Assembly: GCA_016793095.1 (NCBI GenBank)
Contig: JAEUJQ010000012.1
Coordinates: 62,001-126,000 of the forward strand
From: Myxococcaceae bacterium
Lineage (GTDB): Bacteria > Myxococcota > Myxococcia > Myxococcales > Myxococcaceae
Direction of reading: 5' to 3'
Length of the DNA: 64,000 nt
Shown here: positions 1 to 64,000 of the stretch, piece after piece
How the letters are laid out: each line of letters begins with the position of its first letter
Numbering within the stretch: the first letter of the stretch is position 1
Notes under the pieces: generated by a model
Databases searched by the model: none
The model's input: the letters and a program-made list of their open reading frames with translations, nothing else
Told to the model about the DNA's origin: nothing
Program-made: the position numbers and the translations under genes

Positions 1-204
1 GCGCGTGTCGATGCTGATCCCGTTGCCGCCAAAGAAGCTCGCGCCCGCGCAGCCCGCGCCCTGATCGCCGCGGGTGCGCCCCCGCAGGGGCGGGCAGCGA
101 CTTCGCCGCAGCACCCCGATGCACGCCGCGAGCGGCTCGAGCGTTGCGCCGGAGCGCTTCGACCTCTTCTGCGCCGCCGCGGACGGGCCGGGCGACCTCA
201 CGCC

Positions 205-903
<699 letters not shown>

Positions 904-981
904 CAGCGCCTCCGGCCACAGTGGTCACACCGGGGTCGCGGTCACGCCAGAGGCGAATGACGGAACAGGCTGTCCCGCGGG

Positions 982-1407
982 TCAGCGGCGACGCTTGCGG
1001 CGCTTCGCGGCGTCGAGGAACCCACCGCCGAAGGCCCAGGGCAGGAGCTCCCCGACCGTGGTGGAGAGCTCCTTCCCGTCGAGGGTCCTGGAGCGCACCT
1101 CGACCCCGGGGGCGGCGAACTCCGCGAGCACCTGCCGGCACATGCCGCACGGCGGGACCGGGCGGGAATGATCGACGACGATCGCCACCCGAACAGGCTT
1201 GAGGCCCTGGCGCACCATCGCGCCCACCGCGTTGCGCTCGGCACAGACCGTCAACCCATAGCTCGCGTTCTCGACGTTGCAGCCGCTGATGACGGAGCCG
1301 TCATCGCACTCGATCGCTGCGCCGACGAAGAAGCGTGAGTACGGCGCGTGCGCCCGCCGGCGTGCCTTCTCGGCCTCTCTCCACAGCTTCGCCCAGGTGC
1401 GCACCAT
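982..1407 (-). CDS. cdd: Cytidine deaminase
   Basis: Hydrolytic deamination of (deoxy)cytidine to (deoxy)uridine in pyrimidine salvage, in the cytoplasm. From the ATG at 1407 the protein has 141 residues, normal for homotetrameric Cdd. The zinc and catalytic residues are in place: Cys55 and Glu57 in CAERNA, Cys87 and Cys90 in PPCGMC. The FVGAAIECDDG and GCNVENASYG segments form the nucleoside-binding core. A longer frame reaches 1599, but that extension runs into the upstream divergent gene region and lacks family similarity, so I use the internal ATG. The C-terminus ends in a basic KRRKRRR tail. Confidence 0.95.
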   Translation of the reverse strand: MVRTWAKLWREAEKARRRAHAPYSRFFVGAAIECDDGSVISGCNVENASYGLTVCAERNAVGAMVRQGLKPVRVAIVVDHSRPVPPCGMCRQVLAEFAAPGVEVRSRTLDGKELSTTVGELLPWAFGGGFLDAAKRRKRRR

Positions 1408-1553
1408 CAGCCCTCGAGTGTCCCACACTGGCCGGGCCCGTCGCGTTTTCAGCCGTCCGTCACGACCTCGCAACACGGTGCACTGCGCCCTTCCACTGCC
1501 GATCGGCTGGTGTATGCGGCGGTCATTCACCCGCAGCTCCCCAGGGGGGACCC

Positions 1554-2183
1554 ATGCCGACCAGGAAGACCTCGACCCGCGCAACCACCAGGAAGCCAAC
1601 GCCCCGGAAGGCAGTGGCCGCGCCTGAGCCCATGGCCGCGCCCGAGCCGATGGCCGCTCCAGCCGCCGTCGAGCCGGCGAGCGTGAAGGCCGCTGTCCGC
1701 CCGACGAGGTCTGCGGAGCCCGGGCCCGAAAAGCCCGCGGCGCGCCCGATGAAGCAGGCGTCCTTGTCGATGCCGGACTCGTACTGCCTGCACCTCGGGC
1801 AGGGGTTCAGCCTGTTGACCCAGAAGCTGCCTGGCGGCGTCACCACTGCGGCGCGCGTGCCGGCCGGCGCGACGCTCGAGATCTCGTACTGGAAGGACGT
1901 CACCCCGCTGCCGACCCGCGTCACCATGCACGCGCGCCTCGACGGCGACGCCCTGCCCTCCCTCGTCGTCGCCGAGCGCGACGCGCAGGGCCGCCTGCTG
2001 CGCCTGGCGCCGACCCTCGCGCTGCCGGCCACGGCGAAGCTGCTCGAGTACTGGTTCGAGCTCGAGACCGACGCCGGCCACACGCTGTGGGACAGCAACT
2101 GGGGCAACAACCACTGGCTCGAGCTGGGCTCGTCGACGACGACGCCGTCCCAGGGCGAGGCGACCGCCCGCGCAGAGGCGTGA
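1554..2183 (+). CDS. DUF6209-like protein with Ala/Pro/Lys-rich N-terminus
   Basis: The ATG at 1554 follows a strong purine-rich site (AGGGGGGA), so I prefer it over an upstream in-frame ATG at 1335. The product is 209 residues. Residues 1-75 are low-complexity, basic and Ala/Pro-rich, with a doubled PEPMAAP segment. The rest is predicted beta-rich and ends in EYWFELETDAG...LWDSNWGNNHW, which resembles the C-terminal signature of DUF6209 proteins common in myxobacteria. No signal peptide is visible, so it is probably cytoplasmic. Function unknown; the domain assignment is from memory of the motif and is moderate. Confidence 0.75.
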   Translation: MPTRKTSTRATTRKPTPRKAVAAPEPMAAPEPMAAPAAVEPASVKAAVRPTRSAEPGPEKPAARPMKQASLSMPDSYCLHLGQGFSLLTQKLPGGVTTAARVPAGATLEISYWKDVTPLPTRVTMHARLDGDALPSLVVAERDAQGRLLRLAPTLALPATAKLLEYWFELETDAGHTLWDSNWGNNHWLELGSSTTTPSQGEATARAEA

Positions 2184-2190
2184 CCGCCCG

Positions 2191-3108
2191 GTGCTGACCA
2201 CCATCCTCAGCCGCGCCGAGGTGTCCCGGCACATGCAGGCGCTCCATCTGCTGAGCGAGCTGCGCCAGGCCTTCACCTCGCGCGGGCCGGGCGGCGATCA
2301 GGCCTCCAGCTTCGAGCCACCCGGCGTGCTGGGCGCGACGGTGGTGCGGCAGGCCACCCAGGGCGGCATCCCGGCCTGGAGCCTCTCGATCCGCGCCGCG
2401 CAGCCCACCACCTCGAAGTCGTCTGGCGCGACCCTGCACCTGTACGACACGAAGACGGGGCACCTGCTGGCGCTGATGGACGCGGGGCACCTCTCCTCGC
2501 TCCGGGCGGCCGTCGTGGGCGCGCTCGCCGCCGATGTGCTCGCTTCGCCGCAGACCCGCACCGTGGCGCTGCTCGGCGGCGGCCCGGCCGTGTCGAGCGC
2601 GCTCAAGGCCCTCAGGCTCGTGCGGTCGCTCGAGCGCATCACGTTGTTCGACGCCGATCTGGTCGCCGCGACGGAGCAGTCCTTCAAGCTGCAGACGACG
2701 CTGTCGGCCGCTGTGCGCGCCTGCGACACGGCGGAGGAGGCCGTACACGACGCGGAGCTCATCGTGCTCACGGGCTCGGTGCCGCTGCCGACCGACACCC
2801 TCAAGCCGGGCGCCCACGTGACGGTGATGAACGCGGAGCTGAACGGCGCCTCGCCGCTGCCGGTCCCGCTGCTCTCCCGCGCGCGGTGCTTCTGTGACGA
2901 CCTGCGACCGCCGCTGGCCTGGGCGCCCGCGCTGAAGGGCACCCTCGCTCAGGTGCTGGCCGGCGCCGTGCCCGCGCGCACCAGCCCCGACGACGTCACC
3001 GTCTTCCTGTCGATCGGCCCGCCCTTCCTCGAGCTCGTCGCTGCCTGGCACGTGTACGAGAGCGCGCGACGCGACGAGACGCTGACCCGCATCGATCTCA
3101 GCGCGTGA
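2191..3108 (+). CDS. Ornithine cyclodeaminase/mu-crystallin family protein
   Basis: A 305-residue product with GTG start 7 nt after the preceding stop, so probably co-transcribed. The TLHLYDTKTGHLLALMDAG segment and the Rossmann motif VALLGGGPA (about 126-133) place it in the ornithine cyclodeaminase/mu-crystallin superfamily of NAD(P)-dependent enzymes. The family's conserved Lys in the first domain (normally in a GVK context) appears replaced by Ser near residue 64 (GIPAWSLSI), while the Arg of the RTAA-like motif is kept (SSLRAA). True ornithine cyclodeamination is therefore doubtful; an imine or keto-acid reductase, or a non-catalytic member, is as likely. Confidence 0.8.
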   Translation: MLTTILSRAEVSRHMQALHLLSELRQAFTSRGPGGDQASSFEPPGVLGATVVRQATQGGIPAWSLSIRAAQPTTSKSSGATLHLYDTKTGHLLALMDAGHLSSLRAAVVGALAADVLASPQTRTVALLGGGPAVSSALKALRLVRSLERITLFDADLVAATEQSFKLQTTLSAAVRACDTAEEAVHDAELIVLTGSVPLPTDTLKPGAHVTVMNAELNGASPLPVPLLSRARCFCDDLRPPLAWAPALKGTLAQVLAGAVPARTSPDDVTVFLSIGPPFLELVAAWHVYESARRDETLTRIDLSA

Positions 3109-3180
3109 GCTGATCAGCGTCGTTGTTACCTGCTCGTCACGCACGGGTGACGCGAATCGATCAAGGCTCCCGGCGCCCTC

Positions 3181-3561
3181 ATGGAAGCGCAGCCGTTGCC
3201 AGTCTCTCCGGCAGTCGCCTTCACGGCGTTCTGCGACGTCGCGGCGCAGCGCCGCTGGGTGCCCGGCTTGAAGAAGGTGAAGGTGGTGCGGACAGACGCC
3301 GCCGGCCGCGGTCTCGAGGTCTTCTACGAGTTCGGCGAGTCGCTGGCGTACGCGCTCGTCTACGCGTGGGACGACGTACACCACAAGGCGCGCTGGGTGC
3401 CCTCGTCGGGAGTGCGTGACGGCGTGTCGGGCAGCGTGTGGTTCGAGCCGACGCAGACCGGGTGCGTCATGCACTACCACCTCGAGGCCTTGAAGGGCCG
3501 CCCGCCAGAGCACGAGCGGGACGTGATGCGCGCCTTCGCCGACTGGCTGACTCGCCGGTGA
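3181..3561 (+). CDS. SRPBCC (START-like) domain protein
   Basis: A 126-residue protein that is essentially one helix-grip domain. It shows an N-terminal strand with PVSPAVAFTAFCD, a central run of strands, and a long C-terminal helix (PEHERDVMRAFADWL). This layout matches polyketide cyclase/START-like proteins, which bind hydrophobic ligands in a central cavity. No catalytic residues can be assigned. It sits alone between the cyclodeaminase-like gene and purL; the 72-nt upstream gap contains only a weak inverted repeat (CGTCAC/GTGACG). Confidence 0.75.
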   Translation: MEAQPLPVSPAVAFTAFCDVAAQRRWVPGLKKVKVVRTDAAGRGLEVFYEFGESLAYALVYAWDDVHHKARWVPSSGVRDGVSGSVWFEPTQTGCVMHYHLEALKGRPPEHERDVMRAFADWLTRR

Positions 3562-3637
3562 GGGCGGGGCTCGGGCTTCGGAGCGCCGGATGACTTCGAG
3601 TGAAGCCGCGCCGGGGCGGTGAGGTAAGAGGCGCCTC

Positions 3638-6600
3638 ATGCTCACGCTGCATGGTCCTTCGCCGTTCACCGCCGCCCGGCTGAGCCGGCGACTGCAGCGC
3701 CTCAAGGCGAAGAACCCGAAGCTCGAGTCGGCCTCCGTCACCAGCGCCTTCTTCGTCGAGCTGAAGCACGCGCCGACCACCGACGAGCTCTACCGCCTCG
3801 AGCAGCTGCTCTCGGCCTCCGCGCAGCCGCCTCGAGCGTCGGCGGCGCTGCGGCTCGTCGTGCCGCGCCTGGGCACGGTCTCTCCCTGGTCGTCCAAGGC
3901 CACCGACATCGCGCACAACGCAGGCCTCACGTTCGTCACGCGCGTCGAGCGGGGCACCGCGTGGCAGCTCGAGGGCACGGTGAGCGACGAGGCCGCGCTG
4001 CGCGCCGGGCTGCACGACCGCATGACGGAGTCGGTGCTGGCGGCGTACGGCGAGGCGGATCGGCTCTTCGCCCACCACGCGCCGAAGCCGCTGACGAGGG
4101 TGCCGGTGCTGACGGGCGGGCGCGGTGCGCTCGAGGCCGCCAACCGCGCGCTGGGCCTCGCGCTCGCGGACGACGAGATCGACTACCTCGTCGATGCGTT
4201 CACGAAGCTCGGCCGCGACCCGTCGGACGTCGAGCTCATGATGTTCGCGCAGGCGAACAGCGAGCACTGCCGGCACAAGATCTTCAACGCCGACTTCGTC
4301 ATCGACGGCGCCCCCGCGCCTGACTCGCTCTTCAAGCTGATCAAGCGCTCGACCGCCGCGTCGCCGGGTGGCGTGCTGAGCGCCTACAAAGACAACGCCG
4401 CCGTCATCGAAGGCCACACGGCCGGTCGGTTCTACGCCCACCCTGACGACGGCGCGTGGCGCACCGAGGTCGAGGCGATGCCGATCCTCGCGAAGGTCGA
4501 GACGCACAACCACCCGACTGCCGTCTCCCCGTTCCCCGGCGCCTCGACCGGCTCGGGCGGCGAGATCCGCGACGAAGGGGCGACGGGCCGGGGCTCGAAG
4601 CCGAAGGCCGGGCTGGTGGGCTTCTCGGTCTCGAACCTGCGGCTCCCCGACGCGGTGCGTCCCTGGGAGGTCGATCACGGCAAGCCCGGACGCATCGCGA
4701 GCGCGCTCGAGATCATGCTCGACGGCCCGCTCGGCGGCGCCGCCTTCAACAACGAGTTCGGCCGCCCCGCGCTGTGCGGCACCTTCCGGACCTTCGAGCA
4801 GGAGATCGCTGCCTCGACGGGGCGCGAGGTGCGCGGGTACCACAAGCCGATCATGATCGCCGGCGGGCTCGGGCACATCCGCCCGGGGCTGGTGAAGAAG
4901 GGCGAGATCCCGCCCGGCGCGGCGCTGGTGGTGCTCGGCGGCCCCGCGATGCTGATCGGCCTGGGGGGTGGCGCGGCCTCGTCGGTCGCGTCCGGCGCCT
5001 CGGCAGAAGAGCTCGACTTCGCCTCGGTGCAACGGGACAACGCCGAGATGCAGCGGCGCTGCCAGGAGGTCATCGACCGCTGCAGCGCGCTCGGCGAGCG
5101 CTCGCCCATCGTGTCCATTCACGACGTCGGCGCCGGCGGCCTGTCGAACGCGCTGCCCGAGCTCGTGCACGAGAGCCACCGGGGCGCCACCTTCGCGCTG
5201 CGCCGCATCCCCTCGGACGAGCCGGGCATGTCGCCGCTCGAGCTGTGGTGCAACGAGTCGCAGGAGCGGTACGTGCTCGCCGTGGACGCGGCCGGCCTCG
5301 CGCGCTTCGAGGCGCTCTGCCGCCGGGAGCGCGCGCCGTACGCGGTGCTGGGTCACGCCACCGACGACGGCCGGCTGCTGGTGCGGGACGAGCTGTTCGG
5401 CGACGCGCCCATCGACGTGCCGCTCGACGTCATCCTCGGGAAGCCGCCCCGCATGCGCCGCACCGCCGAGCGCCTCCGCGTGACGCAGCCGTCGCTCGAC
5501 CTGTCGTCGATCGAGCTCGGCGAGGCCGTGTGGCGCGTGCTGCTGCTGCCGACGGTGGCCGACAAGTCCTTCCTCGTGCACATCGGCGATCGCTCGGTGA
5601 CGGGCCTCGTCGCGCGCGACCAGCTCGTCGGCCCGTTCCAGGTGCCGGTGGCGGACTGCGCGGTGACGATGACGAGCTACGACGTCTTCACCGGCGAGGC
5701 GATGGCGATGGGCGAGCGCGCCCCGCTGGCGTGCCTCGACGCGGCAGCCTCGGCGCGCATGGCGGTTGGCGAGGCCCTCACGAACCTGGCAGCGGCGCCG
5801 GTCGCGAGGCGTGGAGACATCAAGCTCTCGGCGAACTGGATGGCGGCGGCTGGCTGGCCCGGCGAGGACGCCCGCCTCTACGACGCGGTGCGGGCCGTCG
5901 GCGCCGAGCTCTGCCCGGCGCTGGGCATCGCCATTCCCGTCGGCAAGGACTCGATGTCGATGCGCACGCAGTGGACCGACGATGGCGCACAGAAGAGCGT
6001 CGTCGCTCCCGTCTCGCTGGTGGTGAGCGCGTTCGCGCCGGTGAGCGACGTGCGCAAGGCGCTCACGCCCGAGCTCGACCTGCGCGCCCCCTCGCGGCTG
6101 GTCGCCGTCGACGTCTCGGGAGGCCGCCACCGGCTCGGCGGCAGCGCGCTCGCCCAGGTGTTCAACTCGGTGGGCTCGGTCACGCCAGACGTCGACAGCC
6201 CCGTGGCCCTCGCGCACTTCTTCGACACCACCCAGCGCCTCAACACCAAAGGGAAGCTGCTCGCGTACCACGACCGCTCCGATGGCGGCCTCTTCGTCGC
6301 GCTCGTCGAGATGGCGTTCGCCTCGGGCTGCGGCGTCGAGCTCTCGCTCGACGACCTACCGGGGCACCCGCTCGAGGCCCTCTTCGCTGAGGAGCTCGGC
6401 GCGGTGGTGCAGGTGCAGGAGGCAGACCTCGAGGCGGTGCTCGCGGCGTATCGACAGCACGGCGTCACCGCCACCAGCATCGGCAGGCCGGTGCGCGACG
6501 ACCGCGTCTCGGTGACGAGGGGCGGCAAGACGCTCTACAGCGCCGATCGGCACACGCTCCGCGCCCTGTGGAGCGACACCACCTGGCGCATGCAGCGGCT

Positions 6601-7486
6601 CCGCGACGACGTGACCTGCGCCGACGACGAGCACGCCCTGCGCACCGACCCGACGTTCACCGGCTTCTTCGGCAAGCTCAGCTTCGATCCCGCCGAGGAC
6701 GTCACGCGCGGGCTCCCGAAGCGCGCGCCGAAGGTGGCGATCCTTCGCGAGCAGGGCGTGAACGGGCACGCCGAGATGGCCTGGGCCTTCACCCGCGCGG
6801 GGTTCAGCGCGGTGGACGTCCACATGAGCGACCTGATCGAGGGGCGCGTCGACCTCTCGGGCTTCACGGGCCTCGCCGCGTGTGGCGGCTTCTCGTACGG
6901 CGACGTGCTCGGCGCCGGGGTCGGCTGGGCGCGGTCCGTGTTGTTCAACGAGCGGGTGCGCGAGCTCTTCCGCGCCTTCTTCCACCGACCCGACACCTTC
7001 AGCCTGGGCGTGTGCAACGGCTGCCAGATGATGTCGCAGCTGAAAGAGCTGATCCCCGGCGCGGAGCAGTGGCCGCGCTTTGCGCGCAACCGCTCGGAGC
7101 AGTTCGAGGCCCGGCTCGCCATGGTGCGGATCGAGAAGACCCCGTCCGTCCTCTTCGCCGGCATGGAGGGCACCATTGCGCCCATCGCGGTCTCGCACGG
7201 TGAGGGCCGGGTCGAAGGGAACCTGGACGCGCTGGAGCAGGCCCACCTGGTCGTCGCGCGGTACGTCGATCACGACGGAGCGCCCACCGAGCGCTTTCCG
7301 CTCAACCCGAACGGCTCTCGGGCAGGCATCACCTCGCTCACCACCGCGGATGGGCGCGCCACCATCTTGATGCCGCACCCCGAGCGCGTCGTGCGGACCG
7401 CCAACCTCTCGTGGCACCCGCGCGGCTGGCCCGACGACAGCCCGTGGCTCCGGCTCTTCCGCAACGCGCGCGCGTGGGTGGGCTGA
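3638..7486 (+). CDS. purL: Phosphoribosylformylglycinamidine synthase (large, single-chain PurL)
   Basis: Fourth step of purine biosynthesis: FGAR + ATP + glutamine to FGAM. The 1282-residue length is that of the fused type, with synthetase and glutaminase in one chain. An N-terminal PurS-like region is followed by the linker signature [12 protein letters not shown] near residue 204 and the ATP/FGAR loop [18 protein letters not shown] near 286. The C-terminal class I amidotransferase domain has the nucleophile Cys in GVCNGCQMM (about 1124) and the His of MPHPERV (about 1245). An AAGAGG site precedes the ATG. The next gene begins 3 nt after its stop. Confidence 0.98.
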
Positions 7487-7489
7487 CGC

Positions 7490-7948
7490 ATGGCGAAGCG
7501 GAAACCCCTCGAGCTGGCGCAACGGGTGCGGCACCTCATCGCCGTCGATGCGCACAACGTGATGACCCGACTCGCGGCGCGGCAGGACGAGATGGTCGCG
7601 CTCTTCTCGCGGCACCGCGACCGCGAGCCGATGCTGCTCGTCCTCGACACGTGGTTCGACAGCATCACCTTCGGAGAGCTCGTCGTGCTCGCGCCGTCCG
7701 AGCAGAAGGTCGTCAACCGCTTCTATGAGCTGCTCGGCGAGGTGCGCTGGTACCTGGCCTGGACGGAGGACATGCCCGGCCAGGTGCAGACGAAGCTGGC
7801 CGGCTACCTGCGCCGGCTCGAGGCCTCGTTCCGTGAGCTCGTCTCCGTCGTCGGCCCCCCCGAAGCCGACGGTGCGCGGGTCGTCGTTGACGTGCAGGTC
7901 GTGTCGAAGACGACGAAGCGGCCGCGCCGCGCCCGCGCCCGGCACTGA
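7490..7948 (+). CDS. Hypothetical protein, 152 aa
   Basis: Starts 3 nt after the purL stop, so it is very probably co-transcribed with it. The protein is mostly predicted helical with a basic start (MAKRKP) and a basic end (KRPRRARARH). No signal peptide, membrane segment or metal motif is visible. The middle (LVLDTWFDSITFGELVVLAPSEQKVV) could form a small alpha/beta unit. I do not recognise the family. The GC pattern at third codon positions and the tight spacing support a real gene. A role tied to purine synthesis would be a guess from position only. Confidence 0.7.
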   Translation: MAKRKPLELAQRVRHLIAVDAHNVMTRLAARQDEMVALFSRHRDREPMLLVLDTWFDSITFGELVVLAPSEQKVVNRFYELLGEVRWYLAWTEDMPGQVQTKLAGYLRRLEASFRELVSVVGPPEADGARVVVDVQVVSKTTKRPRRARARH

Positions 7949-8121
7949 GCCTCGGTGCCTTCGAGCGGCGATGGGCTGACGCTCCGGGTGAGTAGCGCCT
8001 CGGCTCGGGCCGGCGTCGTGGCCTCGCTGAACGTCCAGCTCCACGACGCGCGCGGCGTGAGCGGTGAATGCTCCGGCCTGGTGGGATATGGCTCGCACGA
8101 ACGATGCAGTGCCCCTCGCCC

Positions 8122-9492
8122 ATGAGACTGCTGCCCGTCGCGCTCCTGGCGAGCTGCGCCGCGATGACCCATGCGCCCGGCCCCTCGCCCAGGCCCTCGA
8201 TGGCCGCGCCGGTGGTCACCGTCGTCGACGCTGGCTCGCCGGACCTGGCGGTCGCGGCGCTCCCGGCCGACGCAGGGGCGAGCGTGGCGCTGGACGAGCC
8301 CGACGCCGGTGAAGAGCTGGTGGACTCCGAGCTCACCGGCGGAGAGGAGCCAGGGGAGGGGGCCGAGGTGGTCTCCGAGGAGCCGGGGGAGGTCGCCTCG
8401 GCCATCGACGCCGACGCGGGCTGGCTCTACACGACGGACCTGAGCGACGACGCGCTGGTGAAGGCCTGGCGCGAGTCACCCGCCGCGCTTGGCAGCATCT
8501 CGATGGGCTTCGTCGAAGAGGGCCGCCTCATCAACGGCGTGCCCTTCCCCACCGACGACGCGTGGACGGTGGTGTCGCCAGACGCGACGTGGGGCACGCA
8601 CGAGACGGTGGACTTCGTGGCCGCCGCGATCCGCCAGGTGAAGGCGTGGCACCCCGACGCGCCGCCCCTGCGGGTGAACCAGATCAGCGCTCGCGAGGGT
8701 GGCTACCTGCGGCCCCACAAGACGCACCAGAACGGCCGCGACGTCGACCTCGGCTTCTACTACCCGGGCGGACAGACGGTGCGCGTGCGCGAGCGCGAGA
8801 AGGTCATCGACGTCGCGCTGAACTGGGCGCTGGTGAAGGCCCTCGTCCTGCACGGCGACGTGCAGTTCATCCTCGTCGATCAGCGGGTGCAGAAGGTCCT
8901 CGAGGCCCACGCGCGGAAGGCTGGAGAGGACCCCGCGTGGCTCGACTCGCTGTTCCACGCGGGCCGCGGGTCGATCCTCCAGCACGCCCGGCGGCACCGC
9001 GATCACTTCCACGTGCGCTACTTCAACGGGCGGGCGCAGGAGCTGGGCCGACGGGTCGCGCCGCTGCTGGCCGAGCGCCCCGAGGAGAACATCGCCATGC
9101 ACCGCGTGCGCAAGGGCGACACCCTCGGCGGAATCGCCGGCCGCTATGGCTCCAGCGTCGCCGCGATTCGCAAGGCGAGCGGCCTGTCGAACAACCTGCT
9201 CCGCATCGGCCGCGTGCTGAAGGTGCCGCTCCGGAAGCCCTGCACCACCTGCCCGGTGCCGCCGCCCACCCTCGTCCCGCCCAGGCGCCTGCCCCCGGGC
9301 ATCGCGCTGGCTCCCCAGGTCGAGCCGCCAGCGGCACCACTGCCTGTCGTGCTGGCGAGCGACGCTGGCGTGCTGGTGGCCCCTGCTCTCGTGAGCGTCG
9401 GGCTCGAGCCTGACGCCGGCGTCACCACCGCGGCGATCGAGGTCGGCTCATCGGCGGCCGACGTCAAGGCGGCCCCCGCGACCGGCCCTTGA
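8122..9492 (+). CDS. Penicillin-insensitive murein endopeptidase (M74) lipoprotein with LysM
   Basis: Predicted outer-membrane or periplasmic lipoprotein of 456 residues. The start at 8122 gives MRLLPVALLASC, a signal peptide with lipobox and Cys12; an upstream in-frame ATG at 8068 would bury it. Residues about 20-110 form an Asp-Ala-Gly and acidic linker. The peptidase M74 (MepA) core has the zinc motif GGYLRPHKTHQNGRDVD (about 193-209) and HRDHFHVRY (about 291-299). A LysM peptidoglycan-binding domain follows (HRVRKGDTLGGIAGRYG, about 326-371). The tail is Pro/Ala-rich. MepA enzymes cut D-Ala-mDAP cross-links. The MepA-LysM-linker combination is unlike E. coli MepA. Confidence 0.92.
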   Translation: MRLLPVALLASCAAMTHAPGPSPRPSMAAPVVTVVDAGSPDLAVAALPADAGASVALDEPDAGEELVDSELTGGEEPGEGAEVVSEEPGEVASAIDADAGWLYTTDLSDDALVKAWRESPAALGSISMGFVEEGRLINGVPFPTDDAWTVVSPDATWGTHETVDFVAAAIRQVKAWHPDAPPLRVNQISAREGGYLRPHKTHQNGRDVDLGFYYPGGQTVRVREREKVIDVALNWALVKALVLHGDVQFILVDQRVQKVLEAHARKAGEDPAWLDSLFHAGRGSILQHARRHRDHFHVRYFNGRAQELGRRVAPLLAERPEENIAMHRVRKGDTLGGIAGRYGSSVAAIRKASGLSNNLLRIGRVLKVPLRKPCTTCPVPPPTLVPPRRLPPGIALAPQVEPPAAPLPVVLASDAGVLVAPALVSVGLEPDAGVTTAAIEVGSSAADVKAAPATGP

Positions 9493-9669
9493 GGTGGAAG
9501 AGCTTCTGCTCGAGCTCCGCGAGCTTCTCGCCCTCCCTGGCACCACGCGCGCGGGCCGAGGCATGAGCAGGTCGCCCGACCAGCGGCTGCGGGTACGAGG
9601 ACTCCTGCTCCGGTGAGGCCGGCCATCACGAAGTGGCGCAGCAGCCCGTCGCGCAGCCACGGACCTCCG

Positions 9670-11247
9670 TCACCGCAGCCGCCGGCAGTCGGCCGAGCAG
9701 CCATCTCCATCGACGGTGTTGCCGTCGTCGCAGACCTCTCCCGCGTCGAAGCGGCGATCGCCACAGCGGGGCACCGAGCAGTCGCTGCGACAGAGGGACG
9801 ACGTGTCGAGCGCCTCGATGGTGATGGGCTCGTTCCGGTTGAGCGGAATGCGGGTGCCGTCGTCCTTCACCCAGCCCCACGTCGAGATGCCGGCGGTGAA
9901 CCGCGGCGTGACGGTGATGCGCCAGCGCCCGGGGAACGGCAGCGGCCCCAGCGCTCCTCCGTCGCTGTTGCGGTTGAAGCTCCAGCGGCCGAACGCGGTG
10001 CCGGGGGTCGTGCCCAGGAAGAACTCCGAGGGCGCATCATCGGTGACGTCGACGCCGGTGCCGGGCGGCAGGCCGGCGATGTCCATCTCCACGGTGGAGG
10101 TGGGCTGCGAGATGCCGGTGCCGTCGAAGTCGATGCCGTGGGTCAGCACGAGGGAGAGGCGGCCGGTGTTGGCGTCAGCGAAGAGGTAGATGCGGCTCTC
10201 CTGCACGACCTCGAGGCCGGTGTGCGAGGACGCCGAGCGGTAGTCGTAGAACTGCTGCACGGTGCGCGGGCGCACGAGGGCGTCAGTGCCGATGCGGGTG
10301 CCGGAGGGCTGGGTGATGCGGAAGGCCGGCGTGTCGCCGTTCATCGCACCGAGATCGCACGCCTCGCTGCCGGCGCGCCGTCCGTCGCCGCACACCGGCG
10401 GCCTGCAGGCGTTGTCGCAGAAGTCGTCGTCGATCGAGTTGCCGTCGTCGCAGGTGTCCACGCCGGCCTGCACGAAGCCGTCGCCGCAGCGGGCCGGGAC
10501 GCAGGCGATGCACGCGTCGGTGAACACCTCGTTGCCGTCGTCGCACGGCTCGACGCCACGCCACACCCTGCCGTCACCGCACCTCGCCGCTGCGCACGAG
10601 ACGCACGCGTCGCCATCGTCGCCGTTCGCGTCGTCGCAGGCCTCGACCCCGCGCCACACCAGACCGTCGCCGCAGCGCGCCGGAACGCAGGTGTCGCGAC
10701 AGGCGTCGCCCTCATCCTGGTTGCCGTCGTCGCACTCCTCGACGCCGCGCCTCGTCACGCCATCGCCGCAGCGGGCGAGCCGGCAGTCGAGCACGCACTC
10801 GTCGTCGTCCCGTGCGTTGCCGTCGTCGCAGGCCTCGACGTTCTGGCGCACGCGGCCGTCGCCGCACGAGGCGGGCAGGCACGAGGCGAGGCAGTCGTCG
10901 GTGTCGAGCAGGTTGCCGTCGTCGCAGCGCTCCGGCGCCTGGATGACGCCGTCTCCACAGGTGATGGGCCCGCAGGAGCTCGAGCACGTGGGCGAGCCAG
11001 CGGTCCCGTCGTCGCACTGCTCGACGCCGACCCAGAGCACCCCGTCACCGCAGCGCGCCCGGGTGCAGTCGTTGCGACACCCGTCCGAGTCCACGGCGTT
11101 TCCATCGTCGCAGCTCTCGGCGTCGGCGAGCTGCCCGTCACCGCACAGGTTGACTGGCGGCGGCACGAGGGCCGGGAGCGGCGGCGTGACGTCGGTGCGG
11201 CCGCAGGCGAGCGTCAGGCTGAAGGCGGCGACGACGACGCAGCGCAT
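9670..11247 (-). CDS. Cys-rich repeat lipoprotein (DUF4215-type)
   Basis: Translation from the ATG at 11247 gives 525 residues with signal peptide MRCVVVAAFSLTLAC and lipobox Cys. After a Pro-rich linker come eight full repeats of about 31 residues with the pattern CGDG-x(5-8)-CDDGN-x-D-x-C-x(2-3)-C, then a shortened ninth. A beta-rich domain of about 175 residues is inserted (TPAFRITQPSG to EALDTSSLC), followed by a tenth repeat at the extreme C-terminus. These repeats are typical of myxobacterial surface proteins and probably form disulfide-bonded, Asp-rich, perhaps calcium-binding modules. Ligand unknown. It converges on the M74 gene with 177 nt between them that hold no gene. Confidence 0.9.
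   Translation of the reverse strand: MRCVVVAAFSLTLACGRTDVTPPLPALVPPPVNLCGDGQLADAESCDDGNAVDSDGCRNDCTRARCGDGVLWVGVEQCDDGTAGSPTCSSSCGPITCGDGVIQAPERCDDGNLLDTDDCLASCLPASCGDGRVRQNVEACDDGNARDDDECVLDCRLARCGDGVTRRGVEECDDGNQDEGDACRDTCVPARCGDGLVWRGVEACDDANGDDGDACVSCAAARCGDGRVWRGVEPCDDGNEVFTDACIACVPARCGDGFVQAGVDTCDDGNSIDDDFCDNACRPPVCGDGRRAGSEACDLGAMNGDTPAFRITQPSGTRIGTDALVRPRTVQQFYDYRSASSHTGLEVVQESRIYLFADANTGRLSLVLTHGIDFDGTGISQPTSTVEMDIAGLPPGTGVDVTDDAPSEFFLGTTPGTAFGRWSFNRNSDGGALGPLPFPGRWRITVTPRFTAGISTWGWVKDDGTRIPLNRNEPITIEALDTSSLCRSDCSVPRCGDRRFDAGEVCDDGNTVDGDGCSADCRRLR
10345..11150 (-). repeat. Tandem ~93-99 nt coding repeats
   Basis: In-frame tandem repeats inside the Cys-rich lipoprotein gene. The most conserved block reads GTTGCCGTCGTCGCA on the plus strand (antisense of CDDGN) and recurs about every 93-99 nt, with copies near 10440, 10535, 10630, 10725, 10820, 10915, 11010 and 11105. 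One further copy lies near 9720, beyond the inserted domain. Copy number could vary by slipped recombination. Confidence 0.85.
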
Positions 11248-11304
11248 GCCGCGAGTCTGGCAGCACTCCGCGCGAGCGTCGAACCGCCTGGCCACGCAAA
11301 CGGC

Positions 11305-12426
11305 TCAGCCCCGGCTCGTCAGGGCGCGCCAGCCGGCGGTGAGCGCCTCGGCCGCGCGCGAGACGTCCTGTGCGGTGGTGAGCCGTCCGAGGCTGAGCCG
11401 CACCGTGCCTGTCGCGTCGTCGGGCGCTACGCCCATCGCCAGGATGACGGCCGAGGCGATCTCGTGACCGTCGTGGCAGGCGCTGCCGGTGCTGGCCGCG
11501 ATCGCCGGCGCTGCCGCGAGGACGGCCGACCCCACCACGCGGGGAAGGCGCACGCTCAACGTGTTGGGGAGCCGCGGCGCGCCGTCGCCGTTCACGACGA
11601 GCCCGGGGATGCCGGCCGAGAGCGCTTCGCGCAGCGCGTCCCTGAGCGTGGACACGCGGCGCGCCTCGTCGTCGAGCGTCTTCGAGGCGAGCTCGGCCGC
11701 GACGCCGAGCCCCACGATGGACGCCACGTTCTCGGTGCCCGGCCGCAGCCCCCGCTCGTGGCTCGCCCCCAGCATGAACGGCCGCAGGTCGAGCCCCCGA
11801 CGGACGTACAGCGCCCCGACGCCCTTCGGCGCGTACAGCTTGTGCCCGCACACCGTCAGCGCGTCGACGTCGAGCGCGCGCACGTCGACGGGCACTTTGC
11901 CCACGCTCTGGGACGCGTCGGTGTGCGCGAGGCCGCCCGCGCGGTGCGCCAGCGTCGCGAGCTCGCCGATCGGCTGCAGCACGCCGGTCTCGTTGTTCGA
12001 GTGCATCACCGTCACGAGCGCGCCCTGAGGCACGTTCGCCGGCAGCCGCACCACGCCGCGAGGGTCGACGCCGAGCCGCTCGACGCGAGAGCCGTGCCCT
12101 TCGAGTGCGCCGACCGGCCCCGACGTCGCGGGGTGCTCGATGACGCTGGTGACGATGGCGCCGGCAGCGCGGTCACGCGTCAACCCGAAGATGGCGAGGT
12201 TGTTCGACTCGGTGCCGCCCGAGGTGAAGAGCACCTCGTCGGCGTCACAGCCCAGCAACTCCGCGACCTGCTCCCGAGCCCGCGCCACCGCCTCCTTCGC
12301 GCGCCGCCCGAAGACGTGGCCGCTCGATGGGTTGCCGAAGTGCTCGCGCAGGAACGGCAGCATCGCCTCCACCACCTCCGGCAGCAGCGGCGTGGTGGCG
12401 TTGTAGTCGAGGTAGATCGGCTCCAC
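11305..12426 (-). CDS. Cysteine desulfurase (NifS/IscS family)
   Basis: PLP-dependent release of sulfur from cysteine for Fe-S cluster or tRNA thiolation. The product is 373 residues if started at the GTG at 12426, which has a GAGG site 6 nt upstream; a GTG four codons further up is also possible. The start IYLDYNATTP is the class signature. The PLP lysine is Lys196 in CGHKLYAPKG and the persulfide-forming Cys is Cys317 in STGSACHDGH. No IscU, IscA or iscR neighbour is present, so this is a stand-alone desulfurase. Confidence 0.93.
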   Translation of the reverse strand: MEPIYLDYNATTPLLPEVVEAMLPFLREHFGNPSSGHVFGRRAKEAVARAREQVAELLGCDADEVLFTSGGTESNNLAIFGLTRDRAAGAIVTSVIEHPATSGPVGALEGHGSRVERLGVDPRGVVRLPANVPQGALVTVMHSNNETGVLQPIGELATLAHRAGGLAHTDASQSVGKVPVDVRALDVDALTVCGHKLYAPKGVGALYVRRGLDLRPFMLGASHERGLRPGTENVASIVGLGVAAELASKTLDDEARRVSTLRDALREALSAGIPGLVVNGDGAPRLPNTLSVRLPRVVGSAVLAAAPAIAASTGSACHDGHEIASAVILAMGVAPDDATGTVRLSLGRLTTAQDVSRAAEALTAGWRALTSRG

Positions 12427-12523
12427 TCGGCACCTCACTGCACGGCCCCTTCGAGGTGATCTCCGTCGTCGCCGCGACCGGCTGACGGCATCAACTCAAC
12501 GAGGTCCGGCGGTCATCCTCACC

Positions 12524-13279
12524 TCAGTAGACTTCGAAGAACTGGCGCGCGGCCTTCTTCGTCCGCACGCAGCGAACGGCCTCGCTCAGGTAGCACGCCG
12601 AGAAGCCGAGTCGTCGCTGGCCGGTGCGCGTCTTGCCTGAGCGGTGCCAGACGAGGTTGTGCAGGAGCACGCTCTCTCCCGCCTTCACCGGCACGGGCAC
12701 GGCCTTCGCGTCGGCCTCTCGTGAAGCCACCAGCGCCTCGGGCACCACGCCGCCGAGCGGACTCGCGAGCCCGCCATGGTGTGAGCCGGGCACGAACTCG
12801 AGGCACCCTCCGTCGAGCGGCGCGTCGTCGAGCGCCGTCCAGACCTGGACTTCGGGGTCCTCGCTCAGCCCCCACAGGCGACCCGCGTCCTGGTGCCAGG
12901 GAATCTCCGTTCCGCCGGCGGCGGCCTTGTTGAAGACGATCGCGCGGTAGAGACGCACGCGACCGGGGATGAGCGCGCGCACGAGGGGCTCGAGCGCCGG
13001 CTGGCGGATGAGCGCCCGGAAACGGTCGTCGAGTTCGAGCTTCTCGAGCTTGCGGTAGTGCAGCGATGGGCCCTGCCAACCCAGGCCCAGCGGCGCGTCG
13101 CGGTAGTCACCGGTCGTGGCGTCCAGCTGGAAGAACAGGCCCGGCCAGCTGACCCGCCCCAGCATCAGCGCCTCGGCGCGCTCGCGCAGGTCGTCGAGCT
13201 CGACGTCGCTGAGCACCCGGCCGAGCCTCGCGAAGCCGCGCGCACGGTATTCGGCGATGGCGGCGGCGACGTCGATCAT
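12524..13279 (-). CDS. Phytanoyl-CoA dioxygenase (PhyH) family protein
   Basis: A 251-residue Fe(II)/2-oxoglutarate oxygenase by fold. The HxD motif is His129 and Asp131 in PWHQDAG. The distal His is probably His212 in HNLVWHRSGKT, followed by an Arg-containing stretch that would bind 2-oxoglutarate. The conserved LxPGSH element appears as FVPGSHHGG. The substrate is not predictable; bacterial members hydroxylate ectoine, chlorinated peptides and many small molecules. Its ATG overlaps the stop of the upstream aldo/keto reductase gene by 4 nt (ATGA), so the two are translated together. Confidence 0.88.
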   Translation of the reverse strand: MIDVAAAIAEYRARGFARLGRVLSDVELDDLRERAEALMLGRVSWPGLFFQLDATTGDYRDAPLGLGWQGPSLHYRKLEKLELDDRFRALIRQPALEPLVRALIPGRVRLYRAIVFNKAAAGGTEIPWHQDAGRLWGLSEDPEVQVWTALDDAPLDGGCLEFVPGSHHGGLASPLGGVVPEALVASREADAKAVPVPVKAGESVLLHNLVWHRSGKTRTGQRRLGFSACYLSEAVRCVRTKKAARQFFEVY

Positions 13280-14190
13280 CTCGCGTAGCTCGCGTCAGTG
13301 CCGGTCAGCTCGCGGCCGGCCTCGTCGAGCGCCTGCGCCACCGCGGGATCGAGTCGCACCCGCGACGCCTCGAGGGCCTGGGCGAGGTGGGCTTCCGTCG
13401 CAGGCCCGAGCAGCACCACGTCGACGCCCTCGCGCTCGAACACCCACGCGAGCGAGAGCTGCAGCAGCGACAGCCCTGCGGACTTCGCGATGGCATCGCA
13501 GCGCAGCGCGAACCGCCGCATCGTCTCCGAGCCGTACCGCCGCCGGTAGAGCGCGTTGGCCTCGAGGCGGGCACCCTTCGGAGTGGGCTCCTCGGGCGGT
13601 CGCGCGAGCAGCCCACCGGCGAGCGGGTTGTAGACGATCGTCTCGATGGGGGAGCGTCGGGTGAACGCGAAGTACTCGAGCTCGAGCTGACGCACTGCCA
13701 CGTTGTAGAGCACCTGCGAGTGCGCTGGCCGCGGCACCCCGCACGCGTCGCACAGGTGGTTCAGCTCGCTGATCTGCCAGGCGGCGAAGTTCGACACGCC
13801 CCAGGCCCTCGCCTTCTTCGACTCGAGCACGCGCGCGACACCCTCGAGCGTCGCCTCGAACGCCGTCGAGGGATCGGGCAGGTGCAGCAGGTAGACGTCC
13901 ACGAAGTCCGTGGCCAGGCGCGCGAGCGACTCGTCGAGCGAGGCCACGACGCGATCGGCACGAAGTCCCTCGTTCCTCCACGCACCGACCTTGGTCGTGA
14001 CGCGCACCCGGTCGCGACGGGCGCCGACGGCCCTGCCGACGATGCGCTCCGACTCGCCGTCCGCGTACACGTTGGCGGTGTCGAGATCCGTGACGCCCTG
14101 GTCGAGCGCGCGATCGACGATGCGGCGCGCCTCCGCCTCGGGGGTCCGTCTTCCGAAGTTCATCGCTCCCAGGGCCGCGCGCGCAGGCAC
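13276..14190 (-). CDS. Aldo/keto reductase
   Basis: NAD(P)H-dependent oxidoreductase of 304 residues. The catalytic tetrad is visible: Asp37 and Tyr42 in DTANVYADG, Lys67 in VTTKVG, His103 in YLLHLPDP. The first strand is LGAMNFG, so the GTG at 14190 is needed; starting at the later ATG would cut into the barrel. The N-terminus is short for the family, leaving little before strand 1. It overlaps the PhyH oxygenase by 4 nt, which suggests two steps on one small molecule, though nothing identifies it. Confidence 0.92.
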   Translation of the reverse strand: MPARAALGAMNFGRRTPEAEARRIVDRALDQGVTDLDTANVYADGESERIVGRAVGARRDRVRVTTKVGAWRNEGLRADRVVASLDESLARLATDFVDVYLLHLPDPSTAFEATLEGVARVLESKKARAWGVSNFAAWQISELNHLCDACGVPRPAHSQVLYNVAVRQLELEYFAFTRRSPIETIVYNPLAGGLLARPPEEPTPKGARLEANALYRRRYGSETMRRFALRCDAIAKSAGLSLLQLSLAWVFEREGVDVVLLGPATEAHLAQALEASRVRLDPAVAQALDEAGRELTGTDASYAR

Positions 14191-14300
14191 AGCCCTTCAT
14201 ACGACGCAGCGGCGCCGCCGCCGAGCCCGCTCGGTCGCCTCGCGTCCACGAGCCCTGCCCTCGGGGTTCGGGCGCGGCGAGACGGTGTTAGAGATGAACG

Positions 14301-15020
14301 ATGCCACTGTCCGTCACCGTGCTCGAGGTGCCCGCGCGCTTCGGCGCCATCGAGGAACAGGCGCGGTGGATCGACGACGCCCTCGCGCGCACGCCTCCGG
14401 GTGAGGTGCTGGTGCTGCCGGAGTCCGCGCTCACGGGCTACGTCTCTGCGACGGGCAGCTTCGACCTCACGCCGTTCGCCGAGCCCTTCGAAGGCCGCCA
14501 GCTCGAGGCGCTTCGCCGCATCGCCGAGCGGGCGCACACCACCGTCATCGGGCCGATCGTGGAGCGCGACGGCGCGCGCTGCTTCAACACCGAGGCGGTC
14601 GTCGCTCCCGACGGCGCGGTGCTGGCCCGGTACCGCAAACGACACCCCTGGTTCCCCGAGCTGTGGGCGACCCCGGGCGATCTGCCCTTCCCGCGGCTCC
14701 AGCTCGGCGGGCTCGCGTGCACCCTCGCCGTCTGCTTCGACGTGCACTTCCTCGCGGAAGAGGCGGCCGACGTGCTGCGACAGTGCGACGTGTTGTTCTT
14801 CTGCTCCGCGTGGGTCGACGAGGAGTACGACGCGCGCCCGGACCGGCTGGGGCCGCTCGCGACGGAGTTCGGCCTGTTCATCGTCAACGCGAACTGGGGG
14901 CCCGGAGCGCCGCCCGTCCGGGGCCAGGGCGGCTCGCTGGTGATGTCCCCTGCTGGGAAGATGCTCGCGCGAACGAGCGCCCGGACGCACCGCCTCGACC
15001 TCACCCTCGATCCGACGTGA
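14301..15020 (+). CDS. Carbon-nitrogen hydrolase (nitrilase superfamily)
   Basis: A 239-residue amidase-type protein with the complete Glu-Lys-Cys triad: Glu41 in LPESALTGY, Lys113 in RYRKRHPW, Cys145 in LAVCFDVHF. The nearest functional classes are omega-amidase-like and other small-molecule amidases; the substrate cannot be read. The C-terminal GGSLVMSPAGKMLAR stretch is the usual beta hairpin of the superfamily. Transcribed divergently from the aldo/keto reductase across 110 nt that must hold both promoters. Confidence 0.9.
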   Translation: MPLSVTVLEVPARFGAIEEQARWIDDALARTPPGEVLVLPESALTGYVSATGSFDLTPFAEPFEGRQLEALRRIAERAHTTVIGPIVERDGARCFNTEAVVAPDGAVLARYRKRHPWFPELWATPGDLPFPRLQLGGLACTLAVCFDVHFLAEEAADVLRQCDVLFFCSAWVDEEYDARPDRLGPLATEFGLFIVNANWGPGAPPVRGQGGSLVMSPAGKMLARTSARTHRLDLTLDPT

Positions 15021-15093
15021 ACGAAGGGCCAGCACGTCGCTGCTGCGGAGGGCCGTGATTGACGCAGCCGCGGTGGTGGGTCATGGGCCGGGC

Positions 15094-16104
15094 ATGAGCA
15101 CGCTCGCCACGCTGTTGCCTCCTGCCATCGCCGCCCGCGCGCCGCTCCTCGACGAGAAGCACCAGTCGGCGGCGCGGCTGTTCAACGGCTTCGTCGAGGG
15201 TTTGCCGGCGCTCGCGCTCGATCTCTACGGCACGACGCTCGTCCTTCACGATCACGCCGAGGCGAAGGCCGGGGACGAGGCGCTCGCGAGAGAGGCGCTC
15301 GAGCTCACCCGACGCGCCCTGCCCTTCATCGACTCCGCGCTGTGGAAGGTGCGCTCTTCGGACAACACCGACGCGCGAAACGGCGTGATGCTGCTCGGCG
15401 CCGAGAAGCAGCTCTGCCGCCGCGTGCTCGAAGACGGCGTGTGGTACGCGCTGTCGCTCCGCCTCAACCGCGACGCGAGCCTGTACCTCGACACCCGGAA
15501 CCTGCGGGCCTGGGCGAAGGCGACGCTGGGTGGCAAGCGGGTGCTCAACACCTTCGCGTACACGGCGAGCCTGGGCGTCGCCGCGAGGGCCGGCGGCGCG
15601 TCGGAGGTCCTGAACACCGATCTCAACAACACCTTCCTCACCGTCGGGCGCGACTCGTGGTCCATGAACAAGTGGCCGGTGAAGCGACCCGAGTTCCGCC
15701 CTGGCGACTTCTTCGACGTGGTCGGGCAGCTCAAACGCGAGGGCCGGCTCTTCGACTGCGTCTTCGTCGATCCCCCGCTCTTCTCGGTCACCGAGCAGGG
15801 CCGCGTCGATCTCGTCGCCGACATGGAGCGCCTGCTGAACAAGGTGCGGCCGCTCATCGCCCACGAGGGCTTCCTCGTCGCGGTGAACAACGCCGTCTTC
15901 GTGCCGGGGAGCGATTTCCAGGCGGTGCTCGATCGCCTCTGCACCGACAGCTTCCTCTCGCTCGAGCAACGCGTCGATGCACCGCTGGACTTCGTCGGCA
16001 CCGACGAGACCCGCCACGGACACCCGCCGGCGAACCCGGCGCCGTTCAACCACTCGACGAAGATGGCGGTGCTGCGCGTGCGCCGGAAAGATGGCAAACG
16101 CTAA
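15094..16104 (+). CDS. Class I SAM-dependent rRNA methyltransferase-like (RlmI/RlmK type)
   Basis: Started at the ATG at 15094, the protein has 336 residues; a GTG at 15055 would add 13. The C-terminal half is a Rossmann methyltransferase: motif I VLNTFAYTASLGVAA, an acidic ribose-binding residue in NTDLNN, and motif IV FVDPPLFS. The DPPxF motif and the small beta domain before it are typical of the 23S rRNA methyltransferases RlmI and RlmK-L. The N-terminal PUA domain of RlmI is not evident. The exact base and position are unknown. Confidence 0.85.
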   Translation: MSTLATLLPPAIAARAPLLDEKHQSAARLFNGFVEGLPALALDLYGTTLVLHDHAEAKAGDEALAREALELTRRALPFIDSALWKVRSSDNTDARNGVMLLGAEKQLCRRVLEDGVWYALSLRLNRDASLYLDTRNLRAWAKATLGGKRVLNTFAYTASLGVAARAGGASEVLNTDLNNTFLTVGRDSWSMNKWPVKRPEFRPGDFFDVVGQLKREGRLFDCVFVDPPLFSVTEQGRVDLVADMERLLNKVRPLIAHEGFLVAVNNAVFVPGSDFQAVLDRLCTDSFLSLEQRVDAPLDFVGTDETRHGHPPANPAPFNHSTKMAVLRVRRKDGKR

Positions 16105-16195
16105 CCTGCTGAGAAGGCCGCCGCCGACGCCCCTGCTGCTGACGCGGGCACGCGTTGAAGTTGAAGGCCGCGCGCGCGTGGGGTGAAAGCGCGCC

Positions 16196-16828
16196 GTGAC
16201 TTCCCGCGCCTTCGACGCCGAGTACTACCGCCGCTACTACGAGGACCCCGAGACACGCATCTACGACCGCGCCCGGCACGCACACCTCATCGAGGGCGTG
16301 CTGGGGCTCACCGCGTGGTTCGGCTTTCGGGTTCGAACGGTGCTCGACGTCGGCGCGGGCGTGGGCTGGTGGAAGGACTGGCTCGCGAAGCACCGTCGCG
16401 GGGTGCGCTACGTCGGCACCGAGATGGACGCAGACATCTGCCGGCGGTACGGACACCTGCAGGCCGACCTGCGCACGTGGCGCGCGACGGAGCGCTTCGA
16501 CCTGGTCGTCTGTCACGGCGTGCTGCCGTACATCGACGACACCGGGCTGCCGCGGGCGATCGAGAACCTGGCGGCGATGTGCGAGGGGTTTCTCTACCTC
16601 GAGGCGATCACGAGGCGCGACGTCGCGGGCAACGTCGACCAGGTGCTGACCGACACGCGCGTGCATCAGCGGGCGGGCTCGACGTACCGCACCTTGCTCG
16701 CGCCGCACTTCCGCGAGGTCGGCGCCGGGCTCTGGGCGCGGCGTGACGCGCCGCTGGTCTTCTACGAGCTCGAGGTGCCGCGGGAGCCCCGCGCACGGGC
16801 CACGACGCGCCGCCGGCGAGCGCGCTGA
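16196..16828 (+). CDS. Class I SAM-dependent methyltransferase
   Basis: A 210-residue protein with GTG start. Motif I is TVLDVGAGVGWW (about 48-59), motif II has the acidic residue in GTEMD, and FDLVVCHGVLPY is motif IV. It is a stand-alone Methyltransf-type domain with a basic C-terminal tail (RATTRRRRAR). The substrate is unknown. Followed by about 115 nt without a gene before the convergent esterase. Confidence 0.85.
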   Translation: MTSRAFDAEYYRRYYEDPETRIYDRARHAHLIEGVLGLTAWFGFRVRTVLDVGAGVGWWKDWLAKHRRGVRYVGTEMDADICRRYGHLQADLRTWRATERFDLVVCHGVLPYIDDTGLPRAIENLAAMCEGFLYLEAITRRDVAGNVDQVLTDTRVHQRAGSTYRTLLAPHFREVGAGLWARRDAPLVFYELEVPREPRARATTRRRRAR

Positions 16829-16943
16829 GGACGGCGCCCCGTTCGCTCCGGCTCACTCCGGCGAGACCTCTCGCAGCCGGCGCCATGATGCACGCCGGCG
16901 AGCCAACGAAGAGCTGGCAGCATCGCCAGGCCCGACGACACCT

Positions 16944-18638
16944 TCACGGCGGCGCCGGCACGTTCGTGCTCGTCACCATGTCCCAGAAATCGCACTCGGC
17001 GGTGCGCCAGCCGCTCACCGTCATCGGCGTGGCGTCGATGCGGAGCAGCGGCTCCGTGCTCGAGTAGCGCGGCCACGAGACCGAGCCCACGCCGTTCGGG
17101 TCGCCGGTGGCTGCGAAGCGCGTCCACCAGCCGAGCATCGACGCCTCGACGGCGGTGTCGGCCGGGTTCGGGTTCGCGACGGCCTCGCTCACCTTCTGGA
17201 AGACGTAGACCAGCTCGACCCCATGGAACGCGCCCCGCAGCGGCTGCGCGGCCCTGGCGAAGAGGTACCGGTAGACGGGCCCACCGGTGTTGCCCAGCGC
17301 GGCGGCCCTCGACGCGATGCGGGCCTGGCACCCGAAGAACCCGTCCGTCGTCGCCTGCACCAGGGCGCGCCTCGGAGTGCCGTACGTCGCGCTCGGGTAG
17401 AGCTGCTGGGTCACCCGATCGGCGAGCACCGGGCCGATGAGCGCGGTCACGGCGGCGCGGTATTCCTGCTCGGTGGTGATGAGCGGCATCGACAGGTTCG
17501 TCTCGTCGAGGTTGGAGCCGATCATCACCGGCACGCGGTGGTGCCGTGCGTTGCGCATCGCCTCGTACGGCAGCTCCGGCAGCACGCGGCCGTCGATGAC
17601 GGGCCCCCAGCTCACGCTCGGGCGGCGGCCACCGACGACGACCGGCACCGGGTACGCGCGGATCGCCTGCTCGGGTGTGAGGGCGCGCAGGCACGCGGCG
17701 ATGTCGGCGGCCGCGGCGCAGCCCGTTCCGCCGAGCCAGGTGGACGACTCCATGCGGCGCACGTCTGGCGTCAGCGCGGCCCCGCAAGAGCCGGACTGCA
17801 CGATGGCGCGCTGGAACAGCCCCGCCGAGCCCGGCATGGCGAGGTGCGTGCACGTGTTGAGCGCGCCGGCGCTCTCACCGAACAGCAGGACGCGCGAGGG
17901 GTCGCCGCCGAAGCCCGCGACGTTGCGCTTCACCCAGCGCAGCGCGGCCTGCTGATCCATCAGGCCGTAGTTGCCTGACACCCCACCGTCAGTTTCGGCA
18001 TCGAGGGACGGCATCGAGAGATAGCCGAGCACGCCGATGCGGTACTGCATCGTCACCACGACGACGTTGCCGGCCTGCGCGAGCCGGGTGCCGTCGTAGA
18101 GGATGGTGCTGGTGTTGCCGATCGGCTCCCGCGCCGAGCCGAGCGTGTTGCCGCCGCCGTGGATGAAGACCATCACCGGCAGCCCCGCGTCGGGCGACGC
18201 CGAGGCCGGAGTGAAGACGTTCAACGTCAAGCAGTCCTCGTCGCCGAAGACCGGCGCGCCGGCGTCGAACGGCTGTCCCTGCGCCTGCTCGAGCTGAGGG
18301 CACTGCGGACCGAACTGCAGCGCGTCACGGGTGCCGGCCCAGCACGCCCGCTCCTCCTCGGGAGGGCGCCATCGGAGCGCCCCGGTCGGTGGCTTCACGA
18401 AGGGAAGCCCACGAAACGCCCGCCCGCCCGGGGTCACCTCGCCCCGAACCGGGCCACGCTCGGTGAAGACCACGTCGTTCGCGGCCTGCGCACCGGCGTT
18501 GCAGTCGATCCCCGCGTCAGCCCCGGCGTCGAGCTCACCGGCGCTGCCGCCCCCGCTCCCACCCCCGTCAACCGCCGAGGGCGGCGTCCCACAACCGACG
18601 CCAAACGCCACACAGCCTACGAGCCAGAGCAGTCGCAT
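16944..18638 (-). CDS. Type-B carboxylesterase lipoprotein
   Basis: An alpha/beta hydrolase of 564 residues starting at the ATG at 18638. The N-terminus MRLLWLVGCVAFGVGC is a lipoprotein signal with Cys16, then a Gly/Ser and Asp-Ala-Gly linker. Family motifs are the oxyanion HGGGNT, the nucleophile elbow FGESAG (about residue 255), the acidic SNLDETN region and the catalytic His in FHGVELVY. EDCLTLNV is the second carboxylesterase-B signature. A much longer frame extends to 19832 but is the antisense of the neighbouring Asp-Ala-Gly gene. Likely a periplasmic or surface esterase with unknown substrate. Confidence 0.94.
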   Translation of the reverse strand: MRLLWLVGCVAFGVGCGTPPSAVDGGGSGGGSAGELDAGADAGIDCNAGAQAANDVVFTERGPVRGEVTPGGRAFRGLPFVKPPTGALRWRPPEEERACWAGTRDALQFGPQCPQLEQAQGQPFDAGAPVFGDEDCLTLNVFTPASASPDAGLPVMVFIHGGGNTLGSAREPIGNTSTILYDGTRLAQAGNVVVVTMQYRIGVLGYLSMPSLDAETDGGVSGNYGLMDQQAALRWVKRNVAGFGGDPSRVLLFGESAGALNTCTHLAMPGSAGLFQRAIVQSGSCGAALTPDVRRMESSTWLGGTGCAAAADIAACLRALTPEQAIRAYPVPVVVGGRRPSVSWGPVIDGRVLPELPYEAMRNARHHRVPVMIGSNLDETNLSMPLITTEQEYRAAVTALIGPVLADRVTQQLYPSATYGTPRRALVQATTDGFFGCQARIASRAAALGNTGGPVYRYLFARAAQPLRGAFHGVELVYVFQKVSEAVANPNPADTAVEASMLGWWTRFAATGDPNGVGSVSWPRYSSTEPLLRIDATPMTVSGWRTAECDFWDMVTSTNVPAPP

Positions 18639-18725
18639 GTGCCTCCCAACACCCGGGGGCCCGGGAAGTTGCGGGGACGAGAGCACGGCCTTTCGAAACA
18701 GAGAAGAAGGTGTCAGACGAGGCGG

Positions 18726-19868
18726 GTGCGTCGGCTCGGGCTCTGGCTTCTGCTCCTCATCGCGTGCGGCCCTGATGAGTCCCGGCTCGATGCAGGCTCG
18801 CTGGGCATTGGCGGGGGAGTCGGTGGGGGCGGAGCCGGTGGCGGCGCTGCGGACGACGGCGGACGTGACGCAGGCGACGCCGGAGCTCCACCGGACGCTG
18901 GAGACCTCGACGCAGGGGCGCTGGACGCGGGTGGCCCGGACGCGGGCGAACCTGACGCAGGGCGCTCCGACGGCGGGCAGGACGGCGGCCAGTCGGACGC
19001 AGGACTCATCGACGCTGGGCTCATCGACGCTGGGCCACGCGACGCCGGACCTCCGGTGCTGTGCACGGCGCGCGGCCTGCCTGGCACCTGCCTCGACGTC
19101 TCGGAGTGCGCCGACACGCGCCAACCGACGCCCGGCCTCTGTCCCGGTCCTGCGAGCGTCCAGTGCTGCACGCCGCGCTACGCCGTCGCCTGCGACCCGA
19201 ACGCGCGCCCGCGGCCGAACGAGAGCCTGATCGAAGGGCCAGGCACGGGCGGCTGTCCGGCGGGCATGGTGCGCGTCAGCACGTTCTGCATCGACCAGTA
19301 CGAGGCCTTCCTCGAGGAGGTCGACGGCGGCACCTGGTGCCCCTTCGTCAACCCGGGGAGCCGCCGCGTGCGCGCCCGCTCGGCTGCCGGCGCGGTGCCG
19401 CAGGGCTTCATCAACCAGGTCCAGGCCGCCGCCGCCTGCGCCGAGTCTGGAAAGCGGCTGTGCACCGACGCCGAGTGGCTGCGCGCCTGCCGTGGGCCGA
19501 CGAGCACCACGTACCCCTACGGCAACACGCGCCTCACGGGCGTCTGCAACGATCGGCGGGCGGTGCACCCGGCCGTCGAGCTCTACGGCACGAGCGCGAG
19601 CTGGATCTTCAGCCACATCGACAGCCCGTGCCTCAACCAGCTCGACGGCGGCCTCGCGCGCTCGGGCGCGTTCTCCGGCTGCTTCTCGGCGGAGAACGTC
19701 TTCGACCTGATGGGCAACCTGCACGAGTGGACGGCGGATCCGGCGGGCACGTTCCGCGGCGGCTTCTACGTCGACACCGTCGTCAACGGGAACGGCTGCC
19801 TCTACGTCACCACCGCGCACGCCGTAACGCACTGGGACTACTCGACCGGCTTCCGGTGCTGTCAGTAG
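18726..19868 (+). CDS. Formylglycine-generating-enzyme-like (SUMF1) lipoprotein
   Basis: The GTG at 18726 gives MRRLGLWLLLLIAC, a short lipoprotein signal with Cys14, and a 380-residue protein. A Gly-rich stretch and a long Asp-Ala-Gly linker lead to a Cys-containing segment and the FGE-sulfatase domain: GGCPAGMVRVSTFCIDQYE, KRLCTDAEWLRACRG, YPYGN, LMGNLHEWTAD, FRGGFY and the terminal GFRCC. In true FGEs two redox Cys near the end oxidise a sulfatase Cys; here the only late pair is the adjacent CC, so FGE activity is doubtful. Many myxobacterial SUMF1 lipoproteins are of unknown role. Divergent from the esterase. Confidence 0.88.
   Translation: MRRLGLWLLLLIACGPDESRLDAGSLGIGGGVGGGGAGGGAADDGGRDAGDAGAPPDAGDLDAGALDAGGPDAGEPDAGRSDGGQDGGQSDAGLIDAGLIDAGPRDAGPPVLCTARGLPGTCLDVSECADTRQPTPGLCPGPASVQCCTPRYAVACDPNARPRPNESLIEGPGTGGCPAGMVRVSTFCIDQYEAFLEEVDGGTWCPFVNPGSRRVRARSAAGAVPQGFINQVQAAAACAESGKRLCTDAEWLRACRGPTSTTYPYGNTRLTGVCNDRRAVHPAVELYGTSASWIFSHIDSPCLNQLDGGLARSGAFSGCFSAENVFDLMGNLHEWTADPAGTFRGGFYVDTVVNGNGCLYVTTAHAVTHWDYSTGFRCCQ
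18862..19055 (+). repeat. Asp-Ala-Gly coding repeats
   Basis: Low-complexity coding repeat giving about fourteen Asp-Ala-Gly or Asp-Gly-Gly units in the SUMF1-like lipoprotein. It contains a perfect 15-nt direct repeat (CTCATCGACGCTGGG, twice near 19008-19037). It acts as a flexible, acidic linker between the lipid anchor and the folded domain. The same protein motif, with different DNA, recurs in the RCC1 lipoprotein. Confidence 0.8.
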
Positions 19869-19874
19869 CCCGCG

Positions 19875-20552
19875 CTACTCGACGCCGAACGTCGACTTCA
19901 CGTCGGTGATCGGCTTGCCACCGTACAGGGCCTTCACCTGCGGCAGCGTGCCGAACGACCGGCTCACCATGCGATCGATGTACAGCGTGCCGTCGAGGTG
20001 ATCGACCTCGTGCTGGAGGATGCGCGCGGGCCAGCCCTTCACCCGCCACGTCTGGGGCTGACCCTTCTCGTCGAGCCCAGAGACCTCGACCTCGCGCCAC
20101 CGTCCGACGAGCGCTGCGTAGCCCGACACCGACAGACAGCCCTCGAAGAAGGTGACCTTGTCGTCGCCAATGGGCGTCAGCGTGGGGTTGATGAAGACGC
20201 GCAGCGGCACCGGCACCCGCTCGCGCTCGGCGAGCTCGGTCGGCGTGAGGGCGGCCTGCAGCTCCGACCGATCTTCGAGCACGAGCACGCGCAAGGAGAC
20301 GCCCAGCTGCGGCGCGGCGAGGCCCACGCCCGGCGCCTTCCGCATCGCCTCCGTCATGCGCACCAGCAATTGCTGGAACTCCGGCGTGCCGATCTGCTCG
20401 ACCGGCACGTCTTTCGCGCGCGCGCGCAGCACCGGGTTGCCGGTCTGCACGATGGGGTTCTCGGCGGTGTCCATGGGACCTCCGGGCTTGAGGGAGCCGG
20501 TGCTGGTGGCGCAGGCCGTGGCGAACACGGCGACGATGACGAGCAGTCTCAT
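19875..20552 (-). CDS. def: Peptide deformylase with lipoprotein-like N-terminus
   Basis: Removes formyl from N-terminal Met of new proteins; normally cytosolic. All three metal motifs are intact: GVGLAAPQ (75-82), EGCLS with Cys139, and HEVDH with His181, Glu182 and His185. The first start (ATG at 20552) overlaps the GH31 stop as ATGA and gives 225 residues with MRLLVIVAVFATAC, a hydrophobic signal with a weak lipobox and Cys14. A second in-frame ATG at 20474 has an excellent GGAGGT site and would give a normal cytosolic enzyme of 199 residues. Both starts are credible; the longer is listed. Confidence 0.9.
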   Translation of the reverse strand: MRLLVIVAVFATACATSTGSLKPGGPMDTAENPIVQTGNPVLRARAKDVPVEQIGTPEFQQLLVRMTEAMRKAPGVGLAAPQLGVSLRVLVLEDRSELQAALTPTELAERERVPVPLRVFINPTLTPIGDDKVTFFEGCLSVSGYAALVGRWREVEVSGLDEKGQPQTWRVKGWPARILQHEVDHLDGTLYIDRMVSRSFGTLPQVKALYGGKPITDVKSTFGVE

Positions 20553-22960
20553 GGTGAGGTGACGATCTCGACGTCGATGGTGCGTGAGGGCCCGGTGATG
20601 CTGAGCGAGCCGAGGGCGCCGGTGAGCGGGCCCTGGCCCGACAGCCGGGCGACGACGCGGCCACCCGAGCGCGAGACGCAGCCCCGCGAGGCCGGCGACG
20701 CGCAGTCCGGGAGCGCCAGGCCGTTCTCGGCGAACGCCGTCTCGCTGGAGGGCGCCGACACGTAGCTGGTGCCGTCGCGCTCGGTGAAGGACGAAGCCGC
20801 CCCCGGAGCCCAGAGCAACACGCGCTCGCTCTTCACGTCGTCGAGATCGACGGTGGGCGGCTCGGCGGGCACCAGGGTGTCGACGCGCTCGGGCAGCCGG
20901 GGCACCACGGCGCCCTTCTTGAGCCACAGCGGCGCCTCGGTCACTGGCGCGCGCGCGGTGACGTCGGCCGGCCCGATGACGGTCGCCGAACCGTCGAGCG
21001 CGACCCACGCACCGGTCGGAATGTGGACGGCCCGCTGCGTCGCCCCCTCGTCGACGATCGGCGCGACGAGCAGGGCGCGCCCCAGCACGTACTCGTCGGA
21101 GATCGTCCACGTCGCCGCGTCCTCGGGCGCCTCGAGGAAGAGCCCCCGCATGATCGGCAGGCCCTTCGCCTCGGCCTCGACGCTCAACCCGTCGAAGAAC
21201 GGGAAGAGGGAGATGTGCAGCTTCGCCCAGCGGCGGTAATGCGCGCGCGTCTCGGCGTCCTTCTCGAAGTTCCAGTTGTCGCGTGGGTCGATGCCGTGGT
21301 GCGTGCGCATGACTGGCGTGAGCGCGCCAAGGGTCGTCCAGCGGAAGAAGAGCTCCTTCGTCGAGTTGGGGTTGGTGGCCGACTGGTAGCCGGCGATGTC
21401 GCTTCCGAAGGTCGAGACGCCCGCGAGCCCGAGCCCGAGGCCCATCGGCAGCACCGTCGGCAGGCCATCGTCGCGCTGGAAGCTGGTGCGCTGATCGCCG
21501 GCCCACACCACCGGCGTGTGCTGGTTCGCGCCGAACCACCCCGCGCGCGCGAAGAAGACGAGCCGCTGACCTGACGGGTCCCGCTCTTTCAGGACCTCGG
21601 CGTTCAGCTTCGCCCACTCGGTCGGGTAGCGGTTGTGCGCCTCGAGCGGGTTCTCGCCGCTGGCCAGCACGGCGTCGTGCGGCAGCCACTCACCGTAGTC
21701 CGCCATCCACCCCTTGAAGCCCTGGTCGAGCGCGCGGCGCAGGTAGCCCTTCACCCACTCGCGCGTCTCGGCGCGCGAGAGATCGGCGAGGCCCGTCGGC
21801 TTGAAGGTGACGCCATCGAACAGGGCCGCGGTTCCCTTCGCGTTCTTCACCAGGTGATCGCCTGCCACCGCCTCGGCGAAGACCGACTCGTTCTCGACGA
21901 GGAAGGTGTTGAAGTACGCGTGCCAGTCGAGGCCCATGGCCGCGAGCTCCGCCGCGAGCTGCTCGGCGTCTGGGTAGAGGGTGCGATCGAGCGCCCACTC
22001 CTCCTTGAGCCGGTAGCCCTGTGCGTTCTCGCGGCCGCCGCGGAAGTCCTCGGTCCAGATGGCGGACGAGGGAATGTCGTCGTCGCGCAGCGCGCGCCCA
22101 AGCCGCCGCACCTCCATCGGGCCGAAGATGGCGTCGTTCCACGGCGCGAAGGCGACGGCCGGCGGTCGCATGGGCCGGCCCAGCACCGAGGCCGTCGCCC
22201 GCTCGAGCGCCTGCAGCGGCGACTCGCCATGGAAGAGCCGCAGCGTGAACGTGTTGCCCCACACCTCGACGCGCCAGGCCGCCTGGTTGGCGCTGCACAG
22301 CTCGAAGACGACCCGCGCGTCGGTCTGCGCTACCGCGACGAAGCCCCGGTTCGAGAGGAACGTCGGCAGCCCGTAGCTCGACGCATGGCGCGTGCCCTCC
22401 AGCATCCACGCCTCGGGGTACTCGTCGTCAGTCATGCGCTTGCCGATGCCCGGCTCGCTCGTCCACGTGGCCACGGTGTGGCCCCGGTGATCGACGCCGT
22501 CAGCCTGCGCGCCAAAGCCGAGGAAGCGGTCAGCCTCGGCGCACGCGAAGGCAAGCGAGAGCCGGTTCATCGACGCGTCCGCGGTCCGGTAGACGAGCTC
22601 GAGGGCGCCCTCGGTCGCGCGCGCCTCGACCGTCACGACGACGTTCCCTGCTGCGCTCCGGTACGAGCCCTTCGAGACATCGACGCCGAGGGAGTCCCAC
22701 GCGAAGTCGGGCGCGGACGTCCAGGCCTGGTTCCCGTCGGTGATCTTCCACGAGCCGTACTGCAGCTCGTAGCGCGCCCGCGAGGCGCGAACGGCCGCCT
22801 GTGCATACGGGCCGTCGGCCGAGAAGCCCCTGAGCAGCTCGCGCCCGGCGGCCTTCGTCACGAGGCGCTTCGACTCGACCGGCAATTCGAACGACACGAG
22901 CTTCGGCGCCTGGGGCGCGCAGCCGAGCACCAGAGCGAGCACCGCCGCGAGTCGTGGCAT
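20549..22960 (-). CDS. Glycoside hydrolase family 31 lipoprotein
   Basis: An alpha-glucosidase/alpha-xylosidase-type enzyme of 803 residues. The N-terminus MPRLAAVLALVLGC is a clear lipoprotein signal. After the N-terminal beta domain the TIM barrel begins at VAFAPWNDAIFG. The nucleophile Asp is in GWMADYGEW (about 421) and the acid/base Asp in WAGDQRTS (about 488); SDIAGY is a further conserved element. The C-terminal beta domains end in an Ig-like strand region. It probably trims alpha-linked glycans at the cell surface. Its stop overlaps the deformylase start (ATGA), an odd partnership. Confidence 0.93.
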   Translation of the reverse strand: MPRLAAVLALVLGCAPQAPKLVSFELPVESKRLVTKAAGRELLRGFSADGPYAQAAVRASRARYELQYGSWKITDGNQAWTSAPDFAWDSLGVDVSKGSYRSAAGNVVVTVEARATEGALELVYRTADASMNRLSLAFACAEADRFLGFGAQADGVDHRGHTVATWTSEPGIGKRMTDDEYPEAWMLEGTRHASSYGLPTFLSNRGFVAVAQTDARVVFELCSANQAAWRVEVWGNTFTLRLFHGESPLQALERATASVLGRPMRPPAVAFAPWNDAIFGPMEVRRLGRALRDDDIPSSAIWTEDFRGGRENAQGYRLKEEWALDRTLYPDAEQLAAELAAMGLDWHAYFNTFLVENESVFAEAVAGDHLVKNAKGTAALFDGVTFKPTGLADLSRAETREWVKGYLRRALDQGFKGWMADYGEWLPHDAVLASGENPLEAHNRYPTEWAKLNAEVLKERDPSGQRLVFFARAGWFGANQHTPVVWAGDQRTSFQRDDGLPTVLPMGLGLGLAGVSTFGSDIAGYQSATNPNSTKELFFRWTTLGALTPVMRTHHGIDPRDNWNFEKDAETRAHYRRWAKLHISLFPFFDGLSVEAEAKGLPIMRGLFLEAPEDAATWTISDEYVLGRALLVAPIVDEGATQRAVHIPTGAWVALDGSATVIGPADVTARAPVTEAPLWLKKGAVVPRLPERVDTLVPAEPPTVDLDDVKSERVLLWAPGAASSFTERDGTSYVSAPSSETAFAENGLALPDCASPASRGCVSRSGGRVVARLSGQGPLTGALGSLSITGPSRTIDVEIVTSP

Positions 22961-23010
22961 GTGCGCGTTCTAGCCCACTCGCCGCCCCCGCACCCGGGCA
23001 GCACGCTCAG

Positions 23011-23646
23011 CTAAGGACGCTTCGGAGCGGGCTTCGAGGCCTTCCCTCTCGCAGCGCGTGCCTGCTGCACCAGGTGCCCGAGGGCGCCGTCTCGTTGCGC
23101 GAGGGCGTCGAGCTCCTGGCCGAGCCGGGCGAGCTCCCTCCTGGCGTTGGGGAACTGCGCTCCGAAGCCCCGCTTGTGGAGCAGCGCCACGACCGCCTCG
23201 ACGATCGGGGGTGCGACGCGCACCCCGAGCACCTTCAACATGGCGACGCCGAGCCGAAGCCCCTGAACGTCGCCGCTCTCGCGCATGGCGACGAGCACCG
23301 AGGCGGCCGTTCGCTCGGGGCCGATGGCGTCCGCGAGCGCAGCGTTGAGCTCGGGGGTGCCCCAGGCGAACGGCAGGAACTCGTCCCACCGTGGCTCGAT
23401 CGGCGCCTTCGCCGCGAGCAGGCCCGCCGCCGCCACGTCCGCCTCCTTCGAGGTGAAGAGCCGCGGCGCCGTCACGCCAGGAGCGCGTCTGCGCGCGACG
23501 ATCTCGTCGGCGAGCGCGAGGAACGGCGCCGCGCCCCGCCTCGCCGCCACCGCTGCGATCGCGTCTTTGAAGTCACTGCGCCCCCAGGCTGCCAGGAGCG
23601 CTGCGAGGTCAGGATCGGTCGCGGAGGGATCGGTCGCCGGGGGCAT
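23011..23646 (-). CDS. Hypothetical helical protein, 211 aa
   Basis: Ala/Leu-rich, predicted to be almost entirely helical with paired helices such as PEQ-like and DVQGLRLGVAMLKVLG, reminiscent of short HEAT-type repeats. No signal peptide or membrane helix. The C-terminus is basic (ARGKASKPAPKRP). I do not recognise a family. It ends about 50 nt before the start of the GH31 gene on the same strand and is divergent from the Nudix gene. Confidence 0.65.
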   Translation of the reverse strand: MPPATDPSATDPDLAALLAAWGRSDFKDAIAAVAARRGAAPFLALADEIVARRRAPGVTAPRLFTSKEADVAAAGLLAAKAPIEPRWDEFLPFAWGTPELNAALADAIGPERTAASVLVAMRESGDVQGLRLGVAMLKVLGVRVAPPIVEAVVALLHKRGFGAQFPNARRELARLGQELDALAQRDGALGHLVQQARAARGKASKPAPKRP

Positions 23647-23740
23647 GCGGCTGTCTCTCCCGTTCAGCCCGGACGAGCCACCCCATGTCCGTGGGAGCGA
23701 CTGCTGTCAGCGCCGTCCTGTTCCGGCTACACGGCTCGCC

Positions 23741-24346
23741 ATGCGCTGGCTCGAATGGATTCAGACGCTCACCACCGTCACGCAGCGGGGCCTCGCCTAC
23801 TCGAAGGATCCGTACGATCGCGAGAACTACGAACTGCTCCGCGCGCTGACCGCCGAGATGGCGTCGCAAGGCACCACGCTCGCGCAGGCCGAGATCCACG
23901 CGCTGCTCAGCGCCGAGTCAGGCTACCCCACGCCGAAGGTCGACGTGCGCGCGGTGGTGCCGAAGGACGGCGCGCTGCTCCTCGTGAAGGAGACCCAGGA
24001 CGGCCGGTGGGCCCTGCCCGGCGGCTGGGCGGATCTCGGCGTCTCTCCCGCGCAGATGGCGGTGAAGGAGGTGCGCGAAGAGGCGGGCCTCGAGGTGCGC
24101 GCGACGCGGCTGCTGGGGGTCTTCGGCAAACAGCAGGACAGCCGCAGCGTCTTCAGCGTCTACAAGCTGATCTTCGAGTGCGAGCTGCTCGGCGGCGAGC
24201 CCCGGACGAGCCACGAGACGTGCGACGTGGGCTGGTTCGCCCGTGACGCCCTGCCCGAGCTGTCGCTGCACCGCACCCACCCCCGCCACCTCGAGGCGGT
24301 CTTCGCGCGCCTCGACGACCGCGGCCTGCCAGCGTTCTTCGAATGA
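23741..24346 (+). CDS. Nudix hydrolase, CDP-choline pyrophosphatase-like
   Basis: A 201-residue protein. The N-terminal helical domain (residues 1-62, with QRGLAYSKDPYDRENYE) and the start of the core (GYPTPKVDVRAVV) match the Bacillus-type CDP-choline pyrophosphatase/RNA pyrophosphohydrolase subgroup. The Nudix box spans 95-117 and ends with the metal-binding REEAGL; the first conserved Glu of the canonical box is absent (GWADLGVSP), as I recall is also the case for that subgroup. Likely cleaves CDP-choline or related diphosphates. A longer frame to 23285 overlaps the divergent gene, so the ATG at 23741 is preferred. Confidence 0.9.
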   Translation: MRWLEWIQTLTTVTQRGLAYSKDPYDRENYELLRALTAEMASQGTTLAQAEIHALLSAESGYPTPKVDVRAVVPKDGALLLVKETQDGRWALPGGWADLGVSPAQMAVKEVREEAGLEVRATRLLGVFGKQQDSRSVFSVYKLIFECELLGGEPRTSHETCDVGWFARDALPELSLHRTHPRHLEAVFARLDDRGLPAFFE

Positions 24347-24434
24347 CCGCTCGTCGCCCGGGTGGCCGCGCGTTGTTCGACAGCCGCGTGTTGTTCGGGT
24401 GACGACCGCGTCCCCGCCGTAGTACGCGCAGCGC

Positions 24435-26045
24435 GTGTCCTGGTTCGTCTGGGGAAGCGGCGTCGTCGCAGTCGTGCTGACTGGTTGGCTGCTGGGCCCG
24501 CCGGCGCTCCGCGCGCTCATCAAGCGCCGGCTTCGGGGCTACCGGGTCGCCGTGAATCGGGTGGACGAGAACCTGCCGGCGACGCTGTCATCGAAGCGAC
24601 GCGTCGCGGTGCTGGGCGGTGGGGTGGCGGGCCTGACGGCCGCGGTGACGCTCGCGCGGCGCGGCTTCGAGGTCGACCTCTTCGAGGCCAACGCGCACCT
24701 CGGTGGCAAGCTCGGCAGCTGGAAGGTCGAGCTCGCTCCCGGAGAAGCGGCCTGGGTGAGCCACGGCTTCCACGCGTTCTTCGCGAACTACTTCAACCTG
24801 AACCGCTTCCTCGACTCCCTCGGCCTGCGGCGCGGCTTCGAGAGCATCGGCGAGTACGTCATCCTCGGCACGGACGGCGCCGAGGTGCGCTTCGGCCGGC
24901 TCGAGACGACGCCCGTCTTCAACCTCATCGCCCTCGCGAAGGCCGGCGTCTATCGCTTTCGCGACGTGCTCAAGGCGCCCGCGCGCGATCTCTTCGGCGT
25001 CTTCCTCGAGTACGACGAGGGCGACACGTTCGCGCGGTACGATCGGGTGTCGTTTGCTGACTTCGATCGGCTCGCTCGACTGCCGCCGCGGCTCAAGCTG
25101 GCGTTCAACACCTTCGCCCGCGCCTTCTTCTCCGACGAGGACAAGCTGTCGCTTGCCGAGCTCATCAAGTCGTTCCACTTCTACTACCTGAGCCAGGACG
25201 GCGGGCTCGTGTACGACTTTCCAGTGCACGACTACGAGCCTGCGTTCCTCGCGCCCCTGCGCGGCGAGCTCGAGAAGCACGGCGCGCGCGTCCGCCTCGC
25301 GACGCCGGTCACCTCGCTCGCGAAGACGACCGACGGCTTCACGGTGAACGGGAACGCGTTCGACGCCGCCGTCCTGGCCACCGACGTCGTGGGCGCCCGC
25401 GCCATCATCGGCGGCGCCACCGGGCTCCCGACCGAGCTGAAGACGCGCTTCGAGGCGCTCCAGACTGGACAGCGCTACGCGGTGCTGCGCGTGTGGCTGG
25501 ACAAGGACGTTCGCCAGGGCCTGCCCGTCTTCGTCATCACCGATCGGGTCAAGGTGCTCGACGCGTTCGCCGCCTACCACCGCTTCGAGCACGAGGCGTC
25601 GGAGTGGACGAAGCGGCACGGCGGCTCGGTGCTCGAGCTGCACTGCTACGCGGTGCCCGAGGCGATGTCGGCGGAGCAGGTGAAGCAGGCGCTGCTCGAC
25701 GAGCTGGTGGCGTTCTTCCCCGAGGTGAAGGGCTACTCGCTGAGGCACGAGGTGTTTCAGCTCAACCGCAACTTCACTGCGTTCCACCTCGGCATGTACG
25801 ACGCGCGGCCAACGCCGGAGACGGGGGTCCCGGGCCTGGTCTGCGCTGGCGACTGGGTACGCCTGCCCTTCCCCGCGATGCTGCTCGAGGCGGCCTGCGC
25901 GAGCGGCCTCGTCGCCGCGAACGTCCTGCTGAGAGAGGCGGGGCTCCGTGAGGAGCTCGTCGAGTCGGTGCCGCCGAGGGGCCTCATGGCCGGCATGCCG
26001 CAGCCGCCGGCGCGCGCGATGCTGGCCCCGAAAGGAGGCGGCTGA
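24435..26045 (+). CDS. FAD-dependent desaturase-like oxidoreductase (CrtU/phytoene desaturase type)
   Basis: A 536-residue flavoprotein. An N-terminal membrane helix (residues 5-22) precedes the FAD motif VAVLGGGVAG (57-66) and the EANAHLGGK loop typical of carotene desaturases. The stretch HGFHAFFANYFNLN and the later YYLSQDGGLVYDFPVHDYE resemble isorenieratene synthase (CrtU)-type carotenoid enzymes more than amine oxidases. The C-terminus has the usual VCAGDW...PAMLLEAACASG flavin-binding segment. GTG start. Its stop overlaps the SDR start as TGATG, so the pair probably acts on the same isoprenoid or lipid. Substrate is inferred only by resemblance. Confidence 0.82.
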   Translation: MSWFVWGSGVVAVVLTGWLLGPPALRALIKRRLRGYRVAVNRVDENLPATLSSKRRVAVLGGGVAGLTAAVTLARRGFEVDLFEANAHLGGKLGSWKVELAPGEAAWVSHGFHAFFANYFNLNRFLDSLGLRRGFESIGEYVILGTDGAEVRFGRLETTPVFNLIALAKAGVYRFRDVLKAPARDLFGVFLEYDEGDTFARYDRVSFADFDRLARLPPRLKLAFNTFARAFFSDEDKLSLAELIKSFHFYYLSQDGGLVYDFPVHDYEPAFLAPLRGELEKHGARVRLATPVTSLAKTTDGFTVNGNAFDAAVLATDVVGARAIIGGATGLPTELKTRFEALQTGQRYAVLRVWLDKDVRQGLPVFVITDRVKVLDAFAAYHRFEHEASEWTKRHGGSVLELHCYAVPEAMSAEQVKQALLDELVAFFPEVKGYSLRHEVFQLNRNFTAFHLGMYDARPTPETGVPGLVCAGDWVRLPFPAMLLEAACASGLVAANVLLREAGLREELVESVPPRGLMAGMPQPPARAMLAPKGGG

Positions 26046-26887
26046 TGCGTGGGAAGACCGTCATCATCACCGGCGCGAACGCCGGCATCGGCAGGGCCAC
26101 CGCCGAAGGCCTCGCGAAGCAGGGCGCGCGCGTCTTCTTCGCCTGTCGCTCACGCGAGAAGACGCTGCCCGTCATCGAGGCGTTGAAGGCGTCGACCGGC
26201 AACCCTGAGCTGCACTTCCTCGAGCTCGACCTCGCCGATCTGGCCCAGGTGAAGGCCTGCGCCGGGACCTGGCGCGCGACGAACGAGCGCCTCGACGTGC
26301 TGATCAACAACGCGGGGCTCGTGCGGGTGCGCACCTTGACGAAGCAGGGCTTCGAGATGACCTTCGGCGTGAATCACCTCGGGCACATGCTCTTCACGCT
26401 GCTGCTCGAGCCCTCGCTGGTGAAGGCCGCGCCGGCTCGCGTCGTGGTGGTCGCGAGCCGCGCCCACGAGCGGACCAGCCAGCCCATCGACTTCGCAGCG
26501 GTGGAGCGGCCGCTCGCCTCATACACCGGCTGGCCCGAGTACATGCGGTCGAAGCTCGCCAACATGCAGTTCGCGTTCGCGCTGGCCCGGCGGTGGAAGG
26601 ACCAGGGCGTCAACGTCTACGCGCTGCACCCCGGGGTGATCGCTTCGGAGATCTGGCGCGCCGCGCCCACGCCGCTCCGGCAGGTCGCCATGCTCTTCAT
26701 GCGCACCCCCGAAGAAGGCGCTCGCGCGAGCCTCCACTGCGCGTCGAGCGAGGCGGCGGGCCGCGAGACCGGGCTCTACTACGACGAAGACGGCAGCCAC
26801 CGACGCCCGTCGCCCCTGGCCGTCGATGAGGTGGCGCAGGAGAAGCTCTGGACCTGGTCGATGGAGAGGCTGGCGCCGTTCCTCTGA
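26045..26887 (+). CDS. Short-chain dehydrogenase/reductase
   Basis: A 280-residue classical SDR. The cofactor motif is TGANAGIG (9-16), followed by the Arg-rich strand-2 end (CRSREK) that favours NADP(H). NNAG and a YxxxK-type active site (EYMRSK) are present. The sequence is closest in style to the retinol dehydrogenase/WWOX-like group (FGVNHLGHMLFTLLLEP, HPGVIASEIWR). Translationally coupled (1-nt overlap) to the upstream flavoprotein, so it may reduce or oxidise a product of that enzyme. Confidence 0.9.
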   Translation: MRGKTVIITGANAGIGRATAEGLAKQGARVFFACRSREKTLPVIEALKASTGNPELHFLELDLADLAQVKACAGTWRATNERLDVLINNAGLVRVRTLTKQGFEMTFGVNHLGHMLFTLLLEPSLVKAAPARVVVVASRAHERTSQPIDFAAVERPLASYTGWPEYMRSKLANMQFAFALARRWKDQGVNVYALHPGVIASEIWRAAPTPLRQVAMLFMRTPEEGARASLHCASSEAAGRETGLYYDEDGSHRRPSPLAVDEVAQEKLWTWSMERLAPFL

Positions 26888-26888
26888 C

Positions 26889-27209
26889 TCAGAAGCCGCC
26901 GTCTTCGACACACCCGGCGTCGCGATCGACGTCACAGGCGGGCCGGCGCGAGAAACCGCACTTCTGCTTGCCCTCGGGCGTGTCGATCAGCCGACAGTCG
27001 CAGGCCTCGACGAGCTCGGCGCAGCGCTGGTTGTCAGCGGCGGTGATCGAGGCCGTCGACTCGGCCGTCGCGGCGCGCTGCAGGCAGGTGTTGCGATCGA
27101 AGCTGCTCTGCTGGCACTCGCACAGCCGCTCGGACAACTGCCGGCACGGAGACTTGCAGCCGGCCAGGGCGGCGAGCGCGAACACGAGCACGGCGAACGA
27201 CGGCTTCAT
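26889..27209 (-). CDS. Small Cys-rich lipoprotein, 106 aa
   Basis: The ATG at 27209 gives MKPSFAVLVFALAALAGC, a textbook lipoprotein signal with Cys18. The mature part has about eleven Cys in C-x(3)-LSERLCEC and CDCRLIDTPEGKQKCG patterns, suggesting a small disulfide-stabilised domain. A 17-residue upstream extension is possible in frame but would spoil the signal. It ends 1 nt from the SDR stop (convergent), so neither gene has room for its own terminator. Function unknown. Confidence 0.8.
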   Translation of the reverse strand: MKPSFAVLVFALAALAGCKSPCRQLSERLCECQQSSFDRNTCLQRAATAESTASITAADNQRCAELVEACDCRLIDTPEGKQKCGFSRRPACDVDRDAGCVEDGGF

Positions 27210-27256
27210 GAGGCGCGCACCCTGCCACAGTTGACGCGCAGAGCCAGCCTTCCCGT

Positions 27257-28357
27257 TCATGACAGCGCCGCGGCCAGCGTCTCCCGCAGGTAGCGTGCGG
27301 CCAGGCCGACCGTGCGCCGAGCGCTGTCGGGCGTCCGCGTGAGCGGCGGGGCCACCTCCATCACGTCACCTCCCAGCAGCCCGACCTCCGAGCCCAGGCG
27401 GCGGATGAGCGCCACCAGCCAGTCGGGCTCGAGGCCATCGGGCTCTGGCGTGCCCGTCGCGTCGGCCCACCTCGAGTCGGTGCCGTCGATGTCGTTGGAG
27501 AAGAGCACGCCCCCCACGCCCGTGGCCTTCACGTGCGCGAGCACCTCGTCGAGCGCGCGGTCGGGGTTCGCGCGAACGTGGCTCGCCCAGAACTGCCGTA
27601 CGCCCAGGGTGGACTCCCAGTGCTCCCGGGTGCGGGCCGTCGCGCGAATGCCGACCTGCGTCAGCCGGCCCGCGCGGCCGAGCACCTCGTTCGCGTGCCA
27701 GCTCCAGGTCGCGAAGCAGTACGTCACTCCCAGGCGCTCCTGCAGCAAGTCGGTATGGGCGTCGGACTGCACGATGCCCCAGGGAGCGCGTCGGCGCGCG
27801 GCGTCCAACGGTCGCACCACCGGCCACGCCGTCGAGTGGTCGCCGCCCAGCGTGAAGGGCTTGAGTCGGGGGTTCAGCGAGAAGAGCAGCGTCCACGCGC
27901 GCTCGGCGATGGACAACGGCGACACCGGCAACGACTCACCCAGGCCCGGGTAGAGCGCGGCCCGCGTCTGCGCCAGCTGCGCGGCCGAGAGCATGTCGTC
28001 GTGGAGCAGCTGCGGCACGACGAAGACATCACCGAGGTCCACCACGCCCATCGCCTCGAGCTTCGCCGGCCAGTCGGCGTCGTCTTCGAGCAGCCGCGCG
28101 CGGATCGCCTGGGGCCCGAGGTTCGCGCCCCGCTGGAACCCCGCCCCCACGTCGCTCGGGATCCCCAGCACCACCCCACGGGCCGAGGCGACCTTCTCGA
28201 GGTTCCGCCGGAAGGCCCGCTCGACCTCTGCGTCCGTGGACACGCGGTAGAGCGAGCGCTGGAGCGCCTGCTGCTCGGCCCTGCCGGTCGAGACGAGGTA
28301 CAGCCCCGCGGCGGCTGGCTTCAGGATGGTCGCGAGCTCGTCCAGAGGCGTCATCAT
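27257..28357 (-). CDS. Arginase/agmatinase/formiminoglutamase family hydrolase
   Basis: A ureohydrolase-fold enzyme of 366 residues. The manganese ligands are present: His in LGGDHSTAW, Asp-His-Asp in QSDAHTD, and the DxDxxD run in SNDIDGTD. Length and an N-terminal extension of about 60 residues exceed classical arginase (about 300). GIPSDVGAGFQRGANLGPQ is the family entry signature. Whether it acts on arginine, agmatine, guanidinobutyrate or formiminoglutamate is not clear; no histidine or arginine pathway genes are nearby. Confidence 0.9.
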   Translation of the reverse strand: MMTPLDELATILKPAAAGLYLVSTGRAEQQALQRSLYRVSTDAEVERAFRRNLEKVASARGVVLGIPSDVGAGFQRGANLGPQAIRARLLEDDADWPAKLEAMGVVDLGDVFVVPQLLHDDMLSAAQLAQTRAALYPGLGESLPVSPLSIAERAWTLLFSLNPRLKPFTLGGDHSTAWPVVRPLDAARRRAPWGIVQSDAHTDLLQERLGVTYCFATWSWHANEVLGRAGRLTQVGIRATARTREHWESTLGVRQFWASHVRANPDRALDEVLAHVKATGVGGVLFSNDIDGTDSRWADATGTPEPDGLEPDWLVALIRRLGSEVGLLGGDVMEVAPPLTRTPDSARRTVGLAARYLRETLAAALS

Positions 28358-28423
28358 CGAACCCCGTCATGCCGCGAGCAGGGCCGGGTCACAAGCGCCG
28401 GCGGGCGGTGTAGAGCGTGAAGC

Positions 28424-29392
28424 GTGGCAACGCCGGTTCCGGTTCACAAACGGCTCAAGCGCTTCGTGCGCTACCTGCTGCTGCGCGCGGCGGCGGCCTT
28501 CGCCTCGCTCTTCCCGGTCGAGTGGACGTCGTCGTTCGGCGCCTCCCTCGGACGGCTCGCCTTCACGCTCGCCCGCAGGGAACGGCAAAAGGCGCTCACC
28601 CACCTCTCGCGCGCCTTCCCCGACAAGCCGGAGGCCGAGCGAGAGGCCATCGCGCGGGCGAGCTTCGCGCACCTGGGCCGCTGCGTTGGCGAGCTCGTCT
28701 GCGTTCGACAGATCGACGAGAGGCTCGACGAGTGGGTCGAGTGGCCGAAGGAGAGCCGCGCCGTGCTCGACGCGGCGCTGGCCCGTGGGAAGGGCGTCGT
28801 GTTCGTCTCCGGCCACATCGGCAACTGGGAGCTGACCGCTCGCGGAGTCACTGCCCGCGGCTACCACGGCACCAGCATCGCGCGGGAGGCCAGCGATCCC
28901 CGCACCACGGCCTTCATCGAGAAGCTGCGCGCGTCGGGTAACACGGGCTCCATCTGGCGCGGGCACCCCGGGGCGGCGAAGGCGATGCTGAGGCAGCTCC
29001 GTGCTGGGAAGATCCTGGGCCTCCTGATCGACCAGGACACGAAGGTGCAGTCCGTCTTCGTGCCGTTCTTCGGCCAGCTCGCGTCCACCCCCCGCGCGGC
29101 GGCGGATCTGGCCCTGCGCACGAAGGCCGCCCTGATCGTCGGCCTGTGCCCGCGCGTCGGGCCGCACCAGTACCGCCTCGAGCTGGAAGAGGTCCCGGTG
29201 CCCGAACGCCATGACGAGGCGACGGTGATCGCGCTCACTGCGACCCTCACCGCGAAGCTCGAGGCCGCCATCCGCGCTCGACCCGACCAGTGGGTGTGGA
29301 TGCACGAGCGGTGGAAACGACAGCCCGAAACCGCTTCCGCGCCCATCGACAGCGCGCCCCCGAGCCACCATACTCGCGCCCCCTCAACCTGA
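28424..29392 (+). CDS. LpxL/HtrB-type lysophospholipid acyltransferase
   Basis: A 322-residue inner-membrane-associated acyltransferase of the lipid A late-acyltransferase family. The catalytic HX4E motif is in SGHIGNWE (about 128-135), and LIDQD follows at the expected distance. An N-terminal hydrophobic segment near 18-38 would anchor it. GTG start. It probably adds a secondary acyl chain to lipid A or another glycolipid. It is followed 13 nt later by a small myxobacterial-type gene, so these may be co-transcribed. Confidence 0.9.
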   Translation: MATPVPVHKRLKRFVRYLLLRAAAAFASLFPVEWTSSFGASLGRLAFTLARRERQKALTHLSRAFPDKPEAEREAIARASFAHLGRCVGELVCVRQIDERLDEWVEWPKESRAVLDAALARGKGVVFVSGHIGNWELTARGVTARGYHGTSIAREASDPRTTAFIEKLRASGNTGSIWRGHPGAAKAMLRQLRAGKILGLLIDQDTKVQSVFVPFFGQLASTPRAAADLALRTKAALIVGLCPRVGPHQYRLELEEVPVPERHDEATVIALTATLTAKLEAAIRARPDQWVWMHERWKRQPETASAPIDSAPPSHHTRAPST

Positions 29393-29405
29393 TCCGAGGT
29401 GCACC

Positions 29406-29849
29406 ATGACTGACGAGACCGATTCCGCCGGCAACCCTGAAGTCGACATGCTCGACGCGCCTCCCCCCATCAGCGCGGAGCTGCGCGCGAAGATTCTCGC
29501 GGATCCGAACGTGGCGAAGATCGCGAAGGAGCTGGGCAAGGACCTCGATGAGTACGTCAACACCATCGGCTACTACATCAACAACCCGGGCACCGAGCCG
29601 GGGTTCCTGGTCGTCGATGATGACGACTTGAGGAAGATGGGGGTCGAGCCCCCCACCGCCGAGCAGCTCGAGGCCAACGTCCGCCAGAGCGTCGAGGCCT
29701 TCAAGGCAGGCCAGGCCCCCAGTGGTTTTGACGCGCCCCGCCGCAACACGCTCGAGCTCGCGGCGCAGGGCGGAAAGCCGGTCGAGGCCGCTCCTGATCC
29801 GGACCTCGAAGACACGGTCAAGAAGTCCCGCCGGCCAGGGAAGTTCTGA
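29406..29849 (+). CDS. Hypothetical acidic protein, 147 aa
   Basis: Begins 13 nt after the acyltransferase stop with a GAGGTGC site, so probably the same transcript. Acidic N-terminal half with a helical segment (ELRAKILADPNVAKIAKELG), a compact middle (EYVNTIGYYINNPGTEPGFLVVDDDDL), and a flexible basic end (KKSRRPGKF). No signal or membrane helix. I do not recognise it. The clean reading frame and codon use support a real gene. Confidence 0.75.
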   Translation: MTDETDSAGNPEVDMLDAPPPISAELRAKILADPNVAKIAKELGKDLDEYVNTIGYYINNPGTEPGFLVVDDDDLRKMGVEPPTAEQLEANVRQSVEAFKAGQAPSGFDAPRRNTLELAAQGGKPVEAAPDPDLEDTVKKSRRPGKF

Positions 29850-29950
29850 GCTTTCAACTGGTTGCAGCCGCAAGTTCCCACGCAACTCTCGGTCTCAGCG
29901 GACGAGAATCACTTCACAGCAGTCTCCCCTTCCCCTCACAGGAGTCGATC

Positions 29951-30421
29951 ATGGCCTTCATCAAGAAGATTGGCAGCGCGTTCAAGAAGATCGGTAACTT
30001 CGCGAAGAAGGCTGTCGGCTTTGCCAGCAAGATCCTCAACGGCCCCATCGGGAAGCTCGCCTCGTTCATCCCTGGCGTCGGCCCGTTCATCGCTGGCGCG
30101 TCCAAGATCGTCGGCATCGCGAACAGCGTGATCAACGGCGGCGGCCTCAAGGGCATCATCGGCGGCCTCGTCGGCAACCTGGGCGGTGGCCTGTTGGGCA
30201 AGGCCGGCTCGCTCCTCAGCAACACGGGCCTCGGCTCGATCATCGGCATGGGCAGCAAGATCGCGAACAGCGGCGGCATCATGGACATGGTCAAGGGCCT
30301 GATGACGTCACGCCAGGGCGACCAGTCGCCACAGGCTCAGGGCGACGTCTACAACCTGACCCAGTTCTCGGCCTTCCGCCTGGCGCAGCTCTTCAGGCAG
30401 CAGACGCAGGCCGCGCAGTAA
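29951..30421 (+). CDS. Cationic, Gly-rich amphipathic protein, 156 aa
   Basis: Residues 1-28 (MAFIKKIGSAFKKIGNFAKK onward) form a strongly basic amphipathic helix with Lys pairs every 7-8 residues. The middle (about 33-110) is Gly/Ile/Leu/Ala-rich with PGVGPFIAGASKIVGIAN and repeated GG(L/I) motifs, suitable for membrane association. The last 30 residues are Gln-rich and hydrophilic (SPQAQGDVYNLTQFSAF). There is no cleavable signal. An AGGAG site 7 nt before the ATG, lower GC than its neighbours and a strong terminator after it all suggest high expression. Could be a membrane-active peptide, bacteriocin-like or a structural protein; not recognised. Confidence 0.8.
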   Translation: MAFIKKIGSAFKKIGNFAKKAVGFASKILNGPIGKLASFIPGVGPFIAGASKIVGIANSVINGGGLKGIIGGLVGNLGGGLLGKAGSLLSNTGLGSIIGMGSKIANSGGIMDMVKGLMTSRQGDQSPQAQGDVYNLTQFSAFRLAQLFRQQTQAAQ

Positions 30422-30444
30422 CGGTCAGCCGACTCGTCGAAGTG

Positions 30445-30480
30445 ACGGGGTGCACGTTCGCGTGCGCCCCGTTTCATTTT
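30445..30480 (+). terminator. Intrinsic terminator with UUCG tetraloop
   Basis: A 12-bp stem (ACGGGGTGCACG against CGTGCGCCCCGT, one T-G wobble) closes a TTCG loop and runs straight into TTTCATTTT. It lies 24 nt after the stop of the Gly-rich gene and 30 nt before the LigD-type gene, separating the two transcripts. It is the clearest intrinsic terminator I see in the window. Confidence 0.88.
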
Positions 30481-30509
30481 GAGGGAACGACCCGTGCCGG
30501 GCTTGAGGA

Positions 30510-32036
30510 GTGGTCGCGCCGGGCTACCGTCCCCTCGTGGCTCCTCGCCGTGCCAGCGCTTCCTCCGGTCCAACCGCCTGGCGGCTCGCGTCGCGGCTCA
30601 AACCGACGCACCTGCGGATGGCCACTGCTGACGAGGTGGCGGCGCTCGGCGTGTCGTCCCACGAGTTCGAGCTGGAGGTCGCGTGGGACGGACACCCGGT
30701 GTTGGTGGCGAAGGCCGGCCAGGACGTGCGGGTGTTCGCGGACGACCTGCGCGAGTGGTCCGCACCGGCGCAGAACGTGGCGCTCACGGTGCGCGATCTC
30801 CCCGCCGATGAGCTCGTGCTCGAGGGCAGGCTCTGCGTGCTCGACGCGCACGGCCGGCCAGACTTCGCCCTGCTCAAGGAGCGCGCCTCGAAGGGCACAG
30901 GCCCGGCTCCGGTGCTGATGGTGTCCGACGTCCTCGTCCACGACGGTCAGGACCTCTCCGGGGCGCCGCGGACGACGCGCCGCGAACGCCTCCCTCCCTC
31001 GGGTGCCCCGCTGGTGCGCTCCGAGGTGCTGGAGGGCTCGCTCGACGAAGTGCTCGCGAAGGTGCGCCAGCTCGGCCTGCCCGGCGTCATCGCGTACCGA
31101 CGCGGCGGGCCACGTGAGGCGCTCGCGATCTCAGCGACGCCGACGCCCCTGCCCCTCAAGCGCTCGTTGTCGATGCCCCCTCGCGTGACCAACGCCGACA
31201 AGGTGCTCTACCCGAACGACGGCATCACCAAGCAGCACGTGCTCGACTGGTACCGCGAGATCGCGCCGGTTTTCTTGCCGCACCTGAGGGATCGCCCCGT
31301 CGTCTCGCAGCGGTGGCCTGACGGCATCGACGAGTTCACCTGGTTCCAGCACCGGCCCCCGCCCCGCGCCCCGGACTACCTCGACGCGGTCGCCATCGAC
31401 GGCGATCGCCGCCTGCTGGTGCAGAACACGGACGCGCTGCTGTGGATGGTGAACCAGGCGGCGCTCACGTTCCACACCTGGTCCTCGCGGGTCGGCTCGC
31501 TGATGAACCCCGACTGGGCCGTCGTCGATCTCGATCCGGGCACGCGCACCACCTGGCCGCAGGTCATCGAGGTCGCGACCGCGGTGAGGCGGTTGCTCGA
31601 GCTGCTGGAGGTGCCCAGCGTGGTGAAGACGAGCGGTCAGAAGGGACTGCACGTGCTGGTGCCCCTCGCGCCTGGTCAGACCCTCGAGCAGGCGCACCGC
31701 TTCTCGCTCGGCGTGTGCTCGATGGTCGCGCAGCTGCTCCCCGAGGCGGTGAGCCTCTCGCACGACGAGAAGGAGCGGCGAGGCCGCCTCTTCCTCGATC
31801 ACCTGCAGAACTTCCGCGGCAAGACGCTGGTGGCGCCCTACTCGCTCCGCGCCGTCGATCGCGCCCCGGTGTCCACGCCGCTGCGCTGGGACGAGGTGAC
31901 GCCGTCGCTCGACCCCAGGGCCTTCACCCGCGCGGTGGTGCTCGATCGTCTGGCGCAGTTCGGCGATCTCTTCGCGCCGGTGCTGACCCGAGGGGTCCAG
32001 CTCGAGGGCGCCCTCGCGAAGCTCGCGGGCCGGTGA
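30510..32036 (+). CDS. LigD-type primase-polymerase with degenerate ligase domain
   Basis: A 508-residue protein in two parts. Residues about 25-205 follow the adenylation domain of ATP-dependent DNA ligase, but the key residues are lost: Ala58 for the catalytic Lys of motif I (EVAWDG), EGR for DGE in motif III (105-107), Tyr196 for the Lys of motif IV (PGVIAYR). The OB-fold domain is absent. Residues about 222-508 are the LigD polymerase (AEP Prim-Pol) domain: TNADKVLYP, the metal pair DLDP near 340, and TSGQKGLHV. It should extend or fill DNA ends in NHEJ but cannot ligate. No Ku gene is nearby. GTG start just downstream of the terminator. Confidence 0.9.
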   Translation: MVAPGYRPLVAPRRASASSGPTAWRLASRLKPTHLRMATADEVAALGVSSHEFELEVAWDGHPVLVAKAGQDVRVFADDLREWSAPAQNVALTVRDLPADELVLEGRLCVLDAHGRPDFALLKERASKGTGPAPVLMVSDVLVHDGQDLSGAPRTTRRERLPPSGAPLVRSEVLEGSLDEVLAKVRQLGLPGVIAYRRGGPREALAISATPTPLPLKRSLSMPPRVTNADKVLYPNDGITKQHVLDWYREIAPVFLPHLRDRPVVSQRWPDGIDEFTWFQHRPPPRAPDYLDAVAIDGDRRLLVQNTDALLWMVNQAALTFHTWSSRVGSLMNPDWAVVDLDPGTRTTWPQVIEVATAVRRLLELLEVPSVVKTSGQKGLHVLVPLAPGQTLEQAHRFSLGVCSMVAQLLPEAVSLSHDEKERRGRLFLDHLQNFRGKTLVAPYSLRAVDRAPVSTPLRWDEVTPSLDPRAFTRAVVLDRLAQFGDLFAPVLTRGVQLEGALAKLAGR

Positions 32037-32103
32037 GCTGCCCTGGGCAGCGCGCGAACTCGTTCGACGAACGACGACGGACGTGGCTCCGACAGCCGCC
32101 GAC

Positions 32104-32825
32104 TCAGAGCGTCGGGAGCATCGCGTTCGCCTCGGCGAGCAGGCCGGCGACCGCATCGTGGGCTTCGCGCGTCAACGCCTCCCGATCATCGACCCCGCGT
32201 CCCTTCGTCTCGATCGGCTTGCCGATGACCAGCGCCGCGGGCCTGGGGCGGATGGTGACGGTGCCCTTCGGCAGGATCTCGTGTGTGCCCGCGACGGCCG
32301 CCGGCACCAGCGGCACCTGCGCCTCGAGGGCCATGATGGCCGCGCCCTTCTTGAAGGGGCGCAGCACGCCGTCCTCGCTGCGCGTCCCCTCGGCGAAGAA
32401 CGCGACGCTGACCCGGTTGCGCACGGCGTCGGCCGCCTGCCGGAGCTTCTCCTTGTCACCCTCTCCGCCCGTGCGATCGACGAAGACGTTCCCAGCGCGC
32501 TCCATGGCGTAGCCGAGGACCGGCACCTTCCGCAGCTGCTGCTTGGCGACGAAGCGCATGTGCCGGTGGATGTGGCGGTACAGCACCAGCACGTCGAAGT
32601 TCGACTGGTGGTTCACGCACAGCACGAAGTTGCCCGTGGGCAGGTTCTCGAGGCCACGGCAGGCGGTGCGTACGCCAGAGATCCTCAGCAACGAATCAGC
32701 CCAGGCACGGATGACGGGGTCAGGCGCGTTCTCGTCGACGAGGGTGAGCACGGCGACCAGGCTCGAAGCGGTGCCCGTCAACCCGACGACGCTCGCGCCC
32801 GACACCAGCGTTCTCAACAGATCTC

Positions 32826-32829
<4 letters not shown>
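32104..32829 (-). CDS. 1-acyl-sn-glycerol-3-phosphate acyltransferase (PlsC family)
   Basis: A 241-residue membrane-bound acyltransferase that should make phosphatidic acid. The NHX4D motif is NHQSNFD and the phosphate-binding motif is EGTRSEDG. An N-terminal hydrophobic segment (LVSGASVVGLTGTASSLVAV) anchors it. The ATG overlaps the stop of epmA by 4 nt (ATGA), giving translational coupling of two apparently unrelated functions. Confidence 0.92.
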
Positions 32830-33818
<989 letters not shown>

Positions 33819-33858
33819 GACGACTGTCTCTCACGAAGCGGCGTGGTTGGCGACGCGC

Positions 33859-34686
33859 TCAGGGCTGCACCAGGCGGCGGAGCGATTCCCGCTCGGTCGG
33901 CAGCCCGTGTGCGCGGAAGAGGTCGGACTGGTTCGCGAAGCTCGTCCCCTCCATCCAGAACCCGTGCTCGACGCTCGCCACCACTGCCTGATGCTGCAAG
34001 GACGACAGGGGCGCGGCCGCGGGCAGCGGCGTGGGGAACGCGACGCCCAGCAGGCGCGCCAGCACGCTCATCTTCTGGAAGCCCCTGGCGCTCGCGAGCA
34101 TGGCGGTCAGCTGCGTCATCGCCTCGGCCGGGTCGCTCGGCGGCGCCTTCTCGAGGCACAGCGCCACCAGCGCTGCGACCTCGCCGCAGAAGGGGCAGGC
34201 CTGTTGCCCAGCGTCATCGCGAAGGCCCGTCAGCCGGCGGCGGGCGATCTCCGATGGGTTCGGGGAGCCGAGGACCTCGGCGCAGGCCGCGTACAGCCCG
34301 TCGAGGCTGTCGTCCGAGTCCATCAACACCCGCGCAGGCTCCACCACCGCCTCACCCAGCCGGGCGAGCGCCACCAGCGCGGGGCCGCGTCTGCCCTTCG
34401 CTGCCGGGTCCGAGGCGATGGCCCACAGCCGCGGAGCCGAGCGGGGGCGCTGTCGGAGAAAAGACGAGACGAGGGCGATCGCGCCCAGCGCGAGCTCCTC
34501 GTCCGCCTCGTCGAGGACCTCGAGCACCGACGGAACACCGCGCTCGACGGCAAGGAAGCAGTCGCGCTCCCACCAGGCCGTCATCCGATCGGCCGCGGCC
34601 TGCACCGGCTCGGGCAGGTCCTCGCCGAAGACGTCACCGTCGATGGCAGACTGCGGCAGGCCGAGCGCCTCGAGCTCGTTCACCAC
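33859..34686 (-). CDS. 3' part of a helical-repeat gene split by an in-frame TAG
   Basis: A 275-residue frame from a GTG at 34686. It is made of short helical pairs such as EELALGAIALVSSFL and GPALVALARLGEAVVEPA, in the manner of HEAT repeats, with one CPFC pair in the middle. It is in the same reading frame as the 105-residue frame just upstream (34714-35031); only the TAG at 34716-34714 separates them, and the 9 codons between the TAG and this GTG (HFALDECSA) are open and plausible. I read the two as one gene of 391 codons that is broken or read through. Confidence 0.7.
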   Translation of the reverse strand: MVNELEALGLPQSAIDGDVFGEDLPEPVQAAADRMTAWWERDCFLAVERGVPSVLEVLDEADEELALGAIALVSSFLRQRPRSAPRLWAIASDPAAKGRRGPALVALARLGEAVVEPARVLMDSDDSLDGLYAACAEVLGSPNPSEIARRRLTGLRDDAGQQACPFCGEVAALVALCLEKAPPSDPAEAMTQLTAMLASARGFQKMSVLARLLGVAFPTPLPAAAPLSSLQHQAVVASVEHGFWMEGTSFANQSDLFRAHGLPTERESLRRLVQP

Positions 34687-34713
34687 GGCGGAGCACTCGT
34701 CGAGGGCGAAGTG

Positions 34714-35031
34714 CTACGGGAACAGGCTCTCGGGATAGCCGACCGCCAGGTGGTGCAGGTACTTCACCAGGAAGCTCCGCGCCTCGGGCGACCTCGGGCC
34801 GTCCGAGAGCAGCTCGATGAAGAACGGCACCCTCTTCGCCGTCACGCCCCAGCGGGTGCCTTGATGAAACACGTTACCCCACAGCGCGCTCACGGCCTCC
34901 GAGAAGCCGGCCTCGTCCCGGTCGGCCTCGGCGAGCGCGAGCAGCAGCTCGGGCACGTCCACCGCGGGTCCGTAGGCGTGGTGGAAGCGCCGCCAGTCCA
35001 CCGCTCGCACGCGCTGCTCGAAAGTGTCCAT
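34714..35031 (-). CDS. 5' part of the TAG-split helical-repeat gene
   Basis: ATG at 35031 gives 105 residues (MDTFEQRVRAVDWRRFHHAY onward) ending in YLHHLAVGYPESLFP before TAG. The end is abrupt in the middle of a helical-repeat unit, and the frame continues without shift into the 275-residue downstream frame. Possible explanations are a recent nonsense mutation, a sequencing error, or real readthrough. There is no signal peptide. The start codon is divergent from the lipoprotein gene at 35095. Confidence 0.65.
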   Translation of the reverse strand: MDTFEQRVRAVDWRRFHHAYGPAVDVPELLLALAEADRDEAGFSEAVSALWGNVFHQGTRWGVTAKRVPFFIELLSDGPRSPEARSFLVKYLHHLAVGYPESLFP

Positions 35032-35094
35032 CGAGCCGAGCGTAGCCAAATGATGGTGCGCTCGACGTGGGACCGTGCGGGTACAGTGCACGGC

Positions 35095-36924
35095 ATGCCG
35101 CTCCGCCGCCGGATCATCACCGCCTTGCTCCTGCTCGCCGCCCTCGCCTGCCCGCGCGCCGACACGAGCGTGAAGGCCGACCGTTCGGCGAGCGTCATCG
35201 ACGCAGGGACGACGGACCCGGAGGCCGAGCGGCTGCGCGTCGCGGTGAAGGCGCTGTCGAGCGAGGCGCGCGCGTTCAGCAGGGCGCTCGACGAGCGGCT
35301 GTGGGCCGCGTGGACGACCGGAGCCTCGCTCGACGTCGGCGCCGATGGCGGGCGCGCTGCGCTGCTCGCTCCGGAGCGTCGGGCGATGCTGAGCCTGGCC
35401 ATCGCGCAGGGCGTCGACGACCCCCACGCCCTCGAGCACCTCGCGCTGTTCCTGGAATCCGAGCACCTGGCTGAGTCCTTGAGGCCCGAGACCGAAGCGA
35501 TCGCCCAGCTCGAGGCGTCGCTGACGTTCTCCTTCGAGGGCAAGGACGTGCGCTGGGCCGACCTCACCCGCCTGCTCGCGACCGAGAAGAGCGCGCTCAA
35601 GCGCAAGGCGCTGTGGACTGCTTCGCTCGTCGCGGCCGCGAAGCTCGACGCGGCGCTGGCGGCGCGAGAGGCGAAGGCGGCGCAGGTCCTGGCGCCCAGG
35701 ACGCCGTTCGTCTTCGCCACCGAGCTGCGCGACGTGGATCCGGAGGCGATGCGGCGGGTGGCCGAGGGCGTGCTGCTCGTGACCAGCGAGGCGTGGCGCC
35801 TGACGCTCGAGCGCCTCAACGCCGGTGACACGAAGCTGCCGATCGCGTCGTTGACCCGCGCCGATCTCCCGCGCCTCATGCGCGTGCCAGCCGACGTCGA
35901 GCTGGCCTTCGGCAAGAAGCAGATCCCCACGCGGGCCATCTCGACGTTGAGCGCCCTCGGCCTCTACGGCCTCAAGGGGCTCTCCCTCGAGCTCTCGGAA
36001 GGCGCGAAGAAGAACCCGCTACCGCTCACCGTCACGCCGGGTGGACCCGAGGACGTGCGCCTCAGCTTCCGTCCGCTCGGAGGGCTCCGCGATCAACAGC
36101 TGCTCTATTCCGAGCTGGGCGTCGCGCTCGCGCTGCGGCACGTGACGGTGGGCCGGTTCGAGTTCGAGCGCCTCGGCGACACGGCCCTCGCCCAGGCCAG
36201 CGGCGCGCTCTTCGCCAGCCTCGTGGGCGACGACGTCTGGCTGCAGGACCAGGGCCTGCAGGAGCCCGCGCGCCGGGCGATCATCGACGCGTTCGCCGTG
36301 CAGCGGCTCTTCCAGGCCCGGCGAGCCGCGGCCGCCTACCTGGTGCGCCTGGACTGCCTCGAGAAGAACGACGAAGGAGCGAACGCTCGCGCCGCCGCCA
36401 TCTTCACGAGGGCGCTTGGGGTGCTCCACACCGAGGCGGACATGGTGCGCGTACGCCTCGACGTCGACGAGGCCCTGCGCTCGGCGACGACGCTGAGGGC
36501 CATGTTGCTCGGCGACCACCTGCGCAGCCAGCTCGACGGTGCGGTCGGAGGACCGTGGTTCAAGAGCGAGGCGGCGGCCCGGGCGCTGGTGGAGCTGTGG
36601 CGGGCAGGCTCGTCCGTTCCCGTCGAGGCGCGCGTGGTGCCGCTCGGCGACGCGCTCACGGCGTTCTGGAAGCGCACGCTCGAGCTGACGCCGGTGGGGC
36701 AGCGTGACGGAGGCCTCGCCATCGCGGAGTGGCCTGCGCCGAAGACGGTGGAGCCGCAGCTCACCATCAGGCCGTGGCCCCGCGAGCGCATCATGAGCGC
36801 GCCGGTTCGTGACGGTGGCTGGGTGCCGCGCCCGTGGCCGCAGCCGAAGTCGGTGGAGCCCCGGTGGGTGCCGCGGCCGTGGCCCCAGCCGCAGCGCGTC
36901 GACGCCGACGCGGGCGTTCCCTGA
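35095..36924 (+). CDS. Lipoprotein with possible degenerate metallopeptidase core
   Basis: The ATG at 35095 gives MPLRRRIITALLLLAALAC, a lipoprotein signal, and 609 residues in all; an in-frame extension upstream to 33817 is antisense of the split gene. The body is mostly helical. Around residues 336-349 the sequence LLYSELGVALALRH sits after RPLGGLRDQQ, the place where M3-like gluzincin peptidases have HExxH; here the first His is Tyr-Ser, so zinc binding looks lost. The C-terminus has three RPWP-containing repeats (VPRPWPQP twice). The peptidase relation is a tentative inference; function unknown. Confidence 0.75.
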   Translation: MPLRRRIITALLLLAALACPRADTSVKADRSASVIDAGTTDPEAERLRVAVKALSSEARAFSRALDERLWAAWTTGASLDVGADGGRAALLAPERRAMLSLAIAQGVDDPHALEHLALFLESEHLAESLRPETEAIAQLEASLTFSFEGKDVRWADLTRLLATEKSALKRKALWTASLVAAAKLDAALAAREAKAAQVLAPRTPFVFATELRDVDPEAMRRVAEGVLLVTSEAWRLTLERLNAGDTKLPIASLTRADLPRLMRVPADVELAFGKKQIPTRAISTLSALGLYGLKGLSLELSEGAKKNPLPLTVTPGGPEDVRLSFRPLGGLRDQQLLYSELGVALALRHVTVGRFEFERLGDTALAQASGALFASLVGDDVWLQDQGLQEPARRAIIDAFAVQRLFQARRAAAAYLVRLDCLEKNDEGANARAAAIFTRALGVLHTEADMVRVRLDVDEALRSATTLRAMLLGDHLRSQLDGAVGGPWFKSEAAARALVELWRAGSSVPVEARVVPLGDALTAFWKRTLELTPVGQRDGGLAIAEWPAPKTVEPQLTIRPWPRERIMSAPVRDGGWVPRPWPQPKSVEPRWVPRPWPQPQRVDADAGVP

Positions 36925-36954
36925 GGGTGGCGGCACGAGCGCCTGGGCCGGCCG

Positions 36955-37533
36955 TCAGTCCTCGAGCGGGTTCCGGTACACCTCGGCGACGGACAGCTCG
37001 CACTTCAACGAGTGCAGCTCGGCGACCCCTGCCGTGAAGTCGTGACGACGCCATCGCCGGCCCTCGCGACGCCACACCTCGATGCGTCGCTCGTCATGCG
37101 CCACCAGCACGATCTCCTCGAGCGTGGGGAGCTTCTTGTAGTGCTCGAGCTTCTCGCCGCGGTCGTAGTCCTCGGTCGAGGGACTGAGCACCTCGACGAT
37201 CACCTTCGGGTTCACCGCGGTCGTCTTGCTGACGTCGTCGGGGTCGTACTGAAGGGCGCCGCAGACGACGGATGCGTCAGGGTAGGTCCCCAGGCCGGTC
37301 GCGCGAACGCGCACCCGGAGATCGGCCCCGAAGACGCGGCACCGCTTCCCCCGAAGCTGCGTCGCGAGCTGCGTGGTGACGTTGACGGCGATCGCGGCGT
37401 GGTCGGGAGTGCCGCCAGCCATGGCCCAGACTGCTCCGTCCAGCCACTCGTGGCGCAGGGGGCTCATCGCCTCCATCCGAACGTACTCGTCGAAGGCGAT
37501 GCGCTGGCGGGCGGTCTGACCCATCGGGCTCAT
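36955..37533 (-). CDS. Uma2 family (DUF820) putative endonuclease
   Basis: A 192-residue protein of the PD-(D/E)xK restriction-like fold. The family pattern is complete: HEWLDGAVWAM, PDASVVCG, the core VIVEVLSPSTEDYDRGEK with its Glu-Val-Leu-Ser-Pro signature, and EEIVLVAHDERRIEVWRREG. Uma2 proteins are abundant in cyanobacteria and myxobacteria and often occur as many paralogues; the role is uncertain. A second ATG three codons inside (37524) is an equally good start. Confidence 0.9.
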   Translation of the reverse strand: MSPMGQTARQRIAFDEYVRMEAMSPLRHEWLDGAVWAMAGGTPDHAAIAVNVTTQLATQLRGKRCRVFGADLRVRVRATGLGTYPDASVVCGALQYDPDDVSKTTAVNPKVIVEVLSPSTEDYDRGEKLEHYKKLPTLEEIVLVAHDERRIEVWRREGRRWRRHDFTAGVAELHSLKCELSVAEVYRNPLED

Positions 37534-37562
37534 GGTAGCCGACCTCGCGCGAGGGACCCAGC

Positions 37563-37952
37563 TCACCGCCTGAGCAGGAACCGCACGGCGTCGAACAGCG
37601 CGGGAATGACGCCCTTCTGCTGAATCGCCTCGAGCTCGCCGCCATCGAGCCAGACGCCGTGGCAGTGCTCGCAGGCGTCGAGCACCACCTTCCGGTCGGC
37701 GTGGCTCTCGATCTTGTTCAGGTGGCGCGCCGGCGTGCACGCCGGGCACGTCAACAGCTCGGCCTGAAGCTCGGGCGGAGGGATGTGCCGTAGCTCGAGC
37801 CATCGCACCTCGGTGTCCTGCTCGAGGCGCTCGAGATCCTTCTGGGCGAGCCAGTGTCCGTGGCACGTGGGGCAGCTGAGGCTGTGCACGTCGGGCAGCG
37901 CGAGGTCGGGCGTGACGTCGACGAGCGGGACGGCGCAGCGCGGGCAGTTCAT
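37563..37952 (-). CDS. Zinc-ribbon (zf-TFIIB) protein
   Basis: A 129-residue protein with two zinc ribbons. The first is MNCPRC...LSCPTCHGHWLAQ and the second is LLTCPACTPARH...LDACEHCHGVWLDGGEL. The CxxCxG(V/H)WL(D)xGEL form is the zf-TFIIB family. It ends in a helix (ALFDAVRFLLRR). Function unknown, likely nucleic-acid or protein binding. The start ATG at 37952 directly precedes the first CxxC. Confidence 0.88.
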   Translation of the reverse strand: MNCPRCAVPLVDVTPDLALPDVHSLSCPTCHGHWLAQKDLERLEQDTEVRWLELRHIPPPELQAELLTCPACTPARHLNKIESHADRKVVLDACEHCHGVWLDGGELEAIQQKGVIPALFDAVRFLLRR

Positions 37953-38026
37953 GGGCCCCAGATACACGAACGCCACGATCCTGGTGAGGACCGTGGCGCG
38001 TGCGAGGCAACGCCCTGGCGGCTGGC

Positions 38027-39082
38027 TCAGAGCATCTTCATGAGCTCGGCCTTCTTGGCGGCGAACTCCTCGTCGGTGAGCAGCCCCGCCGTCTTCAGCT
38101 CGTTGAGCTGCTTGAGGCGATCCATCACCGAAGGGCCAGCCGGAGCCGCGGCCTGCTGCGGCGCCTGCTGCTGTTGCTGCTGCTGGCCGTGCTGCTGGTT
38201 CATGAACATCTGGGCCATGCCGAAGCCCATGCCCATGCCCATGCCGCCCAGCGCGTTGCCGGCGCCACCACCACCGTCGCCGCCGCCCTTCGCCATGCCC
38301 TCGGCGGCGCCGAGCATCGCCTGCCCCTGCGCGTACTGCTGGAAGCCTCCGGCGAGGCGCGAGTAGGCGACGTCCTTCGACAGCTTCTTCAGCGTCGCCT
38401 CGTCCTCCGGCTTGATGCTGATGGTGAAGTTGCCGAAGGCGGTGATCTTCACCCCGTAGTTCTGGGTGTGCTTGTCCATGCCCGCCACGACTTCTTCTTC
38501 GATCTCTTCGGTGTACGCGCCAGAGGTGACGTCGAGCAGGGGCCACTTCTTCTTCACCAGCAGCTCGGCGATGCGGTCCTTGATGACCTTCATCACCTGG
38601 CTCTTGAACCAGCCGACGAAGCTCTCGTTCTCGGTCTTCTGCAGACCGACCATGCCGATGATCAGCTTCTCGGGGTCGATGACGCGGAAGGCGAAGTCGC
38701 CGTACACCATGGTGCCGATGGCGAGGCCCGTCTCGGGGTCGCGCGCGTCGCCGATGGGGCCGCCGAACTTGATCTGCGTGAACTCACGCGTGCTGACGAA
38801 GTAGACCTCGGCGATGAAGAGGTCGCCGCCGGTCACCTTCTCGAGCAGCTTCGAGAGGAAGGGGATGTTGTTCGACTCGAGGTTGTGGCGGCCGGCGCCC
38901 AGCTTGCCGACGACCTGACCGTCCTTGACGAACATCGCCATCTCATCGGCCTGGACCGTGAGCTGGGTGAACATGCGGATGTTCCGCTCGGGGTACTTGT
39001 AGATGATCTGATCTTTGGCGTCGTCGGCGCGCGCGATGAAGTTGCGCTTCGCCTCGGTCTTCAGGTTGTCGAAGAATCCCAT
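38027..39082 (-). CDS. SPFH-domain protein with C-terminal SHOCT (YdjI/virion-core-like)
   Basis: A 351-residue cytoplasmic protein with a GGAGG site 5 nt before its ATG at 39082. Residues 1-245 match the SPFH/band-7-like 'virion core protein' family (start MGFFDNLKTEAKRNFIARAD, later KITAFGNFTISIKPED). A Gly/Met-rich segment and a Gln tract (GQQQQQQQ) lead to a SHOCT module at the end (LKTAGLLTDEEFAAKKAELM). The adjacent 74 nt and the zinc-ribbon gene downstream are on the same strand; YdjI-type SPFH proteins often pair with zinc-ribbon proteins, so a functional link is reasonable. Likely membrane-stress related. Confidence 0.9.
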   Translation of the reverse strand: MGFFDNLKTEAKRNFIARADDAKDQIIYKYPERNIRMFTQLTVQADEMAMFVKDGQVVGKLGAGRHNLESNNIPFLSKLLEKVTGGDLFIAEVYFVSTREFTQIKFGGPIGDARDPETGLAIGTMVYGDFAFRVIDPEKLIIGMVGLQKTENESFVGWFKSQVMKVIKDRIAELLVKKKWPLLDVTSGAYTEEIEEEVVAGMDKHTQNYGVKITAFGNFTISIKPEDEATLKKLSKDVAYSRLAGGFQQYAQGQAMLGAAEGMAKGGGDGGGGAGNALGGMGMGMGFGMAQMFMNQQHGQQQQQQQAPQQAAAPAGPSVMDRLKQLNELKTAGLLTDEEFAAKKAELMKML

Positions 39083-39229
39083 CCCATCCTCCAGCACGCG
39101 GCGCCTCGAAGGCAGGCGCCGACAGGTGACACTGCAAGGTCCCACAACGATCGGGCCGGCGGACCATTGCATGGGCCCGGCTGACCGGAAAGGCGGGAAA
39201 TCGGGGCCTTCCCATGGTGGATTGGCCGC

Positions 39230-39862
39230 ATGGACCACGAGCGGCTCCACAAGCACGGGCGCTTCTTCGACGTCTGGTCACGCTTCTACCGGACCGGCCC
39301 GTTCGGCCGGGAGCTGCGCCGCATTCAGCGGCTCGCCATCGAGCGGCTGCGGATCGTGCCTGGCCAGGCGGTGCTCGATCTCGGCTGCGGACCTGCGGAC
39401 GGCGCCGCGCGTCTGTGGCAGCTCGGCGCGGTCGCCATCGGCCTCGACTACTCCGAGGGCATGCTCGACACGGCTCGACAGGAGCCCGAGCTGCACGGCC
39501 GGCTGCTCCGGGGCGACGCAGGCCGTCTGCCGTTCAGAGACGGCGCCTTCGACAAGCTGATCTGCACCAACTCGTTCCACCACTACCCCGATCACTTCAA
39601 GGCGCTGTGCGAGATGAGGCGGGTGCTGAAACCCGGTGGGCTGATGGTGCTCGTGGACCCGCGGCGCGACCACCTCTTCGGCTGGGGCGCCATCGATCTG
39701 GTCGAGAACGCCGTCTTCGGCCTCGAGGAGGTCCGCATCTTCTCGGTGTCCCAGTGGTGCCAGCTGCTCGGCGAAGCGGGCTTCTCGGAGTACCGGGTGG
39801 ACAAGGGCAGCTGGCTGTCGCCCGTCGAGTGGGCCGAGGTCTTCGTCGAAGCGCGCGCGTGA
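39230..39862 (+). CDS. Class I SAM-dependent methyltransferase
   Basis: A 210-residue UbiE/Methyltransf_11-type enzyme. Motif I is VLDLGCGPADG (48-58), the acidic residue of strand 2 is in GLDYSEG, motif II-like is FDKLICTNSFHH, and the post-II segment is RVLKPGGLMVLVDP. The substrate is unknown. Divergent from the SPFH gene over 147 nt; that gap holds a GGGAA/TTCCC inverted repeat 30 nt before the start, which might be an operator. Confidence 0.88.
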   Translation: MDHERLHKHGRFFDVWSRFYRTGPFGRELRRIQRLAIERLRIVPGQAVLDLGCGPADGAARLWQLGAVAIGLDYSEGMLDTARQEPELHGRLLRGDAGRLPFRDGAFDKLICTNSFHHYPDHFKALCEMRRVLKPGGLMVLVDPRRDHLFGWGAIDLVENAVFGLEEVRIFSVSQWCQLLGEAGFSEYRVDKGSWLSPVEWAEVFVEARA

Positions 39863-39881
39863 AGTGCTAACACCCGCGTCC

Positions 39882-40670
39882 ATGCGCTCCTCGATCATCG
39901 CTCTTGCCCTCGCCGCGCTCCCGGCGGCGGCCCAGACGTGGAACTCGAACGCTGGCGGCTGGAACACCGGCTACGGCACCGTGTACGGCTCGTTCGGCGT
40001 CGCGATGGCCACGCAAGGCATGTACAACACGATGCAGCTCAACCTGCAGCGCGCCACCATGCGCCAGGCGATGATCAACAAGTGGGGCCTCGCCGCCGTC
40101 GAGAAGGCCGAGGCCGAGGCGAAGCGGGGCCAGCCCTCGTCCGCGCCACAGGGCCTCACGGTGAGCCCGCCGCCGCCGGCGCCGAAGAACCTGGGCGCCT
40201 TCAAGCCCTCGAAGAGCACCGTGCCAACCCAGCTCGGCGACGCGCTGGGCTCGACCCCCGACGAGAAGGCGGCGGTGGCGATGCTGGTGTCCGAGACCCG
40301 CAAGGCCTTCGAAGCGCAGCCCGAGACGAAGGCGTGGCGGAACAACGTCGCGGGCGCGCTCGCCTTCTTCATCATCGGCAACGCCACCATCGCGACCGGC
40401 GGGGAGGAGCCGAGCGACGCCACCAGCCAGGCCCTGTTCACGGCCATCAGCCAGACGCTCGACCAGTCGCCGGAGTTCGCGAAGGCGTCGGCGAAGGACA
40501 AGCAGCAGCTCTACGAGGTGCTGATCGGCTTCACCGGCCTGCCGCTGGCCATCTACAGCGAGGGCAAGGAGCGCGGAGATGAGGCGGAGGTGAAGCGCGC
40601 GCAAGAGCTCGCCGCGAAGCTGCTCGAACTGGTCCTCAACGTGGACGCCTCGCAGGTGAAGCTGCCGTAG
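39882..40670 (+). CDS. Secreted DUF6683-like protein
   Basis: The ATG at 39882 starts a Sec signal peptide (MRSSIIALALAALPAAAQ) with cleavage expected after AAAQ or AAA. The 262-residue product has a Gly/Asn/Thr/Tyr-rich early segment, a Pro-rich linker (VSPPPPAPK) and a helical C-terminal domain. The layout (a helix before a short ALAFFIIGN segment, then TLDQSPEFAKASAKDKQQLYE) resembles DUF6683. Role unknown. The methyltransferase stop lies 20 nt upstream on the same strand. Confidence 0.75.
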   Translation: MRSSIIALALAALPAAAQTWNSNAGGWNTGYGTVYGSFGVAMATQGMYNTMQLNLQRATMRQAMINKWGLAAVEKAEAEAKRGQPSSAPQGLTVSPPPPAPKNLGAFKPSKSTVPTQLGDALGSTPDEKAAVAMLVSETRKAFEAQPETKAWRNNVAGALAFFIIGNATIATGGEEPSDATSQALFTAISQTLDQSPEFAKASAKDKQQLYEVLIGFTGLPLAIYSEGKERGDEAEVKRAQELAAKLLELVLNVDASQVKLP

Positions 40671-40676
40671 CCACGG

Positions 40677-42161
40677 TCAGCCGAGCAGCGCGCGAACCTC
40701 GTCTGCCGCCCGCGCGCCAGAGCGCACCGCGCCCTCCATGAAGCCCTGTGCCTCGAGGCTGGTGTGCTCACCGGCGAAGAAGAGCCGACCCTCGGGCTCG
40801 CCCTCACAGCCGCGAAGGGTCGTCACCTGCCCCGGGGCGTAGAGGGAATAGCCGCCCCTCGCGAAGGGCTCGTCGATCCACGTGACCGCCACGTTCTCGG
40901 CGCGGGCCGCCTCGCGAGCGCCCGGGAAGACGCGGTTGAGCACCTCGAGCAGGCCGGCCCGCTGCACGCCGAGATCGACCTTCGACAGCACGCGCCCCTC
41001 GTAGCCACCGGTGAAGAACGTGATGACGCCGTCCTCGGGCTCCTGCAGGCGGGTCGCGTCCCAACAGAAGGGGAACCCGCTGTCGCTCAAGACGGTGCCC
41101 GAGGCGTCCAGCGCGCGCCACGGCTTGCCCTCGAAGCCGACGCACAGCTTGCTGCCGGCGCCGTAGTGCAGCTTCGCGATGGCCTCCTTCTTCGCGGGAG
41201 ACAGCGGCGCGTCGAGCTCGACCGACCGCAGGAGTGAGAACGGCAGCGCGAGCACCACCGCCTCGGCGGTCTCGGTCCTGGTGGCGCCGTTGACGTCGAA
41301 GGTGAGCTCGACCTTGCCTCCCTCCTGGTGCTTCACCTTCGTGAGCCGGTGCTCGAGCTTGAGCACGTCCTTCGGGAAGCGCTGGGCGAGCAGCTCGGCC
41401 ACCTGGCCGGCGCCGCCTGCGACGACGTAGCGCTCGTCACTGTCGGCTCCCGAGCCGATGACCTCGTTGAGCAGCACCAGCGCGCTCGCCTCCTCGAGCC
41501 CGCCGCCGTACAGCGAGACGAAGCCCGCCTCGAAAATGGTGCGCACCTTGTCGCGCGGAATGCGGGCGCGATCGAGCCACTCGGCGGCTGACATCGCGTC
41601 GATGGCCCGGCTGTACTTGTCCCAGCGCTTGTAGGTGACCTCGGCGGGGTCGAATGGCCGGGCGGCGAGCGAGGCCGTCACCTGCTGCTTGAAGCGCTGC
41701 TCGAACAGCTCGAGCTCGTCCTCGGTGAGGATGTCACCCTGGACGTAGGCGAGGATCTCGGACACCGAGTCGTCCTCCCAGAGATCGTCGAGCTCGAGGC
41801 CGAGCGCGCCCACGAGGCCCCGCAGGCGATCGTGCCAGGCGTCGATGAACTCGCCGCCGAGCTCGACGGAGCGGCCCGGGAAGCTGGTGCGATCGGTGTA
41901 GACCCGGCCGCCGACCCGGTTGTTGGCCTCGTACACGGTCACGCCGATGTCCCTGGTGAGCAGCCGGGTCGCGCACGACAGGCCAGCCAACCCGGCGCCG
42001 ACGATGGCCACGCGCGGGGGCGCCTCGGTGCGGATGAGGCCGTCACGTTTGAGGCAGGAGAACAGCCCCGAGGCGCCGAGGCCCACGAGCACGGTGCGGC
42101 GATCGAGCCCACGGCGCCCCTTCGCGAGCCGCTTCAGACGGGGCATGACACGACGAATCAT
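40677..42161 (-). CDS. Flavin amine oxidase, Tat-exported lipoprotein
   Basis: A 494-residue monoamine-oxidase-family enzyme. The ATG at 42161 has a GGAGG site 5 nt upstream. The N-terminus contains a twin-arginine motif (LDRRTVLVGLGASGLFSC) ending in a lipobox Cys, so the protein should fold with FAD in the cytoplasm and be exported by Tat as a lipoprotein. FAD motifs: VAIVGAGLAGLSCA, GRVYTDR, and the C-terminal RLFFAGEHTSLEAQGFMEGA. The amine substrate is unknown. The 238 nt upstream (42162-42399) hold no gene I can support. Confidence 0.93.
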   Translation of the reverse strand: MIRRVMPRLKRLAKGRRGLDRRTVLVGLGASGLFSCLKRDGLIRTEAPPRVAIVGAGLAGLSCATRLLTRDIGVTVYEANNRVGGRVYTDRTSFPGRSVELGGEFIDAWHDRLRGLVGALGLELDDLWEDDSVSEILAYVQGDILTEDELELFEQRFKQQVTASLAARPFDPAEVTYKRWDKYSRAIDAMSAAEWLDRARIPRDKVRTIFEAGFVSLYGGGLEEASALVLLNEVIGSGADSDERYVVAGGAGQVAELLAQRFPKDVLKLEHRLTKVKHQEGGKVELTFDVNGATRTETAEAVVLALPFSLLRSVELDAPLSPAKKEAIAKLHYGAGSKLCVGFEGKPWRALDASGTVLSDSGFPFCWDATRLQEPEDGVITFFTGGYEGRVLSKVDLGVQRAGLLEVLNRVFPGAREAARAENVAVTWIDEPFARGGYSLYAPGQVTTLRGCEGEPEGRLFFAGEHTSLEAQGFMEGAVRSGARAADEVRALLG

Positions 42162-42399
42162 GAGACCTCCGGGGCGCAAGACAGCGCGGCGCCGGGCCCG
42201 CCGCAAGCGTTCTGAGCGCGCGTTCGACGGAGCCCACCGCAGCTCGCCGTCGCGGTCGCGGGGGCGGACGACACGGCCACTGAGCTCCGCCGCTGGCCGC
42301 ACACGCACGTTTCGAAACGGCGAACGCCTTGCCCGCGCGCGCCCTCGAGGCCTCGCTCCCCGCGTGAGCGACCTGCTGTTTCAGCGCTGAGGCCGCCGG

Positions 42400-43197
42400 T
42401 CAGCCCCAGCGGCTCATCAGGCGCTCCCGATCGAACAACCGGCGCGCCGCCACCACGATGGCGAGGTCGAGCAGCAGCACCACCGCACCGATGACGGCGT
42501 AGTACCCGGTGCCGGCGCGCAGCCACCCGCCGAACTGCCCCGCTGCCAGGCCCACCAGCGGCAGCACCATCAAGCCCGCCAGCTGCTGCGCGAGGCGCGA
42601 GTCACCGACGCGAGCGCTGATGAGCACCGCCACGCCGTTGCCGAAGAAGGCGAACAGCGGCGCGATGACGAAGACGCCGAAGAGCCACATCTGGTTCGGC
42701 AGCACCAGCTCCTTCGCGAGCGGCCAGGCCACCACATCGACGCCCAGGCACAGCAGCGCGAAGGCCGCCGTGGAGACGAGCACCGACGGCACCAGCGAGG
42801 CGAGCGACTTGCCCACCACCAGCTCGAGCGGCGTCACGGGCGAGGCGAGCAGGGGCTCGAGGGTCCGCCGCTCCTTCTCGCCGGCGACCGCGTGAGACGA
42901 GATGAGGATCGGCACGAACACCGGCATCACCAGGTAGATGACGAACCAGTCGGCCAGCACCTTGTCGACGAGGAAGCGCGCGGTGTTCGAGAGATCGACG
43001 GTGAGATCGTAATAGAGCGCGACGGCTCGCAGGCCCTGGTCGTTGGGGTTCTTCACGTAGGCCCAGACGACGCCGAGCGGCGTCACCACGATGACCAGCG
43101 GCAGCGCCGCCATCGACCACAACAGCCCGCGGTTCTTCCGGAGATCGAGCAGGTCCTTCCGGTAGACCGCGAGGGCGCGCGAGAGGCGGAAGCTCAC
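42400..43197 (-). CDS. ABC-2 type transporter permease
   Basis: GTG at 43197 overlaps the stop of the ATPase gene (GTGA), giving 265 residues. The permease has about six membrane helices, the GEKERRTLEPLLASPVTP motif typical of ABC-2 exporters (NatB/CcmB-like), and a long first periplasmic loop. A longer frame upstream is the antisense/shifted tail of the ATPase. It forms an exporter with the ATPase and may be co-transcribed with the GT39 glycosyltransferase. Substrate unknown. Confidence 0.92.
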   Translation of the reverse strand: MSFRLSRALAVYRKDLLDLRKNRGLLWSMAALPLVIVVTPLGVVWAYVKNPNDQGLRAVALYYDLTVDLSNTARFLVDKVLADWFVIYLVMPVFVPILISSHAVAGEKERRTLEPLLASPVTPLELVVGKSLASLVPSVLVSTAAFALLCLGVDVVAWPLAKELVLPNQMWLFGVFVIAPLFAFFGNGVAVLISARVGDSRLAQQLAGLMVLPLVGLAAGQFGGWLRAGTGYYAVIGAVVLLLDLAIVVAARRLFDRERLMSRWG

Positions 43198-44126
43198 GAC
43201 CCGACCTCCTCGCGCACGAGCTCGAGGTAGGCCTCTTCGAGGGGTCTCGCCGCCCGGTGCGCTGAGTGCACCCGCGCGCCGGCCCGGACGAGGCACGTGA
43301 TGACGTCGGGCGCCTGGGCCTCACGATCGAGCATCACCCGCAGCCGGCTGCCCTCGGCGAGGTGCCCGACCGTGAACGGCAGCGTCGCGAGCGCCCCCGC
43401 GTAGCCTGCGGCGTCACCCTCGAGCTGGACGTCGAGCGCGAGGCCTTCGCGCCGCAGCTCCTCGAGGCTCGCCACCGTGCGCAGCGTGTTCTTGATGACG
43501 GCGACGCGCGTACACAGCCGCTCGACCTCGGGCAGGTTGTGGCTGCAGAGCACCATCGTGCGCCCTTCCTTCGCGAGCTCGGCGATGGCGTCGCGCACCA
43601 CGCGCCCGGACTGCGGGTCGAGCCCGCTCGTCGGCTCGTCGAGGAACACCACCTCGGGCGAGTGCACCAGGGCGCGCACGATGGCCAGCTTCTGGCGCAT
43701 GCCCTTCGAGAACCCGCCCACCGGCTCGTCCTCGCGGCCCTTCAGCTCGAAGCGCTCGAGCAGGGCTGAGGCGAGCTTCCACGCCGAGCCCCCGTCCACC
43801 TCGTTGAGGCGCATGAAGAACTCGAGGTTCTCGCGCGCGGTGAGCCGGTCATAGAGGCCGGGCTGCTCGGTCAACAGGCCGACCTGCCGCCGAAGCCGAA
43901 CGCCGTCGTCATCGGTGCGGAGCGGCAGCGACACCCCACACACCGAGGCGGAGCCCGCGGTCGGCGTCAGCAGCCCCGTCAACATGCGCACCGTCGTCGT
44001 CTTGCCGGCGCCGTTGGGCCCGAGCAGGCCGAACACCTCACCCGGCCGCACCTCGAACGACAGCCCCTCGACCGCGGTGCGCGCGCCGAAGCGTTTGACG
44101 AGTCCTTCGACGCGAATGCCCTGCAT
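43194..44126 (-). CDS. ABC transporter ATP-binding protein
   Basis: A 310-residue ATPase with a full set of motifs: Walker A GPNGAGKTT, Q-loop, signature FSKGMRQKLAI, Walker B VVFLDEPTSGLD and H-loop CSHNLPEVE. It has the C-terminal extension seen in DrrA/NatA-type exporters. It overlaps the permease by 4 nt and starts 45 nt after the GT39 gene on the same strand. Confidence 0.95.
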   Translation of the reverse strand: MQGIRVEGLVKRFGARTAVEGLSFEVRPGEVFGLLGPNGAGKTTTVRMLTGLLTPTAGSASVCGVSLPLRTDDDGVRLRRQVGLLTEQPGLYDRLTARENLEFFMRLNEVDGGSAWKLASALLERFELKGREDEPVGGFSKGMRQKLAIVRALVHSPEVVFLDEPTSGLDPQSGRVVRDAIAELAKEGRTMVLCSHNLPEVERLCTRVAVIKNTLRTVASLEELRREGLALDVQLEGDAAGYAGALATLPFTVGHLAEGSRLRVMLDREAQAPDVITCLVRAGARVHSAHRAARPLEEAYLELVREEVGS

Positions 44127-44171
44127 GGACCTGGACGAACCGGAGTGTGCGCGCCGCGATTCCCGCCGGGC

Positions 44172-46478
44172 CTACTCGATGGTGACGAGGACGAACTTGT
44201 TGTTGAGGTCCTTGTCGATGAGCGTGACGTTCTTGTCGGGGCCGATCGCGCCCTTCAAGATGCCCAGGCGGTTGTGCTCGACGAGCGCCCACTCGCGCCC
44301 CGGCTGGGCCGCGTAGTTGAACATGCCGACGTTCGCGTTGTCCTTGATCTGCTTGACGGTGTTCCGCGAGTAGAACGTCTCGCCGCGCCAGTTCATGAGG
44401 AACGCGGCGATCGGCTCGCCCGGCCGGCGGTTCGTGTAGTAGCGCCAGAACTGATCGCGCTGCGTCCAGTGGTGCGAGAGATCGACCCAGTGGCCCCAGT
44501 TGAACCACAGCGCGAACACGAGCGCGGTGGCGAGGCCGGCGGTGAACATCGACACCTTCGAGCGCCAGTAGGCGAAGAGCCCTGCGAACATGCCACCGAC
44601 GATGAAGCCGTAGCCCATCGTCGTCTTCAGCGGTGTGGAGCCGAAGGCCGGCCGGTCCATCAGGAACTGCGGGTACGGGCGGTCGTAGTTGTAGACGAAG
44701 AGATCGGTGAAGTTCTTGGGCGTGGTGACGAGATCCTTCCCGACGAGGATGGCGAAGGGCAGGCCCAGCAGGAGCACCAGGGCGTGCTGCTCGATGCCCT
44801 CCTCCCACACGCGATCGATGAAGATGCCGATGAGGATGGCGATCGGCGGCAGCATGGGCAGCACGTAGTGGTGGAACTTCGTAGCCGAGGCGCCGATGAG
44901 GCCCCAGGCCACCGCGAACCAGAGCACCGCGATGAGGCCCACGAGATCGGTCGCCGTCGCGCCGCGCAGCTTGAGCCGGCCCACGGTCGCGAACGCGCCG
45001 GGGATCAGCAGCACCCACGGGAACGACGCATAGCCACCCTGCAGGATGAAGTACGTGAAGTCACCGCCCGGCGTCGTCGTGTGCACGCCGGAGCCGAGGC
45101 GCGCGAAGTGATCGTGAATGATGAAGCGGAACCAGAACAGCTTCCCTTCGTCGTCCACCGACGCGAAGGTGAACATGCGGTAGTACCAGGGCAGCGCGAC
45201 GGCGAGGAAGAGGAGCAGGCCCGTGCCGAGCCGCATCTCCCACATGAGCGCGAAGAGCGCGGGCGGGCGCTCGGTCACCTTCTTGAGCTCCTGGCCCAGG
45301 AGGAACGTGGCCGCGGCCCAGAACGCGAGCGAGCCCCACATGATGCCGAGCCACTGCGACGCCGACAGCATCGCCTGGTTGTTCTCGCGAATCGGCACCG
45401 CCATGAAGACGGTGCGCTGCGACTCGCCGATGCTCGCGGCGATGGCGCCCACCACCACGCCCACGCCGAGCGCGATGCCCAGCGGCTTCGCGGCGTACTT
45501 CATCGCCCAGTCCACGTGCGCCTTGAGCTTGAAGTGCTGCGGCGTGCCCTCGGGCGCCCAGGCGAGCCAGATGAGCGCGACCAGCGCCATCACCACCATC
45601 GGAATGCCGAAGCCCAGCAACCCCTTGGCGAGCGTCGAGATGCCGAAGAAGGCGTACGAGGCGTACCAGAACTCCGAGCGGTACTTCGACTCGGTGTCCA
45701 GCAGGCCCACCATGCCGCAGGCGATGCCGGCGAGGAGCGCGCTCATGAAGGGCGTGTCGGTGACGGCCTGCCGCGAGATGAGGAAGTAGAGCGGCATCGT
45801 CACCAGCACGAGCGCAGCGGCGAGCGCGGCGCGGCCGTTGACGGTGCGGGTGAGCGCGTACGTCAACAGCGAGAGCGCGACGATGGAGAACACCGCGAAG
45901 GGCATGCGGAAGCCCCACTCGGTGAAGAGCGGCAGCCCGCCGTCGCCAGTCGCGACGTGCGCCAGCTTCCACGGCGTCGAGGCCACCAGCCCCCAGAGCC
46001 CGAGGCCGAGGAAGAGGACGCCCGGCACCGAGAAGGCCGCGCCCCAGAACTCCTTGAGCTGCGACGGCTTGCCCAGCTTCCCGAGGAACAGCGCGACGCC
46101 GACGCCGAGCAGCAGGCCACCCAGCAACACGCCGACGATGGGCCCGCCGTCAGCCGCCTGCAGCCCGACCGCCATCATCCACATGGTGAAGGCAGGCTTC
46201 GAGAAGAACCACGCGTTCTCCCAGTACGGGTGCACGTAGTCGTTGCGCTGCACCATCTCGCGGGCGACCTCGCCGTAGTGCGTCTCCCATGGATCCCACA
46301 GGCCGACGGCGCCGAGGTAGGGGATCAGCACGAGCGCGCCGAGCAGCGCGGCGACGAGCGTGGTTCGGTACTCCACCGGCCAGGCGCGGAACTTCGCGAG
46401 CATCGGCATGTTGACGAGCTCTTTGCCGAGCAGGGCTTCGGTGAGGGTGGCGGGTTCCTTCACGGCGTCGGTCGACAC
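44172..46478 (-). CDS. GT39/ArnT-like membrane glycosyltransferase
   Basis: A polytopic inner-membrane protein. The GTG at 46478 (GGAG site 6 nt upstream) gives 768 residues; longer and shorter starts exist (46616, or an internal ATG near 46409). After the first helix comes the periplasmic catalytic loop DPWETHYGEVAREM, the Asp-x(1-2)-Glu motif of the GT39/GT83 (PMT/ArnT) superfamily, then at least ten more membrane helices and a C-terminal periplasmic domain. Such enzymes move a sugar from a polyprenyl phosphate to protein or lipid A. The acceptor is unknown. Confidence 0.88.
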   Translation of the reverse strand: MSTDAVKEPATLTEALLGKELVNMPMLAKFRAWPVEYRTTLVAALLGALVLIPYLGAVGLWDPWETHYGEVAREMVQRNDYVHPYWENAWFFSKPAFTMWMMAVGLQAADGGPIVGVLLGGLLLGVGVALFLGKLGKPSQLKEFWGAAFSVPGVLFLGLGLWGLVASTPWKLAHVATGDGGLPLFTEWGFRMPFAVFSIVALSLLTYALTRTVNGRAALAAALVLVTMPLYFLISRQAVTDTPFMSALLAGIACGMVGLLDTESKYRSEFWYASYAFFGISTLAKGLLGFGIPMVVMALVALIWLAWAPEGTPQHFKLKAHVDWAMKYAAKPLGIALGVGVVVGAIAASIGESQRTVFMAVPIRENNQAMLSASQWLGIMWGSLAFWAAATFLLGQELKKVTERPPALFALMWEMRLGTGLLLFLAVALPWYYRMFTFASVDDEGKLFWFRFIIHDHFARLGSGVHTTTPGGDFTYFILQGGYASFPWVLLIPGAFATVGRLKLRGATATDLVGLIAVLWFAVAWGLIGASATKFHHYVLPMLPPIAILIGIFIDRVWEEGIEQHALVLLLGLPFAILVGKDLVTTPKNFTDLFVYNYDRPYPQFLMDRPAFGSTPLKTTMGYGFIVGGMFAGLFAYWRSKVSMFTAGLATALVFALWFNWGHWVDLSHHWTQRDQFWRYYTNRRPGEPIAAFLMNWRGETFYSRNTVKQIKDNANVGMFNYAAQPGREWALVEHNRLGILKGAIGPDKNVTLIDKDLNNKFVLVTIE

Positions 46479-46597
46479 GGTCGGCTCCGAGGGAGGTTTG
46501 GCGGCGCCGGGGCTTACACCGGCCCTGTGGGCGACGCACGCGTCACGGAAGAAATGCGCTCCCCTCGGACACGTGAGGGTGTAGACGCCCCGATCGC

Positions 46598-47602
46598 ATG
46601 GCGGCCAGGCGGTCACGCACGAGGCAGCGGTCGAGCAGCGCGCAGCTGGCGTGGGCCCGTACGGTGCTCGAGACCGAGGCGAACGCCATCGCGTCGCTGT
46701 CGGCGCGCCTGGGCGCCCCGTTTCTGGCCGCCCTCGAGCTGCTCGACGCCTGCCGCGGCCGCATCGTCACCACCGGCATCGGCAAGCCGGGCTTCATCGC
46801 GCAGAAGCTGTCGGCGACGCTGGCCTCGACCGGCGTGCCCTCCCTCTACCTCCACCCCGCGGAGGCGGCGCACGGCGACCTCGGGCGGGTCACCCCGGAC
46901 GACGTGGTGGTGGCGCTGTCGAACTCGGGCACCACCGAAGAGCTGCTCAGGCTCCTGGTGCCGCTGAGACGGCTCCGGGTGAAGGTCGTGGCGCTCACCT
47001 CGGACCCGACGTCACCGCTCGCGAAGGGCAGCGACGTGGTGCTGGACATCGGGCTGATCGACGAGGCGTGCCCCATCGGGCTGGTGCCGACGGCGAGCTC
47101 GGCGGCGCTGCACGCCATGAGTGACGCGCTGGCGATGACGCTGGCCTGGCGCCGCGCGCTGACGCCCGAGCGGTACGCCGCCTTCCACCCCGGAGGGAAG
47201 CTGGGCCGCAGCGTGCTCAAGGTGAAGGAAGTGATGCGCGCCGGCGCCGCGAACCCGCTGGTGCGCGACACCGCGAGCCTCTCGCAGGCGCTGGTCGTCA
47301 TGACGAACACGCCAGGTCGCCCGGGCGCGACGAACGTCGTCGATCGCGCCGGCAAGCTGGTCGGCATCTTCACCGACGGCGACTTCCGCCGCCTCGCCGA
47401 GGCAGGCCCCCTCGCGCTGGGCAGAGCGGTCTCGACGGTGATGGCGAAGCGGCCGCGCACGATCGCCCCCGACGAGCTGGTGCTGACGGCCGCCGCGATG
47501 ATGCGGGAGACGAAGGTCGATCAGCTGCCGGTGGTGGACTCCCACGGCCGGCCCGTTGGCCTCATCGACGTGCAGGATCTGCTGGCCGCGCGCGTCGTCT
47601 GA
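46598..47602 (+). CDS. kdsD: Arabinose-5-phosphate isomerase (KpsF/GutQ family)
   Basis: Interconverts ribulose-5-phosphate and arabinose-5-phosphate, the first committed step to Kdo of lipopolysaccharide. The 334-residue length and order fit: an N-terminal SIS domain (TTGIGKPGFIAQKL, SNSGTTEELLRL, the conserved HPAEAAHGDLG) followed by two CBS domains (about 210-334). The other Kdo genes (kdsA, kdsB, kdsC) are not nearby. Divergent from the GT39 gene. It runs to within 3 nt of the convergent kinase gene. Confidence 0.94.
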   Translation: MAARRSRTRQRSSSAQLAWARTVLETEANAIASLSARLGAPFLAALELLDACRGRIVTTGIGKPGFIAQKLSATLASTGVPSLYLHPAEAAHGDLGRVTPDDVVVALSNSGTTEELLRLLVPLRRLRVKVVALTSDPTSPLAKGSDVVLDIGLIDEACPIGLVPTASSAALHAMSDALAMTLAWRRALTPERYAAFHPGGKLGRSVLKVKEVMRAGAANPLVRDTASLSQALVVMTNTPGRPGATNVVDRAGKLVGIFTDGDFRRLAEAGPLALGRAVSTVMAKRPRTIAPDELVLTAAAMMRETKVDQLPVVDSHGRPVGLIDVQDLLAARVV

Positions 47603-47605
47603 GCG

Positions 47606-48709
47606 TCACGTCGAGGGCCCAGCGGGCACCGTGAGCTCGAAGCTCGCGCCGCCGCCTTCGCGATCACGCACGGTCACCTCGCCGCCGTGCGCGCGCGCCA
47701 CCAGCCGCACCAGGTACAGGCCCAGCCCGTGCCCGCGCCGCCCGCCCGCCTTCTTGAGGGCCACCGAGCCGAACATGTCGAAGAGCTCGGCCTTGAGGAA
47801 GTCGGGCACCCCGGGCCCCCGATCGTGCACGACGAAGCTGACGGACCCGCCGTGCTGGGTCACCTCGAGGTCGACCCGGTCCTTCGTGTGGCGGAGCGCG
47901 TTCGCGACGAGGTTCTCGAGCGCCCGGGTCAGCAGCTGCGCGTCGGCGGAGAGCGTAATGCCGGCAGGCACCGCGGAGGCCAGCTCGAGCTTCGAGCTCA
48001 GCGCCGTACCGGCCATGGTGTCAGTCACCTGCTTCACCAGCGACGCGGCGTCCACCGGCGCGCGCTCGAGCGGCAGCTCGCCCCGCTCCAGCATGCGCAC
48101 CTTGAGCAGATCGTTCACGCCGGTGAGCACCCGCTGCACGGCCTTCTGACCGAGCAGGAAGAGCCCGCGCTCGTGCTCGGGGATCTTCGGCTCGAGCATC
48201 TGCAGCACGCTGGTGACGGCGGTGAGCGGGTTGCGCAGGTCGTGGACCAGCATCGCCACCAGGTCGTCCTTCAGCGCCTGGAGCTGGCTGAGCGCCTCGA
48301 GCTGCTCGCGAATGAGCCGCTCCTGCCGGCCGAGGCGGACGAAGTGCTGTACGCGCAGCGCCAGCTCCCGGCGATCGACGGGCTTCGCGAGGTAGTCGTC
48401 GGCGCCCGCCTCGAGCGCCAGGTTCCGATGCTCCTGATCGTTGAGGGCCGTGAGGAACAGCACCGCGAGCCGTCGCTTCGCCTTCTCGCGCATCAACGGC
48501 AGGGCCTCGAAGCCCGTCTTGCCGGGCATCATGACGTCGACGATGGCCACCTCGACGTCGTTGGCCGCCACCAGGGCGATGGCCTCGTTGGCGTCGGCGG
48601 CCTCGAGCACCTGGTAGCTGGGGCCCAGCATCAGCCGCACCAGCCTTCGAATGTCGGGCTCGTCATCGACGACGAGGACGATCGGGGGCGTGTCGGACTC
48701 CGAGGCCAT
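47606..48709 (-). CDS. Receiver-domain/histidine kinase hybrid
   Basis: A 367-residue cytoplasmic signalling protein from the ATG at 48709. An N-terminal receiver (VVDDEP, phospho-Asp in AIVDVMMPG, Lys in LAKPVD) is joined through a coiled helix to a HisKA/HATPase pair: phospho-acceptor His in MLVHDLRNPLTAV, N box LENLVANALRHT, G1 DRGPGVP, G2 GHGLGLYLV. No sensor or membrane domain, so its input should come by phosphotransfer to the receiver. The receiver-first order is common in myxobacteria. Confidence 0.94.
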   Translation of the reverse strand: MASESDTPPIVLVVDDEPDIRRLVRLMLGPSYQVLEAADANEAIALVAANDVEVAIVDVMMPGKTGFEALPLMREKAKRRLAVLFLTALNDQEHRNLALEAGADDYLAKPVDRRELALRVQHFVRLGRQERLIREQLEALSQLQALKDDLVAMLVHDLRNPLTAVTSVLQMLEPKIPEHERGLFLLGQKAVQRVLTGVNDLLKVRMLERGELPLERAPVDAASLVKQVTDTMAGTALSSKLELASAVPAGITLSADAQLLTRALENLVANALRHTKDRVDLEVTQHGGSVSFVVHDRGPGVPDFLKAELFDMFGSVALKKAGGRRGHGLGLYLVRLVARAHGGEVTVRDREGGGASFELTVPAGPST

Positions 48710-48777
48710 GCAAGCTGAACGATGGTGGCGCGGTGCTGAACGCGCAAGCAATTCCACCCGGAAAGAGCGGCCGGCCT

Positions 48778-50013
48778 TCAGGACGGCTGAGGTGCCTGGC
48801 TCTTCCGGCGCTTCTCGACGAGCCAGACGAGCACCACGCCGAGCTCGTAGCAGAGCAGCATGGGGCCAGCCATGAGGGCCAGGTTCACCGCGTCGCCGGT
48901 CGGCGTGAGGATGGCGGCGGCGATGAGGCAAATGACGAGCGCGTGCCGTTGGTACTTGAAGAGGAACGCCGACGAGACGAGGCCGACCATGCCCAGCACC
49001 ATCATCACGAGGGGCAGCTCGAAGATGAGGCCGAAGGCGAGCTCGAGCACCAGCACGAGCGACAGCTGCTCGCTCATCGACAGCATGGGCTTCGTCCAGT
49101 TCATGCTGTCGACGGTGGCGCGGCCGACGCTCAGGGTGCGCTCGAGCCTCCAGAGATCTGCGAAGTCCTGCGCCTGCGCCGCCGCGACCCCAGCCAGCAG
49201 CCCGGCGCCTTCGTCGGAGAGCTGCTGCGCCTTGTCGAGCTCGCCCTGGCCGAACGCCGAGATGGCCTCGAGGCGCTTCGCCATCACCTGGGTGAGCACG
49301 GGCCTGGCCTGCTCGCCGAAGCCCGCGCGGGTCGCGTCGACGAGGCGCCCGAGCCCCTCGATGCGCGCCATCACGTCGACGCTGCGCTTGGGCAGGAGCG
49401 CAGGGCCGAGCCCCTGGTCCGTGGTGCGTCCTTCTCCTGCGGCCTGAAGATCGCCGACCGCCGTCCGGGCCAGGGCGCCGGCGTGCTGGGGGTCGCCGAG
49501 CGCGAGGTAGCGAAGTGCGTCCTGCTCGCGAAGCCGTCCGGTGTCGATGCGCTGCTCGATGACGGCCACGTCCTCGCGCTGCAGGAGGAACTGGAACATC
49601 TGCGGCAGCAGCACGAAGTAGCAGAACGCGGCCCCCGCGACGAAGGCGAGCGTGCCGAACACGATGAACGGCCCCGCCAGCTTCTTCTCGTTGTCGTAGA
49701 GGCCCGGCGAGACGAAGCCCCAGATCTGCCAGAGCAGCACCGGCGTCGCGAGGAACACGCCGGAGTAGAGGCCGATCTTCATCAGCACGTTCAGCTCTTC
49801 GATGGCCGAGGTGTAGATGAGCTGCGCCGACTGGCTGGGCAGCGACATGAGGACCGGGCGCATGAGGAAGCCGTAGATCTCGCGCGCGAAGGTGAGCGAG
49901 AGCACCCCGAGGACGAGGACGACGATCACCACGCGCACGAGCCGGGTCCGGAGCTCCGCGAGGTGCTCGAACAGGCTCATCTTGTACTCTTCGGGGGTCG
50001 GGGCCGCGCCCAT
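48778..50013 (-). CDS. tatC: Twin-arginine translocase subunit TatC with large periplasmic insertion
   Basis: Core of the Tat export channel, which carries folded proteins across the inner membrane. TatC signatures: MSLFEHLAELRTRL at the start, the cytoplasmic/periplasmic helices, IYTSAIEELNVLMKIGL, WQIWGFVSPGLYDNEK, and the later LIFELPLVMMVLG. The protein is 411 residues, against about 250 normally. The excess is one insertion, residues about 148-300, in the periplasmic loop between helices 3 and 4; it is helical, hydrophilic and Ala-rich. Starts 1 nt after the tatA/B stop. An alternative ATG at 49980 (MSLFEHL) is also plausible. Confidence 0.95.
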   Translation of the reverse strand: MGAAPTPEEYKMSLFEHLAELRTRLVRVVIVVLVLGVLSLTFAREIYGFLMRPVLMSLPSQSAQLIYTSAIEELNVLMKIGLYSGVFLATPVLLWQIWGFVSPGLYDNEKKLAGPFIVFGTLAFVAGAAFCYFVLLPQMFQFLLQREDVAVIEQRIDTGRLREQDALRYLALGDPQHAGALARTAVGDLQAAGEGRTTDQGLGPALLPKRSVDVMARIEGLGRLVDATRAGFGEQARPVLTQVMAKRLEAISAFGQGELDKAQQLSDEGAGLLAGVAAAQAQDFADLWRLERTLSVGRATVDSMNWTKPMLSMSEQLSLVLVLELAFGLIFELPLVMMVLGMVGLVSSAFLFKYQRHALVICLIAAAILTPTGDAVNLALMAGPMLLCYELGVVLVWLVEKRRKSQAPQPS

Positions 50014-50014
50014 G

Positions 50015-50470
50015 TCAGCTCGAGGCCTTCTCCGGCTCGGGTCCGGTGGGGGGCGCAGCGGGCACGGACCCGGGGCCGGGGTCAGGCTGCTCGGTCGTCA
50101 GGGCGACGGGCTCTCCGCTGCTGGCGCCCTTGAGGACCTGGGACGAGACGTCGTCGGCCGGCGGGAGGGCCGGGAGCGCAGGCGGGGCGGGCAGCTCTCC
50201 CTCGTGATGATCGTGGCCCTGGGCGATGGCGTCGGGCGCGGCCTGCGGCACCACCGGGGGCAGCTCGGGCTGGGCCGAGGGCTGCGTCAGCTCCTGATCC
50301 ATCTTGTAGAACTCTCGCTCGACGGTGTGTCGCACGTCGTCCGTCTGGCGTCGGAAGTCCCGCACCAGCTTGCCGATGGTGCGGGCGAACTCTGGCAGCT
50401 TCTTCGGGCCGAGGATGAGCAACGCGGCGACCGCGATGAAGATGATCTCGCCCGTGCCGATGTTGAGCAT
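50015..50470 (-). CDS. Twin-arginine translocase subunit TatA/TatB
   Basis: A 151-residue TatA/B protein: one N-terminal membrane helix (GEIIFIAVAALLILGPKKLP) with the GP hinge, an amphipathic helix (EFARTIGKLVRDFRR), and a long hydrophilic Pro/Ala-rich tail. The MLNIGTGE start, the LPEFARTIG form and the length lean towards TatB, but A and B cannot be separated confidently. It is directly upstream of tatC on the same transcript; no second tatA/B copy is in the window. Confidence 0.93.
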   Translation of the reverse strand: MLNIGTGEIIFIAVAALLILGPKKLPEFARTIGKLVRDFRRQTDDVRHTVEREFYKMDQELTQPSAQPELPPVVPQAAPDAIAQGHDHHEGELPAPPALPALPPADDVSSQVLKGASSGEPVALTTEQPDPGPGSVPAAPPTGPEPEKASS

Positions 50471-50506
50471 CGCGACCCCGGTTGTAGTCGCTCGCCCCGC
50501 GCTCCG

Positions 50507-52234
50507 CTACCGACGAACGGGGAAGGCTGTGCCCTTGCCGCAGTACACGAAGGTGCCGTCGGGGGCCTTGCCAGCGCGGCGCAGGCCCGAGAACGCGAGG
50601 CTCGAGCCGGCGCGCGCGGGCCCGAGGGTCGCGTCTTCGATGCGCAGCACCACGGGAATGCCGGCGGGCAGGCCGTCGAAGGGCGAGATGAGCTCGGACA
50701 TGACGAAGCTCTTCCCCGAGCCGCAGCCGTTGGTCGGGATGCCGTAGTACGGGAACTTGTCGGTGAGGGAGATGACCTTCACGCGCGCGTCCTCCACCAG
50801 GCCAGCGGCGGCGAAGCGCGGGTCGGTCTTCGCCTCATCGAGCGAGCGCGCGGGGATCATGGCGCCGACTGAGGCCTTGCCGCCGAGATAGGCGTCGGGG
50901 GCCTGACCCTTCGGCTGGGTGCCGGCCGGCGGCGTGTTCGCGGGCGGCGGGGTCGTGGCGGTGGTCGTGGTCGTGGTGGTGGTGGCGACGTTCTGAGAGG
51001 GCGGCGGGGTCTCGCCGGGGCGCACGACGCGGCGTGAGGGCTCGTTCGACGGAGGCGGCTGCTTCGCGGCCTCGGCAGCGAGCCGCGCGGCTTCCTTCTT
51101 CTGCTCCTCCTCGAGCTTCTTCGCCTCAGCCTCGAGCCGCTTCGCCTCGGCGGCGGCGTTCTTCTCGGCCTCCTTCGCGGCCTTCGCCTCCTCGGCGAGG
51201 CGCTTCTTCTCTTCGGCGGCGGCCTTCTTCTCGTCCTCCTTCTTCTTCTTCTCCTCTTCGGCGAGGCGCTTCTTCTCTTCAGCCTCGGCCTTCTTCTTCG
51301 CCTTCTCCTCCTCGGCCAGGCGCTTCTTCTCCTCGGCTTCGGCCTTCTTCTTCTCGGCCTCGGCCTTCTTCTCCTCTTCCTTCTTCTTCTTCTCTTCCTC
51401 GGCGAGGCGCTTCTTCTCCTCGGCGGAGTTCTTGAACTCCTCTTCCTTCTTCTTCTTCTCCTCCGCCGCGGCCTTCGCCTCCTCTTCGGCCTTCTTCTTC
51501 TTCTCCTCGGCCTCGAGCTTCGCCTGCTCTTCCTTGAGCTTCTTCTCCTCGGCGTCGGCCTTCTTCTTCTCGAGCTCGACGCGCACCTTCTCGATCTCCT
51601 GGCGCTTCTTCTCGAGCTCGTCGTCGCGCTTCTTCTCCTCGGCGAGCTTCTTCTCCTCTTCCTTCTTCGCCTTCTCCTCGGCGGCGAGGCGCTTCTTCTC
51701 TTCGGCCTCGGCCTTCTTCTTCTCCTCGGCGGCCTTCTTCTCGTCCTCCTTGCGCTGCTTCTCCTCGGCGGCGAGGCGCTTCTTCTCTTCCTCGAGCTTC
51801 TTCTTCTCCTCCTCGAGGCGCTGCTTCTCCTGTTCGGCCTTGAGCTTCTTGTCCTCCTCGGCCTTCTTCTTCGCCTCGGCGGCCTCCTGCTCGGCCTTGA
51901 GCCGCTTCGCCTCGGCCTCGGCCTTCGCACGAGCCTCGGCTTCGGCCTTCGCGCGGGCGCTGTTCTCGGCCTCGAGCTTGCGGGCGGCCTCTTCGTCGGC
52001 CTTCTTCTTCTCTTCAGCAGCCTTCTTCGCGGCTTCCTCTTCGGCCTTCTTGCGCTCCGCCTCGGCCTTGATGGCGGCCTCGCGATCGCCGCGGGTGATG
52101 GGCTTGCGGCCGCCCGCGCCGGACTCGGTGGTGGCCGACGACTTCGGCGTGGCGACCTCGACCTCGTCCTGGGCAGAGGCGAGCGTGGCGGCGAGGCAGA
52201 GCGAGAGCAGCGAGAGGCGGCGGAAGGAAGTCAT
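50507..52234 (-). CDS. Secreted TolA-like coiled-coil protein
   Basis: The ATG at 52234 gives a Sec signal peptide (MTSFRRLSLLSLCLAATLASA) and 575 residues. Residues about 50-430 are a very long charged Lys/Glu/Ala helix built of EEKKKAEEE-like units, as in TolA domain II. A Thr/Pro-rich linker (TTTTTATTPPPANTPP) leads to a C-terminal domain of about 110 residues with two Cys (PTNGCGSGKS and VYCGKG). It could span the periplasm. It shares strand and spacing with tatA/B (36 nt) but starts in its own transcript. A longer frame upstream is a different reading of the MFS gene. Confidence 0.85.
   Translation of the reverse strand: MTSFRRLSLLSLCLAATLASAQDEVEVATPKSSATTESGAGGRKPITRGDREAAIKAEAERKKAEEEAAKKAAEEKKKADEEAARKLEAENSARAKAEAEARAKAEAEAKRLKAEQEAAEAKKKAEEDKKLKAEQEKQRLEEEKKKLEEEKKRLAAEEKQRKEDEKKAAEEKKKAEAEEKKRLAAEEKAKKEEEKKLAEEKKRDDELEKKRQEIEKVRVELEKKKADAEEKKLKEEQAKLEAEEKKKKAEEEAKAAAEEKKKKEEEFKNSAEEKKRLAEEEKKKKEEEKKAEAEKKKAEAEEKKRLAEEEKAKKKAEAEEKKRLAEEEKKKKEDEKKAAAEEKKRLAEEAKAAKEAEKNAAAEAKRLEAEAKKLEEEQKKEAARLAAEAAKQPPPSNEPSRRVVRPGETPPPSQNVATTTTTTTTATTPPPANTPPAGTQPKGQAPDAYLGGKASVGAMIPARSLDEAKTDPRFAAAGLVEDARVKVISLTDKFPYYGIPTNGCGSGKSFVMSELISPFDGLPAGIPVVLRIEDATLGPARAGSSLAFSGLRRAGKAPDGTFVYCGKGTAFPVRR
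51070..52080 (-). repeat. Low-complexity coding repeat (Lys/Glu/Ala codons)
   Basis: Purine-rich codon repeat of about 1 kb coding for the coiled-coil rod. On the plus strand it appears as CTTCTTCTTCTCCTCGGCG-like units. It gives long spurious frames on the other strand (Ser/Phe-rich) and is prone to length change by slippage. Confidence 0.85.
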
Positions 52235-52271
52235 GGCCGGCGTGTAGCCGAGGAACCGCCATGGGATCAAT

Positions 52272-52325
52272 GAACTGCACGGCCTGGGTCGAGCCGCACG
52301 GCCGGAACGAACCGCATGGGCCGGG
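52272..52325. repeat. Three ~18-nt direct repeats upstream of the coiled-coil gene
   Basis: Three consecutive copies of a GAxCxGCAyGGCC unit: 52272-52290, 52291-52308 and 52309-52325. The spacing of 18-19 nt and the position 38-91 nt upstream of the coiled-coil gene's ATG would suit an operator for a DNA-binding regulator. There is no direct evidence of function. The rest of the 104-nt gap holds no gene. Confidence 0.5.
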
Positions 52326-52338
52326 CGTCCCGGTCTCT

Positions 52339-53625
52339 TCAGCGGGCGGGCGCGCGCCGGCCGACGACCCGGCGCTCGACGACGAAGAGCAACAGCGGGA
52401 TGAGCAGAGACAGCGCCATCGAGACGAGGGCGACCGTGTCCATGCCGACGAGGGCGCGGAGCGGTCGGCCCGGCACGTCCGTCGGCAGGGGCGCGCGCGG
52501 CACCTCGGCGAGCAGGAGGCCCGAGCTGAAGGCCGCGAGCGCGGTGGCGGCGTGCTGGACCGCCGACTGGAGGCTCTGGAAGGTCGCCCGCCGGGCCGGG
52601 TCGGGCACCCTGGTGGTGAGGGTGTTGTACGAGACGTTGCGCAGGCCCTGGGCGAGCATGAAGCCCGCGAAGGCGACGAAGACCATCGACGACGCGAGGG
52701 ACGTTCGCGGCAGGTAGAAGAAGGTGAAGACGACGCCGATGACGAGGAGGGTGCCGGCGGTACCGACGCGGAAGGAGCCGAGGCGATCGACCGCGCGCCC
52801 GCCGAGCTGGGTGGCGACGAAGCTGGCGACCCCGCCGAAGAGGTACGCGTACTTGATGTGGGCCTCGGGCACCCCGAGGTTGAACTGCAGGTACGAAGCG
52901 ATGTTGGGGATGAGCACGAAGCCCGCCGACATCACGATGGCGGTCATCAGGTAGGACAACTGCACGTCGCGCTCGCGCACCAGCCGGAGCAGATCGCCGA
53001 GCGAGCGCCGGGGCGTGCCGAGGTGCCCCGTGAGCGGCGGCAGCAGGAAGATGGACACGACCCCGATGACGGCGCCGGCGGCCGCGACGGAGAAGAACGG
53101 GGCGCGCCAGCCGAAGTGCTCCGCCATCCACAGGCCAGCGGGCACGCCGAAGACCGACGCGACCGAGAAGGCGCCCATGACGGTGCCCATGGCCTTCCCG
53201 CGCACGTGGTTGGGGATGGTGTCGGCGATGATGGCGAAGCAGAGCGAGGTGGCAGGGCCGCCGAAGGCGCCGGCGACGGAGCGGGCGACGAGCAGCATTA
53301 CGAAGTCGTCGGCGAGGCCGCACAGCGCGGTGCCGATGACGAGGCCAGCGATGGCGACGCCCACCGCCTTGCGGCGATCGAAGCGGTCGAGGAACAACGC
53401 GCCCAGCAGGCCCATCACCGAGGCGGTCGCGGTGTAGCTGCCGTTCATCCACGGCAGGTGCGAGGCGGGGAAGTCGAGGGCCTGCGCGAGCCGCGGGCCG
53501 ATCGGCATCACGATGACGAAGTCGAGGATGTTGATGAACTGCAGGGCCGCGACGACGAGCACGATGCCCCACTGGCGGCCGGAGAGCGCCATCGACTGCC
53601 CTGTCGGAGCCTCAGGCGCCGTCAC
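52339..53625 (-). CDS. MFS transporter (DHA1-type drug/metabolite efflux)
   Basis: A 12-helix major facilitator of 428 residues from the GTG at 53625, or 417 from the ATG at 53592. Motif A is present in the loop after helix 2 (LDRFDRRKAVG), and LDFVIVMPIGPRLA is the helix-1 motif of the drug:proton antiporter group. The first 18 codons are duplicated at DNA level near 57117 with an in-frame 12-nt length difference, which argues that the segment before the ATG is translated and favours the GTG. Substrate unknown. Confidence 0.9.
   Translation of the reverse strand: MTAPEAPTGQSMALSGRQWGIVLVVAALQFINILDFVIVMPIGPRLAQALDFPASHLPWMNGSYTATASVMGLLGALFLDRFDRRKAVGVAIAGLVIGTALCGLADDFVMLLVARSVAGAFGGPATSLCFAIIADTIPNHVRGKAMGTVMGAFSVASVFGVPAGLWMAEHFGWRAPFFSVAAAGAVIGVVSIFLLPPLTGHLGTPRRSLGDLLRLVRERDVQLSYLMTAIVMSAGFVLIPNIASYLQFNLGVPEAHIKYAYLFGGVASFVATQLGGRAVDRLGSFRVGTAGTLLVIGVVFTFFYLPRTSLASSMVFVAFAGFMLAQGLRNVSYNTLTTRVPDPARRATFQSLQSAVQHAATALAAFSSGLLLAEVPRAPLPTDVPGRPLRALVGMDTVALVSMALSLLIPLLLFVVERRVVGRRAPAR
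53571..53625 (-). repeat. 5' end of the MFS gene, copied at 57051-57117
   Basis: The first 18 codons of the MFS gene. The segment CTGGCGGCCGG-GAGCGCCATCGACTGC and the segment GTCGGAGCCTC-GGCGCCGTCA-GA (plus-strand reading) recur almost unchanged at 57051-57117; the second copy carries 12 extra nucleotides between them. Both copies would encode MTAPEAPT...QSMAL(S/T)GRQ. Confidence 0.85.
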
Positions 53626-53704
53626 GATGGGGCGGTCTGTACACCACGCCTCTGGCCGTCGCCCGGAAACCGACGCGGGACAGCCTGCACACCCCGCGGG
53701 ACGA

Positions 53705-56440
53705 TCAGGGCCCGAACAAGATCGGCGTGGGCACCTGAACGGTTGGCGCGAGCTGGCCGACGCCCGCCTGGCCCCAGTCGTCGATGCCCCAGCAGAACGC
53801 GACACCACCGTCACGAACGCCGCAGGTGCCGATGCCGGAGGGGCCTCCCGCGTTCACGCTGATCCAGTCCGTCGCGGAGCCGACCTGGGTGGGCGTCGCG
53901 ATCGTCCCGGCGTCGCCGTTGCCGAGCTGGCCGTAGGAGTCGTCGCCCCAGCACCAGAGGCTGCCGCTCCCGCGTCGGCCGCAGGCGTGCGCAGAGCCGG
54001 TGCTGATCTCGACCCAGTCCGACGCCATGCCGACCCGCACCGGCGCAGGGCTCGACGCGCCTGGAACGCCGTCGCCGAGCTGCCCGGCCGCGTCATTCCC
54101 CCAGCAGTAGAGCGCGCCCGCGGTGTCGAGGCCGCACGCGAAGTCCGCCCCGAGCGACACGGTGGCCCAGGTGATGGCTGGGCCGACCTGGAGCTGCGTG
54201 ATGCTGCCAGGCGTGGAGAACACGGTGCCGAGCGGGCGCCCCCAGCACCAGGCCGTCGAGCCGCGCAGCCCGCAGGTTCCGTCCGACGAGGTGGCGACCC
54301 AGGTCCAGTCCGAGGCGGTGCCGACTCGCGTCGGATCCGTCAGGGAGCCGTTGGTGATGCCCAGCTGGCTGCGGAAGTTGGAGCCCCAGCACCAGAGCTC
54401 TCCGCCGCGAAGCCCGCAGCGATGGGACCCAGATGACGCGACGTGCGTCCAACCGGTCGCGGTGCCCACCTGCACTGGCGTCGGCGCGCCCTGCGCCCAC
54501 AGCCACACGGTTCCGTCCCCAGCGCGCGCGTACGTCACGCTCGTGGCGGTGACGACCTGCGCCCAGTCCGTGCGGATGCCGACCCGTGCCGGGCGCGTGA
54601 CCGCGATGGTCGAGGTGGAGCCGTTGCCGAGGAGGCCCTGCCGGTTGTCTCCCGCGCAGAAGATCTTCCCGCTCACGGTGCGCAGGCACATGTGGGCGAA
54701 GGCGACGGAGGCCGACGCGACGCGCGGCGCGGTGATCGTGAAGCTGGTCTGCGGCGGCGTGGGATCCGTCTTGCCCAGGGTGTCCATGCACTGGAGCTGG
54801 ACCGTATGAGCGCCAACCGGGAGCGTTCGGGTCACCGTCACGAGGTCGCTGCCGACGCTCTGCTGGCCAGGCACGGTGGACCACGAGGGCCAGAGGTCGG
54901 GGCCTCCGGCGAGGTCGTCGGTGCAGGTGCCCTCGAGGCTGATGGCGTCGCCGAGCTCGAAGGTAGCGCCGGCGTCGGGTGCGAGGATGGTGGCGTTGGG
55001 CGGGTTGTTGGGGATCACCACGACGGACGCCGAGGCGTTCACCGGGCCACCGCGCCCTGAGCAGGTGAGCGTGAAGGTGGTGTCGCCGGACGGAATGGTG
55101 GTGATGGTGCCGCCAGGGGGACCGGCGTCGAGGGCGCCGGGCATGATGGAGCACGCGCTCGCGTTCTCCACCGTCCACGAGAGGTAGACCTCGTCACCGA
55201 GCGAGAGCGGCGAGGGCCCCAGCGAGAAGTCGGTGATGGAGACGGGCGGCGGCGTGAGGGTCACCGTGAGGGAGCGCGACTCCTGCTCGCTCTGGCGGTA
55301 GCAGGTCAGGGTGAAGGTCGTGGTGGCGGCGACGGTCAAGGTCACCGAGTCGTTGGGGTTGAGCACGCTGAAGAGGCTGGGCACCAACGAGCATCGGTCG
55401 GCGTTGTTGGTCGTCCAGGTGAACGTCACTGGAATGCCGGCGTCACCCGTCGTCGGGGAGGCGGTGAAGGTGAGGATGATGCCTGGGCCTGCGTCCGGCG
55501 CACCCGCGTCGATGACGCCAGCGTCGGAGCCGGCGTCGATGGTACCCGCGTCGATGGGCCCCGCATCCATGGTGCCCGCGTCGATGGATCCCGCGTCGAT
55601 GGCTCCGGCGTCGCTGGAGCCCGCGTCGAAGCCGCCTGCGTCGCTGGAGCCCGCGTCAATGGTGCCCGCATCACCGACGCCACCATCGCAACGTGGCGCA
55701 TACCCGCTCCCGGCGTCATCGAGGCAGATCGGGTAGCTCTCGAGAGAGCCGAGGGGGTTGAGGTACCGGATGACGCAGAGTCGATCGATGCACTCCGAGG
55801 AGGTCGCTACCATTGCGCACTGGCTGGTGTTGGCGCACGGCTTCACGTTGCACGTGGGGCCACCTCCCGGGCAGGTGTAGGTCGGCACCGTGACGCCACC
55901 ATCGCAGGCGGGTTCAAACCAGCGACCGTCGGCGTCGTAGCAGACCGGGGCGCCTCCACGCTGAACGCAGAGCCCATCGACGCAAGCCACCACATCGGTG
56001 CATTGGAGGTCGCTGGAGCACCGCCTCTGCGTGCACGTTGGGCCACCTCCCGGGCAGGTGTAGATGAGCGCGTGCGACTCGGCACAGGCTCGCTCGAGCG
56101 TGGTCGCCGAGCCTGAGAAGATGCAGGCCGTATCCGCCCCACCATCCTCGAACGGGACGACGCACATCTTCCCCGACGGGGTCTCGCGACACTCCGTCGG
56201 AGCCCCCGCCTGCGCCGAGCAGTGCGAGCTGTTCTCGCACCTTCTCGCAGCGCAGCTCCGTGAGAGGTCGGCGGCGCACGGAATGCCGACCACGTGATCA
56301 AGGCACGCGTTCGTGCGCTCGTCGAACACCTGACCCGCCGGGCACCGCGAGCACCCGTCGAGCAGGAGCAGCGACACGGAGGTGACGATCGCCCAGAGGC
56401 GCCAGGTCGGTCGTTCGGCGAGTCGGTACAACGCGCGCAT
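53705..56440 (-). CDS. RCC1-repeat lipoprotein
   Basis: The ATG at 56440 gives 911 residues with a lipoprotein signal (LWAIVTSVSLLLLDGC). The order is: Cys-rich segments with CPGGGPTC twice (about 45-250), a long Asp-Ala-Gly linker (about 255-320), two or three Ig-like beta domains (about 325-570), then a C-terminal region with RCC1-type repeats (about 580-911). The repeats contain motifs such as LWCWGDDSYGQLGNG and YCWGNDAAGQLGDG, expected to form a propeller. Such lipoproteins are common in myxobacteria and are probably surface-exposed; the ligand is unknown. An in-frame start 21 codons earlier is less likely. Confidence 0.92.
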   Translation of the reverse strand: MRALYRLAERPTWRLWAIVTSVSLLLLDGCSRCPAGQVFDERTNACLDHVVGIPCAADLSRSCAARRCENSSHCSAQAGAPTECRETPSGKMCVVPFEDGGADTACIFSGSATTLERACAESHALIYTCPGGGPTCTQRRCSSDLQCTDVVACVDGLCVQRGGAPVCYDADGRWFEPACDGGVTVPTYTCPGGGPTCNVKPCANTSQCAMVATSSECIDRLCVIRYLNPLGSLESYPICLDDAGSGYAPRCDGGVGDAGTIDAGSSDAGGFDAGSSDAGAIDAGSIDAGTMDAGPIDAGTIDAGSDAGVIDAGAPDAGPGIILTFTASPTTGDAGIPVTFTWTTNNADRCSLVPSLFSVLNPNDSVTLTVAATTTFTLTCYRQSEQESRSLTVTLTPPPVSITDFSLGPSPLSLGDEVYLSWTVENASACSIMPGALDAGPPGGTITTIPSGDTTFTLTCSGRGGPVNASASVVVIPNNPPNATILAPDAGATFELGDAISLEGTCTDDLAGGPDLWPSWSTVPGQQSVGSDLVTVTRTLPVGAHTVQLQCMDTLGKTDPTPPQTSFTITAPRVASASVAFAHMCLRTVSGKIFCAGDNRQGLLGNGSTSTIAVTRPARVGIRTDWAQVVTATSVTYARAGDGTVWLWAQGAPTPVQVGTATGWTHVASSGSHRCGLRGGELWCWGSNFRSQLGITNGSLTDPTRVGTASDWTWVATSSDGTCGLRGSTAWCWGRPLGTVFSTPGSITQLQVGPAITWATVSLGADFACGLDTAGALYCWGNDAAGQLGDGVPGASSPAPVRVGMASDWVEISTGSAHACGRRGSGSLWCWGDDSYGQLGNGDAGTIATPTQVGSATDWISVNAGGPSGIGTCGVRDGGVAFCWGIDDWGQAGVGQLAPTVQVPTPILFGP
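55488..55682 (-). repeat. Asp-Ala-Gly coding repeats (18-nt units)
   Basis: Tandem in-frame repeat in the RCC1 lipoprotein gene, giving about thirteen xDAGx units (SSDAGGFDAG and so on). Plus-strand reading shows GCGTCGATGG(T/G)(G/C)CCC units, many identical over 15 nt or more. Likely to vary in copy number between strains. Confidence 0.85.
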
Positions 56441-56540
56441 TCGGGCTCCAGTCGGCGGAAGGAGCAGCGACTGTAGGTCGGTGCTGCCGGCCGTGGGGGG
56501 CATTCCAACGCAGGTTGATCGAAGACAGGCGGCCGGGCGC

Positions 56541-57117
56541 TCAGGCTGACTTCGCCCGCAGCGCCTCCCACAGCCCGGCGTAGTTCAGCAGGATGTTCTT
56601 GAGCCCCGTCCGCACCTTCTCCGAGCCGAGCGCCTGCGCGCTCATCGTCTCGTGCGCCTCCAGCGCCGCCATCAGCGCGTTCACCAGCTCCTTCTCGAGG
56701 TCGGGCGAGGCGGCGAACTGCTCCTTGGTGTTGTTGGCGGCCTGTTCGATGAGCGTCGTCGACTCGAGCAGCTTCGTCTTGATGACCTTGTCGACGTAGA
56801 CGAGCTGGTCGTCATCGGTGAGGTCGCCCTGGAACAGCTCGTTCAGCTTCTCGATGATGGCCGCGAGCCTCGCCTTCTTCTTGTCCTGGACGCTGCCACT
56901 CCCGGCCTCGGTGAGCGGCTCGATCTTCGGGTTCTCCCCCTGGCTCAGCATCATCAAGGCGACGCCGTGCGAGCGCAGCGCGTAGTGCGAGAGCTCTACC
57001 TTCGAGAGGTCGATGTTCTCGCGCTCCCTGCCGAACTCGAGCAGCGGCAGGCTGGCGGCCGGTGAGCGCCATCGACTGCTCCGCGGGGTGAGGGGTCGGA
57101 GCCTCCGGCGCCGTCAT
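56541..57117 (-). pseudogene. Relic of type I restriction subunit R (HsdR C-terminus) fused to an MFS gene 5' end
   Basis: From 57050 down to the stop at 56541, 169 codons read as the C-terminus of HsdR: FGRERENIDLSKVELSHYAL, SQGENPKIEPLTEAGSGSVQ, LTDDDQLVYVDKVIKTKL, LIEQAANNTKEQFAASPDLE and the terminal LLNYAGLWEALR. The helicase and nuclease parts are absent, and no hsdM or hsdS is present. Upstream of 57051 the DNA instead matches the first 18 codons of the MFS gene at 53625, with its own ATG at 57117 in a different frame. An internal ATG at 56957 could yield a 138-residue peptide. It looks like a recombination scar, not a working gene. Confidence 0.82.
57051..57117 (-). repeat. Second copy of the MFS gene 5' end
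   Basis: About 55 of 67 nt align with 53571-53625, with a 12-nt insertion and a few substitutions. Translation from the ATG at 57117 gives MTAPEAPTPHPAEQSMALTG and then leaves the MFS frame exactly at the junction with the HsdR remnant. Confidence 0.85.
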
Positions 57118-57211
57118 GACGCCGACGTACCTATACCAGCGGGCTCGGCGCCGCTCGGAATCCAACACTTCTCGTTCCGCCGGGTGCGCAGCCGTGCGAG
57201 GGAGCAGCGGC

Positions 57212-58687
57212 GTGCTCCCTTCGTGGTGGACCAGACCTCTGCCGTGGCGCGTGCTCCTCGCGGCAGGGCTCGTGAGCGGCGCGGCGGCGCGGCTGTGGCT
57301 CGCCTTCACCGACCACGGCACCTACTGGCCCGACGAGGTCTTCCAGTCCATCGAGCCGGCGCATCGCATGGCCTTCGGCTACTCGCTGGTAGCGTGGGAG
57401 TTCGTCGTTGGCGCGCGCAACGTGTTGTTGCCCGGCGCCATCGCGGGGGTGCTCAGAGCGCTCGCGGCCCTGGGTCTCGACGACCCCTCCGTCTACGTCC
57501 CGGTCGTGCGGGCGCTCTTCGCGTTGTCCTCGGTCGGCACGGTCTGGGGCGTGTACCGGCTTGCGCGCGCGACGGGCTGCGCCCTGCCCTCAGCCGTCGT
57601 CGGCGCGCTGGCCTACTGCTGGATGAGCCTCGCCATCTACTTCTCGCCACGCGCGATGAGCGAGGTCGCGTCGGCCCTCCCCGTGGTGTGGGGGCTTGCG
57701 CTGCTGCTCGAGGCGCCGCGGCTGAGGAAGCTCGTCCTCGGGGCGTCAATGCTGGGGCTCGCCGTGCTCCTGCGAATCCACTGCGGCCTCTTCGCGGCCG
57801 GCGCGGTGCTGGTGCTCGCGCTGCAACACCGCCGGCGTGACGCGCTGATCGTGCTCGGCGTGCTGTGCCTCTGGGCGGTCGTCTACGGGCTGCTCGACCT
57901 GTACGCCTGGGGCGGCTTCCTGCACTCGGGCCTCTACTACCTGCGCTTCAACCTCCTCGAGGGCCGCGCCGCCGAGTGGGGCACCGCGCCACCGGCCTTC
58001 TACACGAGGTACCTGGTGAAGAGCCTCGGGCCCCACTGGGTGGCCATCGCGGTGCTCGCGGTCGTGGGGCTCCGGCGTTCACCGGCGGTGGTGGGCCTCG
58101 CGCTGGCGTTCCTGCTGGGGCACCTCGCCCTGCCCCACAAGGAGCTGCGCTTCATCGTCCCGTTCCTGCCGCTCGCCTGCGCTGGTGCGGCAGCCGGCGT
58201 GGAGCAGCTGGTGGGCTGGCGGTGGCCGGTGGGCGGCACGGCAGCCGGCGTGCTGCTGGCGACCAGCCTGTTCTCGTTCGTGACGTTTCACTCGCTCACC
58301 TTCGCGCAGCTCGGCCGCGGCGAGGCGGTGAGCGCGTACGACTCGGGCGGGAACGTCACGCGGCTGTTGATGGTGGCCGGGCGCCAGCGCGATCTGTGCG
58401 GGCTGGGCCTCGAGCTTGGGACGCGCGGAGCGACGTTCGGCTACTACGCGCTGCACCGTGACGTGCCGTTCTCCGAAGCCCCGCTGCCGCGAGAGACCTC
58501 ACGGTTCTACAACTACGTCATCGTCGAGGAGGGCACTGGCGCGGGAGAGGTCGTCGCCACCGATGACGGCGCCGCGCTGCTGCGGCTCGGACCGGGGCCC
58601 TGCGAAAGAGACCCGGCCTTCACGCCCTGGCTCGACGAGCGGACCCGCGCTCTCGCGGAGAGCCCGGAGTCGCGCCCTGGACGGTGA
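57212..58687 (+). CDS. GT22-family mannosyltransferase (ALG9/PIG-B-like)
   Basis: A polytopic membrane glycosyltransferase using polyprenyl-phosphate sugar. The GTG at 57212 has a GGAG site 7 nt upstream and gives 491 residues; in-frame starts at 57194 and 57116 are possible. The GT22 signature is strong: GTYWPDEVFQSIEPAHRMAF, then WEFVVGARNVLLPG, and the late HKELRFIVPFLPLA. It has about ten membrane helices and a soluble C-terminal domain with several conserved Cys. In eukaryotes this family builds N-glycans and GPI anchors; bacterial members have unknown acceptors. Divergent from the HsdR relic. Confidence 0.9.
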   Translation: MLPSWWTRPLPWRVLLAAGLVSGAAARLWLAFTDHGTYWPDEVFQSIEPAHRMAFGYSLVAWEFVVGARNVLLPGAIAGVLRALAALGLDDPSVYVPVVRALFALSSVGTVWGVYRLARATGCALPSAVVGALAYCWMSLAIYFSPRAMSEVASALPVVWGLALLLEAPRLRKLVLGASMLGLAVLLRIHCGLFAAGAVLVLALQHRRRDALIVLGVLCLWAVVYGLLDLYAWGGFLHSGLYYLRFNLLEGRAAEWGTAPPAFYTRYLVKSLGPHWVAIAVLAVVGLRRSPAVVGLALAFLLGHLALPHKELRFIVPFLPLACAGAAAGVEQLVGWRWPVGGTAAGVLLATSLFSFVTFHSLTFAQLGRGEAVSAYDSGGNVTRLLMVAGRQRDLCGLGLELGTRGATFGYYALHRDVPFSEAPLPRETSRFYNYVIVEEGTGAGEVVATDDGAALLRLGPGPCERDPAFTPWLDERTRALAESPESRPGR

Positions 58688-58714
58688 TGCCTGGGCCGGC
58701 GTCGCGGTCTGCGG

Positions 58715-59104
58715 TCAGGTGAGTCGATCGCGAAGGCGCGTGACGAGCGCGGCGGCGTCGGCGCTCTTCGGGTCGAGGCGCAGGGCCTCATGGGCGACGT
58801 CGAGCGCGTGCAGGAAGTGTCGGCGGGCTGCGTGGGTCGCGCCGGTGAGCAGCTCGAGGTCGCCGTACGCCTCGAGGATGGTGGCGAACAGCGCCACCTT
58901 GTCGGCGCGACCCAGCACCTGGGCGGCCGAGGCGGCGTCGACGAAGGCGAGGGTCGACGGCTCCATGCCCAGGAGGATCCGCGCGGCGGTGTCGAGCTCG
59001 GCGCGGGCCTTCGGCGGGTCCGTCAGCGCCAGCTTCAGCACGCGCGCGATGAGCTCGGCGAGCCGCTTCACCTGGCGGATGAGGTAGTCGCGTTCCTCCA
59101 GCAC
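58715..59104 (-). CDS. Small helical (TPR-like) protein, DUF6483-like, 129 aa
   Basis: A helical protein with start MLEERDYLIRQVKRLAELIA, which resembles the opening of DUF6483 proteins, followed by paired helices (KALFATILEAYGDLELL, HFLHALDVAHEALRLDPKS) of TPR type. Acidic and soluble; function unknown. It is divergent from the gene at 59157 across 52 nt. Confidence in the family name is low; confidence that it is a real gene is good. Confidence 0.72.
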   Translation of the reverse strand: MLEERDYLIRQVKRLAELIARVLKLALTDPPKARAELDTAARILLGMEPSTLAFVDAASAAQVLGRADKVALFATILEAYGDLELLTGATHAARRHFLHALDVAHEALRLDPKSADAAALVTRLRDRLT

Positions 59105-59156
59105 CCGGCAACGGTATGCAGCCGCGTCGGCCAGTCAATTGCGAGATAGTGCCGCC

Positions 59157-60392
59157 GTGCGTCTCCGCCTCGACGTGACGGAAGGCCCCGCGCTCATCTG
59201 GAACGGCGCCCCCGTCGTCGTGCCGTCCGACCTGCGCGACTGGCTGTACGGCCTGCGCCTCGGCTCGACCCTCGAGGTGCAGTGCCAGTTTCACGGCGGC
59301 GCCGTCACCGTCACCACCGCCGAGGGCGCGCGGGTGCTCACCGAGGGCGGGCGCGGTCTCGACTCGGTGCTCGCGCAGCTCCTCAACCAGGGCTCCACCC
59401 GCCCGTCTGGCGGGGACGCCCTGCTGCGCCGGCTCGACGCCGAGCCCCAGAGCGCCGCGACCCACGCCTGGCGCGCGCGCGCGCTGCTCGAGCGGCACCA
59501 CCAGGCCAACCGGTGGGTCGACAGCCCCGTCGCCACCACGGAGCGCGGCGTCGCGGAAGACGCCCTCGCCGCGAGCCTCGCGCTCGGCGGCCCTGACGTC
59601 GCCGTCGACGCCCCCAACAGCCCGTGGGTCTCCTGGGGCCTGCTCGCGCGCGCCGAGCGCGACGCCTCCGCCTTCCGGCTCGCCTCGGCCCTCATGCCCT
59701 GGGTCTTCGCCTCGCTGCGCCGCACCTCCCGGGACGCGCTCGGGCCCTTCACCCCGGTGGCCTCGCTCCTCGCCGGCGTGCTGCAGCAGGACTGGCCTCC
59801 GGCGCCCTGGCTCGCGTGGGGGCTCGCGCCGCGCACGTGGGACAAGCGGGTGCTCGCGGTCAGGCTGGCGCCGGCCGTCGCCGACCTCGCCCTCGACGAC
59901 GGGGAGCGCAAGGCGCTGCTGCCCATCGCCGCCGAGATCGCCGCCGGCAGGCCGCTCGCAACGCGCAACTCGGGCCACGGCCTCGTCGGCGTGCTGCTGA
60001 CGCTCCAGCAGGTCGCCAGCGGCGCGCGCACACTCAAGCTCGTCGAGCTGCTCGAGCGCGCGACGCGGCGGGTCCGCGCGACGGTGAAGGCCCGCTTCTT
60101 CCGCGAGGTGAACGAGGCGCTCTGCGTGGCTGAGCTCGCCGCGCTGCTCCCCGAGGGCCAGAGCGTCGGGCGCGTCGAGCGTGTCGTCTTCCGCGGCACG
60201 ACCGGGCGGCGCGAGGCCTCCGGTCTGAGCCTCGCCCTGCTCGACGACGGCCGCTTCCTCGCGGTCGTGCCAGGGCCCGACGGCGCTCAGCGGCTGGTGA
60301 CCGAGGGCGACCTCGACGAGGTGCTCGCAGCGGTGCCCGAGCCCCTCTTCCCCCTCGCCGTCACCGCCCTGAAGGGAGCCGGCGCGCGGTGA
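59157..60392 (+). CDS. Hypothetical protein, 411 aa, coupled to an M50-like protease
   Basis: GTG at 59157 (a TTG at 59139 is the alternative) gives 411 residues. The N-terminal 60 residues are a small beta domain (LDVTEGPALIWNGAPVVVPS). The long middle is helical and Ala/Leu/Arg-rich, with AWRARALLERHHQANRW and SPWVSWGLLARAERDAS. The C-terminal part has an alternating beta segment (VVFRGTTGRREASGLSLALL). No signal peptide or catalytic motif is recognised. Its stop overlaps the protease start as GTGA, so it is probably a partner or substrate of that protein. Confidence 0.75.
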   Translation: MRLRLDVTEGPALIWNGAPVVVPSDLRDWLYGLRLGSTLEVQCQFHGGAVTVTTAEGARVLTEGGRGLDSVLAQLLNQGSTRPSGGDALLRRLDAEPQSAATHAWRARALLERHHQANRWVDSPVATTERGVAEDALAASLALGGPDVAVDAPNSPWVSWGLLARAERDASAFRLASALMPWVFASLRRTSRDALGPFTPVASLLAGVLQQDWPPAPWLAWGLAPRTWDKRVLAVRLAPAVADLALDDGERKALLPIAAEIAAGRPLATRNSGHGLVGVLLTLQQVASGARTLKLVELLERATRRVRATVKARFFREVNEALCVAELAALLPEGQSVGRVERVVFRGTTGRREASGLSLALLDDGRFLAVVPGPDGAQRLVTEGDLDEVLAAVPEPLFPLAVTALKGAGAR

Positions 60393-61465
60393 CCCCGGCT
60401 CAGCGCTTCCGCCGCGTGCTGTTCTGGGCGCTCACGGGCGGCGCGCTCGCGCGGCTCTACGTGCTCGGCGAGGCCCGCGGCTGGTCTCTCGTCGGCCCCG
60501 TCGCGCTGCGCATCACCGGCCTCACGCTCGCCGGGTGGTTCGTGCACCTGCTGCTCCACGAAGGCGGCCACCTCGTCGCCGCGCGCTTCATGCGCTTCCA
60601 GCTCGACGCCGTCGCCCTCGGCCCCGTCGAGTGGAGCGCCCGCGATCGCGCCTGGTCGTGGGCCGGCCTCTCGCTCGGCGGCCGCATCTCGACCCTGCCC
60701 ATCGGCGCGCACGACCTGCGTCGGCGGCTACGAATCGTCGCCGCGGCGGGGCCGCTCGTCACGCTGGTGGCGCTCGCGGCGCTCGCCCTCGCCTGGGCGC
60801 TGCGCGCCGAGCCCATCACCTCACCGCTCGGCATCTTCCTCGTCGCCGGCGCCCTCGTCGTCGTCTCCGCCGCCACGCCCGGCCGCTTCCGCCAGGCCAC
60901 CGCCGTCGCCGGCAACGACGTCGACCAGATGCTCGGCGGCCGGCGGATCGTCGCGCACTGGACGTACCTCGCCGTCGTGCAGGCCGTGCTCGCCGGGCGG
61001 CGCCCCAGGGAGGTGACCGCGGGCCTCGACTTCCCCGCCTTGCTCCCGCCCGCCGGCGCCGCGCCGGAGCCGATCTCGCTCATCAACGCCGTGCACCACC
61101 TCGAGCGCGGCGAGTTCGCCGAGGCGAAGGCCCTGCTGCAGCCCGCCTCTCAGGTCGTCGAAGACGCCCCCGGCTGGGTGCACACCGACGTCTTCCACCA
61201 GCTCGGCGCCATCGCGGCGCTCGTCGACGGCGACAGCGACGAGGCCGTCCGGTGTCTCGAGGTCGTCCGGAAGAAGCAGTCGCTGCCCTGGTACGGCGAC
61301 CTGCTCGAGGCCTGCATCGCGAAGGCGGGCGGCGACGCAGAGATGGCGGACAAGCGCCTCGCGAGGTGGCTCGCCGAAGCGAAGGCTGCGTCAGGGGGAA
61401 GGCTCGCGTTCGGCGGCAACGAGTGGATCCTCGAGCGGCTCGACGCTGCCTGGCGCGCGCGCTGA
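60389..61465 (+). CDS. M50-like membrane metalloprotease with C-terminal TPR-like domain
   Basis: A 358-residue membrane protein with GTG start overlapping the upstream stop by 4 nt. Helix 2 carries HLLLHEGGHLVAARF, the HExxH zinc motif (His57, Glu58, His61) of site-2 proteases. A later GNDVDQMLGG element near residue 175 could supply the third (Asp) ligand. About four or five membrane helices are followed by a soluble C-terminal domain of paired helices (LLQPASQVVEDAPGWVH, HQLGAIAALVDGDSDEA). S2P-type enzymes cut within membranes; this one is short and lacks PDZ domains. Substrate unknown. Confidence 0.85.
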   Translation: MTPAQRFRRVLFWALTGGALARLYVLGEARGWSLVGPVALRITGLTLAGWFVHLLLHEGGHLVAARFMRFQLDAVALGPVEWSARDRAWSWAGLSLGGRISTLPIGAHDLRRRLRIVAAAGPLVTLVALAALALAWALRAEPITSPLGIFLVAGALVVVSAATPGRFRQATAVAGNDVDQMLGGRRIVAHWTYLAVVQAVLAGRRPREVTAGLDFPALLPPAGAAPEPISLINAVHHLERGEFAEAKALLQPASQVVEDAPGWVHTDVFHQLGAIAALVDGDSDEAVRCLEVVRKKQSLPWYGDLLEACIAKAGGDAEMADKRLARWLAEAKAASGGRLAFGGNEWILERLDAAWRAR

Positions 61466-61534
61466 CGAAAGCCCCGGCCCGGAGGGATCCGGAGGGTGTC
61501 CGGCAGCTGACGCGCGGCGCTCAGCGGTCGGCGC

Positions 61535-61920
61535 ACTCTCACCGCGACTCACGGTGGCTTCACCCGGACCTCACCGCGCGAGCGTCTCCCGCGACTCAAC
61601 TGCCGCATCACACGGACCTCACCGCGCGAGCGTCTCCGACCAGTCAGGCTGGCGCTTCACGCGGACCTCACCGCGCGCAGCGTCTCCCGCGACTCACGGT
61701 GGCTTCACCCGGACCTCACCGCGCGCAGCGTCTCCCGCGACTCACGGTGGCGCTTCACGCGAACCTCACCGCGCGAGCGTCCCCGACGAGTCAGGCTGGC
61801 GCTTCACCCGGACCTCACCGCGCGCAGCGTCTCCCGCGACTCACGGCGGCGCTTCACCCGGACCTCACCGCGCGAGCGTCTCCCGCGACTCAACTGCCAC
61901 ATCACACGGACCGCTCGCTG
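61535..61920. repeat. Intergenic array of seven ~47-51-bp imperfect repeats
   Basis: The 469 nt between the M50-like gene and the convergent lipoprotein hold seven near-full copies plus one partial copy of a unit. The shared block is GGACCTCACCGCGCG(C)AGCGTCTCCCGCGACTCA. Between blocks a 14-20-nt core comes in three forms: A (CGGTGGC(GC)TTCACCCGG), B (ACTGCC(G/A)CATCACACGG) and C (GGCTGGCGCTTCAC(G/C)CGG). The order along the plus strand is A-B-C-A-A-C-A-B. No reading frame through it looks protein-coding. It could be a regulatory or structural element; identity unknown. Confidence 0.85.
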
Positions 61921-61934
61921 CTGCAGGTGACGGC

Positions 61935-62534
61935 TCAGGGCTGACAGAAGCCGCGGCTGCAGGCCCACCGCGTGGCCTTTGGATCCCACGCACAGAACCC
62001 GTCGCGGGGCGTCACGCCGCCGTCGCCCACGCAGTCCTGGTCGGAGCCGCACTCGTCCCGCCCTGAGCGGCAGAAGTACCCGGTGGCCCGATCGTTGTTG
62101 CAGAACGCGTTGCTGAAGGAGCAGCAACTCGCGCCGCAGTCCGCGTTCGTCTTGCAGCCCGCTGTCACGCACAGGTGACCGGTGAAGCCCTGCTCTGGCG
62201 GTCCGCGGGGCTGACACTGACAGACCTTGCCGGCGCCACAGTCCTCATCCACGAGGCACTCGTCGTACGAGCACTGCAGGCGCGCGGCCGCGGTGAGCCC
62301 GTTTCCCTGAAAGCAGCGCCCGTTGCGGCCAGCGGTGCAGTCGGCGTCGACGTTGCACCCGGCGTCGGCCACCAGGGCGCCTGCGTCCAACCGGCTGGGC
62401 GCGCGGGTCGAGGTGCACGCGGCGACGCTCGCGCGCTGGTTCGGCTCGCCGGCGGTGCAGACCGGGTTCACGGCCGGACCACACTGGCACCCGGCGATCA
62501 CGGCGAAGAGGACGAGCAGAGCGCGCGTTCGCAT
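61935..62534 (-). CDS. Cys-rich lipoprotein, 199 aa
   Basis: Start MRTRALLVLFAVIAGC is a lipoprotein signal with lipobox and Cys16. The mature protein has about twenty Cys in EGF-like or Cys-knot spacing, with segments DADCTAGRNGRCFQG, DEDCGAGKVCQC, TNADCGASCCSFSNAFC and DQDCVGDGGVTPRDGFC. The repeating D-x-D-C-G form is like other short myxobacterial Cys-rich surface proteins. Ligand unknown. It is downstream of, and on the same strand as, the chemoreceptor gene. Confidence 0.85.
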   Translation of the reverse strand: MRTRALLVLFAVIAGCQCGPAVNPVCTAGEPNQRASVAACTSTRAPSRLDAGALVADAGCNVDADCTAGRNGRCFQGNGLTAAARLQCSYDECLVDEDCGAGKVCQCQPRGPPEQGFTGHLCVTAGCKTNADCGASCCSFSNAFCNNDRATGYFCRSGRDECGSDQDCVGDGGVTPRDGFCAWDPKATRWACSRGFCQP

Positions 62535-62654
62535 GTGCCGCGACCGAATAGCATCGACCGCGCCAACGTGCGCGCTCTCTCTGCGCCCGGTTACGAAGGC
62601 CGCGCCCCTCGGGATTCTGAGGACCCGGGCCGCGCTGTCGTCACCGCGTCGCAG

Positions 62655-64000
62655 CTACACCCGGAACCGGCGGATCTCGCCGCGCAGCACTTCGCCCTGC
62701 TGGCGCAGCGTCTCGATCGCCTCCTCAAGCTGCTTCACCGAGCGGTTCTGCTGCTCCGACACCGACTTGATCGTCTCGATGGCCTTGAGCACCTGCTCCG
62801 AGCCGCGGGTCTGCTCCTTCTGCGCGCGGTTCAGGTGCGTCACCATCTCGTTGATGTTCTCGATGGAGCGGCTGATCTGCTTCGAGCCGTGCGCCTGCTC
62901 CTGCACCGAGCGCGTCACGTGCGTGGTGAGCCGCTTCATGTGCTCGGCGCTCTTCATGATCTGCTCCGAGCCGCGCGCCTGCTCGTTGGTCGCCTTGCTG
63001 ATCTGCTCGACGGTCTCGCGCATGCGATCCACGGCGGCCGTCACGTCCTTCGACCCGCGGGCCTGCTCCACCGTCGCGCGCGCGATCGCCTTGACCATCT
63101 GCGTGGAGCGGTTGGCCGACTCCTGGATCTTCTTGAGCGCGCCTTCGGTCTCTCGACCGAGCACGACGCCGTCCTCGACGTGCCGCACGCCCTGGTTCAT
63201 GGCGCCGACGGCGTTGCGCGACTCGTCCTGCACCGCGCGAATGAGATCGCCGATCTCCTTGGTCGAAGCGCCGGTGCGCTCGGCGAGGTCCTTGATCTCC
63301 TCGGCGACCACCGCGAAGCCCTTGCCGTGCTCGCCCGCCTGCGCGGCGATGATGGCGGCGTTGAGCGCGAGCAGGTTCGTCTGCTCCGCCACGTCGTCGA
63401 TGACGTCGACGATGTTGCCGATCTCGAGGATGCGACGGCCGAGCTGCTCGATGACGGTCGAGGCTGATCGTGAGCTGTCCTTGATCTTGTCGATGCCCGC
63501 GATCGTCTTGGTGATCGACTCGGCGCCCAGCTCGGCGTCTTTCGACACCTGCTCCGACAGGCGCGCCGTCTCGTAGGCGTTCGTCTCGACCTGGCTGATG
63601 GCCACGTCCATCTCGCGGATCGACGACGAGGTCACCTCGGCGCTCTTGAGCAGGTCCTCGACGTTCCGGGCGACCTCCTTGATGGAGTACGTGGTCTGCT
63701 CGATCGCGCTGGTCGTCTCTTCCACCGACGCAGCCATCTTGGTGACGTTGTCGGCCACCTCGTCGTTCGTGGTGGCCATCTCGAGGATGCTCGAGCTCGA
63801 GTCCTCGGCGCTGCCGTAGAGCGTCTCGACGTTCTCGGCGATGCCCTTGAGGCTCGCGAGCATCTGCACCATCGCGCTCGAGGTCTCCTCGACGCGGGTG
63901 AGCACCGTGGCCGAGCCGCCCGAGGTCGTCGCCGCCGAGCGCGAGATCTGATCGATCACCTGCGCCACGCTCTCGGCCACGCCGCGTACGCGGCTGATGG
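62655..64000 (-). CDS. Methyl-accepting chemotaxis protein, partial (N-terminus beyond the right edge)
   Basis: The frame is open to the right edge and reads into ...ISRVRGVAESVAQ, so the 5' end is missing. At least 448 residues are present. They form the cytoplasmic signalling coil: the hairpin tip VDVIDDVAEQTNLLALNAAI and AGEHGKGFAVVAEEIKDLAE is a near-perfect MCP consensus. A second long helical section with repeated (A/T)xEQARGSxQI units follows, which is typical of myxobacterial Frz/MCP-like proteins. Membrane and HAMP segments, if any, lie outside. No pentapeptide CheR tether is seen at the C-terminus (RGEIRRFRV). Confidence 0.95.
   Translation of the reverse strand, partial: ISRVRGVAESVAQVIDQISRSAATTSGGSATVLTRVEETSSAMVQMLASLKGIAENVETLYGSAEDSSSSILEMATTNDEVADNVTKMAASVEETTSAIEQTTYSIKEVARNVEDLLKSAEVTSSSIREMDVAISQVETNAYETARLSEQVSKDAELGAESITKTIAGIDKIKDSSRSASTVIEQLGRRILEIGNIVDVIDDVAEQTNLLALNAAIIAAQAGEHGKGFAVVAEEIKDLAERTGASTKEIGDLIRAVQDESRNAVGAMNQGVRHVEDGVVLGRETEGALKKIQESANRSTQMVKAIARATVEQARGSKDVTAAVDRMRETVEQISKATNEQARGSEQIMKSAEHMKRLTTHVTRSVQEQAHGSKQISRSIENINEMVTHLNRAQKEQTRGSEQVLKAIETIKSVSEQQNRSVKQLEEAIETLRQQGEVLRGEIRRFRV

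Follow-up and report, generated by a model that had tools for sequence, protein, structure and literature searches.

What could a LigD-like protein contribute to a cell if its ligase domain can no longer seal DNA? This question is raised by an open reading frame of 508 aa (positions 30510-32036, + strand) in the window, i.e., the whole 64,000-nucleotide stretch of a Myxococcaceae bacterium contig that was analyzed, which encodes a LigD primase-polymerase (Pol) domain preceded by the degenerate core of an ATP-dependent ligase. The original prediction described the product as a LigD-type polymerase with a dead ligase domain that would bind DNA ends and polymerise without sealing them, the domain being kept for a structural or regulatory role.

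Gene structure and transcription

Because the starts of orthologues agree and a TAnnnT-type box lies shortly upstream, the true start is probably GTG 30537, giving a protein of 499 aa, and not position 30510 as first proposed (Table 1). Similar boxes are also found just 5' of the start codon in orthologues, and the transcript is likely to be leaderless, although a strict sigma-70 scan detected no promoter for the gene. A terminator-like hairpin separates the gene from the preceding ORF, suggesting that it is probably its own transcription unit. Conservation of the gene in seven genomes rules out a strand or frame artefact.

Table 1. Features of the dead LigD gene, with related loci of another genus in the last line. 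Ala58, residues 105-107 and Tyr196 follow the 508-aa numbering; domain residues 14-199 follow the 499-aa numbering.
Feature	Position	Strand	Basis
Terminator-like stem-loop between preceding ORF and dead LigD gene	30444..30473	+	
TACCGT, -10-like box, 6 nt 5' of the start codon	30525..30530	+	
Ligase-dead LigD paralogue, 499 aa (probable start)	30537..32036	+	open frame, orthologue starts, upstream box
Degenerate ligase nucleotidyltransferase (NTase) core, residues 14-199 of 499	30576..31133	+	TIGR02779, Foldseek
Ala58 codon replacing motif I Lys	30681..30683	+	alignment with intact LigDs
EGR 105-107 replacing DGE (motif III)	30822..30830	+	alignment, LEGRL
Tyr196 replacing motif IV Lys	31095..31097	+	alignment, GVIAYR 192-197
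LigD-type primase-polymerase domain	31185..32006	+	PF21686, TIGR02778, Foldseek
5'-phosphate pocket	31185..31232	+	alignment
Truncated loop 1	31377..31436	+	alignment of Pol domains
DLDP metal pair, residues 340-343	31527..31538	+	
Third metal Asp, residue 430	31797-31799	+	
OB-less PE-Lig-Pol LigDs of another genus	L118, L119 (G112, G116); L140, L141 (G108, G109)		

Loss of ligase motifs

When the protein is aligned with intact LigDs, VAWDG (57-61) corresponds to xKxDG, which places Ala58 at the position of the adenylated Lys, and EGR and Tyr196 likewise occupy lost catalytic positions, all as first described. The motif IIIa Phe is also altered (FxFD to MVSD). The reported absence of the OB fold is borne out as well, since the ligase-profile match stops at motif IV, with motif V deleted too and the Pol domain starting about 30 residues further on. 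The NTase core matched TIGR02779 below its cut-off (9.7e-18, 64 bits against 228), scored 19.3 bits with the Pfam ligase domain, short of the 26.2 cut-off, and the protein reached 311.8 bits with TIGR02776 (DNA ligase D, equivalog), below 373.2, with the Pol part only as the best stretch. No phosphoesterase domain is present in the protein.

The motif I Lys is lost in 7/7 orthologues (Ala in six copies and Phe in one), and at the motif IV Lys position orthologues have Phe, Arg, Ser or Thr-type residues instead. Considering that the motif losses are common to the six intact orthologues, which are only 41-83% identical in pairwise comparisons of the ligase domain, they represent more than chance. 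The Lys is present in 55 of 66 distinct ligase-domain sequences, and two do not cover the position; the remaining nine are the seven orthologues and two from another genus. A shift of the motif I Lys to another place was ruled out by the alignment, because the N-domains of the six intact orthologues share no invariant Lys (the core of one orthologue contains only one Lys), and the dead-ligase reading stands. The pseudo-ligase domain contains invariant blocks (DLREW and CVLD..GRPDF) and is acidic, with a net charge of -5 to -6 and a pI of about 5, compared with a charge of about 0 in most intact relatives.

Predicted structure

An AlphaFold model built with 28 aligned LigD proteins had a mean pLDDT of 91.5 and a pTM of 0.80. 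Foldseek matched its N-terminal part to the M. tuberculosis LigD ligase domain (1vs0 and 6nhz; rmsd 2.7 A over about 192 columns), with NTase fold matches to 1vs0, 6nhz, and 2cfm at probability 1.00, and its C-terminal part to the LigD polymerase domains 5dmu, 2fao, and 2iru and to Prim-PolC (rmsd about 2-3 A). This model partly inherits the fold of the relatives because the alignment included intact LigDs; it replaced a model built from six dead proteins alone, in which the N-domain had a pLDDT of about 80, the ligase matches were unchanged, and the Pol domain was poor. At the level of predicted structure, the combination of a ligase NTase core with a LigD Prim-Pol domain is confirmed, in agreement with the ligase fold and LigD kinship proposed from the sequence. 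Alignment and model together show a ligase domain that appears to retain its fold without any ligase chemistry.

Polymerase domain and loop 1

The Pol domain is well matched by PF21686 (Pfam LigD_Prim-Pol; 3.4e-78, 263.2 bits against a cut-off of 27.4) and by TIGR02778 (252.8 bits, exceeding the cut-off of 214.7). Its active site is kept, as had been predicted from DLDP and SGQKGLHV (375-382): both motifs and the third Asp are intact, and in the alignment the His and Ser favouring ribonucleotides are retained together with all three metal Asp. In the 5'-phosphate pocket, for which Asn13, Lys16, and Lys26 of LigD Pol were taken from PMC8656161, both Lys (Mtb K16 and K26) are present in 6/6 intact orthologues; Asn13 is kept in the window's protein and replaced by Ser in three orthologues.

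Between its anchors, loop 1 has 18 residues in all six intact copies, compared with 22-24 in all other Pols examined, which comprised other LigD polymerases, M. tuberculosis, Prim-PolC, and 12 further proteins (mostly stand-alone Prim-Pols). Among these Pol domains the shortening is seen solely in the dead clade; loop 2 is of normal length. The deletion affects the hairpin bearing Mtb His83 and Prim-PolC Pro94, Ser95, and Arg97, the latter three of which contact the template (PMC7442782), and loop 1 has been reviewed as critical for the synaptic complex (PMC8656161). We infer from these residues that gap filling would be retained and end synapsis weakened. Since loop 1 is short, the protein is better read as a polymerase that fills gaps and carries a pseudo-ligase domain for structure or docking than as a standard NHEJ ligase.

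Distribution and genomic context

The dead protein was detected in seven Archangium-type genomes of only two genera (96 family, 145 order, 147 class, and 195 phylum genomes searched), with a gap in the N-domain profile search between E 1e-54 and 1e-24, followed by ordinary LigDs. Five loci were found in GTDB contigs (titled Archangium sp., Archangiaceae or Myxococcales), all among the seven and all from metagenome-assembled carriers. A wider spread on plasmids was rejected: the N-domain matches were <60% identical (30-34% among those listed), and most were annotated as ordinary LigD. In one orthologue (G009), the polymerase reading frame is interrupted by a TAG (L070 near 10484); either the gene is truly broken there or the assembly is wrong.

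In the window's genus a hutG-like gene of the arginase family and plsC flank the gene, and in three of the seven searched genomes of this genus these two genes surround an empty position; the second genus carries the gene at another, conserved locus. The content of the arginase-plsC interval (27257-32829 in the window) varies within the genus: it may be empty or hold lpxL only or the pseudo-LigD only, and here it contains lpxL, two unknown small ORFs with no Pfam match (29406-29849 and 29951-30421), and the pseudo-LigD. The product of the second small ORF is Gly/Ile-rich and hydrophobic and begins MAFIKKIGSAFKKIGNFAKKAVG. Membership in a defence system was ruled out, as PADLOC gave no match. 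No linkage of the dead LigD gene to Ku or any repair gene was seen in the carrier genomes, and no ligase gene adjoins it among its neighbours.

Ku and a separate Lig-Pol LigD are present elsewhere in the genome in 7/7 carriers vs 4/6 non-carriers of the two genera, and the ligase motifs are intact in those of the carriers' Lig-Pol LigDs that were read. In the second genus, Ku adjoins the Lig-Pol LigD. The window's genome has one Ku, at another locus, which retains its C-terminal helix (VVDLMEALKASLARTG), and an intact Lig-Pol LigD of 619 aa on contig C31 (L034:5267-7126); the LigD phosphoesterase family had no match in this genome. At least two ATP-dependent ligase ORFs with KxDG occur besides the Lig-Pol LigD, among them the ATP-ligase-like L166 (C66) and L167 (C63), with frames of 594 and 391 aa in this genome (G000). 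The separate ligase that the original prediction called for is thus available. In G011 (L145, L073), there are two Ku genes, each adjoining a LigD (one PE-Lig-Pol and one Lig-Pol), and the dead LigD is unlinked to them.

Origin and relationship to known LigD systems

In Pol-domain trees the dead proteins form a separate clade with 100/100 support, outside both the Lig-Pol paralogues and the PE-Lig-Pol LigDs; the deeper branches are not firmly placed. A recent origin by loss from this genome's own Lig-Pol paralogue was ruled out because the two Pol domains fall in different clades, each supported. That paralogue, a Bacillus-type two-domain LigD, has the same order of ligase core and Prim-Pol but differs in having KxDG, DGE, the Lys of motifs IV and V, an OB fold, and a long loop 1, and its Pol domain is 36-38% identical to that of the dead LigD. 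The nearest Pol domains by identity (44-50%) are those of PE-Lig-Pol LigDs from Myxococcaceae-type genomes and relatives, which have a phosphoesterase-type N-terminal part, an intact ligase, and a long loop 1. Mycobacterium Prim-PolC, a short-gap repair polymerase, is likewise a LigD-like Prim-Pol without its own ligase (Foldseek rmsd 2.1-2.4 A), but it has no pseudo-ligase domain, and its loop 1, C-terminal loop 3, and LigC operon (PMC7442782) have no counterpart here; its sequence match to the dead LigD extends only to residue 286 of the 331-residue chain, stopping short of loop 3.

A comparable loss was found elsewhere in the order, in another genus, where the PE-Lig-Pol LigDs of four genomes (G108, G109, G112, and G116) also lack the OB fold but, unlike the dead LigD, keep the N-terminal phosphoesterase part. 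The Lys is retained in two of them and replaced by Ala in G108/G109, where Pol residues are damaged too (DLDP to ELDA, His111 to Asp). Each of the four genomes also encodes an intact set of motifs, in G108 and G109 within a second LigD and in G112 and G116 within a second ligase domain. A shared origin with the window's clade was ruled out by their separate clades in the Pol tree, and sealing has therefore been lost in a spare LigD at least twice. The original view that such a domain is unusual holds for the open-access literature searched, in which we found no report of a LigD with an inactive ligase, but not within the order, given this parallel case.

Selection on the two domains

In the two closest orthologue pairs, dN/dS was 0.17 and 0.27 for the dead N-domain and 0.04 and 0.15 for the Pol domain, whereas the intact Lig-Pol paralogue of the same genome pairs gave 0.04 and 0.08 for the NTase and 0.08 and 0.11 for Pol; these are simple Nei-Gojobori estimates at a GC3 of 0.84-0.94 and are therefore rough. 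The comparison with the paralogue indicates that purifying selection on the dead domain is relaxed but still acts and that the Pol domain is about as constrained as a working enzyme. The four OB-less LigDs of the other genus have N-domain dN/dS values of 0.33-0.40, closer to drift. A kept structural role for the pseudo-ligase domain, as first suggested, agrees with its conservation, with its well-folded model, and with this selection.

Possible functions of the dead LigD

We consider that the protein is a ligase-dead LigD paralogue that probably survives as a repair polymerase. The polymerase would bind a short gap at its 5'-phosphate side, filling it with ribonucleotides, and the dead NTase core may act as a structural and protein-docking platform. 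Sealing of the nick would fall to another ligase, for which the genome's own intact Lig-Pol LigD is the simplest candidate. The most plausible docking partner would be the C-terminal helix or the core of Ku. Docking is the leading idea for the dead domain because work in Bacillus proposed that the Ku C-terminal helix (supported by AlphaFold) and core contact the ligase domain (PMC13201618). However, older work assigns the Ku contact to the Pol domain (PMC7719229), so docking need not involve the dead domain, and Ku docking by this domain is a lead, not a result. Counting against the favoured reading are a selection that is 3-4 times weaker on the dead domain than on the paralogue's working NTase, the lack of a repair-gene link, the in-frame stop in 1/7 copies, and the 3/7 genomes of the genus without the gene. 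As for the NHEJ factor of the original prediction, kinship to LigD holds, but an end-binding role is unsupported or unproven because Ku is unlinked, the N-domain is acidic and without an invariant Lys, and loop 1 is truncated.

The same relaxed selection, interrupted copy, and empty position still flanked by the hutG-like gene and plsC might instead mark a relic in slow decay, in which a duplicate LigD lost its ligase first, the N-terminal half is drifting, and the gene is being lost; the parallel LigD of G108/G109, which lost ligase and Pol residues alike, could be seen as such a course. We regard this as unlikely, considering the fully conserved Pol active site with Pol dN/dS down to 0.04, six open frames in two genera at two different conserved loci, and the invariant blocks in a dead domain whose model folds well. 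An NHEJ regulator or competitor, occupying Ku or break ends without joining them and so restraining the Lig-Pol LigD, would fit the constant co-occurrence with Ku and a second LigD and a synapsis weakened by loss of loop 1, but it appears improbable: conserved polymerase chemistry would be needless, there is no regulatory linkage, and the co-occurrence amounts to only 7/7 carriers vs 4/6 non-carriers. Although Bacillus and Pseudomonas LigD have a 5'-dRP lyase activity, located in Bacillus in the ligase domain (PMC4770248), it is very improbable that the kept domain supplies dRP lyase activity or DNA binding, because the six N-domains share no invariant Lys, one having a single core Lys, and the core is acidic (charge and pI as above).

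Implications for the LigD family

The dead LigD is a new variant of LigD and not a new kind of system. Returning to the reading as a repair polymerase, we tentatively suggest that it might even represent a new functional LigD class, in which a pseudo-ligase docking module and a loop-1-less gap-filling polymerase serve Ku or excision repair beside a working LigD, with a similar path taken independently in another myxobacterial genus. Having naturally lost sealing, the OB fold, and loop 1 while retaining the polymerase and the NTase fold, the dead LigD offers a separation-of-function variant that is ready for use. The protein bears on which part of LigD contacts Ku and on whether the domains must share one polypeptide, and it predicts a role of the NTase fold apart from ligation.

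Follow-up and report, generated by a model that had tools for sequence, protein, structure and literature searches.

A truncated hsdR gene joined to a second 5′ end of a transporter gene at a variable locus in a Myxococcaceae genome

Gene content of the locus

The DNA analysed here (the window, 64,000 nucleotides) comes from contig C6 (160.6 kb) in a draft Myxococcaceae genome of 8.81 Mb in 93 contigs (98.65% complete). We compared it with six other genomes of the same genus (G001–G006), which represent other species; three of them are incomplete (G003, 87%; G005, 85%; G004, 89%), which limits the counts for relatives accordingly, and some of their loci are short owing to contig ends (4.9 kb for L059, from G006). 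The arrangement described below was seen in one genome.

The locus begins with an intact MFS transporter gene (52339–53625, minus strand; GTG start, inferred from alignment) and its conserved leader (53626–53689, minus strand). These are followed by a gene for an RCC1-repeat protein (53705–56503, minus strand), the C-terminal remnant of an HsdR protein (56541–57050, minus strand), a second copy of the MFS 5′ coding end (57052–57117, minus strand) with its upstream leader (57118–57169, minus strand), a GT22 gene (Alg9-like mannosyltransferase; 57194–58687, plus strand) and a small gene (58715–59104, minus strand).

The intact MFS gene is orthologous to genes in all six genus mates. Each of the seven genomes carries a single ortholog (at least 78% identity), and the next best match in any of them reaches no more than 29%. 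The nearest NCBIfam model is MxcK (NF038077), with a score of 244 bits that lies below the cut-off of 525. The ortholog is also carried by named myxobacterial MAG records (Myxococcus sp., Archangium sp., Myxococcaceae and others); a scan of named records for the MFS locus returned seven loci, one of them a distant Mycobacterium match, with no closer strain among them. Ahead of the start codon, the relatives' MFS genes share a common leader containing GCTGGTGTACAG or a near form of it.

The second copy reproduces only the 5′ end of this MxcK-like transporter gene and its leader. It consists of an ATG and 21 further codons, preceded by about 50 nucleotides of leader containing GCTGGTATA, and its 22 codons correspond to 18 at the start of the intact gene; the transporter frame then stops, whereas the gene at 52339–53625 is complete. 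Self-comparison of the window, as proposed for the 53.5–57.2 kb interval in a preliminary description of this DNA, recovered the repeat (53572–53627 against 57052–57119, 75% over 68 columns, E = 3e-7), with 51 of 56 aligned bases identical, five substitutions and a 12-nucleotide gap. That description had equated the segment with the first 18 codons of the MFS gene plus a 12-nucleotide difference; the match itself holds and the extent does not, the copy being 22 codons long and including the leader.

A profile HMM built from the MFS 5′ regions of the six relatives, with both window copies excluded, matched the intact gene (53676–53561, E = 4.8e-16) and the second copy (57169–57052, E = 2.9e-10), and its next-best place scored E = 1.5. 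Even a model of the upstream region alone, built with the intact window gene among its sequences, recovered 57167–57132 (E = 5e-4). Since the profile matched the leader along with the start, both were captured together. Positions 57040–57135 have no match in the 8.8 Mb genome besides the intact MFS 5′ end. We therefore rejected the idea, named in the preliminary description as grounds against a scar, that the MFS-like segment is a common leader elsewhere in the genome.

The two MFS 5′ copies form direct repeats that flank the HsdR remnant and the RCC1 gene, as would be expected if an integrating element or island had inserted at codon 18–22 of the MFS gene and carried a further MFS 5′ end with it (a target duplication). 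However, none of the window proteins scanned was recognised as an integrase or transposase, and the repeats differ by five bases and 12 nucleotides, so that we regard such an element as very unlikely.

The HsdR remnant

The remnant, about the last sixth of an hsdR gene, is an open frame of 169 codons and a stop, as the preliminary description had noted in reporting about 170 HsdR C-terminal codons. Its residues (57050–56544, minus strand; searched as a 170-residue query) correspond to the last ~170 of intact HsdR proteins in relatives, with 78% amino acid identity over 169 residues to that of G003 (E = 1e-81; open frame of 1082) and 68% to that of G006 (open frame of 1068); HsdR proteins of two further genomes (G055 and G049) are 65% identical. 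The G003 and G006 proteins, which extend some 900 codons further upstream, align with the remnant over the whole of its 169 residues, and the residues of G003 HsdR that match the window are 902–1070 only. The full-length G003 protein contains HSDR_N, SWI2_SNF2 and T1R_D3 domains and is encoded in an hsdM-hsdS-hsdR operon. The remnant thus resembles a type I HsdR in its last 169 residues and differs from it in lacking the ~900 codons of the N-terminal nuclease (HSDR_N) and helicase motor (SWI2/SNF2) domains.

Because Pfam and NCBIfam hold no family model for the tail itself, its identity rests on these full-length relatives. An NCBIfam match to PqqD and matches in the PDB were judged to be due to chance and rejected, and PADLOC models gave weak matches (PDC-S15, E = 3e-4; NsnC, E = 0.007). 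The tail query matched 12 of 99 genomes at E ≤ 0.001 (the source genome included, and several of the matches weak), as well as 44 plasmid records; the best 20 of these 44 are mostly annotated as type I restriction endonucleases or DEAD/DEAH helicases.

Elsewhere in the source genome there is no second match to the tail. A search for HSDR_N found none in the whole genome and was positive in 9 of 14 control genomes. The HsdM protein of G003, used as a query, had no match in the source genome and full-length matches in G003 and G006. Two N6_Mtase matches are present on contig C47, the stronger of which has no similarity to G003 HsdM (tblastn at an E threshold of 1e-5). Within the window, queries consisting of the filtered open reading frames of loci L065–L067 (a set without the G003 hsdS) detected no hsd pieces besides the tail; two regulator frames of L066 matched at a response-regulator region (48 kb) only. 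The genome therefore differs from one with a type I restriction-modification locus in that no cognate hsdM was found, with no hsdS detected in the window by that same query set.

The junction

The switch between the two similarities is abrupt, in agreement with the preliminary description, which had placed it at 57051/57050 with the shared MFS stretch ending exactly there. MFS similarity ends at ...GGCCGCCAG (57052), HsdR similarity begins with CTG (57050), and a single C (57051) lies between (all on the minus strand). The junction-side edge of DNA similarity to hsdR falls at 57050 with G006 and G055 and at 57055 with G003, and the opposite edge (56539, 56550 or 56557) falls at the stop codon or within ~16 bases of it.

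An error of assembly could produce a join of this kind, and the genome is a draft in 93 contigs with the join judged from the assembly alone. The site is nevertheless internal to a 160-kb contig, and the shared MFS segment, being short (68 columns) and not identical in the two copies, would be a poor cause of misassembly; a chimeric assembly is accordingly highly improbable.

The MFS and HsdR frames do not match across the join, the MFS frame continuing as an unrelated frame to 56812, and the join therefore encodes no fusion protein. The tail might instead be a small functional gene driven by the acquired MFS leader: its 169 codons are free of stops and frameshifts, and its dN/dS to G003 is 0.24. 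Against this, translation from the MFS start codon would not enter the frame of the tail, which offers no start of its own before a TTG at 56957 (31 codons in and with no ribosome-binding site evident by eye), the genome encodes no cognate HsdM as a binding partner, and the low dN/dS mostly reflects the time before truncation. We consider a working gene very doubtful.

A comparison of private changes at codon positions 1 and 2 (12 of 20 in the tail, 13 of 31 in G003; three outgroups; P = 0.26) gave no significant sign of relaxed selection on the tail (P = 0.26–0.47). The truncation is therefore either recent compared with the divergence from G003 or represented by too little sequence to tell. 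In type I enzymes, HsdR probably docks on the methyltransferase through its C-terminus. A stand-alone HsdR C-terminus, transcribed from the captured MFS leader, might on that basis be kept as a decoy against incoming type I systems, a role that we think extremely improbable. The place is, with high confidence, a recombination scar without function, which upholds the preliminary description on the scar and its hsdR remnant precisely switched to MFS 5′ DNA.

The locus in related genomes

In none of the six genus mates is there an hsdR, GT22 or RCC1 gene at the place beside MFS. In three of them (G003, G005 and G001) the small gene, which delimits the inserted block on its far side, is the immediate upstream neighbour of MFS. 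In G006 a Redoxin gene (L059, 488–988) occupies the gap between the small gene and MFS, which gives this spot a cargo of another kind. G004 and G002 have an M50-like gene next to MFS, and the small gene was not found at their MFS loci. The spot between the small gene and MFS is thus variable, with different cargo in different members of the genus. The close hsdR genes of G003 and G006 sit on other contigs than the MFS locus.

The preliminary description had suggested that a type I restriction locus, and possibly a second MFS gene, once lay at this site. Neither a complete type I locus nor a second MFS gene gains support from the relatives: none has hsdR there, and the single MFS ortholog in each of the seven genomes leaves a lost second MFS gene unsupported.

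The GT22 gene (57194–58687, plus strand; loci L062, L063 and L099 in the comparison) has moved. Its neighbour in G006 and G003 is an Hsp70-like gene, which it follows, and in G001 one gene separates the two. The source genome keeps that Hsp70-like gene on contig C56 (87%), with no GT22 within an 11-kb stretch around it. GT22 therefore arrived at its present site from elsewhere. Between the GT22 start codon, where its similarity to G006 begins, and the end of the copied MFS leader there are ~25 bases.

Origin of the junction

We find two diverged MFS starts, a foreign block between them and one abrupt join, a combination that fits an exchange with one homologous and one illegitimate end. The best single explanation, to which we assign about an even chance, is that DNA was imported from a relative by homology at the MFS end and end joining at the hsdR end. 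Several observations favour it: the edge of the HsdR tail, the MFS stump with its leader, the block-free site in relatives and the one MFS ortholog per genome, together with MFS 5′ ends that are diverged rather than identical and the lack of HSDR_N and of a cognate HsdM in the genome.

The sequence of events would be as follows. GT22 would have moved in before the recipient's original MFS 5′ end. A related strain with the order hsdR tail, RCC1 gene, MFS may then have donated DNA that recombined homologously within MFS or beyond at one end and was joined illegitimately at the other; there the recipient MFS would have been broken behind codon 22 and attached to the incoming hsdR at about codon 902. 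What remained of the recipient gene would be a stump abutting GT22, made up of the leader and the first 22 codons, and the present intact MFS gene would be the donor allele, which could account for the five substitutions and 12 nucleotides that separate the copies. One-sided homologous import would thereby explain a stump without a second MFS gene, and would leave a patchwork of ~5 kb at a variable spot (GT22, MFS 5′ stump with leader, HsdR tail and RCC1-repeat gene).

Events of this type, termed homology-facilitated illegitimate recombination (HFIR), combine homologous recombination at one end with illegitimate joining at the other and loss of recipient DNA (PMC3240628). The present arrangement, as reconstructed here, would resemble the junctions described in that paper in having a foreign block with homology on one side, an abrupt join on the other and lost recipient sequence. 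Most junctions in the same paper have 3–10 bp of microhomology, which is usual there but not obligatory; at the 57050 join at most 1 nucleotide is visible, judged from the sequence that survives on either side of it.

The genome encodes a Ku homologue, which counts in favour of import by end joining. Synonymous divergence from G003 is similar for the HsdR tail (0.62) and MFS (0.52), as exchange between members of the genus would allow. Over leader and start, identity between the two window copies (65%) is no higher than that of the intact copy with G003 (68%), which counts against a close donor and fixes the source of neither copy. It also counts against import that neither of the gene orders that it implies (hsdR, RCC1, MFS in the donor; GT22, MFS in the recipient) was found in any genome. 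The identity profile of MFS against the six relatives contained no clear mosaic switch, the homologous end being resolvable only with a close strain.

A further possibility is a tandem duplication of MFS with a type I locus between or beside the copies, followed by a single deletion that took hsdMS along with the greater part of both hsdR and the second MFS gene. Duplication and deletion would yield the observed junction and the same final anatomy, which counts against import being distinguished from it. Both window copies also begin with MTAPEAPT, a start present in none of the six relatives, as expected of a duplication within the lineage. Against it, there is no second MFS ortholog in any of the seven genomes, hsdR is at the locus in none of the six relatives, no other hsd pieces were found in the window with queries that did not include the G003 hsdS, and more events are required. 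We regard this history as possible, with a chance well short of even. Import from a relative remains our preferred reading.

The locus resolves a single exchange scar to the base and retains a stump that hints at how the two parts were joined; it also records a variable spot next to the tat genes of an uncultured myxobacterial genus. Such a scar is ordinary genome plasticity and leaves general understanding unchanged.

Other features of the window

On the far side of the MFS gene, a TatC-like protein (48778–50013, minus strand; named by eye) of 411 residues has an apparent internal stretch of ~160 residues and is 84–87% identical in relatives with complete loci. Between a TatB-like gene and MFS lies a gene for a very Lys/Glu/Ala-rich protein (50507–52300, minus strand), which has no Pfam match and is kept at the locus in relatives. 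At 61500–62070, open reading frame translations repeat the unit GPHRASVSRDST and variants of it, probably reflecting a tandem DNA repeat.
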